From Spartobacteria bacterium (lineage in GTDB: Bacteria; Verrucomicrobiota; Kiritimatiellia; RZYC01): DNA of 37,751 bases. The translations under genes and the position numbers were made by a program. The DNA is taken from contig RZZM01000010.1 in assembly GCA_009929845.1 (NCBI GenBank), positions 1 through 37,751 of the forward strand, written 5' to 3'. Below are positions 1-37,751 of this stretch, piece by piece. Within the stretch, counting starts at the first letter, position 1; every line of letters starts with the position of its first letter. The notes under the pieces were generated by a model. That model worked only from the letters and a program-made list of their open reading frames with translations, ran no database searches and was not told the DNA's origin.

Positions 1-177
1 CGCATCCTGTTCTTCCAATCTGCCGGAGATTATCCCGTAAAATCCCGGATATGCAAGCGTCTTGATTCGCCAAGATTTCTGATAATAAAGGTCGAAACAG
101 CCGGACAGATCGCCTATAAATACGAATCGGGCGACAGCAGTGGCTGTGGCCTTAAACCGCTAACACGGAGGGTGAAC

Positions 178-408
178 ATGAGTGAAAATGATAATGTACG
201 TTCCGCGGAAGAAACACAACAGCCCATAACCCCGGACGGCAAGACCAAAGTCCTGGCCTTTCTGTGCAAGGTGTGCCCGTTCTGCATCGCCGCGCGCGCC
301 TTTCCAGACTCCGCCTATGCCAAGGCCATGCGCAAGGCCGAAGCCGAATGCCCGGCCTGCCGCGCCTACGACGCCCTCTACGGCAGCGGCAACGAAAAGC
401 AGTCATGA
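178..408 (+). CDS. small cysteine-rich protein, possible zinc ribbon
   Basis: Encodes 76 residues that I do not recognise as a named family. A CxxCxxC cluster (CKVCPFC, about residues 31-37) is followed some 20 residues later by a CPAC pair near residue 58. Together they could bind zinc or an iron-sulfur cluster; this is inferred from cysteine spacing only. The N-terminal 25 residues are polar and probably disordered, and there is no signal peptide or membrane segment. I chose the ATG at 178 because GGAGGG lies just upstream with about 5 bases spacing. An in-frame GTG at 172 overlaps that ribosome site. The frame is open back to base 1 without a usable start codon, so a longer protein beginning outside the window cannot be excluded. 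The stop overlaps the next small ORF. Confidence 0.6.
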   Translation: MSENDNVRSAEETQQPITPDGKTKVLAFLCKVCPFCIAARAFPDSAYAKAMRKAEAECPACRAYDALYGSGNEKQS

Positions 409-527
409 GGCCGGCCATGGAAAAAGGATATCCCGATTGCTGGGGAGGATTACGAGGAACGGTTCAGTATCTTTCCGAAGATTTTGATGCCCCGGAAGGC
501 GACCGGGACTGGGAAGCGGCACAATGA
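405..527 (+). CDS. tiny ORF coupled to the cysteine-rich gene
   Basis: A 40-residue frame whose ATG overlaps the upstream TGA in an ATGA arrangement, which suggests translational coupling. The product is acidic at its C-terminus (SEDFDAPEGDRDWE) with one cysteine. The segment around LSEDFDAP loosely resembles short addiction-module-associated or DUF2281-like peptides, but the similarity is too short to name. It may be a truncated remnant. The support is the start/stop overlap and the lack of any competing frame. Confidence 0.3.
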   Translation: MRPAMEKGYPDCWGGLRGTVQYLSEDFDAPEGDRDWEAAQ

Positions 528-586
528 AGTATTTGCCGGGAGCTGGCGAGGAAAGAGTCATTGTCGCTGTGAATCATTTTTTTTGA

Positions 587-721
587 CAGGATTAACAGGA
601 TATACAGGATTTTGCATGACAGCAGCAAATAGCCGAAACCCTGCATTCCGCTCATTTAAACATCTTATTGCACTGCCTGTGATAAACAGGATAGTTAATC
701 TTATTTATCCTGTTAATCCTG
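587..721. repeat. intergenic inverted repeat built of 9-nt AGGATNNNN units
   Basis: The 16-base arm CAGGATTAACAGGATA at 587-602 is repeated exactly as its reverse complement at 706-721, with 103 bases between. The first arm belongs to a 9-nt-period run (AGGATTAAC, AGGATATAC, AGGATTTTG at 588-614). A second, local hairpin pairs AACAGGATA (685-693) with TATCCTGTT (706-714) over a 12-base loop. The stretch from 528 to 886 otherwise shows no convincing gene: frames through it consist of repeat sequence and lack ribosome sites. The element looks like a mobile or amplified intergenic repeat and not like a cas promoter. Confidence 0.6.
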
Positions 722-774
722 CGTGCCACGCCGTAGTCACAGACGAAGGCGGGTTAATCCGGTCTATAAAAAAC

Positions 775-804
775 TTGATTGAGAAGTTACACGCGATGCA
801 TAAA
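775..804 (+). promoter_or_regulatory. weak candidate promoter for the cas operon
   Basis: TTGATT at 775-780 and CATAAA at 799-804 are separated by 18 bases, about 80 bases upstream of the cas3 start. The match is modest. A separate TATAAA at 765-770 has no -35 partner. Listed only because the large single-direction cas operon needs a promoter in this gap. Confidence 0.22.
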
Positions 805-886
805 AGAGGTTGTCCTGGGGCCGGTCACACGCTACCCTCTTCCTGATCCTGAGATGTTTGGGGTCACAAAGGAGGTTACGAAAACC

Positions 887-3166
887 ATGCGCCCAAGGGA
901 TGTGCGTGAAGAGATTGTGTTGAGTTCGTTCAAGGGATCAATGCCTTTTTATGCCCACAGCCTTGAGGGCAAGGCGCCGTCTGAATGGCAGACGCTCGAG
1001 GCGCACCTGAACGGGGTAGCGAAGTCGTCCGCCGATTTTGCCTCGCCGTTTGGCGGAAATGAGTGGGCGTTCCTTGCCGGGCTTTGGCACGATCTCGGGA
1101 AGTACTCCCCGGCCTTCCAGAAAAAATTGTACGACGCCAACGGCATCGAAGCGCACATCGAAACGACGCCCGGACGTGTTGTGCACTCGGACGCCGGCGC
1201 CCATCTTGCCACCCTCAAAGAATGGCATAACACCGACCGCCTGCTCGCCTGGCTCATCATGGGGCACCACGCCGGTCTGGCCGACTACGACAGCGATAAA
1301 TCCGGCCCCGCCGCTCTCCAAGCCAGAATGCTCGACCCCCAACGCTCCGACCCCGTCCTCCTCAACGTCCCCGACGCTATCCGCAACCATCAAAGACCCG
1401 CCCAGGCCATCCCCAAAGACGCTTCACCCGCCTTTTTTATCCGTATGCTCTTCTCCTGCCTCGTCGATGCCGATTTTCTCGATACCGAGGCCTTTATGAC
1501 CCCCGAAAAGGCCAAAAAACGCGAAAAATATCCCGATTTGGCCGTTTTGGCGGCAAAATTCGACCATTTTTTGGAAAATGTGACAAAAAACGCCCAAAAA
1601 ACGCCCGTTAACGTCGTACGAAACGAAGTCTTGGCGCAATGCCGATGCGCGGCGGACCTCGATCCGACCGTTTTTTCGCTCACGGTGCCCACCGGCGGCG
1701 GGAAAACCCTCTCTTCGATGGCCTTTGCGCTGCGTCATGCCGTCAAACACGCAAAAAGCCGCATTATTTACGTCATTCCCTACACCAGCATCATCGAGCA
1801 GACCGTTGGCGTCTTTCGCGCGATCCCCGGTTTCGAAAACGCCGTCATCGAGCATCATTCGAACATCGCGCTTGATGACGAAGACGCCGAAACCAGCCGC
1901 AGCCGCCTCGCCGCCGAAAACTGGGATGCGCCGATCATCGTCACCACCGCCGTACAATTCTTCGAGTCACTTTACGCCTGCAAGACCAGTCGATGCCGAA
2001 AACTGCACAACATGGTCAATAGCGTCGTCATCTTCGACGAAGCGCAGTGCCTTCCACCCGAATTCCTCCGACCCTGCGTCTTCGCCATTCGCGAATTGCA
2101 GCGATTCTATCGCGTCACCCCCGTGCTCTGCACCGCCACACAACCCGTCCTGAACCACGCCGACCGCTTCGATTTTCGCTTCAGGGAAGGGTTTGAACAC
2201 GTCACCGAGATCGTCAGCGACCCCTCGGGCCTCGCGGAGCGCCTGAAAAGGACCGAAATCCAACTTCTGGACCAAAAAATGGCCGTTTCGGACCAAAAAA
2301 CGCTCCTCGAAGCCCTGAAAAGCGAAAAAGAAGCCGTTTTATGCATCGTAAATCGCAAAGAAGACGCCCGCACACTTGCCCGCGAGCTTCCGAACGAAAA
2401 AACCGTCCATTTATCGACCAATATGTGCGCCGAACACCGGTTTCGGGTGTTCGACGACATCAAGAAGCGACTGAACGACTCGAATGAGCCCTTTTATGTC
2501 ATCACCACCTCGTTGATCGAGGCGGGCGTCGATCTCGATTTCCCCATCGTCTACCGCGCCCTCGCGGGCCTCGATTCCATCGCGCAGGCCGCCGGACGCT
2601 GCAACCGCGAAGGAAAACGCCCCCAAAAAGGAAAAACCGTCATTTTTGTGCCTGAAAACCAGCCCCAATACGTCAAATCTGCCGCCGACATCGCCCAGGA
2701 AGCCCTTTCGGGCGAACTTTCGGCCATTTTCGCGCCCGAAACCATCGAAAACTACTTCAAAACCCGCTTCTGGCAGCTCGGAGAGGAAAAATTGGACCAA
2801 TTTGGCATCCTTGAACGGCTTTCGGGCGGCTTCAACTACGCCTATCGCTCCGTTGCCGCCGATTTTCGCCTCATCCGCGACGACTGGACCCGCCCGGTCA
2901 TCGTTCCATACGGCAAAGCCCTCGAAATCATCGATAATCTTCACGAACCCCCCTGGAATGTACGATTCCTGCTCCGAAAACTCCAACGCTACACCATTAC
3001 CATCGAAAAATCCCTGCACGACCTCATGCGCCAACGCGACGACATCCACCCCGTCCACGATTTTCCAAACCTTTTCACTCTCAACCCCCTCTTCTACAAC
3101 AAAAAATACGGCTTCATCCCACCCGATGAAGCGGGCCAAACCAACCCGGAGGATTTTATATGCTGA
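887..3166 (+). CDS. cas3: Cas3 helicase-nuclease, type I-C
   Basis: Cas3 is recruited by Cascade to R-loops, nicks the displaced DNA strand and unwinds it in an ATP-dependent way. The 759-residue product has an N-terminal HD nuclease: YAHS near residue 23, WHDLGK at 67-72, a histidine at 100 (VVHSDAGAH) and GHHAG around 127. A superfamily 2 helicase follows, with Walker A PTGGGKT at 268-274, DEAQ at 384-387, CTATQP near 415, and motif VI QAAGRCNR at 567-574. HD and helicase are in one chain, as usual for I-C. I start at ATG 887 because GGAGG lies at 871-875. In-frame TTG 779 has no ribosome site. ATG 941 (SMPFYAHS) is the alternative and would look more like typical I-C Cas3 N-termini. It is the first gene of the operon, 54 bases before cas5. 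Confidence 0.95.
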   Translation: MRPRDVREEIVLSSFKGSMPFYAHSLEGKAPSEWQTLEAHLNGVAKSSADFASPFGGNEWAFLAGLWHDLGKYSPAFQKKLYDANGIEAHIETTPGRVVHSDAGAHLATLKEWHNTDRLLAWLIMGHHAGLADYDSDKSGPAALQARMLDPQRSDPVLLNVPDAIRNHQRPAQAIPKDASPAFFIRMLFSCLVDADFLDTEAFMTPEKAKKREKYPDLAVLAAKFDHFLENVTKNAQKTPVNVVRNEVLAQCRCAADLDPTVFSLTVPTGGGKTLSSMAFALRHAVKHAKSRIIYVIPYTSIIEQTVGVFRAIPGFENAVIEHHSNIALDDEDAETSRSRLAAENWDAPIIVTTAVQFFESLYACKTSRCRKLHNMVNSVVIFDEAQCLPPEFLRPCVFAIRELQRFYRVTPVLCTATQPVLNHADRFDFRFREGFEHVTEIVSDPSGLAERLKRTEIQLLDQKMAVSDQKTLLEALKSEKEAVLCIVNRKEDARTLARELPNEKTVHLSTNMCAEHRFRVFDDIKKRLNDSNEPFYVITTSLIEAGVDLDFPIVYRALAGLDSIAQAAGRCNREGKRPQKGKTVIFVPENQPQYVKSAADIAQEALSGELSAIFAPETIENYFKTRFWQLGEEKLDQFGILERLSGGFNYAYRSVAADFRLIRDDWTRPVIVPYGKALEIIDNLHEPPWNVRFLLRKLQRYTITIEKSLHDLMRQRDDIHPVHDFPNLFTLNPLFYNKKYGFIPPDEAGQTNPEDFIC

Positions 3167-3220
3167 CTTTTTAAGCAGCGAACTTTACTTGTTCATGACC
3201 AATAGAAAAAGGAGGAATAA

Positions 3221-3880
3221 ATGAATAGCAACCCATTTCGCTTGCGGGTCTGGGGTGAGAATGCCTGTTTCACCCGCCCGGAGATGAAAGTCGAGCGTGT
3301 TTCCTATGAGGTGATGACGCCTTCGTCGGCACGCGGTATTCTCGAGGCCATCCTATGGAAGCCCGCTATCCGTTGGAACGTCCTGCGCATCGATGTCCTG
3401 AATCCGGTGCGGTGGGAATCGGTCCGCCGCAACGAAGTCGGCGCCGTGATCCCCGCCGGATCCGTCAAATCGGCGATGAAGAAGGGCGGTGGTGACCTGG
3501 GGCTCTTTATTGAGGACCATCGGCAGCAGCGCGCCGGTCTTTTCCTGCGCGATGTCGCTTATGTCATCCATGCGGCGTTCGAACTGACGGATAAGGCGGG
3601 AGCCGACGACTCAGTCACCAAATTCGAGCAGATGTTCATTCGTCGGGCGACCGCCGGACAATGCTTTCACCGGCCCTATTTCGGATGCCGCGAGTTTGCG
3701 GTCAGTTTCGAATTCATTCCCCAAAATACCGAGGGCCCGCCGCCGATCGCCGACACGAAGGACCTTGGATGGATGCTCTACGACCTGGATTATTCAGGGG
3801 ATGAACCCCTGCCGCAATTCTTCCATGCGCGCCTCGAGCGCGGCTCACTCGATCTGCAAAACGTGGAGGTGCGCTCATGA
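3221..3880 (+). CDS. cas5c: Cas5c (Cas5d), type I-C crRNA-processing nuclease and Cascade subunit
   Basis: In type I-C there is no Cas6. Cas5c itself cuts the repeat RNA at the base of its stem and stays bound to the 5' handle. The 219-residue product starts like the family (RLRVWGENACFTRPEMKVER), with the conserved VSYEVMTPSSARGILEAI helix around residues 28-45 and an EDHRQQRAGLFLRDVAYV segment around 96-113, the region that carries catalytic residues in characterised Cas5d proteins. A strong ribosome site AAAGGAGG ends 5 bases before ATG 3221. The stop overlaps cas8c by 4 bases (ATGA), indicating coupled translation. Exact catalytic residues were not assigned because no alignment was possible. 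Confidence 0.93.
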   Translation: MNSNPFRLRVWGENACFTRPEMKVERVSYEVMTPSSARGILEAILWKPAIRWNVLRIDVLNPVRWESVRRNEVGAVIPAGSVKSAMKKGGGDLGLFIEDHRQQRAGLFLRDVAYVIHAAFELTDKAGADDSVTKFEQMFIRRATAGQCFHRPYFGCREFAVSFEFIPQNTEGPPPIADTKDLGWMLYDLDYSGDEPLPQFFHARLERGSLDLQNVEVRS

Positions 3881-5643
3881 TCCTCAAGGCTCTCGCCGAT
3901 TATTATGAACGCCTTCTCGATGACCCGGCGTGCAACATCGCGCCACCAGGTTTCGAGCGGAAGGCGATTCCTTTCCTGATCGTCATCAATCGCAATGGCG
4001 ACTTTGTCAACCTGCGCGATACGCGAACAGGGGAGGGGAAAAAGAAGTCCGCCCGCGAATTTTTGGTGCCACAAGGCGAGAAAAAAGCAGCAGGGATCAA
4101 GGCCAACTTGCTCTGGGACAATCCTGAATATGTCTTTGGCGTACCGAAAAGTGATTCAGACAGAGATAAAAAACGCGCTCAAGATGCCTTTTTCGCCTTC
4201 AAAAAGCGGATTTCCGACACTTTTCCGTCCGATTTCGCTGATGAAGGACTTCAAGCCGTGCGAAAATTCATAAAAAATGCCGATTTTTCATATGTTTCAG
4301 CGAAAAATCCCGAAATTTGGGCCGAAATTGTCGAAAATCGGCCAAATTTGAGTTTTGTCCTCGAAAATGACGACCAGTTGATCGCCCAGAGAGGGGTAAT
4401 CGTTGAATTCATCAAAAAAAGCAACGAAACGGACGGCGAAAGCTGTCAGGCATGTGCCGTGACGGGCGAATTGGATGTGCCGGCCTCCTTGCATACAGCC
4501 ATCAAGGGCGTCTGGGGGGCGCAAACCTCCGGCGCCAATATCGTGTCGTTCAATCTGAGTGCGTTCTGTTCTTTTGGAAAGAAGCAGGGCTTGAACGCAC
4601 CTATCGGGCACAAAGCGGAAACGGCCTATACCAAGGCCCTGAATCATCTTCTGCGCAAAGGGTCGCGGCAGCGCATCCAGGTGGGTGACGCCAGCACGGT
4701 TTTCTGGGCGAAGCAGGCCTGCCCGTTCGAGGAAGATTTTTCGTTTTTCCTGGGCAGTGTGTCTGCCGAAAGCGAGGAGGATGCCAGCGGCAAGCTTCGC
4801 AGCCTGTTCAATGCCGTTAAGACCGGTGTTACGCCTATAGAAGACGATCTGCCGTTTTTCGTGCTGGGGCTGGCGCCAAATGCCGCGCGCATCGCTGTGC
4901 GTTTCTGGTGCGAGGGGTCGATCCGTGACTTCAAGGAGCGCATCGTGCGGCACTTCGGGGATATCGCTATTGTACGCGCGCCACACGACCGCGAGTTCCT
5001 TTCGCTGTTTATGCTGCTGACCAGCACGGCGACGGAAGGCAAGGCGGACAACATCCCGCCGAATCTGGGGGGCGATCTCATGCGGGCTGTGCTGACGGAT
5101 GCGCCGTATCCCCGGACACTGCTGGCGAATGCCATCCGACGCTGCAAAGCCGAACAGCGCGTCACGCATCCGCGGGCCGCTATTATCAAGGGTGTTTTGG
5201 AACGCGATCGAAGAATGAACCGAACCAATGAGAAGGAGGAAATACATATGTCGCTCGATAAAGATAGCGTTAACATCGGATATGTACTCGGGAGGCTTTT
5301 TGCCGTCCTCGAACGTATTCAGGAGCAGGCCCAAACGGGCCTCAACAAAACCATTCGCGATACCTATTTCGGCGCCGCGTGCAGTTCGCCGTTGGTGACG
5401 TTTAAGCGGCTTCAGGACTTGGCCGTTCATCACCTGGCCAAAATCCGCAACAGCGGCAAGAGTACGGTCTGGCTCGATAAGCTGCTGCAGGAGGTTATGG
5501 ACAAGCTGCCGTCCGCCGGTCTCCCGGCGACCCTGACGCTCGAAGACCAGGGGCGCTTCGCCATTGGTTATTATCATCAGCGCCAGGATTTCTTCACAAA
5601 GAAAGAACAGGAACCATCTGCTAACGAAGGAGAAAAATCATGA
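3877..5643 (+). CDS. cas8c: Cas8c (Csd1), large Cascade subunit
   Basis: The large subunit recognises the PAM and helps open target DNA. The 588-residue length is typical of Csd1. The family signature [16 protein letters not shown] lies at residues 211-226, preceded by a CxxC pair ([10 protein letters not shown], about 189-198) and followed by [13 protein letters not shown]. The start ATG overlaps the cas5c stop by 4 bases, and the TGA stop overlaps cas7c in the same way. The C-terminal 131 residues are also a separate small subunit, translated from an internal start at 5248. Upstream of that start, the bases encoding the linker [13 protein letters not shown] contain a perfect ribosome site, so the linker sequence is constrained by two functions. 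Confidence 0.93.
5233..5240 (+). promoter_or_regulatory. internal Shine-Dalgarno inside cas8c driving cas11c
   Basis: AAGGAGGA lies inside the cas8c reading frame, 7 bases before an in-frame ATG at 5248. It is as strong as the site before cas5c and much stronger than chance would favour inside a coding region. Independent translation of a small subunit from cas8c is established for type I-C systems; here the ribosome site is directly visible. Confidence 0.85.
5248..5643 (+). CDS. cas11c: Cas11c, small Cascade subunit translated from within cas8c
   Basis: Predicted 131-residue helical protein identical to the C-terminus of Cas8c, starting [20 protein letters not shown]. In type I-C Cascade, two copies of Cas11 form the belly of the complex and stabilise the R-loop. 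The evidence is the in-frame ATG at codon 458 of cas8c with AAGGAGGA 7 bases upstream. The sequence matches the expected small-subunit character: a [12 protein letters not shown] helix, then [15 protein letters not shown] and HHLAKI. It shares its stop, and the coupling to cas7c, with cas8c. That this product accumulates is an inference from the ribosome site and the known family behaviour. Confidence 0.85.
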
Positions 5644-6500
5644 GTACCCCCATCAACAACCGTTATGAATTTGTCATGCTGTTCGATGTCAAGGACGGCA
5701 ACCCCAACGGCGACCCGGATGCCGGCAACCTGCCGCGCATCGATCCAGAAACGGGCAACGGTCTGGTAACCGATGTCTGCCTGAAGCGCAAGGTGCGCAA
5801 CTACATCGCACTGGTCAAAGGCGAGCAGCCCCCCTTCGAGATTTACATCAAGGAAAAGGCGGTCCTGACCAATCAGCAGAAGAAGGCCTACGAGGCCCTG
5901 GATGCAGATGAAAAAAAGGAGGCTTCGCAAGTCGAGCAGGCCAAGGCCTGGATGTGTAAAAATTTCTACGATGTCCGCGCATTCGGCGCTGTTATGTCGC
6001 TGAAAGAATTCAACTGCGGACAGGTAAGGGGGCCCGTGCAGTTCACCTTCGCGCGCAGCGAAGACCGGATATTCACCGGCGAGCACTCGATTACGCGCAT
6101 GGCGGTGGCCACGCAGGCGGAAGCCGATAAACAGCACGGCGACAACCGTACGATGGGCCGCAAATTTACAGTGCCCTACGGGCTCTACCGCGCGCATGGC
6201 TATATCTCCGCGCCGCTCGCGAAACAGACCGGCTTCTCAGAAGAAGACCTTGAACTCTTCTGGAATGCCCTCCTGAATATGTTCGACCACGATCGCTCGG
6301 CGGCCCGCGGCGAAATGGCCGTGCGCAAGCTGATCGTCTTCAAGCATGACGGCGAACTCGGCAACGCGCCCGCGCAGAAGCTCTTCGAGCTGGTGGGTGT
6401 CGAAAAGAACCGCGACGATCAGCCGCCCCGTTCTTTTGCGGACTATACGGTCACGCTCGGCGCGCCGCCCGTCGGCGTCGAACTGATCGAGATGCTCTAA
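5640..6500 (+). CDS. cas7c: Cas7c (Csd2), crRNA-backbone subunit of Cascade
   Basis: Cas7 polymerises along the crRNA spacer to form the Cascade filament. The 286-residue product begins with the characteristic [20 protein letters not shown], then [20 protein letters not shown] and LKRKVRNYI. These are the RRM-like fold and loop residues conserved in Csd2. SITRMAVAT in the middle and the C-terminal GVELIEML also fit the family. ATG 5640 overlaps the cas8c/cas11c stop, with AAGGAG at 5627-5632 as ribosome site. A strong stem-loop begins 11 bases after its stop, so transcripts covering the effector genes may end or be stabilised there. Confidence 0.95.
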
Positions 6501-6511
6501 GACGAGAATTG

Positions 6512-6566
6512 AAAACCTCCACTGCGTCAGGCTGGCTTGTTACGGATTTGACGCAGTGGGGATTTT
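6512..6566 (+). other. strong stem-loop between cas7c and the nuclease gene
   Basis: AAAACCTCCACTGCGTCA (6512-6529) pairs with TGACGCAGTGGGGATTTT (6549-6566), with 16 of 18 positions exact and a 20-base loop. The AAAA/TTTT outer ends give it the shape of a bidirectional terminator or attenuator, but the run after the stem is only four T. It could reduce read-through into the HEAT-nuclease and cas4-cas1-cas2 genes or protect the 3' end of effector mRNA. Confidence 0.7.
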
Positions 6567-6585
6567 CTGAGAATTGTAACAAGTC

Positions 6586-7452
6586 ATGGATATTCAAAAC
6601 GAACGTAAACTCGCAGCGCGCGCGACCGAACTGGGAAAAAGCGGGCGTGCTGAGGCCTTTGAGGAGCTGACTGAACTGGTGCGTTCATCTTCTGCACTGG
6701 TCAGGCGTCTCGCGGCCTCTGCGATGGGCAAGCTTGCCGGGATCATTCCTGCCGAACCGGCGGTGAAGGCGCTGATTCCCCTGCTGGGGGATGCGCATCC
6801 TCAGGTTCGGCAATACACAGCAAAGGCCCTCAGCGCCTTTGGAGCTGATGCGAAAGACGCACTGCCCGATCTGCGTGATCTGTACCGCAATGCATCAGAA
6901 ATGGATTATGTCAAACGATCAGTGTTGACCGCTGGCAAAGTAATCCGCGCTTCGGTAGATATAGCGCAAAAGCAAGCCGTGCACACCTGTCAGCGCTGCG
7001 GCGTTCGCCTCGAACACGATGAATTCGCCCGCTCACAAAAGGCCTTTCAGCGTCCGTTCTGCAACTATTGCTTCGACGAAGTCTTCCTTGAGCGACGCAA
7101 CTTCGAGACCAAAGTCGAGTTGCAGAAAAATATCCGCGCCAAGGATGGCGCCTGGGTGCAGTCCGACGGCGAACGCCTGATCTGCGAGGCGCTTCATGCC
7201 GCAACCATCAGCTACCGCTATGACGAGCGCTTCCGCATACTCGATGGCTATGCCATTCGGCCGGATTTCTATCTCCCTGAATTCGATGTCTATATCGAAT
7301 ACTGGGGCATGGACACCGCCGATTACAAAATCGGCATGCTCAAAAAGCAGCAGCTCTATCAGCAGCAAGGCAAGAAACTCATTTCGCTCTATCCGGCCGA
7401 CAAGCCGCATATGCGGGAAACACTTATGCGGAAACTCGATATGATCAAATAA
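6586..7452 (+). CDS. HEAT-repeat / zinc-finger / PD-(D/E)XK nuclease-like protein inside the cas operon
   Basis: A 288-residue protein that is not a standard type I-C Cas protein. Residues 20-123 form about three HEAT-type helical pairs (for example LVRRLAASAMGKLAGI and VRQYTAKALSAFGADA). A CxxC...CxxC zinc knuckle follows (C135, C138, C159, C162). Residues 193-270 match a restriction-endonuclease-like fold: SDGERLICEAL (E196), RPDFYLP (D227), VYIEYWGMD (E238) and a final KKQQLYQQQGKKLISLYP segment. This resembles the nuclease modules attached to some UvrD/HelD-type helicases, where the usual ExK lysine is replaced. The start at 6586 has no clear ribosome site and lies 20 bases after a strong stem-loop, so expression may be low. 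Its position between interference and adaptation genes suggests a role in either stage or in anti-phage cleavage; this is inference. Confidence 0.8.
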   Translation: MDIQNERKLAARATELGKSGRAEAFEELTELVRSSSALVRRLAASAMGKLAGIIPAEPAVKALIPLLGDAHPQVRQYTAKALSAFGADAKDALPDLRDLYRNASEMDYVKRSVLTAGKVIRASVDIAQKQAVHTCQRCGVRLEHDEFARSQKAFQRPFCNYCFDEVFLERRNFETKVELQKNIRAKDGAWVQSDGERLICEALHAATISYRYDERFRILDGYAIRPDFYLPEFDVYIEYWGMDTADYKIGMLKKQQLYQQQGKKLISLYPADKPHMRETLMRKLDMIK

Positions 7453-7512
7453 GAATGCGCGCTATGCTTTGTGCCGGGAACGCGCAATATCACGCAAAAA
7501 GCGGAGTCAGCC

Positions 7513-8160
7513 ATGTCGGACAATAAAAACTGGACGGAAGAGGATTTGCTCCCGATTTCCGCGCTCCAGCATCTGATATTCTGCGAGCGACAGTGCGCAT
7601 TGATCCATATCGAGCAGCTTTGGGATGAAAACCGATTTACTGCTGAGGGCCGTGTTATGCATGAACGGGTTCATGAACTCGGCGCGGAGCAGCGGGGCAG
7701 GGTGCGGGTTGCCCGGGGCTTGCGTATCCGGTCACTCGAGTTGGGGCTGATTGGACAGGCCGATATCGTCGAGTTTCATCGACAGGATGATGGATCGGAA
7801 GTTCCATACCCTATCGAGTATAAGCGGGGACGCGCCAAACCCTCTGACTGCGACAAAATCCAACTTTGCGCGCAGGCGCTCTGTCTGGAGGAAATGCTCA
7901 GCACGCACATTCCGGAAGGGGCGCTTTTCTATGGCAAACCCCATCGGCGATTAATGGTCCCCCTGGATAATGCGCTGCGCGCCTCGACCGCCGAAACTGC
8001 CCAGCGCCTGCATGCATTGATTCGCTCTGGCATCACCCCGACCCCGGAGTATGAGCGTCGCAAGTGCGAGGCCTGTTCGCTCTACGATCTGTGCCGTCCA
8101 CGCGCTTTCCTTGAGGGCGGGAATGTCGCCCAATACCTCGAAAGGATGCTGTCCGAATGA
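7513..8160 (+). CDS. cas4: Cas4, RecB-like iron-sulfur nuclease for spacer processing
   Basis: Cas4 trims prespacers and selects those with a correct PAM, working with Cas1-Cas2. The 215-residue product has the RecB-type motifs H50, GQAD (D84), IEYKRG (E102, K104) and DKIQLCAQAL (Q117). Four cysteines for a 4Fe-4S cluster are placed as in the family: C24 in FCERQC and C185, C188 and C194 in the CEACSLYDLC tail. I use ATG 7513 because GGAG lies 6 bases upstream; a GTG at 7471 would add 14 residues with no support. The stop overlaps cas1 by 4 bases, so the adaptation genes form a coupled unit. Confidence 0.93.
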   Translation: MSDNKNWTEEDLLPISALQHLIFCERQCALIHIEQLWDENRFTAEGRVMHERVHELGAEQRGRVRVARGLRIRSLELGLIGQADIVEFHRQDDGSEVPYPIEYKRGRAKPSDCDKIQLCAQALCLEEMLSTHIPEGALFYGKPHRRLMVPLDNALRASTAETAQRLHALIRSGITPTPEYERRKCEACSLYDLCRPRAFLEGGNVAQYLERMLSE

Positions 8161-9188
8161 AGAAATTCCTGAACACGCTGTTTGTTACCACGCAGGGCGC
8201 TTATCTCAACAAGGAGGGAGAATCCGTCGTCGTTTCCATAGAAAAGACCGTGCGGTTGCGCGTGCCGATCCATACGCTTGGCGGTATCGTCTGCTTTGGA
8301 AATGTCCTCTGCAGCCCTTTTCTGATGGCACATTGCGCGCAAAATCAAGTGCTCATCAGCTTTCTGACCGAAAACGGTCGTTTTCTGGCCCGAGTGACCG
8401 GCAAGGTGTCCGGCAATGTCCGTTTGCGTCGCGCGCAATATCGCATGGCTGACGATGAGGCGATCCGCCTGACGTTGGCGAAAACTTTTGTTTGCGCCAA
8501 AATTGCCAATGCGCGAACGGTCCTGCAGCGTGCGCTTCGCGATCATGCCGACAAACTCGAAGACGATCCCTTCACGCCTGTCATCCTTCGCCTGAGCCGC
8601 GTTATCGATGCTGTGCGCAGTGTCGATAACATGGAATCCTTGCGCGGCTGCGAAGGCGATGCGGGCCGCGAGTACTTTGGTGTCTTTGATCACATGATCA
8701 CCGCCGGGAAGCCGGAGCTGAGTTTTTCGGCGCGCAATCGACGGCCCCCCACCGATCCGGTTAATGCGCTGTTGTCTTTCATCTATGTGCTGCTTGCGCA
8801 CGATTGCGCGGGCGCGCTTGAAGCCGTCGGACTCGATCCCCAGGTGGGCTTTCTGCACAGTGATCGGCCCGGACGCGCCGGCCTGGCCCTTGACCTGATG
8901 GAAGAGTTCCGTCCGTTCTTTGCTGATCGTCTGGTGTTGTCACTCATCAACTTAAAGCAAATTAACGCCAGGGGGTTCACATCCACTGAAAGTGGCGCGG
9001 TGGAAATGAACGATGCGACGCGCAAAGAAGTACTGACCGCTTACCAATCCCGCAAACAAGATGAACTCCGGCATCCCTATTTAAATGAACCCGTGCCCAT
9101 CGGGATGCTGATGTTCGCGCAGGCGTTGCTCATGGCGCGTTATATCCGTGGTGATCTGGATGGCTATCCCGCATTCTTCTGGAGGTAA
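8157..9188 (+). CDS. cas1: Cas1 integrase, type I-C
   Basis: Cas1 is the metal-dependent integrase that inserts new spacers at the leader end of the array. The 343-residue length is typical for I-C. Metal-binding residues are visible as E166 (RGCEGDAGREYF), H234 (GFLHSDRPGR) and the acidic cluster in LALDLMEEFRP (D246 to E250). The N-terminus MKKFLNTLFVTTQGAYL is the usual beta-sandwich opening of subtype I-C. ATG 8157 overlaps the cas4 stop, and cas2 follows after 6 bases. No truncation or missing residue was seen, so the adaptation module looks functional. Confidence 0.96.
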   Translation: MKKFLNTLFVTTQGAYLNKEGESVVVSIEKTVRLRVPIHTLGGIVCFGNVLCSPFLMAHCAQNQVLISFLTENGRFLARVTGKVSGNVRLRRAQYRMADDEAIRLTLAKTFVCAKIANARTVLQRALRDHADKLEDDPFTPVILRLSRVIDAVRSVDNMESLRGCEGDAGREYFGVFDHMITAGKPELSFSARNRRPPTDPVNALLSFIYVLLAHDCAGALEAVGLDPQVGFLHSDRPGRAGLALDLMEEFRPFFADRLVLSLINLKQINARGFTSTESGAVEMNDATRKEVLTAYQSRKQDELRHPYLNEPVPIGMLMFAQALLMARYIRGDLDGYPAFFWR

Positions 9189-9194
9189 TCTGTT

Positions 9195-9488
9195 ATGATG
9201 GTACTGGTAAGCTACGATGTCTCGACCATTGATAAAGCCGGACGCGCCCGACTGCGCAGAATCGCCAAAATTTGCCTCAACTATGGACAACGCGTTCAGA
9301 ATTCTGTTTTTGAGTGCGATGTCGATCCTGGCCAGTGGGTCAAGCTCAAGAATCAGTTGGAAAGAATCTACGATCCCGGCTCAGACAGCCTGCGTTATTA
9401 CTATTTGGGCTCCAACTGGCAAAGAAGGGTTGAACATCAAGGAGCCAAACCCACATTGGATATTCGAAATGATCCACTTATCATATGA
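9195..9488 (+). CDS. cas2: Cas2, adaptation complex subunit
   Basis: Cas2 dimers bridge two Cas1 dimers in the integration complex. The 97-residue protein shows the ferredoxin-like fold signature MVLVSYDVST (aspartate 8) followed by GRARLRRIAKICLNYGQRVQNSVFEC, and the NWQRRVEHQG tail common to subtype I-C. GGAGG at 9181-9185, overlapping the end of cas1, serves as ribosome site. Either of two adjacent ATG codons (9195 or 9198) could be used. It is the last cas gene, and the CRISPR leader follows directly. Confidence 0.95.
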   Translation: MMVLVSYDVSTIDKAGRARLRRIAKICLNYGQRVQNSVFECDVDPGQWVKLKNQLERIYDPGSDSLRYYYLGSNWQRRVEHQGAKPTLDIRNDPLII

Positions 9489-9723
9489 TGCTGTTCCGGC
9501 CCTTTGCACTGCACTGCGCCCTCATTTTTTTGTGTCCGCGAACCTGTATCACTCATGGAATGCCCGGTCGGTTCGCGGAAAAACATAACACGTTCATTGA
9601 CAATTGAATACGCATTATCAAAAAACCGGATGCTTGATTATTGCGATCAAATTATGGAAATCATTTTCGGTTCGTGCATTTCATGATATTGACCTCTACA
9701 GCGCAAACACTTATATTATGACT
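9489..9723 (+). promoter_or_regulatory. CRISPR leader
   Basis: A 235-base AT-richer stretch between cas2 and the first repeat. The repeats end in ATTGAAAC, the conserved 3' end of the type I-C repeat, so the array is read left to right and this side is the leader. It contains an exact inverted repeat TCCGCGAACC (9535-9544) / GGTTCGCGGA (9570-9579), flanked by T and A runs that would extend the stem. This is a candidate adaptation-factor site or hairpin. Short frames crossing it have no ribosome sites. Confidence 0.8.
9689..9717 (+). promoter_or_regulatory. predicted promoter of the CRISPR array
   Basis: TTGACC (9689-9694) and TATATT (9712-9717) are separated by 17 bases, a near-consensus sigma-70 arrangement. 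Transcription would start around 9724, the first base of the first repeat, so pre-crRNA would begin with almost no leader RNA. Confidence 0.65.
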
Positions 9724-12700
9724 GTCGCCCCCCTCGCGGGGGCGTGGATTGAAACAGCCATTCTGTACCCGGCTTGTTGACGGGCGAGTCGCCCCCCTCG
9801 CGGGGGCGTGGATTGAAACGTGCCTGTGCTTGTTGAGGATACCGCCACAACGGAGTCGCCCCCCTCGCGGGGGCGTGGATTGAAACACTTCATCAATGGC
9901 AATCGTTTTTGTGGCCTTCTGTCGCCCCCCTCGCGGGGGCGTGGATTGAAACATTCAGCATCAGCAAAGACTTGCCCTGCGCTGGGTCGCCCCCCTCGCG
10001 GGGGCGTGGATTGAAACTTTACATTCTTGTTAGTCGTTAGCTGTCCGTTAGTCGCCCCCCTCGCGGGGGCGTGGATTGAAACATAAACAAGGTGAACCCC
10101 AGCGACTTCACCGCGTCGCCCCCCTCGCGGGGGCGTGGATTGAAACTCGTTATCCATTTCCCTTACTCCTTTTTTTGGTTGTCGCCCCCCTCGCGGGGGC
10201 GTGGATTGAAACAGGACGCCCCAGTCCAGTGCGCTTGAGCCGTTGAGGTCGCCCCCCTCGCGGGGGCGTGGATTGAAACTATTTTGACAGGGAACGGGTT
10301 ACAAATGCGCCTGGTCGCCCCCCTCGCGGGGGCGTGGATTGAAACGACCTCCGTTGTAGCAGTATCCTCAACAAGTAGTCGCCCCCCTCGCGGGGGCGTG
10401 GATTGAAACGCCGGCAAGCCATATCTCCCGGTCCAGCCTGTGTCGCCCCCCTCGCGGGGGCGTGGATTGAAACATACGCCGTTCCTTTTCTCCGCGTGCA
10501 GGATGCGTCGCCCCCCTCGCGGGGGCGTGGATTGAAACCGTGGCCGCTGTCCATGTCAAAAATAAAGCCCGTCGCCCCCCTCGCGGGGGCGTGGATTGAA
10601 ACTTTTGCCACCCCTTAACCTGTGCGCAACCCTCGGTCGCCCCCCTCGCGGGGGCGTGGATTGAAACTTTATTATCGCAATTATTACACGGTCAATTACA
10701 GTCGCCCCCCTCGCGGGGGCGTGGATTGAAACAGATGGTTGGTTGTCGAGTCAGCCGCCGCCCATGTCGCCCCCCTCGCGGGGGCGTGGATTGAAACGCG
10801 AGCGCAGCAATAGACCTTGCAGGCTTGTCGAGTCGCCCCCCTCGCGGGGGCGTGGATTGAAACCCGGTCAAGCCTGTCCACGTCTGCAAAGTATATCGTC
10901 GCCCCCCTCGCGGGGGCGTGGATTGAAACGGATGCTGGCGGGACGCAAACGCGACGTGCGAGTCGCCCCCCTCGCGGGGGCGTGGATTGAAACAGCACTG
11001 CATCAGCAAGGGATGGATCGCGTGGGGTCGCCCCCCTCGCGGGGGCGTGGATTGAAACACGCGCGCATGCCGGGGGCCGACCTTGTCACGGTCGCCCCCC
11101 TCGCGGGGGCGTGGATTGAAACCTGTTCGCGCTGCGGGGTGATGAGCGAGGCGACGTCGCCCCCCTCGCGGGGGCGTGGATTGAAACTGAAACTGCCGGA
11201 CGACGCGGATGTAAACTCCGTCGCCCCCCTCGCGGGGGCGTGGATTGAAACTTCGACGTATGGCCCGCCGGCGCGCAAGTCCAGTAGTCGCCCCCCTCGC
11301 GGGGGCGTGGATTGAAACTACGGCGACACGTTGCTGTTCACCTCCGACAACGTCGCCCCCCTCGCGGGGGCGTGGATTGAAACACCCACAAAAGCGCGTT
11401 TGAGTGGGTTGGTCTGGGTCGCCCCCCTCGCGGGGGCGTGGATTGAAACGCCAAATGCATTATTATTATACCCACCAACAGCCGTCGCCCCCCTCGCGGG
11501 GGCGTGGATTGAAACGTATACAAACGCACTGACGCTTCGCGGGGACTTGTCGCCCCCCTCGCGGGGGCGTGGATTGAAACAGCTCGTCGCGCTCTGACGG
11601 ACTGAGAGAAACGTCGCCCCCCTCGCGGGGGCGTGGATTGAAACTTGGCTTAACAAATTGATGTGTCCACGGCGCTGGTCGCCCCCCTCGCGGGGGCGTG
11701 GATTGAAACGTGCCGTTCAGGTACAGGCCCCCGGAAGCGTAGGTCGCCCCCCTCGCGGGGGCGTGGATTGAAACAACGGCAAGACGGAAGATGCCACAAA
11801 TACGGTGTCGCCCCCCTCGCGGGGGCGTGGATTGAAACCCGGTCAAGCCTGTCAACGTCTGCAAAGTATATCGTCGCCCCCCTCGCGGGGGCGTGGATTG
11901 AAACACCGATCCAGCGAACCCCGCCGATTTCTGTTTCGTCGCCCCCCTCGCGGGGGCGTGGATTGAAACGGCGCAAGCCCTGAAGCGATAACCATCGTAC
12001 CGAAGTCGCCCCCCTCGCGGGGGCGTGGATTGAAACACGGTCGGCGTTGCCCAGACTTGTGCACTCAAGTGTCGCCCCCCTCGCGGGGGCGTGGATTGAA
12101 ACCCGTCTACCTCACGCCATACGGGGTCGAAGTCCTTGTCGCCCCCCTCGCGGGGGCGTGGATTGAAACGCCGGTCAAGCCTGTCAACGTCTGCAAAGTA
12201 TATCGTCGCCCCCCTCGCGGGGGCGTGGATTGAAACGAGCCAGCGCTTATATTGGCTTGCGCTCATATGTCGCCCCCCTCGCGGGGGCGTGGATTGAAAC
12301 CGGTCAGTATAGATGTTATGCCAGCGGAATCAGGTCGCCCCCCTCGCGGGGGCGTGGATTGAAACTGTGATCAGACCGTATTTGATTGGGAGGTGTAGGT
12401 CGCCCCCCTCGCGGGGGCGTGGATTGAAACGCGCCGGGCCGCTCTCAATCATTAGATATATGTAGTCGCCCCCCTCGCGGGGGCGTGGATTGAAACTCTG
12501 CCTGCCGGTACATAAGCCAGACCGACCACCGTCGCCCCCCTCGCGGGGGCGTGGATTGAAACCTATTGGAGAAGACGGCAGCGCGATTGCCTAAGTCGCC
12601 CCCCTCGCGGGGGCGTGGATTGAAACTAACATCGGCAAGATATGAGGGGCCATAAAATGTCGCCCCCCTCGCGGGGGCGTGGATTGAAACGTCCACACGC

Positions 12701-14262
12701 TGCCGTCCCATGTCAGCACATCGTCGCCCCCCTCGCGGGGGCGTGGATTGAAACGTCACGGGGACCGGGTGGACCAACATGCAGATATGTCGCCCCCCTC
12801 GCGGGGGCGTGGATTGAAACGACAGTAAGTGGAGGGAGGAGTAACTCTGCGTCGGTCGCCCCCCTCGCGGGGGCGTGGATTGAAACAAATGTGTTGCTCA
12901 TGGTATGGTGGCCCTTCTTGGTCGCCCCCCTCGCGGGGGCGTGGATTGAAACACCGTGTGCGAGCACATAGTCGCTATCAGCGTCGTCGCCCCCCTCGCG
13001 GGGGCGTGGATTGAAACAGATGCGCGCGCGGTCCTTCGCGTGCCGGGATGGTCGCCCCCCTCGCGGGGGCGTGGATTGAAACAGGTGTGTGGGTGTTCAC
13101 GATGGGGGAATACGAAGTCGCCCCCCTCGCGGGGGCGTGGATTGAAACTTCTTTCAACAACTGGACAAATCCAAACATAGACGTCGCCCCCCTCGCGGGG
13201 GCGTGGATTGAAACCTTTGACATTCGAGGCGTGGAACTATGGCACCGGTCGCCCCCCTCGCGGGGGCGTGGATTGAAACCTCGTCACCTGTTCGCCTTAT
13301 CTCGCCGCAACATGGTCGCCCCCCTCGCGGGGGCGTGGATTGAAACTTTTAGATGACGTGGGCCGTAACCGCCTATGGATTGTCGCCCCCCTCGCGGGGG
13401 CGTGGATTGAAACTTTCCTGCGATTAAGCAGGATGTTGGAATAACAGTCGCCCCCCTCGCGGGGGCGTGGATTGAAACAAAGGGTGCAGAAAACGCAATG
13501 TGTATCAAGCGTCGCCCCCCTCGCGGGGGCGTGGATTGAAACGAGTGGTGTAAACACGCGCACTGCGAGCTGTGGGGGTCGCCCCCCTCGCGGGGGCGTG
13601 GATTGAAACGTTTTAGTGGCATTTGTACCCTGGGCGGTGGCCGGGTCGCCCCCCTCGCGGGGGCGTGGATTGAAACATGTTATGGATGTTCCGGGTCGGG
13701 GAAATGGTCGTCGCCCCCCTCGCGGGGGCGTGGATTGAAACGAGCGCAGCGGTAGTGACAAACATCTACGTGGTCGCCCCCCTCGCGGGGGCGTGGATTG
13801 AAACGTACTGTCTGTACTACACATACGACCGGACTAAGTCGCCCCCCTCGCGGGGGCGTGGATTGAAACAGCAGGTACTAATAATTTAACAACCTAAAGC
13901 CCGTCGCCCCCCTCGCGGGGGCGTGGATTGAAACAGAAGCTTTTTAACCGCCTCACCAAGGCGGAAAGTCGCCCCCCTCGCGGGGGCGTGGATTGAAACT
14001 CCGCGGAAAAACGTGGGAAAACAGCGGCGTGTACGTCGCCCCCCTCGCGGGGGCGTGGATTGAAACGTCGTAGGTTTGGTATGCGGTTACATCATTGGTG
14101 TCGCCCCCCTCGCGGGGGCGTGGATTGAAACACCGCGTCACAAAGCACGAGCCGATTGACAATGGGTCGCCCCCCTCGCGGGGGCGTGGATTGAAACAAA
14201 CCTATCGGATGTGGACGCGCCGGACCCGACGTCGCCCCCCTCGCGGGGGCGTGGATTGAAAC
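9724..14262 (+). CRISPR. type I-C CRISPR array, 70 repeats and 69 spacers
   Basis: A 32-base repeat beginning GTCGCCCCCC and ending GTGGATTGAAAC is present 70 times by hand count, with spacers of 31-35 bases. All copies I read are identical, including the last at 14231-14262. Repeat bases 3-9 (CGCCCCC) pair with 15-21 (GGGGGCG) over a 5-base loop. Cleavage at the stem base would leave the 11-nt handle TGGATTGAAAC, as known for Cas5c processing. Spacers 18 (10864-10897), 33 (11839-11872) and 38 (12170-12204) are near copies. Spacers 2 (9820-9854) and 10 (10346-10377) overlap as near reverse complements. No spacer visibly matches the rest of this window. Open frames over the array on both strands are repeat read-through, not genes. 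Confidence 0.99.
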
Positions 14263-14345
14263 GAGTGCCCGGCGACGGAATACGCGGTCCAGGCCGGATG
14301 CGTGTGATTTCGATGGTGGTTTTCTGATCTATCAGGCGCCGGATT

Positions 14346-14363
14346 GCACAGATTGCGCAGATT
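14346..14363 (+). repeat. two-unit 9-nt repeat GCRCAGATT in the array-distal intergenic region
   Basis: GCACAGATT (14346-14354) is followed directly by GCGCAGATT (14355-14363). The unit has the same 9-base period as the AGGAT-type run at 588-614. Between the last CRISPR repeat and about 14488 I see no gene. The 30 or so bases after the last repeat could be an orphan spacer, but no repeat closes it. Confidence 0.4.
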
Positions 14364-14488
14364 TCTTTTTGTTGTTTTTGTGGATGGGCGGTTGGCGACC
14401 GCGTATACCGATGGCTCTACAGGGCAGCCGAAGTCGGCGACTTCACGCCGTACGCGCAGCCGATGCCGGAGCTGGGGATGTGAGTTGG

Positions 14489-14683
14489 GCTGAGGCGCCG
14501 GTGGTGACGCAGCAGTTTGAAGTCATCAAAGCGATCGCCTCACTCACCCTAACCAATCTGTCCCGCACGTATGACGGCACGCCGAAGGCGGCCACCATCA
14601 TCTCCGTGCCCTCCGTGTCCTCCGTGGTAAACTATAAGAACAGCACCTGCGCCCCTATCGCGGTCGGCAGCTACACGTGCGTC
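14489..14683 (+). pseudogene. remnant of an MBG-type repeat surface protein
   Basis: The + frame contains ASLTLTNLSRTYDGTPKAAT, followed by a stretch ending APIAVGSYTCV. This matches the pattern of MBG domains (L-x-x-TYDGT-x-K-x-AT ... AP-x-x-x-GSYTV) found in tandem in long adhesin-like secreted proteins. Only one repeat remains. Upstream the frame loses any family resemblance, and downstream it collides with the 3' end of the histidine kinase on the other strand. There is no start codon with a ribosome site. It is best read as debris of a larger gene cut by a deletion or insertion next to the array. Confidence 0.5.
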
Positions 14684-15920
14684 AGCGCAAGGCCTTTTGC
14701 AGGACGTCCTTCAGGCTTTCCCGGTTGTAGGGTTTCTGGATGAAGCCGACCTCTACATCGGGCAATTGTTGCTTGATCTGGCTCTCGCTGTATCCGCTCA
14801 TCATGATGACCGGTACGTCGGGTTTGATTTCCCGCAGTTCCTGAAGGGTGGCGATTCCGTCCTTGCGTGCCATGGCCACGTCCAGCATAACACAGTCAAT
14901 CTCCGTGTGCCCCTCTTTGAAGATGGCGACAGCCTCGTCGCCGTCTCCGGCGGTAATGACCGTGAACCCGAGCTTGTTGAGCATGCGCTCCCCGACGGTG
15001 AGGATGGTCGCCTCATCATCGACCAGCAGGATAATGCCGTGTTCGCCCCAGGGCGCTTCCGCGTCCTGACCGGCGGCGGACTCCGGCGGAACCAGCGCGG
15101 GAAACAGGATGCGGTACCCGCTGCCGCTTCCCGGCCCGTGGATCATTTTTATGGTCCCCTTGTGGGCCCGCGTGATGGCGATGACAACCGCCATGCCCAG
15201 GTCCTTTCCCGCATTCTTTTCCGTATAGGAGGGGTGTTCCTTTGAGGGGGCTGTTTCGGGAAGGCGATGGACCACTTCGACATAGACGTAGCGTCCCGGG
15301 TGGAGGCCTTCTTCGCTGAAGGTTTCGCGAAGGTAGTCTTCGTCGCAATGCATCGCGCCGGTGTTGAGACGGATTTCGCCCGGTCGCGCGCCGATTTCAT
15401 CGGCGGCATTGATCAGCATGTTCATGATGATCTGGCTGAGCTGAACGGGGTCCGCCGCAATCCGGGGCAGGTGGTCGTTCATATCCTCGCGCAGTTCAAT
15501 GTTCTTGGAGATCAGTGCGTGGGCCAGGTTGGTCATCCCCTTGATGACCTGGTTGATCTCAATCTCCCGGACGCCGCCGGGTTTTCCCGCATAGGCCATC
15601 ATCTGCCGGCACAGGTCGGAGGCGCGGTTGGCGCACAGGATGATGTCGTCCACCACACTGTGCAGGGGGGAGAACACGGGGATGTCGTCCGAGATCAATT
15701 CCGCATTCCCCAGGACGCCCATCAGCAGGTTGTTGAAATCATGGGCAATGCCGCCCCACATCATCTCGAGGGTTTCCAACTTCTGTGCGCTGACCACGCG
15801 CTGGTCGACAGCCTGGCGTTCACTGCGCAGTTGTTGGAGTTCCGCCTCCAGCTCCGCGACGCGGTCCGGCAGGCGGGTATCCTGGTCTTCCCTGTTTGTA
15901 TGGATGTTTTCCTGAGTCAT
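14682..15920 (-). CDS. hybrid histidine kinase / receiver protein with degenerate ATP-binding motif
   Basis: A 412-residue soluble protein with no sensor or membrane segment. An N-terminal coiled coil (about 18-45) leads into a HisKA dimerisation helix with GGIAHDFNNLL (H60). A HATPase region follows with the N box NMLINAADEIG (N171), and then a receiver domain with acidic D301/D302, phospho-acceptor D347 (VMLDVAM) and K396 (QKPY). At the G1 position, where related kinases have SDTGxGM, this protein reads VVHRLPETAP. The ATP lid is also altered (HPSYTEKN for DPFFTTK), and G2 is GKDLGMAVV. ATP binding is therefore doubtful; it may act as a phosphatase, a phosphotransfer scaffold or a pseudokinase. 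GGGAGGA precedes the start at 15920. Confidence 0.85.
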   Translation of the reverse strand: MTQENIHTNREDQDTRLPDRVAELEAELQQLRSERQAVDQRVVSAQKLETLEMMWGGIAHDFNNLLMGVLGNAELISDDIPVFSPLHSVVDDIILCANRASDLCRQMMAYAGKPGGVREIEINQVIKGMTNLAHALISKNIELREDMNDHLPRIAADPVQLSQIIMNMLINAADEIGARPGEIRLNTGAMHCDEDYLRETFSEEGLHPGRYVYVEVVHRLPETAPSKEHPSYTEKNAGKDLGMAVVIAITRAHKGTIKMIHGPGSGSGYRILFPALVPPESAAGQDAEAPWGEHGIILLVDDEATILTVGERMLNKLGFTVITAGDGDEAVAIFKEGHTEIDCVMLDVAMARKDGIATLQELREIKPDVPVIMMSGYSESQIKQQLPDVEVGFIQKPYNRESLKDVLQKALR

Positions 15921-15976
15921 GGTTGTATCCTCCCGAAAGTATAGGCGCCTCTTCGAAAAAGGAAAGCGCTGACTGT

Positions 15977-16525
15977 TCAGTAGGACAAAGTTTCAGCGGG
16001 GTGCTTTGCCGGGGCCGGGGTAGGCAGCGGATGGTCGATGAAGACGCCGTTGTCCGTCAGGGCGCAGGTCAGCCCGCCCTGCTGACAGATAGACTGGATA
16101 GCGTCAAGCGCCGATACTTCCTGCAACTGAATGGTGATCTGGGGGTATTCACGAAAGCTGTAGATGCTGGTCCGGTCCTCCTGCTGGAGCGCGGCCCCGA
16201 GGACAATGTTGCAGCCTTCCCGGTCTGGCGCCTGCGCCTGGATCATCGTGTTGAGCTTCTCGAAACACGCGTCAATCGATTCGTTGGTGAAATCGACGTG
16301 CGGGAGGATGATGTTTGAAAGGGCGCTTTTCCCGGACGTGGCGGATGTGGTTTCCACGACCTCCAGCGTCAGTATCCACTCGCCGAGTTCAATTTGTTCC
16401 CCGTCCTTGAATTCAAACGGACCATACGTGGGGCCGAGATTGCCGTGACGCAGTTTGAACGACGCGGCCTCCACCCCGCAAACATATACAAATACCAACA
16501 GCAGGATACCCATGTTCCGTTTCAT
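15977..16525 (-). CDS. secreted protein with secretin/STN-like N-terminal fold
   Basis: 182 residues with a signal peptide (MKRNMGILLLVFVYVCGVEA, cleavage probably near residue 20). The middle and C-terminal part contains NIILPHVDFTNESIDACFEK and, after a spacer, ITIQLQEVSALDAIQSICQQ followed by GLTCALTDNGVFID. This alternation resembles the STN/secretin N-terminal domain in which an amphipathic helix follows I-x-L-x-x-V-x-x-x-D-A-L. Such short periplasmic proteins occur in PVC bacteria without a secretin barrel; their role is unknown. The ribosome site AAGGAAG precedes the start. It lies 56 bases upstream of the kinase gene on the same strand, so the two may be co-transcribed. Confidence 0.6.
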   Translation of the reverse strand: MKRNMGILLLVFVYVCGVEAASFKLRHGNLGPTYGPFEFKDGEQIELGEWILTLEVVETTSATSGKSALSNIILPHVDFTNESIDACFEKLNTMIQAQAPDREGCNIVLGAALQQEDRTSIYSFREYPQITIQLQEVSALDAIQSICQQGGLTCALTDNGVFIDHPLPTPAPAKHPAETLSY

Positions 16526-16605
16526 CTGTTCTTCCTTTCTTTCCGGGGCCGGGTTAATGTTTTCCCGGTCTCACTCAAATACATCTTGCAATACTCTACA
16601 CGCGC

Positions 16606-16620
16606 TGTCAAAAATTGACA
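16606..16620. promoter_or_regulatory. palindromic operator candidate TGTCAA-AAA-TTGACA
   Basis: A perfect 6-base inverted repeat with a 3-base centre lies in the 125-base gap between divergent genes at 16525 (-) and 16651 (+). The right half is also a perfect -35 hexamer (TTGACA), but no good -10 sits 17 bases downstream. It may be a repressor site controlling one or both directions. Confidence 0.4.
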
Positions 16621-16650
16621 GGTAAATAATACAACTCGAGGTGACAGGCG

Positions 16651-16794
16651 ATGATTGGAAAACATGTTAAATTAATTACGTGGATTGGGGTAGTGTTAAT
16701 GTTGTTGGCGATGGTGATCTATGTGATTACGCTGGATGAATCGGAACCGATCCCGCTGCCCGGCGAGGCGCAGACGGAAACGGTAGCGGAGTAG
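16651..16794 (+). CDS. 47-residue single-pass membrane peptide
   Basis: ATG at 16651 is preceded by GAGGTGA (16638-16644). The product begins MIGKHVKLITWIGVVLMLLA and continues MVIYVITLD, giving one strongly hydrophobic segment (about residues 8-28), then an acidic, proline-rich tail ending TETVAE. Hydrophobicity and the ribosome site support a real gene. Function is unknown. It begins a run of three small membrane-protein genes on this strand. Confidence 0.5.
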   Translation: MIGKHVKLITWIGVVLMLLAMVIYVITLDESEPIPLPGEAQTETVAE

Positions 16795-16859
16795 ATCGCG
16801 CCGGGCAGCGCGAACGATTCGCCGTCAGCGTGGAAAACAAAACGCTCAAGGACTGAACG

Positions 16860-17276
16860 ATGAAGATAGGACCCTGGCATAGAATGTGGTTAGCGATAGC
16901 CGTTGCTCTGCTGGTCTTCATGTTTATCTTTCCACATTATTCCGTACGGGAGCGGATTTCCTCGCTCTGGGCCTATAGAATGGAGCGTGTCGACAACGAT
17001 TATGAGCGGAACATGCGCAACCTGCGCAGCCTGAAGAATTACAGTCGGGATGACGTGGCCCGCGAAATCAAGCGCCGGCGAACGCGGCAGGATGCCATCC
17101 TTCGCCAGCAGCAGCACGAGGAACAGAAGCTGCAGGCCAAGTATCTCGGCGAGTACTATGTTGTGGCGCTCCTGATTTGGCTTGGAGCCGTGGGGGTTCT
17201 CTACGGGCTGGGCTGGCTGGTGTACTATGTGCGCCTGGATATGGGGCTCCCTCCGCCTCGTCTGCACAGAAATTAG
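16860..17276 (+). CDS. membrane protein with two transmembrane segments around a charged coiled coil
   Basis: 138 residues. A first membrane helix (about 9-25, WLAIAVALLVFMFIF) and a second (about 99-122, YYVVALLIWLGAVGVLYGLG) flank a highly charged helical segment rich in Arg, Lys, Glu and Gln (about 30-95). The charged part is probably a coiled coil on one side of the membrane. I do not recognise the family. AAGGAC lies upstream of the ATG. It is 65 bases downstream of the 47-residue peptide gene and 10 bases upstream of the next small membrane protein. Confidence 0.7.
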   Translation: MKIGPWHRMWLAIAVALLVFMFIFPHYSVRERISSLWAYRMERVDNDYERNMRNLRSLKNYSRDDVAREIKRRRTRQDAILRQQQHEEQKLQAKYLGEYYVVALLIWLGAVGVLYGLGWLVYYVRLDMGLPPPRLHRN

Positions 17277-17286
17277 CGTGGTGAGT

Positions 17287-17541
17287 ATGAGTGTTGGCGT
17301 TGTTCTTGTAGTGCTGGTTGTCTTTGTTGTTTTTGCGGCGTTTATCCTGAAAGACAACCTGGACCGCGGAGCCGCGCGACGGCACCGCGAGCGCTCAATG
17401 CGTTACCGGGAGGCGACCAAATCCTCTTCTATTCAGTTCGATGAACGCCGCGCCCGACGCCGGATGCTCTGGAAGGAGCGGATACTGCTGATCATGATCG
17501 CCATGGCGCTGATCGGCCTGCTGGTCTGGTGGCTGGGCTGA
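17287..17541 (+). CDS. small membrane protein, two transmembrane segments
   Basis: 84 residues with hydrophobic ends (SVGVVLVVLVVFVVFAAFIL near the N-terminus and LLIMIAMALIGLLVWWLG at the C-terminus) and an arginine-rich cytoplasmic-type loop between them. ATG 17287 and GTG 17281 are both in frame, and neither has a strong ribosome site. A longer frame starting at 17182 would run through the previous gene and is unlikely. Layout and charge pattern mirror the preceding protein, so the two may be partners. Function is unknown. Confidence 0.6.
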   Translation: MSVGVVLVVLVVFVVFAAFILKDNLDRGAARRHRERSMRYREATKSSSIQFDERRARRRMLWKERILLIMIAMALIGLLVWWLG

Positions 17542-17563
17542 CCGGGAACGCGCCCTGAAAAAA

Positions 17564-17580
17564 ATACCCATGGGGGGTAT
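17564..17580. promoter_or_regulatory. CsoR-family-like operator upstream of the permease
   Basis: The 17-base motif ATACCCATGGGGGGTAT has inverted ends ATACCC (17564-17569) / GGGTAT (17575-17580) around a G-rich centre. Copper- and nickel-sensing CsoR/RcnR-type repressors bind sites of this type, with A/T flanks around a G/C tract. It sits 44 bases before the metal-efflux permease start, which fits metal-induced expression. No CsoR gene is seen in the window. Confidence 0.5.
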
Positions 17581-17624
17581 CTTGAAAAACGGGAGTGGCG
17601 TGGTATCCTTTTTTAGAAAGAGCG

Positions 17625-18665
17625 ATGAGTATGATGGATACAGCGATACAGATTGTATGGGAAACCTGGATGATTACCGGGCAGATGGCCCCGTACCTGT
17701 TGTTCGGCTTCCTGATCGCCGGGGTGCTCTCGGTGGTGGTGTCCGCCGATTTTGTGAAGAGTCATCTCGGCAAACGCGGGATACGGCAGATTGTCAAGGC
17801 CTCGTTGCTGGGCGTGCCGTTGCCGTTATGTTCGTGCGGGGTGATTCCGGTGGCGGCCTCGCTGCGCAAACAGGGCGCCGGCAAGGGGGCGACGATCTCG
17901 TTTCTGGCCTCAACGCCGCAGACTGGTGTGGACAGTATCCTGGCGACCTATGCCCTGCTCGGACCGGTAATCATGCTGTTTCGTATTGCGACCGCGTTTG
18001 TTTCGGGGGTGCTCAGCGGCGTCATCTCGGAGCTGGTGGACAAGGAGAACGACGTTGTAGAGGATGCCCCTTCCGGGTGTTGTTGTCATGCGGAGCAGGC
18101 CGTCTCGAACCGGGTGATAACGGCGTTGCGCTACGGGTTTGTAACTTTGCCGGCGGATATCGCAAAAGCCGTACTGGTCGGCGTCCTGATTTCCGGGCTG
18201 CTGGGCGCGTTGATTCCCGCGGATTTTTTTGCAGGTACACTGGATGGGGGATTCCTCACCATGCTGGTCATGCTTCTGATCGGTATTCCGATGTATGTCT
18301 GTTCGACGGGGTCCATTCCCCTGGGATTCGCCATGCTGCATATGCGAATATCGCCCGGCGCGGTCCTGGTGTTCCTGGTAAGTGGTCCGGCCACCAATGC
18401 GGCGGCCCTGACTACGATCTGGAAACTGCTGGGACGTAAAACCGCGATCGTCTATGTCCTGACCATAGCCGTATGTGCCCTGGTCGCGGGCTTGATGCTG
18501 GACCATTTCCTGGTGGGGGATATGGCCGGAGAAAGCCACCACGCGCAGGCAATGGGGACCGGCTGGCTCAATCATATAAGCGCTATTGTGCTTTTACTTG
18601 TGCTGGGGAATGCTATAGTTCGTCCTTTTAAGAAGTCGATACAAGCAACAACAGATGAGAGGTAA
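17625..18665 (+). CDS. SO_0444-type metal efflux permease (ArsP/DUF318 family)
   Basis: A 346-residue polytopic inner-membrane protein related to ArsP-like permeases. Members of the SO_0444 branch are linked to Cu/Zn efflux. The family signature PLPLCSCGVIPVAASL is at residues 65-80, with C69 and C71 in the membrane. A cytoplasmic-type loop carries a CCCH cluster at 152-155, a likely metal-binding site. GSIPLGFAML and SGPATNAAALT match the second half of the family. I start at ATG 17625, with AGAAAGAG upstream, and not at GTG 17595. A palindrome resembling a CsoR operator precedes it, and a thioredoxin-like gene follows after 2 bases, so the pair is an operon. Substrate is inferred from family only. 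Confidence 0.85.
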   Translation: MSMMDTAIQIVWETWMITGQMAPYLLFGFLIAGVLSVVVSADFVKSHLGKRGIRQIVKASLLGVPLPLCSCGVIPVAASLRKQGAGKGATISFLASTPQTGVDSILATYALLGPVIMLFRIATAFVSGVLSGVISELVDKENDVVEDAPSGCCCHAEQAVSNRVITALRYGFVTLPADIAKAVLVGVLISGLLGALIPADFFAGTLDGGFLTMLVMLLIGIPMYVCSTGSIPLGFAMLHMRISPGAVLVFLVSGPATNAAALTTIWKLLGRKTAIVYVLTIAVCALVAGLMLDHFLVGDMAGESHHAQAMGTGWLNHISAIVLLLVLGNAIVRPFKKSIQATTDER

Positions 18666-18667
18666 AG

Positions 18668-19204
18668 ATGATGCGAAAAGTCGTTTGGTGTGGAGTCATG
18701 TTGGGTGTTTTTTTAGCGACGCAAAGGTATGTGTTTGCGCAGGATGAGGCGGCGAAGCAAGCGGCCCCGGAAGAACCGTCCGCGTTTGAGGAGCTCTTCG
18801 GCGAGACGCTCATCAATGCCCGGGGCGAGCAGGTGAGTGTGGATACGCTCAATGGGAAGAAAGTGGGCATCTATTTTTCCGCCCACTGGTGTCCGCCCTG
18901 CCGTATGTTTACCCCCAAACTCGTAAGCGCCTACAATGAACTGAAGGCGGCGGATAAACCCTTTGAAATCGTTTTTTCGAGCGGGGACCGTTCGTCAAAG
19001 GAAATGATGGACTACATGGAGTCGGCCGGTATGTCCTGGCTGGCGCTGCCGTATGAAAGTGATCGCCGGGACGGGTTGAGCCGCAAGTATGGCGTGCGGG
19101 GGATTCCCACCCTGATTATTCTGGGCGAGGATGGAACGGTCATTGCCCGGGACGCGCGCATGGATGTGCACACACACGGCGCCGACGCCTATAACAAGTG
19201 GTAG
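18668..19204 (+). CDS. secreted thioredoxin-like (nucleoredoxin/TlpA-type) protein
   Basis: 178 residues with a signal peptide (cleavage probably after YVFA, about residue 24) and a thioredoxin fold carrying the redox motif WCPPC (C75, C78) in FSAHWCPPCRMFTPKL. The later SSGDRSSKEMMDYM and GVRGIPTLIIL segments, with the cis-proline IPT, match Thioredoxin_8/nucleoredoxin-type proteins. It would act in the periplasm on disulfides. It begins 2 bases after the permease stop with GAGAGG upstream, so a link to metal stress or to maintaining cysteine-rich metal transporters is likely but inferred. Confidence 0.85.
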   Translation: MMRKVVWCGVMLGVFLATQRYVFAQDEAAKQAAPEEPSAFEELFGETLINARGEQVSVDTLNGKKVGIYFSAHWCPPCRMFTPKLVSAYNELKAADKPFEIVFSSGDRSSKEMMDYMESAGMSWLALPYESDRRDGLSRKYGVRGIPTLIILGEDGTVIARDARMDVHTHGADAYNKW

Positions 19205-19232
19205 TCCGCGAGGTGTGACCAGGGCGCCTGCT

Positions 19233-20714
19233 TCAGGACAGCTCGATATGCCCCCGCCAGCCCCGGGCAGGCACGAAGGGCGTGCGGACGGACGCGGCAG
19301 GCAGTTCGCTGAGTGATAGCTCTTTTCCTTCATAGAGCGCGCGAATGTCTTTTTCGTCAAAGGGCGCCAGGGGCCACTGCCGGACGGCCAGGGCTTCGCG
19401 GACGGTCGTCACTTTGCGGTAGTCGTACCCCATCAGGGTCGCCATGCAGGCATCGACCGCCACGGGGTTGAATCCCGCCAGCAGGCAATCGGCCTTTTTG
19501 GCCTGGGCTTCCAGCGGCCCTTCATCCTCGCCGGCGATAATTCCGTCAATGAGGGTAAACAGTGTGCGCCGGGGTGTATCAGCCATGACGCCGTCGACGT
19601 TACCGTACCGGGCAATGCGGACAAGATCGATGATGGCGCGCCACACGGTGTCATTTCCGTACCACGCGCCGTCGCGTATGCCGTCAATGCCCAACAACCG
19701 GCGCAGTCGTTCATTCGCACGAAACGCCAGGGAGAGCAACGGGCGGATGGTGGGCGTCTGGTTGCCGTCAATCGCGCGCTCAAGCGTCTCGCTGACGCTT
19801 TTGATGACGCTCGCGCGCGGATATTCGTCGCCGTCATGAACCGGCGCGCCCCGCCGGTAGTTGGTATAGCAATGGCGCAGCGCCACGATGCCGACAAAAT
19901 TCTTGAGCGCGCCGGTGATCCCGGCCTTGCAGTGTGTTTTCATCTTGGGCAGGTTGATGATCACATCGGCATCAATGATCGAGCGGGGGACAACGAATCT
20001 ATTGAAATTCTTCCGGTGGTAATTCTCGGTATCGCCCTTCCGGTAGTGGGGCAGGCGGAAAAGATGGGCGAGATGGGCCACCGGATTCAGCAGGCTGTGC
20101 CCGGCCAGGTTGAAGGTCACATTTCCGGCGGGGTCGCCGGGGGTGTCCAGCCACCGTGTCACATGAAAGCGCTCGTCGAGCGCGCCGGTCACGAGCCGGA
20201 AATCGAAGACCTCGAGTTCAGGGGTTGCCCCGCCGCGGTAAAACGCGATGACTTCGTTCAGGTGGGCTTTCGCAACCGCCTGGTCAAAGCGGGTGCTCAG
20301 GACCGGCGCATCGCCCAGCACGACACGTCCTTTGCCCTCCAGCGCCTTGAATACGTAGTCCATGACCGCCCGCACGATGGAGCCGTGCGTGATCAGGCAA
20401 TCAATATCGCCGCCGCGATAGTGGCGGTCCTGCACCAGATTAGGTTTGATGACCACGGTATAACCCGGACGGATGAACGAGCCGAATGGATTCCATGCCG
20501 GGTCGCCATACCGTTCCTTGTCGAGCCCCAGGGCATAGAGGGTATCCCTGACCATCCGGTAGACGTCATTCGATGAACTCAGTTCGGTGGTGTCAAACGG
20601 ATATTCCGGCCAGGCTGTGTCTGGATGGAACGGCGGGAGTTCGGGGTAACACGCTCCTGTTTGTTGCGTGATGGCTACAAATTTTTCCACGTCATCAATC
20701 ATGGGCGGGATCAT
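19233..20714 (-). CDS. DUF362 domain protein
   Basis: About 493 residues. The core PGYTVVIKPNLVQ, ITHGSIVRAVMDYVFK, INLPKMKTHCKAGITGALKN and FVGIV are characteristic of the DUF362 family, whose biochemical function is largely unknown. No extra ferredoxin CxxCxxC module is fused, unlike many members. A later CLLAGFNPVAVDACMATLMG segment is also typical. I use ATG 20714 (MIPPMIDDVEKF); 20702 and 20756 are alternatives and none has a strong ribosome site. It converges with the thioredoxin gene. From 20715 to about 20970 I see no convincing gene. Two minus-strand frames there have no family resemblance. Confidence 0.75.
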   Translation of the reverse strand: MIPPMIDDVEKFVAITQQTGACYPELPPFHPDTAWPEYPFDTTELSSSNDVYRMVRDTLYALGLDKERYGDPAWNPFGSFIRPGYTVVIKPNLVQDRHYRGGDIDCLITHGSIVRAVMDYVFKALEGKGRVVLGDAPVLSTRFDQAVAKAHLNEVIAFYRGGATPELEVFDFRLVTGALDERFHVTRWLDTPGDPAGNVTFNLAGHSLLNPVAHLAHLFRLPHYRKGDTENYHRKNFNRFVVPRSIIDADVIINLPKMKTHCKAGITGALKNFVGIVALRHCYTNYRRGAPVHDGDEYPRASVIKSVSETLERAIDGNQTPTIRPLLSLAFRANERLRRLLGIDGIRDGAWYGNDTVWRAIIDLVRIARYGNVDGVMADTPRRTLFTLIDGIIAGEDEGPLEAQAKKADCLLAGFNPVAVDACMATLMGYDYRKVTTVREALAVRQWPLAPFDEKDIRALYEGKELSLSELPAASVRTPFVPARGWRGHIELS

Positions 20715-20970
20715 CCAGAAAACGCCCTGAAAAGTCAAGGCATGTACACCATGCATACGGCCATCAAATCGGCACGATGTTCATTGGCAAGAGCGCATTG
20801 TTTGGATGCCTTGTATGGAGATAGCGCGAGAATTCACGCAGTGAACTGAGACTTTTATGCCGTGAGGACCCCTCCAGGTGGGCGGTTGTCGCGACATAAT
20901 CTTGTAGCGCCTTTAGGCTGATCTTGCATGCGCTTGAAGTCAACAAGCTGCCGCATCTGTTCAGCCAGAA

Positions 20971-21010
20971 TGCTATAATAACTAGCCAAAGATATTTGAA
21001 ATTTCTTTGG
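20971..21010 (+). promoter_or_regulatory. extended -10 promoter followed by a 25-base palindrome
   Basis: TGCTATAAT at 20971-20979 is a perfect extended -10 box, although no -35 is clear. A near-perfect 25-base palindrome begins 7 bases later, at the expected transcription start. CCAAAGATATTT (20986-20997) opposes AAATTTCTTTGG (20999-21010), with 11 of 12 positions complementary around a central G. It could be an operator or a 5' RNA hairpin for the secreted-protein gene at 21119. Confidence 0.45.
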
Positions 21011-21118
21011 AATTACCAGAACGCCGCACGCAACAGAAGTCACGAACTTTGTTGAAAGTCGGATGAAATGAAAAAATCACTGTCACATAATCGGCTGTTT
21101 TGTGTATGGTAAGGTTGT

Positions 21119-21703
21119 ATGAAAAAATATTTGAAACGCCGATGTCCTGTAGTTTTATTGATCCTGTGTGCCGGTCTGTGCGCGTTACACGTTGGGGCGC
21201 AAACCGAATACCTGCCGCTGAAAAACGGTAATTTTGAATCCGGGAACCGCGAGGAGTGGAAGAGCTACGGGTTGAATGAAGAGGAGTCGGTGGTTGTCGA
21301 TACGGCGGAGTTTGTGTATAGCGGGTCATACGCCCTGCGACTGGTGAAGGGCAGGGACGATGAATATGCCGGGATTTACCAGACCATTACGCCGTGGGCC
21401 CAACCGGGGGACACCATTGAAGCCTCGGCATGGGTGCGTGTCGAAAACGCGGGCGGGTTTGACCTGCACCTGGGTATCGCCGTCAAAAACAGCCGGGGCG
21501 AGCACACGGACTGGGGGCGGGATGTGGCGATCCCGCTGTCTACCCAATGGCAGCGCATCCGGGTGGAGTGCACCCTGCCCACGCAGGAGGAACTGCCGGA
21601 TTTTGAGTGGGTGGATGTCGCCGTCGGGATGCAGGGAAACTGGCGCCAGCCCCCGGTGTATGTGGATGACCTGATCGTCAAGATCATCAAAACTTCTCAA
21701 TAA
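21119..21703 (+). CDS. secreted jelly-roll (carbohydrate-binding-like) protein
   Basis: 194 residues with a signal peptide (VVLLILCAGLCALHVGAQ, cleavage about residue 28). The mature part begins LKNGNFESGNREEWKSYG and contains YSGSYALRLVKG, IYQTITPWAQPGDTIEASAW and YVDDLIVKI. This is the usual layout of CBM4/9/22-like galactose-binding jelly-roll domains, which often bind glycans. There is no catalytic domain. The gene stands alone behind a candidate promoter and palindrome. It is likely exported and perhaps cell-surface associated; the ligand is unknown. Confidence 0.7.
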   Translation: MKKYLKRRCPVVLLILCAGLCALHVGAQTEYLPLKNGNFESGNREEWKSYGLNEEESVVVDTAEFVYSGSYALRLVKGRDDEYAGIYQTITPWAQPGDTIEASAWVRVENAGGFDLHLGIAVKNSRGEHTDWGRDVAIPLSTQWQRIRVECTLPTQEELPDFEWVDVAVGMQGNWRQPPVYVDDLIVKIIKTSQ

Positions 21704-21802
21704 GCCGTTTAAAACCCCAGTTTTTTTGGCGTCTATGCAATTAGTTATTGTTAAATTTGGACGAATGGTTTTACCGAAATCAATTCGTGATGGCTTTGAT
21801 AT

Positions 21803-22135
21803 TTACCTGCCAGGGGCCGCGTTGAGCGGCCGTTGCCGCGCGTGCCGTTCTTCGTATTCGCGGATCAGCAGGCTGCGCATCGTGATGCCGTAGGCGGCAA
21901 TCGCGGCCAGGGGCGCGAGCAGCGCCAGGTTGACGTAGCACCAGGGTTTCGGCAGCCAAAAGGCCAGGATCACATCCACAAAAATCAGCGCCCAAAGCAC
22001 CGAAAAGGCCGTTACCGCAAAAACCTTCTCCCGGGGACCGTGCGTACAAACGGCTACCGACCAGGTGGCCAGTAAGCCTCCAACCAATGCCACCGCGAAC
22101 ACCGCGACGCCCAATACAAAACGTGGATTGACCAT
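21803..22135 (-). CDS. small membrane protein, three or more transmembrane segments
   Basis: 110 residues with hydrophobic segments at about 7-29, 38-60 and 66-86, and a short basic, Arg/Glu-rich C-terminus (LIREYEERHARQRP). AGGAG lies 8 bases upstream of the ATG at 22135, supporting the start. I do not recognise the family, and it has no operon partner. The palindrome cluster starts 60 bases upstream of it. Confidence 0.6.
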   Translation of the reverse strand: MVNPRFVLGVAVFAVALVGGLLATWSVAVCTHGPREKVFAVTAFSVLWALIFVDVILAFWLPKPWCYVNLALLAPLAAIAAYGITMRSLLIREYEERHARQRPLNAAPGR

Positions 22136-22195
22136 ATTTCAAACTCCTGCCTGGTTCAGTAATACCCTTTAACAAACATTGTGTTTATGAAAAAG

Positions 22196-22305
22196 TTTCC
22201 AATCATTGGAAACTTTTTTTTGCGTTTTTCCAATCATTGGAAACTTTTTGCGCGATTTTTCCAATCATTGGAAACTTTTCCGGCCGTTTTTCCAATGATT
22301 GGAAA
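22196..22305. repeat. cluster of four TTTCCAATCATTGGAAA palindromes, about 31-base period
   Basis: Copies lie at 22196-22212, 22228-22244, 22258-22274 and 22289-22305. Each is a 17-base palindrome with one central base. The first three have C in the centre and the fourth G, so the fourth is inverted. Spacings of 32, 30 and 31 bases place them on one face of the helix or as stacked hairpins. The linkers are T-rich (CTTTTT). The fourth copy contains the ATG of a short frame. They resemble amplified intergenic palindromes of PVC genomes. Confidence 0.85.
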
Positions 22306-22420
22306 AGTGGTTTTGGTGATGCTTTTGCTGGCGACGTCAGTGGAGGCGGCGGATGGAGACCCGGTGGATGTGGATACGGTGGGATGGAGGGCCTCCTGCC
22401 AGCGGATGCACTTCTGGTGA
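22295..22420 (+). pseudogene. signal-peptide-like fragment starting inside a palindrome
   Basis: ATG at 22295 lies within the fourth palindrome (CCAATGATTGG) and encodes MIGKVVLVMLLLATSVEAAD, a plausible signal peptide with an AxA-type end. About 20 more residues follow before a stop at 22418. Downstream frames (to about 22660) have no recognisable family and no ribosome sites. It may be the beginning of a frameshifted secreted-protein gene. From 22421 to 22756 I see nothing else that can be supported. Confidence 0.35.
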
Positions 22421-22756
22421 AAGGTCATGGACGCATGTGCCGCGCTGGTGGAGGGCAGGCGGACGCATGGGATGTTGTCAAGGTTTTTCAGGCCGGGCTA
22501 CGGCAGCAAAACTCTGAATGCGGCAACTGCACATGCGGATTGGTGTAGGACATATTTCAGCAGATGTCAATGGCCGGCTCCGCGGCGCCTGACCTATTAC
22601 TTAATACGCTGCACATTGGATAAACGCGCCATTGCTGTATCAAAAGTGACAACCTGATGCGCTGAATTGAGATAGTCCATTCGGGAAGATGGGGCGAAGG
22701 ACCGGGTCTCGATCCATGAAAGGGCATGGTTTTGGGTAGGGAGAAAACGAAATAAA

Positions 22757-22799
22757 CCTTGAAATATCAGTTTACAAGACCGAATATTCAAGGTATAAG
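22757..22799 (+). promoter_or_regulatory. promoter with overlapping inverted repeat before the ATPase gene
   Basis: TTTACA (22771-22776) and TATAAG (22794-22799) are 17 bases apart. An inverted repeat CCTTGAAATAT (22757-22767) / ATATTCAAGG (22784-22793), with one unpaired A, brackets the -35 and spacer, so it could bind an autoregulator. The start of transcription would fall at or next to the ATG at 22806. Confidence 0.45.
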
Positions 22800-22805
22800 G
22801 AATGC

Positions 22806-23963
22806 ATGATAAATCGCGAAAATGAGTTGGCTGAGCTTGATGGCTTGTTGAAGAGGCATCGGATTGTGGGCCTTATCGGCGCCCGGCAGGTGGGTAAATC
22901 CACCCTGGTGAAGGAATACCTGAAATCGGTATCCACACCGCGACACATGTACGATATGGAGAATCCTGACGATCAGGCCCGGATGTCAGAACCGATGCTT
23001 GCGCTTAAAGGGCTTAAAGGAATCGTGGTGATTGATGAAATTCAACGCGCTCCGGATCTGTTTCCTGTTTTACGTGTTCTGGCGGATCGCAAACCTGGTC
23101 CCGCCCGGTTTATAATACTGGGAAGCGCCTCCCCTGAATTACTGAAGCAAAGTTCGGAGTCCCTGGCGGGTCGAATTTTCTACCATGAATTGGATGGGTT
23201 TTCCCTGGACGAGGTGGGGGGGAAGAATGTGGATAAACGATGGGTACGCGGAGGGTTGCCGCAGGCCTATCTGGCGCGATCACACCGGGAAAGCTTTGAG
23301 TATCGCGCCGGGTATATACGCACCTTTCTCGAAAGGGACCTTCCTCAATTGGGCATCAATGTAAGCGCCTCCACTATGCGTCGCTTCTGGATTATGCTGG
23401 CTCACTATCATGCGCAAACCTGGAACTCATGCGAATTAGCCCGTTCTTTTGGCGTGGCTGACAGCACGGTTCGAAGTTACCTGGATCAGCTTACCTCTGC
23501 CCTGGTTGTTCGCCAACTGCAACCCTGGCATGAGAACATTCGTAAGCGCCAGGTTAAAGCGCCAAAAGTCTATGTTGCAGATAGCGGTATTCTGCATTCC
23601 TTGCTCAACCTTCCTGAAAAGGCCGATCTGGAATCACATCCCAAATGCGGCGCTTCATGGGAAGGTTTTGTGATTGGCCAAATAATTCACCACCTGGGTG
23701 TTCGCTCCGAGGAATGCCATTTTTGGGCAACCCATGCCGGAGCAGAACTTGATTTGCTGGTGGTGCGTGGCCGCAAACGCCTGGGTTTTGAAATCAAACG
23801 CACTACATCTCCAAAGATAACCCCCTCCATGCGGCATGCGCTCGAAGATTTGAAATTATCCCATTTAGATGTAATCCATGCCGGAGAGCATACCTTCCCC
23901 CTGGGCCCAAGAATTCGGGCGGTTCCCCTGCAAAATCTCTTGGAAGATATTTCTCCTCTTTGA
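22806..23963 (+). CDS. AAA_14 ATPase with DUF4143 C-terminal domain
   Basis: A 385-residue soluble P-loop ATPase of the widespread AAA_14/DUF4143 group. Walker A is GARQVGKST (25-33) and Walker B IVVIDEIQ (73-80), with an ILGSASPEL sensor region near 104-112. Next comes a winged-helix-like part (CELARSFGVADSTVRSYLDQ, 209-228), then a PD-(D/E)XK-like core with GAELDLLV (E314, D316) and FEIKRT (E329, K331). Proteins of this type are often mobile and have been suggested to act in DNA-related or defence functions, but no precise role is established. AAGGAA precedes the start. It stands alone, next to the palindrome cluster, which fits horizontal acquisition. Confidence 0.85.
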   Translation: MINRENELAELDGLLKRHRIVGLIGARQVGKSTLVKEYLKSVSTPRHMYDMENPDDQARMSEPMLALKGLKGIVVIDEIQRAPDLFPVLRVLADRKPGPARFIILGSASPELLKQSSESLAGRIFYHELDGFSLDEVGGKNVDKRWVRGGLPQAYLARSHRESFEYRAGYIRTFLERDLPQLGINVSASTMRRFWIMLAHYHAQTWNSCELARSFGVADSTVRSYLDQLTSALVVRQLQPWHENIRKRQVKAPKVYVADSGILHSLLNLPEKADLESHPKCGASWEGFVIGQIIHHLGVRSEECHFWATHAGAELDLLVVRGRKRLGFEIKRTTSPKITPSMRHALEDLKLSHLDVIHAGEHTFPLGPRIRAVPLQNLLEDISPL

Positions 23964-24118
23964 CACAAAGACGTGCGGAATCCATGCGGCGCTTCCGGGT
24001 GGGATGGGCGGCGTAACGGCTTGATTATTCGGGTGGGAGATGTCAGATTGGGCGGTAGTGTGAATGGAGACAACCGATGAAGGATAGTTGACTGGATGTC
24101 AGGACGTGAGTTGCGCCT

Positions 24119-25180
24119 ATGGAACTGATTTGCTGTTTAGCGCTGAAATATGATGCTTTGGCGTGTAATTACCTCATTCCGTTGGCGCGTCATCCGCTGG
24201 TTTCAAAACTCTGGATTGTGCGACACAAAAAACCGGAGGTGGCGGAGATTCCCAAAAGCGAGTACCGGCTTGCCCCGGAACGTTGCAAATGGCTGCGGTG
24301 GGCGCATATGTATCGGGAATGCCGAGCGCTGGCGAGGCGTCCCGAGGTCGCGGGCGTGGTATCCTTTAATCCGGTCCCGTATGGGCTGATCGCGCATCAG
24401 GCGGCGTATCCACTTGGGAAAAAGACGCATTTCGGGTTCATCGGCTCGGACTGGTACCGCGCCTGTCAGGGGCCGTTGCGTTCGGTGCTTTTGCCGTGTT
24501 TGCGGCGGGGCGACTTTTTTACGGCGACGGGCGAGGCGATGAAAAATGAGATGGTCCAGGCCGGGTTCCCGGCAGGGCGCATTGCCGTGCTGCCGCATGC
24601 GGTGGATGTTGAACGGCTAGGTGTTTCCGATGCGACGCAGATGAAGTATCGCGCGATTTTTGTGGGACAACTGATCGAGCGGAAGCGGGTGGATATCCTG
24701 TTGCGGGCATATGCGCTGACGTTGAAACGCTTTCCGGGAGAGCGTTTTTGTATTGTGGGCGATGGTCCTCTCGGACCGCGGCTTGAGCAACTGGCCGTTG
24801 AATTGGGCCTTCGGGGGCACGTTGATTTTATTGGCGCGGCGCCGGACCCGGCGGTCTATATGCGCCAGGCGGAGGTCGTGACGATGGCCTCGGATATGGA
24901 GGGTTTTCCTTTTGCGTTGGTGGAGGGCCTTTGTGTCGGGCTTGTACCGGTCAGCACGGCCGTGGGCACGATTGCCGAATTGATCCGCGACGGAGAAAAC
25001 GGATTTCTCATTCCGCAAAATGATCCCGAGGCGCTCTCGGACCGTCTCTGCCGGTTGATTGAAGACCGCGGGCTGTATGCCCGCATGCGCGCCGCCGCGG
25101 CGCAAATGCGCGCCATGTTTTCATACGACCGGGCCACGGCGGTTTGGGATTCATGGTTGTGTTCATTGCAATCCAATTGA
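24119..25180 (+). CDS. GT4-family glycosyltransferase
   Basis: 353 residues with the GT-B fold of GT4 enzymes, which transfer sugars from nucleotide donors at the cytoplasmic face. The C-terminal half shows AIFVGQLIERKRVDILLRAY, ERFCIVGDGPLGPRLEQLA, and the donor-site region SDMEGFPFALVEGLCVGLVP, where the second acidic residue of the E-x7-E motif is present. The N-terminal acceptor half is divergent. The ribosome site before ATG 24119 is weak. First gene of the polysaccharide cluster, 13 bases before the methyltransferase. Sugar specificity cannot be read from sequence. Confidence 0.85.
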   Translation: MELICCLALKYDALACNYLIPLARHPLVSKLWIVRHKKPEVAEIPKSEYRLAPERCKWLRWAHMYRECRALARRPEVAGVVSFNPVPYGLIAHQAAYPLGKKTHFGFIGSDWYRACQGPLRSVLLPCLRRGDFFTATGEAMKNEMVQAGFPAGRIAVLPHAVDVERLGVSDATQMKYRAIFVGQLIERKRVDILLRAYALTLKRFPGERFCIVGDGPLGPRLEQLAVELGLRGHVDFIGAAPDPAVYMRQAEVVTMASDMEGFPFALVEGLCVGLVPVSTAVGTIAELIRDGENGFLIPQNDPEALSDRLCRLIEDRGLYARMRAAAAQMRAMFSYDRATAVWDSWLCSLQSN

Positions 25181-25192
25181 TTTTCAGGTTTA

Positions 25193-26137
25193 ATGGCCGG
25201 CGACCGAATGGACACGATGAATAAAGAACAGCACATCAACATACAGCCCTGGCAGAATCCGATGTACCATCTGCTTGGGGCGGGTACGCAGATGCTCAAG
25301 AAGCTCCGTCAACGCTGTCGGCCCGGGTACAACTCCCCACGCGGGATTTCCATTCACGACTATGCGCGTGTCATTGATTATGATCTGGATGTGACGGCGC
25401 GCTGGCTGCATTACCTGCGCCGCTTCAATCATGACCGGGGTCTTGTTCCGGGGCAGGCGGTTCTTGAGGTCGGCCCGGGCGCGGATTTGGGCAACGGCCT
25501 GATCCTGCTTGCCGGGGGGGCTTCCGCTTATACCGGTTTTGACATGAACCCCCTGGCGTCAGATACGCCGGACGCGTTATATGAGGCCCTGATTGCGCGA
25601 CTGGCTTCGCAAGAGATGGAGGCCGACCCCAGTATCGTTGAGCAGGCCTGCCGCGATTTCCAGCAGGGCAACCCATCTCCGCTTTCCTATGTGGTGGATC
25701 CCTCCTTTTCGTTTGACGACCTGCCGTCCGGGCACGTTGACCTGATCTTCAGTCATGCCGCCTTTGAGCATATTCCGGACATTCCGCTTTTGGCCAAGCA
25801 TCTGTATCGCGTCAGCAAGCCGGAGGCGATACTGGTTGCCTACATCGACCTCAAGACGCACCATGGATTTCTGGCCAAAAGGGATCCGTTGAATATGTAT
25901 CGCTACGGTCCGCGATTTTACCGGATGTTCAGCTATCCGGGTTCTCCCAACCGTGTGCGTCCGCGTGAATATGAAGCCGCCTTCAGGGAGGCCGGATGGT
26001 CGGACGCGATCGTGTATCCGGATGTTGAGTTCAATAGAGAATACGTGGATGCGGTGTGTCCGGCGCTGGCATCCGCGTATCAGGCGGAGCGTGCGGATAT
26101 GCGCCTGGGCGGTGTTGTGCTGTGTGTGCGAAAATGA
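25193..26137 (+). CDS. SAM-dependent methyltransferase
   Basis: 314 residues with a class I Rossmann methyltransferase core: motif I VLEVGPGADLGNG (90-102), the acidic turn in AYTGFDMNPLA, and the motif IV/post-IV region HVDLIFSHAAFEHIPDIPLL followed by LYRVSKPEAILVAYIDLK. This fits enzymes that methylate sugars or lipid-linked glycans in polysaccharide clusters. Possible starts are ATG 25193, 25208 or 25217; 25193 has a weak CAGG upstream. The stop overlaps the next glycosyltransferase start (ATGA at 26134). Substrate is unknown. Confidence 0.8.
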   Translation: MAGDRMDTMNKEQHINIQPWQNPMYHLLGAGTQMLKKLRQRCRPGYNSPRGISIHDYARVIDYDLDVTARWLHYLRRFNHDRGLVPGQAVLEVGPGADLGNGLILLAGGASAYTGFDMNPLASDTPDALYEALIARLASQEMEADPSIVEQACRDFQQGNPSPLSYVVDPSFSFDDLPSGHVDLIFSHAAFEHIPDIPLLAKHLYRVSKPEAILVAYIDLKTHHGFLAKRDPLNMYRYGPRFYRMFSYPGSPNRVRPREYEAAFREAGWSDAIVYPDVEFNREYVDAVCPALASAYQAERADMRLGGVVLCVRK

Positions 26138-27240
26138 ATGAACGGGTTCATATTTTATTTGTGCTGGCGGATTTGCGCGGCGGCGGGACCGAGCGTTTTT
26201 TTTCGATGTTGCTCAATCTCTTGCCGCAGGATGTGTACGACTGTCATCTGGGGGTATGGCGTGACGCGACGGACTATCCGATACCGGACAGCGTGATTCG
26301 CCATGACCTGCGGAAGGCGCGTCCATGGGACCTGCCGGGGGTGATCCAGCGAACCCGGAACCTGGTCCGTCAACTGCGCCCGGACCTGGTGGTCAGCGGG
26401 CATTATTTCACGAACCTGGCCACCGGAGAAGCCATGCGACCGTTGTTCGGCGCGGTTCCCTGGCTCGCGCGTTTCGGCAATCCCCCGGAGATTGAGATGC
26501 GGGGCTGGAAGCGGCTGTGGGCGAGGCGTGTCCTGCCGGTCGCCGCCACGCTCATCGGTAATTCACAGGGCGTGTGCGACAGTCTACATCGGAATTTTGG
26601 CGTGGAAGAGGGGCGCACCTGCCTCCTGCCGAATTTACTCGCGTTGCCGCAAGGCCAGGAGATCGCTTTAAAGAAGCGGTCTGCGTCCGCGCCCTTTGTT
26701 TTTCTGAACATGGGTCGTCTGCATTCCCAGAAAAATCAGATGCTGCTGTTGCGGGCCTTTGCCCGGCTTAAGCGTACCGACGTCCGGCTGGTCCTGCTGG
26801 GGCAGGGGCCGATGCGCTCGGCGCTTGAACGTGAGATTGCGCGTCTTGGGCTGACGGGGGCTGTCACCATGCCGGGATTCAATCCGGATGTGGCCGCCGC
26901 CTGCCGTGCGGCTGATTGTTTTGTCTTGTCGAGTAACTGGGAGGGCTCGCCGAACAGTCTCATCGAGGCTATGGCTTGTGGACTGCCGGTAATTTCCACG
27001 GACTGTCCCTACGGGCCGTCCGAACTGATCACGCCGGGGGTAAACGGGTTGTTGGCGCCCCCGGGTGACGAAGCGGCTTTGGCCGGGGCCATGCGCATCA
27101 TGATGGATCACCCGGCGCAGCGCGCGGCCATGGCGAAAGCCGCGGCGCGGACGATATCGGAACGCTTTGACAACCAACGGACGCTGGCACAGATCAGGCG
27201 GCTTTTCGACAGCGTGCTTCGAGAGAAAGGGCGTCCATGA
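26134..27240 (+). CDS. GT4-family glycosyltransferase
   Basis: 368 residues starting MNERVHILFVLADLRGGGTE, where the glycine-rich loop is the GT4 N-terminal acceptor/nucleotide contact. The C-terminal domain has FLNMGRLHSQKNQMLLLRAF, VRLVLLGQGPMRSALE, and the donor motif SSNWEGSPNSLIEAMACGLP, a clear E-x7-E. The start is chosen at ATG 26134 because it overlaps the methyltransferase stop in ATGA; the longer frame from 26056 runs inside the previous gene. The stop overlaps the next gene (ATGA at 27237). Predicted cytoplasmic enzyme of the same glycan pathway. Confidence 0.9.
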   Translation: MNERVHILFVLADLRGGGTERFFSMLLNLLPQDVYDCHLGVWRDATDYPIPDSVIRHDLRKARPWDLPGVIQRTRNLVRQLRPDLVVSGHYFTNLATGEAMRPLFGAVPWLARFGNPPEIEMRGWKRLWARRVLPVAATLIGNSQGVCDSLHRNFGVEEGRTCLLPNLLALPQGQEIALKKRSASAPFVFLNMGRLHSQKNQMLLLRAFARLKRTDVRLVLLGQGPMRSALEREIARLGLTGAVTMPGFNPDVAAACRAADCFVLSSNWEGSPNSLIEAMACGLPVISTDCPYGPSELITPGVNGLLAPPGDEAALAGAMRIMMDHPAQRAAMAKAAARTISERFDNQRTLAQIRRLFDSVLREKGRP

Positions 27241-28427
27241 ATATTGCGCTGATATCACGCGAATATCCCTGGCGAAAACCCTTTGGCGGGGTGGGGGTTT
27301 ACACCGCCGCGATGGCGCGGGCGCTTGTTGCGGTCGGAAACCGGGTGACTGTTATCACGCAGGCGCCGGACGGCGCGGCGCGGAACGAAGAACGGGCCGG
27401 CGTACATCTCATCGGCCTGCCTCCGCCCTGTTCCGGGGTGTTGGGGCGGTGCTGTTCCTATTCGCTGATTGCAGCGGCTCTTTGGAGCCGCCAGGCTGCG
27501 CGGATTATGCGCGATGCCCGGCCCGCGTTTGACATCATCGAAGCCCCGTCCATGAATGGTGAAGGACTCACCCTTCAATGCCGGGGATACGCGCCTGTCA
27601 TTCGTATTCATGGCGGCGCGGCGCTGAATCTTTCGGTCAAGGGCGCCTATCGGTGGCACCATGCTCTTTTGTACAAACGCGAACAGGCAACACTGCGTCG
27701 GGCGGCGGCCTTGTCAGCGGTTTCGCGACTGGCCGCGCGGGAAATCGGCGCCTTTTACAGGGTGGATACCTTGTCCGCGGAAATCATTCCCAATCCGGTG
27801 GACACCGAACAGTTTTGTCCCGGTGAAACGCCGCCGGTCCGCGATATCCTGTTTGTCGGACACCTCAACGAGATCAAAGGCTTCGATCGTTTACCGGAGA
27901 TCATGAACAGCATCTGGCGGGAGAAACCGGAGGCGACCCTCACGGTGGTCGGCGCGGAGCAAATCCTGCGTGTTGGCGGCGAACGGTCGCGGGACTTTTT
28001 TTTCGCGCGGATTGCGCCGTCGCAACGGGAACATGTCGAGTTTTGCGGGGTGGTACCCACGGAAGCCATGCCGGCGCTTTACCAGCGTCATGTCCTGTTG
28101 CTTGCGCCGTCGCGCCGCGACACCTTTTCGCTGGCGGCGGCGGAGGCCTCGGCATGCGGGGTTCCCGTCATCGGCACGCGGGGCACCGGCATGGAGGATA
28201 TTATTGAGGATCAGCAGTCGGGATTTCTGGTTTCACAGGAGGACGTTTGCGCCGACTCCGCGCGGATGGCACTGGAAGTGCTAAATAGTGAAGAAAAACG
28301 ACAATGTATGAGTAAAAACGCCAGGCGTCGCGCCCTGGATGTCTATAGTTTCGACCATCTGGGAAAGGTGATGCAACAGTTTTATGAACAGTGTGCGGTA
28401 TCCGGCATGAAGACAGGACGCATATGA
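27237..28427 (+). CDS. GT4-family glycosyltransferase
   Basis: 396 residues with the GT4 opening ISREYPWRKPFGGVGVYTAA, an internal IIPNPVDTEQFCPGE hinge, DILFVGHLNEIKGFDRLPEI at the start of the donor domain, and SRRDTFSLAAAEASACGVPV as the E-x7-E-type donor site (the first acidic position here is Asp). It overlaps both neighbours by 4 bases, so translation is coupled. The presence of three GT4 enzymes suggests a repeat unit of several sugars. Specificity is not readable. Confidence 0.9.
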   Translation: MNIALISREYPWRKPFGGVGVYTAAMARALVAVGNRVTVITQAPDGAARNEERAGVHLIGLPPPCSGVLGRCCSYSLIAAALWSRQAARIMRDARPAFDIIEAPSMNGEGLTLQCRGYAPVIRIHGGAALNLSVKGAYRWHHALLYKREQATLRRAAALSAVSRLAAREIGAFYRVDTLSAEIIPNPVDTEQFCPGETPPVRDILFVGHLNEIKGFDRLPEIMNSIWREKPEATLTVVGAEQILRVGGERSRDFFFARIAPSQREHVEFCGVVPTEAMPALYQRHVLLLAPSRRDTFSLAAAEASACGVPVIGTRGTGMEDIIEDQQSGFLVSQEDVCADSARMALEVLNSEEKRQCMSKNARRRALDVYSFDHLGKVMQQFYEQCAVSGMKTGRI

Positions 28428-29830
28428 ACGGACAGGAGAACCATGTCACCAGGCTTGCCGACACTGTGCTGGCGGGTGGTTATTGTATCGGTTGCGGCGC
28501 CTGCGCCGTGATGGAGAAGGCCGCCTTTGAGGTCGGCCTGGATGCATATGGGTGCTACCAGGCGCGGCGGACGGATGCGACGCCTTCGTATGATCCGGCG
28601 ACGGTTTGTCCATTCAGCGCCCAGGCCGTGGACGAAAACCGACTGGCGGAGGAGCTTTTCCCGGACGCCCCCTTTGCGGATGCCTTTTGCGGACGGCACC
28701 ATGCCGCATACGGCGGATATGTAGTCGAAGGTGAATACCGGGCCAACGGCTCATCGGGAGGGATGGGATCGTGGATATTATGTGAACTGTTGCGTGAGGG
28801 TCTTGTTGACCGGGTCATTCATGTCAAGCCTGACGTTTCCGGGACATCCCACGGACATCCCATGTTTGCCTATGGCATTTCAGAAACGGTTGAGGAGGTC
28901 GTCGCGGGCGCCAAATCGCGTTACTATCCCGTTGAAATGAGCCGTGTCCTCGCGCGCGTGCGTGAAGAACCGGGCCGTTACGCGCTGGTGGGGTTGCCTT
29001 GCTTCATCAAGGCCGTCCGCTTGCTGTGCCGTGCCGATCCGGTGTTGCGCGAACGCATCGTCTGTTGTGTCGGACTGGTCTGCGGTCACCTCAAGAGTAC
29101 GTGTTTCGCGGATTTTCTGGCGTGGCAGTGCGGTATACGTCCGGGGGCATTGCGGGACATTGATTTTCGGGTCAAGTTGCCGGATCGTCCGGCGGGCGAG
29201 TACGGTGTGCAGGTGGTTGGCCGGGACGGACGCGAGGAGGTGCGCGCGCGGCGTGATTTCTTTGCGGGCGAGTGGGGGTACGGCTTATTCAAATACAAGG
29301 CTTGCGATTATTGTGATGATGTGCTGGCCGAGACGGCGGATATTACGGTGGGGGACGCCTGGTTGGGACGTTACCGGGACGAGCCGCGGGGAACCAATAT
29401 TGTGATCGTCCGTCATCGGGGTATCCATGATCTCATTGTGCGCGCCCTCTCCGCGCGCCGACTGCAGTTGGATATGCTCGGCGCCGAGGATGTTGCGCGC
29501 TCGCAGGCGGGCGGGTTTCGCCATCGTCGCGAGGGGCTGGCCTTTCGCTTGCATGGCGCGCGGCAGGAGCAGCGCTGGACGCCCCCGAAACGTGTTGCGC
29601 CCGACGGCCACGCCCTGAGCCGGACCTACCGGCGCATCATGGGCTTGCGCCGCACCCTGCGCGCGCGCAGTCACACCGCCTTTCAGGAGGCGGTCAGGGG
29701 GCAGGACTTCGACCTCTGCAAACAGGCCTTGCGCCCGCTGATTCGCGATTACGACCGCTGCTACAGGATGTCCCCGATAAAATGGCTCAAACGAAAGCTG
29801 GTGAGCATGGCGCGAAGGAGGCGCATGTGA
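28424..29830 (+). CDS. FrhB/FdhB-like iron-sulfur protein of polysaccharide clusters
   Basis: 468 residues related to the coenzyme F420 hydrogenase/dehydrogenase beta-subunit family, an FeS-flavoprotein fold. CIGCGAC (C21, C24, C27) and VCPF (C62) would hold one 4Fe-4S cluster. The region RYALVGLPCFIKAVRLLCR, GLVCGHLKS and KACDYCDDVLAETADITVGDAW is the conserved C-terminal core. Homologues are commonly found beside polysaccharide pyruvyl transferase genes, as here, and probably carry out a reductive step on the glycan or its precursor; this is not established. ATG 28424 overlaps the previous stop, and the end overlaps the pyruvyl transferase start. The basic C-terminus (VSMARRRRM) may be a coding by-product of that overlap. 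Confidence 0.85.
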   Translation: MNGQENHVTRLADTVLAGGYCIGCGACAVMEKAAFEVGLDAYGCYQARRTDATPSYDPATVCPFSAQAVDENRLAEELFPDAPFADAFCGRHHAAYGGYVVEGEYRANGSSGGMGSWILCELLREGLVDRVIHVKPDVSGTSHGHPMFAYGISETVEEVVAGAKSRYYPVEMSRVLARVREEPGRYALVGLPCFIKAVRLLCRADPVLRERIVCCVGLVCGHLKSTCFADFLAWQCGIRPGALRDIDFRVKLPDRPAGEYGVQVVGRDGREEVRARRDFFAGEWGYGLFKYKACDYCDDVLAETADITVGDAWLGRYRDEPRGTNIVIVRHRGIHDLIVRALSARRLQLDMLGAEDVARSQAGGFRHRREGLAFRLHGARQEQRWTPPKRVAPDGHALSRTYRRIMGLRRTLRARSHTAFQEAVRGQDFDLCKQALRPLIRDYDRCYRMSPIKWLKRKLVSMARRRRM

Positions 29831-31029
29831 GATCGAATTTTGTGTGTATCAGTAACGGGACGCCGTACAACCGCGGGTGCGAGGCCATTTTGCGCGGCAG
29901 CGTCGAGATTCTCAACGCCGCGTTCGGCGCGCCGGACATCCACGCGATTCACTCGCGTCCCCCATACCGGTACGAGGTGGAGTATCCAAACCTGCACTGT
30001 CATTATTTCGACGTCTATACCCCCTGGACACGATACTGGTTTCTGCGCCGGGTCCACAACCGGCTGGGCTTGCAATGGGTGTATCCCATCGGGAAGCTGA
30101 TTGCTCCCTCCGACGCCGTCCTGGCCATGGGCGGGGATAATTATTCGATGGACTACAATGGACTGGCCATCCATCTCGGACGCATGGAGTACGCCTTCAA
30201 AAAAGGCGCGAAGCGGTTTGTCATCTGGGGCGCTTCCGTCGGGCCGTTCGACAAGAGGGGACCGGACCATGAGCGGCAGGTGATTGAGCGACTTTCGCGT
30301 GTGACCGCCATCTTTGCCCGCGAGAGCGCCACGGTCGATTACTTGACGGCCCAGGGGTTGGGATCGAAGGTTCGACGCGTCATGGACCCGGCCTTCGCCA
30401 TGGCGCCGGTCGAGCCGGACGAACAGAAGATGGCGCTGTTGTGCGGACAGGACCTGCGTGAGGCCATCGGATTTAATTTCAGTCCGTTGATGGCCCGGTT
30501 TGTGGCGGGTGGCGATATGAACGCATGCGAGCAGCGCTGCGCTGAAATTATCGAAGCATTGCGGTCCGCCTTTGACCGGCCCATTATACTCATCCCCCAT
30601 GTATTCTGGCCGGGCAATCATGATGAGCATTTTCTGCACCGGGCGCTTGCGCGTCTTTCCGGCGGAGGGGCGCCGGTATTGCTGCTGGACGAATCGCTGA
30701 CCGCGCCCGAAATCAAATGGCTCATCGCGCGCATGAAATGTTTCCTGGGCGCGCGCACGCACTCGACCCTTGCCGCGATTTCTTCCGGGACGCCAACCAT
30801 CAGTTTTTCATACAGCCTCAAATCTATTGGATTGAACCGCGACATATACGGCAGCGAAGACTACCTGATCACAGCGCAGGACACGCGCGCCGAAGTTGTA
30901 ACGGAGCGCCTCGGGCAGCTTCTTGACAACGAACAGGCTATTCGTGAAGAGCTGACGGAACGTGGGCGGGAATGGAAAAAGCTGGCCTTTGCCGCAGGGC
31001 CATACCTGAAGGAGATATGCCTGACATAG
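29827..31029 (+). CDS. polysaccharide pyruvyl transferase family protein (CsaB-like)
   Basis: 400 residues. This family transfers pyruvate ketals from PEP onto sugars. NRGCEAILRGSVEILN at the N-terminus, LAMGGDNYSMDYNG in the middle, and FLGARTHSTLAAISSGTP with SFSYSLKSIG near the C-terminus are the conserved elements; the ARTH segment is the PEP-binding region. I choose GTG 29827 because AAGGAGG lies at 29815-29821, 5 bases upstream, and the GTGA overlaps the preceding stop. The ATG at 29782 has no such site. It likely works with the adjacent FrhB-like protein. Confidence 0.88.
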   Translation: MRSNFVCISNGTPYNRGCEAILRGSVEILNAAFGAPDIHAIHSRPPYRYEVEYPNLHCHYFDVYTPWTRYWFLRRVHNRLGLQWVYPIGKLIAPSDAVLAMGGDNYSMDYNGLAIHLGRMEYAFKKGAKRFVIWGASVGPFDKRGPDHERQVIERLSRVTAIFARESATVDYLTAQGLGSKVRRVMDPAFAMAPVEPDEQKMALLCGQDLREAIGFNFSPLMARFVAGGDMNACEQRCAEIIEALRSAFDRPIILIPHVFWPGNHDEHFLHRALARLSGGGAPVLLLDESLTAPEIKWLIARMKCFLGARTHSTLAAISSGTPTISFSYSLKSIGLNRDIYGSEDYLITAQDTRAEVVTERLGQLLDNEQAIREELTERGREWKKLAFAAGPYLKEICLT

Positions 31030-31033
31030 CATT

Positions 31034-32569
31034 ATGAGCACACGGGGTCATATAGTTAAATCAGGGATGCTGCAGGCCGTCGCCAAAGGGGGGGTGATGC
31101 TGGCCGGTTCCGCTATCATGGTGATGTTGGCGCGCGGGTTGGGGCCGGAGGAGTATGGCAAACTGGGCTTGATCGCGTCTCTGGTGGCCACCATGGGCTT
31201 CATCAACAACCTCGGCCTGGCCGGTTCGGTGGCTCGGTATATCAGCGACCGAATTCATGCCCCCCGGGATGTGCGACGCATTGTCTGCCAGGGGATGGCT
31301 GTTACGCTTGTTGTCCTTGCTGTCACCAGTACCGTGTTTTTCCTGCTGTTACCCGCTGTCAGTCGGTTGCTGGGCGCGCCGGAACTGACCGGCTATGCCG
31401 GGATGATTCTGCTCCTGCTCGTACTCACCGCCCTGGTCCGGGCCTTTTACGGAATCTTCCAGGGGCTGGGAGGTCTCGACAAACAGGCCTATGCGCAACT
31501 GCTTCAGATCAGCGCCTACCTGACCGGGGTTATCGTGCTGGTGGCGGTGTTGGGCTACGGCATACGCGGTGCTCTGACCGCCCAGTCTGTGGGCCTGGCG
31601 CTCCAGATCGTTTGTTCACTTTTTCTGGTCATCAGTATGTTGCGTGCGTTGCGCGGGAGCGCCACGCCGCCGAATGCCGCTGACACGTCCTGCCGATGGT
31701 GGCCGCGCCTGCTGCGGTATGGTCTTCCCCTGTTTTTTGTGGATGCCGGCTTCTTCATCTACCGTCAAAGCGATATCCTGCTGATCCAGTATTTCCGGGG
31801 CAGTGAGCAGTTGTCGTATTATTACATCCAGTACCGGGTCATTCAAATGCTGCAATTGCCGGCGATGATCCTGGCCGGGGTCATCGGCCCGTATTTCAGT
31901 CAGCATCGCATAAGTGAAGACAGGCAGCGGGCGCTGTTTTCGACAAGCATCCGTCTTGTGATGCTGTTCTATTTCCCGGCGGCGGTCGGGCTGGCCGTCT
32001 TGGCGGACGCGATTATTGTCATCATGTTTGGCGCGGCCTATCTGCCGGGACTGATGGTATTCCGGATGTTCGCCATTGGATTTCTGCCGTTCTTCGCGCT
32101 GTCCGCTGTGATCAGTCAGGCCCTCAATTTTCGGGGCCAGGCGGCGTTTCGCGCGTGGGTACTCGGGATTTCCGCCGCGGTGAATATCGGACTGAACATG
32201 CTGCTGATTCCCCGGCTGGGGATTGAGGGCGCGGCGCTGGCCACGCAACTCACCTACATCCCGGCCGTGCTGCTGTACATCCGCGAAATCTGTCGTGAGC
32301 TGGCCTTTCCCCGTCGACTGTTTATCATGCAGGCTGTACGGGTGCTGGCCGCGGTGGCCGGTATGCTGGTAGTCATTGTTCCGCTGCGCCTCCTGGTGGA
32401 AAACCACGTCGTGGCCCTCGCAACCTGCGTGCCGGTTGGCGCATTGGTGTACCTGGCCCTGGCGCGTCTGAGCGGCGCCTGGACGGCCCATGATATCGCT
32501 TTCCTGCGCAACCTCTTCAATCAACGCCGGGCGCCGGACGCTGCATCCGCCGGGCAAGGCGGGGTGTAA
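31034..32569 (+). CDS. Wzx-like oligosaccharide flippase
   Basis: A 511-residue polytopic membrane protein of the MATE/PST superfamily, predicted to move lipid-linked oligosaccharide across the inner membrane. The first helices (MLQAVAKGGVMLAGSAIMVM then LARGLGPEEYGKLGLIASL) are typical of the PST family. Many hydrophobic segments follow (about 12-14), with the half-way FFVDAGFFIYRQSDILLIQY repeat of the fold. It starts 4 bases after the pyruvyl transferase stop and ends directly before the deacetylase gene. Its presence indicates a Wzy-type or similar export route, although no polymerase was recognised with certainty. Confidence 0.9.
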   Translation: MSTRGHIVKSGMLQAVAKGGVMLAGSAIMVMLARGLGPEEYGKLGLIASLVATMGFINNLGLAGSVARYISDRIHAPRDVRRIVCQGMAVTLVVLAVTSTVFFLLLPAVSRLLGAPELTGYAGMILLLLVLTALVRAFYGIFQGLGGLDKQAYAQLLQISAYLTGVIVLVAVLGYGIRGALTAQSVGLALQIVCSLFLVISMLRALRGSATPPNAADTSCRWWPRLLRYGLPLFFVDAGFFIYRQSDILLIQYFRGSEQLSYYYIQYRVIQMLQLPAMILAGVIGPYFSQHRISEDRQRALFSTSIRLVMLFYFPAAVGLAVLADAIIVIMFGAAYLPGLMVFRMFAIGFLPFFALSAVISQALNFRGQAAFRAWVLGISAAVNIGLNMLLIPRLGIEGAALATQLTYIPAVLLYIREICRELAFPRRLFIMQAVRVLAAVAGMLVVIVPLRLLVENHVVALATCVPVGALVYLALARLSGAWTAHDIAFLRNLFNQRRAPDAASAGQGGV

Positions 32570-33577
32570 ATGATGACAGCGAACCGTCCCATACCATTTC
32601 TGATCACGATTGATACCGAAGGCGACAACGTCTGGAACGGACCGCGCGCCCCCGCGACCCGCAATGCCGACGCGCTGCCGCGCTTTCAGGAACTTTGCGA
32701 GAAGCACGGACTCCGTCCCACCTATCTCGTGAATTACGAAATGGCCCGCGCCACTTCTTTTCAGGAATTCGGCCGGGACGTGCTTCGGCGCGACACCGGT
32801 TCCATCGGCATGCACCTGCACGCCTGGAATTCGCCCCCTGAATACGCCCTGACGGAGCAGGACACACGTTACATGCCCTACCTGATTGAGTATCCCGTCG
32901 ATGTGATGCGAAAGAAAATAGTATCGATGACCGCCCTGTTGCAGGACACGTTCCAGGCTCCGGTCATCAGCCATCGCGCGGGCCGGTGGGCCTTCAACGG
33001 CGACTATGCCCGGATACTCCTGGAGCAGGGATACCGTGTTGACTGTTCGGTCACGCCCCATGTCGACTGGCGCGCCGTCAAAGGCCATCCAGAGGGCCGT
33101 GGCGGCACGGATTACCGCGGCTTTCCGGAGGCGCCCTACTGGGTGGATGCGGACGACGTGTCGCGTCCCGGTTCGTCGTCGCTCCTTGAAATTCCCGTTA
33201 CGGTGCGTCCCGATACCTCGGCGCTCCGAAACGCCCTGCGCTGGACACGCTGTCCCCTCTGCCGACGTCTGGCCAACGCGTTGCATCCCCCCTGCCGGTG
33301 GTTGCGTCCCAAACCGGGAAATCGCGCGGCCCTGCTCCGGCTGGTGGATGCCTGCCGGGCGAACCAGGCCTCCCATCTCGAGATGATCCTGCACTCCTCC
33401 GAACTGCTGCCCGGCGGCAGTCCGTATTTCCCGCGCACAGAGGATGTCGAGGCGCTCTATGACGACCTGGCGTGCCTGTTCGCGCACCTCGGATCGGATA
33501 GCGAGGGGATGACACTTGAGGCGTATCACACCCGGCATGTCGCCGACGTCACATCATCCCCGGAGGTGTCCCGGTGA
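32570..33577 (+). CDS. NodB-type polysaccharide deacetylase-like protein
   Basis: 335 residues. The opening FLITIDTEGDNVW (D15, E17) corresponds to the catalytic aspartate motif. GMHLHAWNSPP (H82, H84) to the metal-binding histidines, and SHRAGRWAFN (R136) to motif 3. A later EMILHSSELLPGGSPYF carries the histidine of the last motif. These match WalW/NodB-like proteins, which remove N-acetyl groups or act on glycans. Without a signal peptide it would be cytoplasmic, acting on precursors. ATG 32570 follows the flippase stop immediately. The stop overlaps the next GTG start. Confidence 0.8.
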   Translation: MMTANRPIPFLITIDTEGDNVWNGPRAPATRNADALPRFQELCEKHGLRPTYLVNYEMARATSFQEFGRDVLRRDTGSIGMHLHAWNSPPEYALTEQDTRYMPYLIEYPVDVMRKKIVSMTALLQDTFQAPVISHRAGRWAFNGDYARILLEQGYRVDCSVTPHVDWRAVKGHPEGRGGTDYRGFPEAPYWVDADDVSRPGSSSLLEIPVTVRPDTSALRNALRWTRCPLCRRLANALHPPCRWLRPKPGNRAALLRLVDACRANQASHLEMILHSSELLPGGSPYFPRTEDVEALYDDLACLFAHLGSDSEGMTLEAYHTRHVADVTSSPEVSR

Positions 33578-35292
33578 GCGCGGCTAAAGGTAAAGACGTA
33601 TTGGTCCTGGGCACGGAACCGCGCAGTTTTTTGGCAGTGGTTCGTTCGCTGGGGCGCCAGGGCCTGCGCGTGCATGTGGGGTGGCATCCGACCAAACCCT
33701 GGGCGCTGCGTTCCCGATATATTCATCGTGTTCATTACCTCCCGCAACCCCGGCCGGGCGAGGACGCCTGGAAGGATGCGCTGGGGCGTTTGCTGGACAG
33801 TATTTCTTATGACCTGGTGATTCCCTGCGATGATCGGGTGATCTTTCCGCTTCACCGCGTCCGCGCGTCGATAGAAGACAAGGCCCGTCTTGCGCTGGTG
33901 GAGAGCCGTTTGTTCGATGAGGTCAACGACAAGGCGCGCTTGTGTCGCCGCGCCGCCGGCCTGGGGATTCCCGTGCCGCGCGAACGGCCTGTTTCCGCGG
34001 AAGACACCGCCGGGGGCCTGTTGGAAGAATTTGGAACACCCTTCATTCTCAAGCCGTTGAGTTCCTACAGCATGCGTGACTGGGCCCGTAAATGCGAGGT
34101 GCGGAAGGTATTCCGGGCCTCGGATATGCCGAAGGCCGTCGAGGATGGCGCATTCGTGGCGCAGGAAAATATCCGGGGAATTGGCGTGGGCGTTGATTTT
34201 CTGGCGGACCGGGGAAAGCTGTTGTATGCCTTTGCGCATGAACGGGTGCACGAACCTCCCCTGGGTGGAGGCAGCAGTTACCGGCGCAGTGTTCCGTTGC
34301 CGCCGGACCTGCTGGATGCCGCTGAAAAGCTTGTTTGCGATTTGGGCTACACCGGCGTGGGCATGCTGGAGTTCAAGGTAGACCTGGCAACCGGCGCATG
34401 GCGCCTGCTGGAACTCAATCCCAGGTTCTGGGGGTCGCTGCCCCTGGCCGTGGCCGCCGGGGCGAACTTTCCGTATTACCTCTACCGCCTGCTGGTCGAG
34501 GGACAAACGGAGTTTCCCCCGGGGTACCGGACAGGCATGTATGCGCGCAATCTGATCGCCGACATCGGCTGGATGAAAAAGAATCATCAGGCCGACCGGC
34601 GTGATCCCGCGCTCTGCACGAAAACCTGGCCGACGGTGCTGGCCGAGGCGCGGCATCTGCTGACAGGCCATGAACGCTGGGACATGCTGACCGTTGATGA
34701 TCCCCGGCCCGGGCTCGCTGAAATTCGCATGAGCTGGATTCGGCGCTGTGAAAAAGCGCGCATTCGACGCATCGAACACAGCGTCCGCCGACGCCGCATC
34801 GAACGGGACAAATCCAGCGAATGCATGGCGCGGCGGGCCGGCATCATCCTTTTCGTATGCAAAGGAAACATCTGTCGCAGTCCTTTCGCGGAGGCCCTGG
34901 CCCGCCGCCTCTCTCCGTCGGGGACGGAGATCGTTTCCGCCGGGTATTTTCCGGAAGAAGGACGAGTGTCGCCCGCCCTGGCCAACAGTATGGCAGCGAC
35001 CTTCGGGGTTGACCTTCAAAAGCACACGTCCCGTATGGTCACGCGGGACCTGGCGGCCCACAGTAAAATTATTTTTGTCTTTGATGAAGACAACATGAGC
35101 GCTATGAAGATGCAGTTTCCGGAAGCGAAGCGGAAGCTGTTTTATTTGGGTATCTGGCAGGAGGGGGCCGTCGGCATGGTCGACCCCGTGGATGCGCCCG
35201 AGCGCGTCTATCATGACGTGTACCATAAAATTGAAGATTCTTTACGGACGCTGAGCCGGCAGGTTTTGGGTCTGAGAAAGGATACCATATAG
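33574..35292 (+). CDS. ATP-grasp enzyme fused to a low-molecular-weight phosphotyrosine phosphatase domain
   Basis: 572 residues with two catalytic modules. Residues 1 to about 380 are an ATP-grasp ligase-like domain: FILKPLSSYS (ATP lysine), GYTGVGMLEFKVD, and the Mg-binding ELNPRFWGSLPLA. After a very basic linker (about 385-420), a LMW-PTP domain begins with FVCKGNICRSPFAEAL, where C429 and R435 form the CX5R loop, and ends with DPVDAPERVYHDVY carrying the general-acid Asp. The first module may attach an amino acid or other carboxylate to a sugar; the second may dephosphorylate the tyrosine kinase that controls chain length. Both roles are inferred. GTG 33574 is supported by GGAGG at 33562-33566. 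I see no frameshift at the junction. Confidence 0.88.
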   Translation: MSAAKGKDVLVLGTEPRSFLAVVRSLGRQGLRVHVGWHPTKPWALRSRYIHRVHYLPQPRPGEDAWKDALGRLLDSISYDLVIPCDDRVIFPLHRVRASIEDKARLALVESRLFDEVNDKARLCRRAAGLGIPVPRERPVSAEDTAGGLLEEFGTPFILKPLSSYSMRDWARKCEVRKVFRASDMPKAVEDGAFVAQENIRGIGVGVDFLADRGKLLYAFAHERVHEPPLGGGSSYRRSVPLPPDLLDAAEKLVCDLGYTGVGMLEFKVDLATGAWRLLELNPRFWGSLPLAVAAGANFPYYLYRLLVEGQTEFPPGYRTGMYARNLIADIGWMKKNHQADRRDPALCTKTWPTVLAEARHLLTGHERWDMLTVDDPRPGLAEIRMSWIRRCEKARIRRIEHSVRRRRIERDKSSECMARRAGIILFVCKGNICRSPFAEALARRLSPSGTEIVSAGYFPEEGRVSPALANSMAATFGVDLQKHTSRMVTRDLAAHSKIIFVFDEDNMSAMKMQFPEAKRKLFYLGIWQEGAVGMVDPVDAPERVYHDVYHKIEDSLRTLSRQVLGLRKDTI

Positions 35293-35294
35293 TT

Positions 35295-37724
35295 GTGAAC
35301 GAGCGGAGCAGGAGTAGAGGCTATATCAGCGTGCTGTTGCTGATGGTGTTGGCCACAGGGGTGGCGCTGAGCTTTTTTCGCGCGACCATGCCGGACGAAA
35401 CACGTTATATGCGGGATGCCATGGTCATGGCGGAATGTTTGCGCGCCGGGCAATGGTTCGGCGGCGAATCCGTGGGCGAGCACGGCTTTCTCTTCAAGCT
35501 GCCGGTCGCCCTTCTTTACCTGGTCAGCGGTCCGTCGGTCTGGGTGGCGACCCTGTTCAACGTGGCGCTCTGCCTGCTGGCCTGTTACCTGGCGTGGCGG
35601 TGGTTCCGGCGGATGCTTGGCGAGGATGCCTGGGCCTTCTGGTCGGTGTGGATGCTGGTTTTTAATTTTCAGTTTTTGCGACTGCTGCCCTCCTTCAACC
35701 GCGATATCCCGCTCCTCATTGCCGCGCTTCTGTTTTACGCGGCCCTGATAGGCCGACGCGGGGATTGGACGCTCGGAATATGCCTGCTGCTGGTGTTGGA
35801 GGCCAAGGAGTCGTCGTTTTATATTTTCGCGGTGGCTATGGGCATCTGGTTGCTGATGAATGAGTGGGACCGGAAGCATCCGTTGACGATGCTGCTGCGG
35901 CTGGCAGAACGTGGAATGAAAATCTATGTGCCCGGCCTGGCCTGGCTGACGCTGATGCTGACGACTAATTTGATCCCGATCAACATGTGGAATGCCAGCA
36001 TCCTGGGGCTGATCAGTTCGGGCATGAATTACATGGGCAATCATTTCAGCCTGGCCTATGCGACAGACCCCATCTGGGAAGGGGCCAATGCTATCGATTT
36101 CAGCCTGCCGACGGATGCCCTCGGGCCCCCGTCCGGGCTCCAGGCATGGGCGGAGAAAATCGCCCGCGTTATCGCCGCCTATTCATGCAAGCTATTCTAT
36201 CCGAATATATTTTCCTTTACCGGCATACCCAAGCTCATGGCCCTGCCCGCTATCATTATGTCGGTAGATGTTTTTCGCCGGTGGCGCCGGTATGGCGAAA
36301 AATTCGCGCCGGCGCTGTGTCTCATTTTCTGGGCCTATCTGGTGACGGTTTTCCTGCGCAAAACCCATGCACGCTACCTCTTCCCGGTGGCGCCCCTCTT
36401 TATCTTTTTCTTTGTCGCGTTCTTGCGCGACGGGCTTACACATAAACGTCTTCCATGGATTGTTCTCCCGTTCACCGTTCTGGCTGAACTCATCGGCTGT
36501 TATTTTGACCCGAACCTGAAGAAATTGGTGATGGCGCTGTTTCTTCTGGCGCTCATGGGCGGCGCGGCAGTAGCTGTACGCAGACATCATCCCCGGAGTT
36601 ACCTTTGGCGGATGGCGGTTCCATGCGCCCTGGGTCTCTTGCTGGCGGCCTATTTCCTGCAGTTCGCCATTCGGCATCCGCTGGGACAGATACGCAACTA
36701 CCTGGCCTTCGGACGCAACCGGGAATGCGAAGAAGTCATGCGGATATTCGGTCCGTATCGACAGCTTTGGCTGAATGATATTGGCTGGGGCGATCTGCCC
36801 TATGTGTACCGGCGTGAACCTCGCGCCACGGTGGAATGGCACTGGCGACTGAAAGATTCCATTCCCAAAAAATACCTGATCAACACCCATACCAACAGCA
36901 CCCACTCCTTTGCATGGAAGGACCGGAATGATTTTCGCAAAAAAATGCGGGAGCAACAGGTGCGATGGGTCGGTTTTACCGTTTCCACCCTTCCAACCCA
37001 TCCTCTTCCGCTACAGAATGAACTCCCGTACCTGGCACAGGAAGAGTGGCTGAGCTACAAGGGGACATGCCATTTGCGCAACAAGGCAGTGCACCTCTTT
37101 GCCGTGCTGCCGGATATTGTCCCACGCCGTGACGGGGCATTTCGCTCTGTCACCCTGCGCCTGCCGGACCGGGTGCAGACCAACAATATTACAGCGGACA
37201 TCTTGACGATGGGCGACCAACCCGCGGAGGATGTGCTTATTCACTCTCCGCAGACCGTGGAGTTCCTCCTGCCCGATCTTCCGCCCGATGAGTATGTCGT
37301 GCGGATTGCCGATGTGCTCCGTTATGAGGACGGCACGCCGGTAGGTGTCCTTGAATTTCCTGTTGTCAAAGAGATTACCCCACCGCGGGTGAGCTACACA
37401 TTTCCTGAATCCGGCGGGCTGATCTATGTGCCGATGGCCTCGTATGAATACATGCCCAATGCCCTGGTGCGTATCGAATTCAGCGAGCCGCTATGGGGAA
37501 ATCCCGGAGGTCGAATCAACCTGATTTCATCGGATGGGGAATACATCAAGCCACAATACCGGGCCTATTGTCCGGATACCTCCATGTTGCTGTTGGCCTT
37601 TCACCTGAAGCCCGGTCGCCGGTACGCACTGGACCTCGAAAGCGCCAATATTCGGGATGTAGCGGGGAACAGGCTGGATGCCGGCAAGGAGCCCATTTCA
37701 TTCACAACCCTCGGGGCGGAGTAG
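35295..37724 (+). CDS. GT-C (GT39/ArnT-like) membrane glycosyltransferase with C-terminal Ig-like domain
   Basis: A 809-residue polytopic protein. The first periplasmic loop carries MPDETRYMRDAM (D34, E35), the catalytic acidic motif of GT-C enzymes that use polyprenyl-phosphate sugars. About ten hydrophobic segments follow up to residue 465. The remaining periplasmic part ends in a Big_5/SbsA-type Ig-like domain (about 695-805), with PPRVSYTFPESGG, ALVRIEFSEPLWG and GRRYALDLESANIRDVAGN. A C-terminal Ig-like domain on such an enzyme is unusual and may bind the polymer. GTG 35295 is used; the ribosome site is weak and the start lies 2 bases after the previous stop. Confidence 0.85.
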   Translation: MNERSRSRGYISVLLLMVLATGVALSFFRATMPDETRYMRDAMVMAECLRAGQWFGGESVGEHGFLFKLPVALLYLVSGPSVWVATLFNVALCLLACYLAWRWFRRMLGEDAWAFWSVWMLVFNFQFLRLLPSFNRDIPLLIAALLFYAALIGRRGDWTLGICLLLVLEAKESSFYIFAVAMGIWLLMNEWDRKHPLTMLLRLAERGMKIYVPGLAWLTLMLTTNLIPINMWNASILGLISSGMNYMGNHFSLAYATDPIWEGANAIDFSLPTDALGPPSGLQAWAEKIARVIAAYSCKLFYPNIFSFTGIPKLMALPAIIMSVDVFRRWRRYGEKFAPALCLIFWAYLVTVFLRKTHARYLFPVAPLFIFFFVAFLRDGLTHKRLPWIVLPFTVLAELIGCYFDPNLKKLVMALFLLALMGGAAVAVRRHHPRSYLWRMAVPCALGLLLAAYFLQFAIRHPLGQIRNYLAFGRNRECEEVMRIFGPYRQLWLNDIGWGDLPYVYRREPRATVEWHWRLKDSIPKKYLINTHTNSTHSFAWKDRNDFRKKMREQQVRWVGFTVSTLPTHPLPLQNELPYLAQEEWLSYKGTCHLRNKAVHLFAVLPDIVPRRDGAFRSVTLRLPDRVQTNNITADILTMGDQPAEDVLIHSPQTVEFLLPDLPPDEYVVRIADVLRYEDGTPVGVLEFPVVKEITPPRVSYTFPESGGLIYVPMASYEYMPNALVRIEFSEPLWGNPGGRINLISSDGEYIKPQYRAYCPDTSMLLLAFHLKPGRRYALDLESANIRDVAGNRLDAGKEPISFTTLGAE

Positions 37725-37729
37725 CCGTT

Positions 37730-37751
37730 ATGGTACACTTCAACGCGCTGG
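37730..37751 (+). CDS. possible start of the next gene, cut by the window edge
   Basis: An ATG at 37730, 5 bases after the previous stop, opens a frame MVHFNAL that runs out of the window. The tight spacing fits the cluster, but there is too little sequence to say more. Confidence 0.25.

Follow-up and report, generated by a model that had tools for sequence, protein, structure and literature searches.

The closest catalogued counterpart of the nuclease described here is the PADLOC model PDLC01150, HEAT_CxxC_PDDEXK, which has the same three parts: HEAT repeats, a zinc site and a PD-(D/E)XK nuclease. The PADLOC entry gives a name only, and a literature search returned no paper describing the family or its function; the name may stem from a 2018 PNAS survey of CRISPR-linked genes. 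Free-standing homing endonucleases (PD-(D/E)XK or Vsr-like enzymes, NUMOD3 type, Holliday-resolvase-like) have the catalytic part and the scattered insertion at gene junctions in common with the present family. Unlike them, this family has a HEAT array instead of NUMOD, has no intron and is strongly biased to type I cas operons, and any target sequence is hypothetical. Cas4, the PD-(D/E)XK nuclease of CRISPR adaptation, belongs to the same superfamily and is encoded by the neighbouring gene, whereas the nuclease has a zinc site and HEAT repeats where Cas4 has an iron-sulfur module, and a true cas4 stands alongside. REP/RAYT systems consist of one gene with a nuclease fold between short structured repeats, and most have few copies per genome. 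The combination of one nuclease gene with short structured repeats resembles the unit described below, in which the enzyme is a PD-(D/E)XK protein rather than a tyrosine transposase and the repeats have not spread to large numbers of sites.

Host operon and domain architecture

The window (the whole 37,751-nt stretch of DNA analysed) contains a complete type I-C operon around the gene at 6586-7452, assigned by Pfam, NCBIfam and PADLOC models, with a 70-repeat array alongside:

779..3166, + strand, cas3 (I-C), PADLOC Cas3c 1.7e-215
3221..3880, + strand, cas5c, TIGR01876 above cut-off
3877..5643, + strand, cas8c, TIGR01863 above cut-off
5640..6500, + strand, cas7c, TIGR02589 above cut-off
6516..6585, + strand, structured leader ending at the start codon of the nuclease gene, from fold, covariation and covariance model
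6586..7452, + strand, HEAT / zinc / PD-(D/E)XK nuclease gene, 288 aa, PADLOC PDLC01150 HEAT_CxxC_PDDEXK
7471..8160, + strand, cas4, TIGR00372 above cut-off; likely true start ATG 7513, from sequence
8157..9188, + strand, cas1c, TIGR03640 above cut-off
9195..9488, + strand, cas2, TIGR01573 above cut-off
9724..14262, + strand, CRISPR array of 70 identical 32-nt repeats and 69 spacers of 31-35 nt, from repeat analysis

As the initial annotation stated, cas5/cas8, cas8/cas7 and cas4/cas1 overlap by 4 bases, while the nuclease gene is spaced off on both sides. The gaps are 85 nt to cas7c and 18 nt to the first start codon of the cas4 ORF (60 nt to the more likely cas4 ATG at 7513). Overlooked at that stage was that the 85-nt gap is occupied by the structured element at 6516-6585. 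In the array at 9724-14262, spacers 18, 33 and 38 (3 of 69) are nearly one 34-nt sequence, one of them offset by a base, and spacers 2 and 10, read from opposite strands, share an overlap that contains mismatches. Such recurring spacer matches suggest repeated uptake from one virus family.

The ORF at 6586-7452 (+) encodes 288 residues, and all elements of the layout first proposed for it, namely HEAT repeats, zinc cysteines and a nuclease core, are supported:

6592..6975, + strand, HEAT-repeat part, residues 3-130; Pfam HEAT_2, AlphaFold2, PDB matches to alphaRep and HEAT proteins
6988..7071, + strand, zinc-binding part, residues 135-162 (C135, C138, C159, C162); cysteine conservation
7126..7449, + strand, PD-(D/E)XK nuclease part, residues 181-288 (E196, D227, E238, K254); invariant residues, topology, structure-library and PHROG matches

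The HEAT part consists of four helix pairs (Pfam HEAT_2 E=9.5e-12), and HEAT repeats are the sole annotation given to the protein by Pfam and NCBIfam; a Pfam Zn_ribbon_2 match on the C-terminal part is below the cut-off (E=0.0023). AlphaFold2, run with an alignment of 102 relatives, gave a model with mean pLDDT of 88.9 and pTM of 0.55, a pTM at which the parts are predicted confidently and their mutual placement is uncertain. Specifically, the helices of residues 3-130 have block means of pLDDT 89-99, and the nuclease part is less confident, with pLDDT of 67-94. A single-sequence AlphaFold2 model of the C-terminal part was poor (pLDDT 48.6) and was set aside.

The predicted catalytic residues E196, D227, E238 and K254, together with P226, are invariant in 102/102 aligned relatives. 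Similarly, zinc cysteines C135, C138 and C162 are invariant in 102/102 relatives, and C159 is present in 101/102. The order helix-strands-helix-strand-helix predicted by AlphaFold2 at residues 194-287 is that of the alpha-beta core fold. Matches in a viral structure library include endonuclease I, Holliday-junction resolvase, restriction, TnsA-N, Vsr and homing endonuclease entries, those to PD-(D/E)XK enzymes at E of 1e-4 to 1e-3, and the nuclease part matches PHROG families of Holliday-junction resolvases (E=1.2e-6) and homing endonucleases (E=7.9e-5). A PDB fold search returned only HEAT/armadillo-type structures among the matches listed, the HEAT signal having swamped the nuclease part, and a PDB sequence search with the nuclease part gave no match. 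No Cas4 model of Pfam, PADLOC or NCBIfam matches the protein. L073, an archaeal outside relative, has the same WYLPDFDVYIEYWG core and three motifs of the homing-endonuclease module NUMOD3. By sequence, then, the window protein combines HEAT repeats and a zinc site with a PD-(D/E)XK nuclease part whose predicted active site is intact, and structure prediction and profile search both support a nuclease fold. It would probably cut DNA, given the likeness of its catalytic part to homing endonucleases and Holliday-junction resolvases.

The initial annotation took this layout to be unlike that of any established Cas protein known to it. This view is not supported, since the PADLOC model HEAT_CxxC_PDDEXK matches the full length of the protein (515.5 bits, E=8.7e-156, 1-286 of 288 model positions) and is matched by 102/102 relatives. 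The protein family was therefore catalogued as defence-linked before now. New here are the structured leader, the direct evidence that the gene inserts, and its occurrence across four type I subtypes; leader, spread and subtype range are absent from the PADLOC entry.

A structured leader upstream of the nuclease gene

The leader is predicted to form a stem between A1 (6516-6529, CCTCCACTGCGTCA) and A1' (6549-6560, TGACGCAGTGG). A loop segment, a2 (CTTGTTAC, 6538-6545), pairs with a2' (GTAACAAG, 6576-6583), which lies next to the start codon, forming a pseudoknot, with a weak hairpin in between. The fold of the window leader has a z of -4.4, and its pseudoknot is the best-scoring among 113 leaders. 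One plan, in which 84.3% of cells pair, fits 13 leaders drawn from I-C, I-E and orphan copies. Across these 13 leaders, double changes number 27 vs 13.6, and the covariation score is 0.256, compared with 0.183 in shuffles (0/500 as high), which ignore relatedness, and 0.05-0.11 when the structure is slid, a control that somewhat favours the structure because it was derived from the same 13 leaders.

A covariance model (R1), built without the pseudoknot, has a single match in the 5.6-Mb host genome, namely the window leader (E=2.9e-16). A dispersed REP-type repeat was accordingly rejected for the window leader, which has one copy in the host genome. In 388 genomes the model has 16 matches at E<=1e-4. 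Of these, 11 lie immediately upstream of the gene and 2 immediately downstream; one adjoins a remnant and two stand alone. Leader copies downstream of the gene are found at L006/G015, L020/G203 and L136/G029. Solo leaders with no nuclease gene adjoining lie at L251:2091-2171 (G181) and L252:3964-4037 (G148, of the window's own family). Rfam contains no family for the leader and gave one chance match (E=3.2). In the window's subfamily, the predicted leader of about 70 nt is thus near-exclusive to the nuclease gene. Other subfamilies, and a subclade in which the gene start overlaps the preceding stop codon, are without the leader and have only short GACTYGCT-type motifs. These flank motifs are nearly confined to the nuclease gene, and some copies repeat them on the other side. 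G210, alone among ten genomes searched, has three GACTCGCTNNGCTCGCC copies away from any copy of the gene (L232:2652, L231:3173 and L231:6458).

The leader may be a mere autoregulatory mRNA element that is bound by its own protein and is not mobile, an arrangement compatible with any role of the enzyme. It abuts the start codon, with a2' at the ribosome-binding position, and it covaries as an RNA would. However, copies occur downstream of the gene or alone (G148, G181), with no ORF of the family following, and we lean against this reading, while regarding it as a serious possibility.

Distribution, insertion and apparent exchange among operons

A scan of 84,980 species yielded 74 loci with relatives, in 21 of which (besides the window) the gene occupies the same cas7c/cas4 junction of I-C. 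These 21 loci span Kiritimatiellota, Lentisphaerota, Verrucomicrobiota and Desulfobacterota. In two of the loci examined (L028:11413-12429 and L037:10604-11602) an extra gene, which we take to encode a RhuM/Fic-type protein, sits between the nuclease gene and cas4. With subtypes other than I-C named from gene order and sequence reading rather than profile search, relatives are also found in I-E between cas8e and cse2 (L003, L033) or between cas6e and cas7e (L152, L153, L161, L190), in I-G at several positions (L049-L060 and others), and in I-B after cas3 (L020, L045, L047). In one I-C locus (L157) the gene is upstream of cas3. The claim that the gene lies exactly between interference and adaptation genes therefore stands for the window and the 21 other I-C loci; it fails for the I-E and I-G placements, and most copies are not in CRISPR loci at all. 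All cas genes near a copy (230/230) are codirectional with that copy.

An even draw of the phylum comprised 388 genomes, of which 65 contain the gene and 83 contain I-C (cas8c). Within 7 kb of the 89 copies, at least two cas families are found for 25, one for 3 and none for 61. Only 13 of the 83 I-C genomes hold the gene in the I-C locus, so it is not a core Cas gene of I-C. The 13 copies in I-C operons nevertheless compare with about 0.05 expected, on an estimate that I-C operons make up roughly 0.05% of the DNA, and type I operons, of four subtypes, hold 25-28 of the 89 copies, as expected of a CRISPR-linked ancillary gene. At the level of gene neighbourhoods, members of the predicted nuclease family turn up repeatedly, far above chance, in I-B, I-C, I-E and I-G operons.

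Chromosomal copies outside CRISPR are scattered, for example at trpA/manC and beside polA, uvrA and carB, and have no conserved neighbour genes in common. A housekeeping gene was rejected on its patchy presence (65/388 genomes) and lack of fixed neighbours, and the CRISPR linkage holds. A DNA-repair operon gene was rejected as a rule: polA, uvrA and recJ neighbours recur 1-4 times each, in different species. A phage or plasmid gene was also rejected, as there was no phage match and plasmids matched only through the zinc-nuclease part of UvrD-like helicases; two distant viral contigs were matched. Short cas matches overlapping the gene in a second-round BLAST were frame artefacts and were disregarded. 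The zinc and nuclease part is about 30% identical to part of UvrD-helicase-domain proteins on plasmids NZ_CP087722.1, NZ_CP045340.1 and NZ_CP010886.1. At L039, outside CRISPR, two copies from different subfamilies lie 4 kb apart (10001-10897 and 15029-15937), and genome G345 has five copies or fragments of the gene.

One chromosomal site is found in occupied and empty forms. In G395, of genus g3 in the window's phylum, the gene lies between two genes that we read from their sequences as trpA and manC, and it does so too in the related L015 and L016. In G390, G081, G389 and G393 the site is empty, with trpA and manC 0-2 nt apart. The insert consists of about 65-70 nt, the ORF and about 45 nt. 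Occupied and empty alleles thus coexist in one genus, as expected of a homing endonuclease. In G130 the site contains a leader and a truncated, frameshifted ORF, a decayed remnant. Read from these sequences, insertion and decay are directly visible at trpA/manC, and the I-C junction in the window is therefore best read as one more such site. Consistent with insertion into the operon, as originally proposed, cas7 and cas4 are within about 80 nt of each other in 12/14 measured I-C loci without the gene, and the junction is occupied in 21 other loci yet in only 13/83 I-C genomes of the phylum sample. The further proposal, that the insert is a cargo with its own control, agrees with a structured leader private to the gene and with the existence of both occupied and empty sites elsewhere.

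Direct or inverted repeats flank 18/112 copies, compared with about 1.5 expected from dinucleotide shuffles. The flanks of the 112 copies have no uniform ends and no target-site duplication of fixed length. In L097 an 85-nt direct repeat lies on either side of the nuclease gene (1415-1500 and after 2391), and both repeat copies start like the cas3 start (ATGAARYATTATGCGCACAGC).

A tree of 102 copies, from a quick search that left many forks open, needs 13 changes between CRISPR and non-CRISPR context. The I-C copies are not one group. The ten I-G copies, all in CRISPR loci, form one group together with one copy of unknown context, and in two deep groups (10 and 11 rows) every member is non-CRISPR. 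One genome contributes a pair of sister copies, L003 in I-E and L014 in I-C (97*). In two pairs, L047 (I-B)/L048 (I-C) and L045 (I-B)/L171 (I-C), nuclease and Cas1 are mutually nearest while the effectors are unrelated. Specifically, the cas1-cas2 genes of I-B locus L047 resemble those of an I-C locus, and the nuclease gene there is preceded by a 5' piece of a second cas4 (L047:6731-6879) and followed by an intact one, about 80% identical. The cas4 piece looks like a scar of module exchange.

Proposed origin and possible role of the nuclease unit

We consider it somewhat probable that a structured leader and one ORF together form a mobile nuclease unit of a single gene, homing-endonuclease-like and repeatedly captured by type I operons. 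The leader and ORF in the window would be such a unit lodged in the I-C operon, and the leader would serve as a cis site for spread, for regulation of its own gene, or both. Within CRISPR operons, the co-transcribed enzyme would be kept because it helps type I immunity; this is the weakest step. As an auxiliary DNA nuclease it may act where Cascade-Cas3 has opened the DNA, and perhaps it feeds ends to Cas1-Cas2. Cas3, Cascade and Cas1-Cas2 are common to the subtypes whereas Cas4 is not, so that an auxiliary role with Cascade-Cas3 would fit better than a Cas4-specific one. The candidate roles put forward in the initial annotation were prespacer processing, degradation of Cascade-marked DNA or RNA, and an independent effector against phages. 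A stricter version, that leader and gene are a new single-gene mobile element whose endonuclease recognises its own pseudoknotted end and which has been repeatedly domesticated as an accessory nuclease in four type I subtypes, is in our view doubtful.

A selfish free-standing homing-type endonuclease, for which CRISPR operons are tolerated landing sites with no part in immunity, would likewise account for the mobile behaviour, the solo leaders, the remnants, the homing-endonuclease-like nuclease domain and the non-CRISPR copies without conserved neighbours. Stronger purifying selection on CRISPR copies was tested for and none was found: 2/25 copies in CRISPR operons are decayed and 10/61 outside (p=0.5), and this equal decay makes a passenger a possible reading. 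However, no single target sequence explains the strong excess at unrelated positions in four type I subtypes, which needs selection or a targeting bias, nor would pure selfishness predict two deep subfamilies that are all non-CRISPR and an I-G subfamily that is all CRISPR (10/10 with known context). We regard a purely selfish element as unlikely. The choice would be between a helper shared by CRISPR immune systems and a passenger with a preference for CRISPR operons.

Still less likely is an adaptation factor that trims or selects prespacers with Cas4-Cas1-Cas2. The gene adjoins cas4 in I-C and some I-B loci and has apparently moved twice with cas1-cas2 between unrelated effector modules (L047/L048 and L045/L171). 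However, it lies inside the effector block in I-E and I-G and upstream of cas3 once in I-C (L157), Cas4 already performs that job in I-C and I-G, and most copies are without cas1 nearby. Least probable is an anti-phage effector that works independently and sits in the operon to be regulated jointly: the family is in a defence-gene library, and its nuclease part gives weaker PADLOC matches to the defence candidates PDC-S69 and PDC-S68, but non-CRISPR copies share no neighbours, so no common partner or sensor is seen.

The nuclease gene is a real finding, in a family already catalogued, and of more interest than a lone insertion. A defence-catalogued gene with its own conserved structured leader appears to move between genome sites and CRISPR subtypes. 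If the mobile unit is not a helper, it is a warning that linkage to CRISPR neighbourhoods can stem from a mobile passenger. If it helps immunity, it would be a plug-in nuclease that serves type I systems whether or not they have Cas4.

Follow-up and report, generated by a model that had tools for sequence, protein, structure and literature searches.

In Legionella pneumophila Toronto-2005, overlapping type I-C spacers against LME-1 have been described, and the part of the report that deals with them reads them as a sign of recurrent challenge, possibly with priming (PMC5071653). The relevant section of a survey of type I-C systems gives TTC as the canonical PAM, the C of which can end up as the final repeat base (PMC8482600). 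Here we describe an array in Spartobacteria bacterium (GCA_009929845.1) in which spacers 2 and 10 overlap on the same site but lie in opposite orientations. The window, that is, the whole stretch of DNA that was analysed, has 37,751 nt and covers positions 1-37,751 of contig RZZM01000010.1 on the forward strand.

Immediately upstream of the array the window carries a full set of type I-C cas genes. The effector genes cas8c/csd1, cas7c/csd2 and cas5c exceed the curated cut-offs of TIGR01863, TIGR02589 and TIGR01876, respectively, and cas3 and the cas4-cas1-cas2 adaptation module adjoin the array (Table 1). Type I-C repeats are typically about 32 bp long and end in ATTGAAAC, and the array here, with regular repeats of about 32 bp ending in ATTGAAAC and spacers of 31-35 nt, fits this type. 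The final bases of the repeat are GAAAC. In other arrays the leader-distal repeat is often degenerate; here the repeat farthest from the leader is also identical, and 70 of the 70 repeats are alike. An accessory gene lies between cas7c and cas4 and encodes HEAT repeats with a weak zinc-ribbon match. It was assigned to HEAT_CxxC_PD-DEXK by PADLOC (PDLC01150, E 8.7e-156), and it is this family name that gives it a PD-(D/E)XK domain. Homologues were found in 101 of the 288 class genomes searched (own genome included), and at 9 of the 19 homologue loci examined the gene also sits between cas7c and cas4. A literature search on the HEAT_CxxC_PD-DEXK gene found nothing. Elsewhere in the window, positions 22806-23963 encode a protein of 385 residues that matches the PADLOC candidate defence family PDC-S01.

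Table 1. Coordinates of the cas genes, the array and the spacers discussed, in positions of the window
Feature	Positions	Strand	Details
cas3 (HD nuclease and helicase)	779-3166	+	
cas5c	3221-3880	+	TIGR01876
cas8c (csd1)	3877-5643	+	TIGR01863
cas7c (csd2)	5640-6500	+	TIGR02589
Accessory gene HEAT_CxxC_PD-DEXK	6586-7452	+	PADLOC PDLC01150; outside the spacer finding
cas4	7471-8160	+	
cas1 (type I-C)	8157-9188	+	TIGR03640
cas2	9195-9488	+	
Putative leader, A+T-rich stretch from cas2 to repeat 1	9489-9723	+	Assigned by sequence and position only
CRISPR array	9724-14262	+	70 identical 32-bp repeats, 69 spacers of 31-35 nt
Spacer 2, 35 nt	9820-9854	+	Shared site is the last 28 nt, 9827-9854
Spacer 10, 32 nt	10346-10377	+	Shared site, reverse-complemented and with three differences, fills the final 28 nt, 10350-10377
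Spacer 18, trio member	10864-10897	+	One base changed
Spacer 33, trio member	11839-11872	+	
Spacer 38, trio member	12170-12204	+	One extra 5' G

The sequence-only reading had located spacers 2 and 10 correctly and had reported a match of 26 nt with two differences between spacer 2 and spacer 10 read in reverse complement. That match is exact as far as it goes, but overlaying the spacers by position extends it to 28 nt and three differences. The differing bases are all transitions, at window positions 9828 (G/A), 9843 (C/T) and 9846 (C/T), and the merged site, as reconstructed from both spacers, is about 39 bp long. The best local score for the pair was 20, whereas 20 shuffled sets of spacers gave best scores of 9-15. 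Likewise, the mismatch fraction of the pair was 0.107, versus lowest values of 0.20-0.35 in the 20 shuffled sets when overlaps of at least 20 nt were considered. The next unrelated pair of real spacers reached 0.333, and among all real pairs only those of the trio 18/33/38 were closer than spacers 2 and 10. The overlap is genuine and lies far outside chance. The description of both spacers as near the leader is also fair, since they take positions 2 and 10 of 69, provided that the leader is the A+T-rich region that separates cas2 from repeat 1.

Spacers 18, 33 and 38 represent one 34-nt site in identical orientation, which, judged from their sequences, suggests that the site was captured three times independently, with a boundary shift of one base. 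Because this trio exists beside spacers 2 and 10, the array has re-captured a site on at least two occasions, and the trio is stronger evidence of recurrent invaders than spacers 2 and 10. The trio site had no host copy outside the array (up to three mismatches), none in the 344 other class genomes and no match in IMG/VR. One GTDB contig matched it over a 21-base pattern, with flanks that differ, and this match was taken as chance.

Our reading is that spacers 2 and 10 are two independent captures, separated in time, from the same locus of two diverged but related mobile elements (probability about 0.85). One capture from one molecule is excluded because the two sequences differ. Spacer 10 would have been taken first and spacer 2 later, in the opposite orientation, and the source elements were most likely phages. 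The three transitions in third codon phase would then represent natural divergence between the two invaders. The crRNA of each spacer should guide Cascade and Cas3 to one place, on opposite strands. If the canonical 5'-TTC is present at both protospacers, the PAMs would lie just beyond the two ends of the ~39-bp site and face inwards. The earlier suggestion of a repeated invader is well supported: chance would hardly give such an overlap, the alleles are not identical, and the trio is another case of same-site capture.

The shared site probably lies inside a gene, on one strand or the other. The three differing bases occupy the same codon phase and leave LVEDTATTE unchanged, and the forward frame of the merged site, VPVLVEDTATTEV, is the same in both alleles. 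The sequence-only reading had interpreted its two differences as third-position changes in LVEDTATTE and concluded that the protein is under purifying selection. The first statement is true of the full set of three, but the changes are just as silent in the antisense frame TSVVAVSSTS, which reads TSVVAVSSTSTG over the merged site, is open too and is likewise the same in both alleles. LVEDTATTE is therefore a possible frame and not a unique one. Among the transition triples in 28 nt, 351 of 3276 (10.7%) are synonymous in at least one open frame; for random triples with any substitution the corresponding count is 1167 of 20000. An earlier count on 26 nt with two differences, in which 159 of 325 transition pairs were synonymous in some open frame, is superseded by the 28-nt count. 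Since about 11% of random transition triples pass, and since one frame on each strand fits equally well, the codon phase argues weakly for coding and for purifying selection on LVEDTATTE. We take the pattern as mild support for a coding site and as no test of selection.

The protospacer search with both spacers that had been proposed gave no target in the host genome, class genomes, GTDB contigs, IMG/VR or phages. In GTDB contigs, the core pattern of spacers 2 and 10 gave no match when exact bases were required except at two variable sites. The full coding-degenerate pattern had 0 matches in IMG/VR, a looser pattern hit 26 stretches in assorted frames and proteins, and two half-site patterns gave 1 and 0 matches, none convincing. 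The best looser match (L017) shares 22 of 23 core bases with the spacer-10 allele and sits in an open frame of 748 codons on the strand opposite to LVEDTATTE. It was rejected as a protospacer: its flanks differ, and one such match is about the number expected by chance on a rough estimate. BLAST of the spacers against 50,697 phage records returned partial matches only (E at least 0.08), and none was coherent among those inspected. A 6.4-kb unannotated phage record matching 22 of 23 bases of spacer 10 was rejected as weak; at the matching stretch its long open frame reads VEDTPTTLEEVEKLFG, which we take to be RelA/SpoT-like. We likewise rejected as weak the matches to two Microviridae records and to a minor tail gene of a mycobacteriophage, in which the match falls on the other strand, and a match of spacer 5 to Listeria phages (30 of 33 bases, E 0.1) in a repetitive stretch. 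When 25 of the 69 spacers were searched against plasmids, the single match (E 0.9) was to another spacer. The leader-near spacers 1 and 9 had no matches in IMG/VR. Because every collection searched was without a protospacer, we infer the invader, the PAM and the gene.

The repeated hit on this site could be due to chance. An array that draws most of its spacers from a single small element family would be expected to contain one overlap on opposite strands, and in a simple random-position model the expected number of such overlaps of at least 26 nt is 0.44 when 69 spacers come from one 40-kb element and 0.036 when 20 spacers do. Were many of the 69 spacers from one small element, a single overlap of this kind would therefore need no special cause. 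However, the array is probably spread across many invaders, and the trio 18/33/38 also demands repeated sampling, at another site. We regard chance overlap as quite plausible, although short of even odds; it bears on the reason for the double hit and leaves the fact of it untouched.

The hint of primed acquisition in the sequence-only reading is compatible with the spacer pair, and we keep it as a tentative possibility. The crRNA of spacer 10 would have bound a variant invader imperfectly, and nearby Cas3 processing would have yielded spacer 2 from the opposite strand. Priming has been documented in type I-C systems, and the overlapping Legionella spacers are so read in the part of the report devoted to them (PMC5071653). 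Consistently, spacer 10 is the older of the two by position and would have three mismatches to the spacer-2 allele. However, seven other spacers separate spacer 2 from spacer 10, and the mismatches, counted on the alignment, are at positions 13, 16 and 31 of spacer 10. These positions lie outside the PAM-proximal seed at its usual extent, so spacer 10 may still have worked on the spacer-2 allele. Moreover, the overlap alone cannot tell priming from independent sampling. A narrower form, in which spacer 2 was primed at exactly the site to which the spacer-10 crRNA complex was bound, overlapping the primer site on the opposite strand, seems very improbable to us. If true, it would be unusual for Cas3-driven acquisition, since capture would have taken place at the bound site and not upstream or downstream of it.

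Both spacers might instead derive from the host's own genome, by self-targeting or from a lost prophage. The assembly is incomplete (779 contigs, scored 91% complete), so a host copy of the site could be missing. With up to three mismatches, however, the core pattern of spacers 2 and 10 found nothing in the host genome beyond the two array copies, which argues against self-derived spacers. Only the array copies were found in 97 relatives and in 345 class genomes (own genome included in both sets), with 0 matches in the 344 other class genomes. A search of the own genome with 36 of the 69 spacers, joined, gave outside the array only an 18-base match to spacer 25 (E 0.55). Host origin is accordingly very improbable. 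The host has a second array on contig C533 (L040), at 5317-7329 on the minus strand, with 31 repeats and 30 spacers up to the contig edge; its repeat is one base off that of the window, and no spacer site is common to the two arrays. Duplication of one spacer within the array followed by mutation, for which the 34 bases identical between spacers 33 and 38 might speak, is excluded for spacers 2 and 10 because they are mutually inverted and offset, extending past the shared site on different sides.

Two captures from related invaders would mean that this lineage faced related mobile elements more than once, and the two alleles of the ~39-bp diagnostic site could identify the invader once its genome is sequenced. 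Knowledge of type I-C adaptation is unchanged by spacers 2 and 10, which are an ordinary instance of a published phenomenon. As for the PAM, the survey section gives TTC with its C as a possible last repeat base (PMC8482600); the repeat here likewise ends in C (GAAAC), and TTC is the predicted PAM of this array. As in Legionella Toronto-2005, a type I-C array holds spacers of different age on overlapping regions, and variants of the invader are involved (PMC5071653). In contrast to our case, in which the differences lie outside the seed, the element targeted in Legionella has been identified, and there it is at the PAM or seed that the older spacer is mismatched (PMC5071653). The part of that report on the overlapping pairs leaves their relative strand placement unstated (PMC5071653); spacers 2 and 10 here are opposite.
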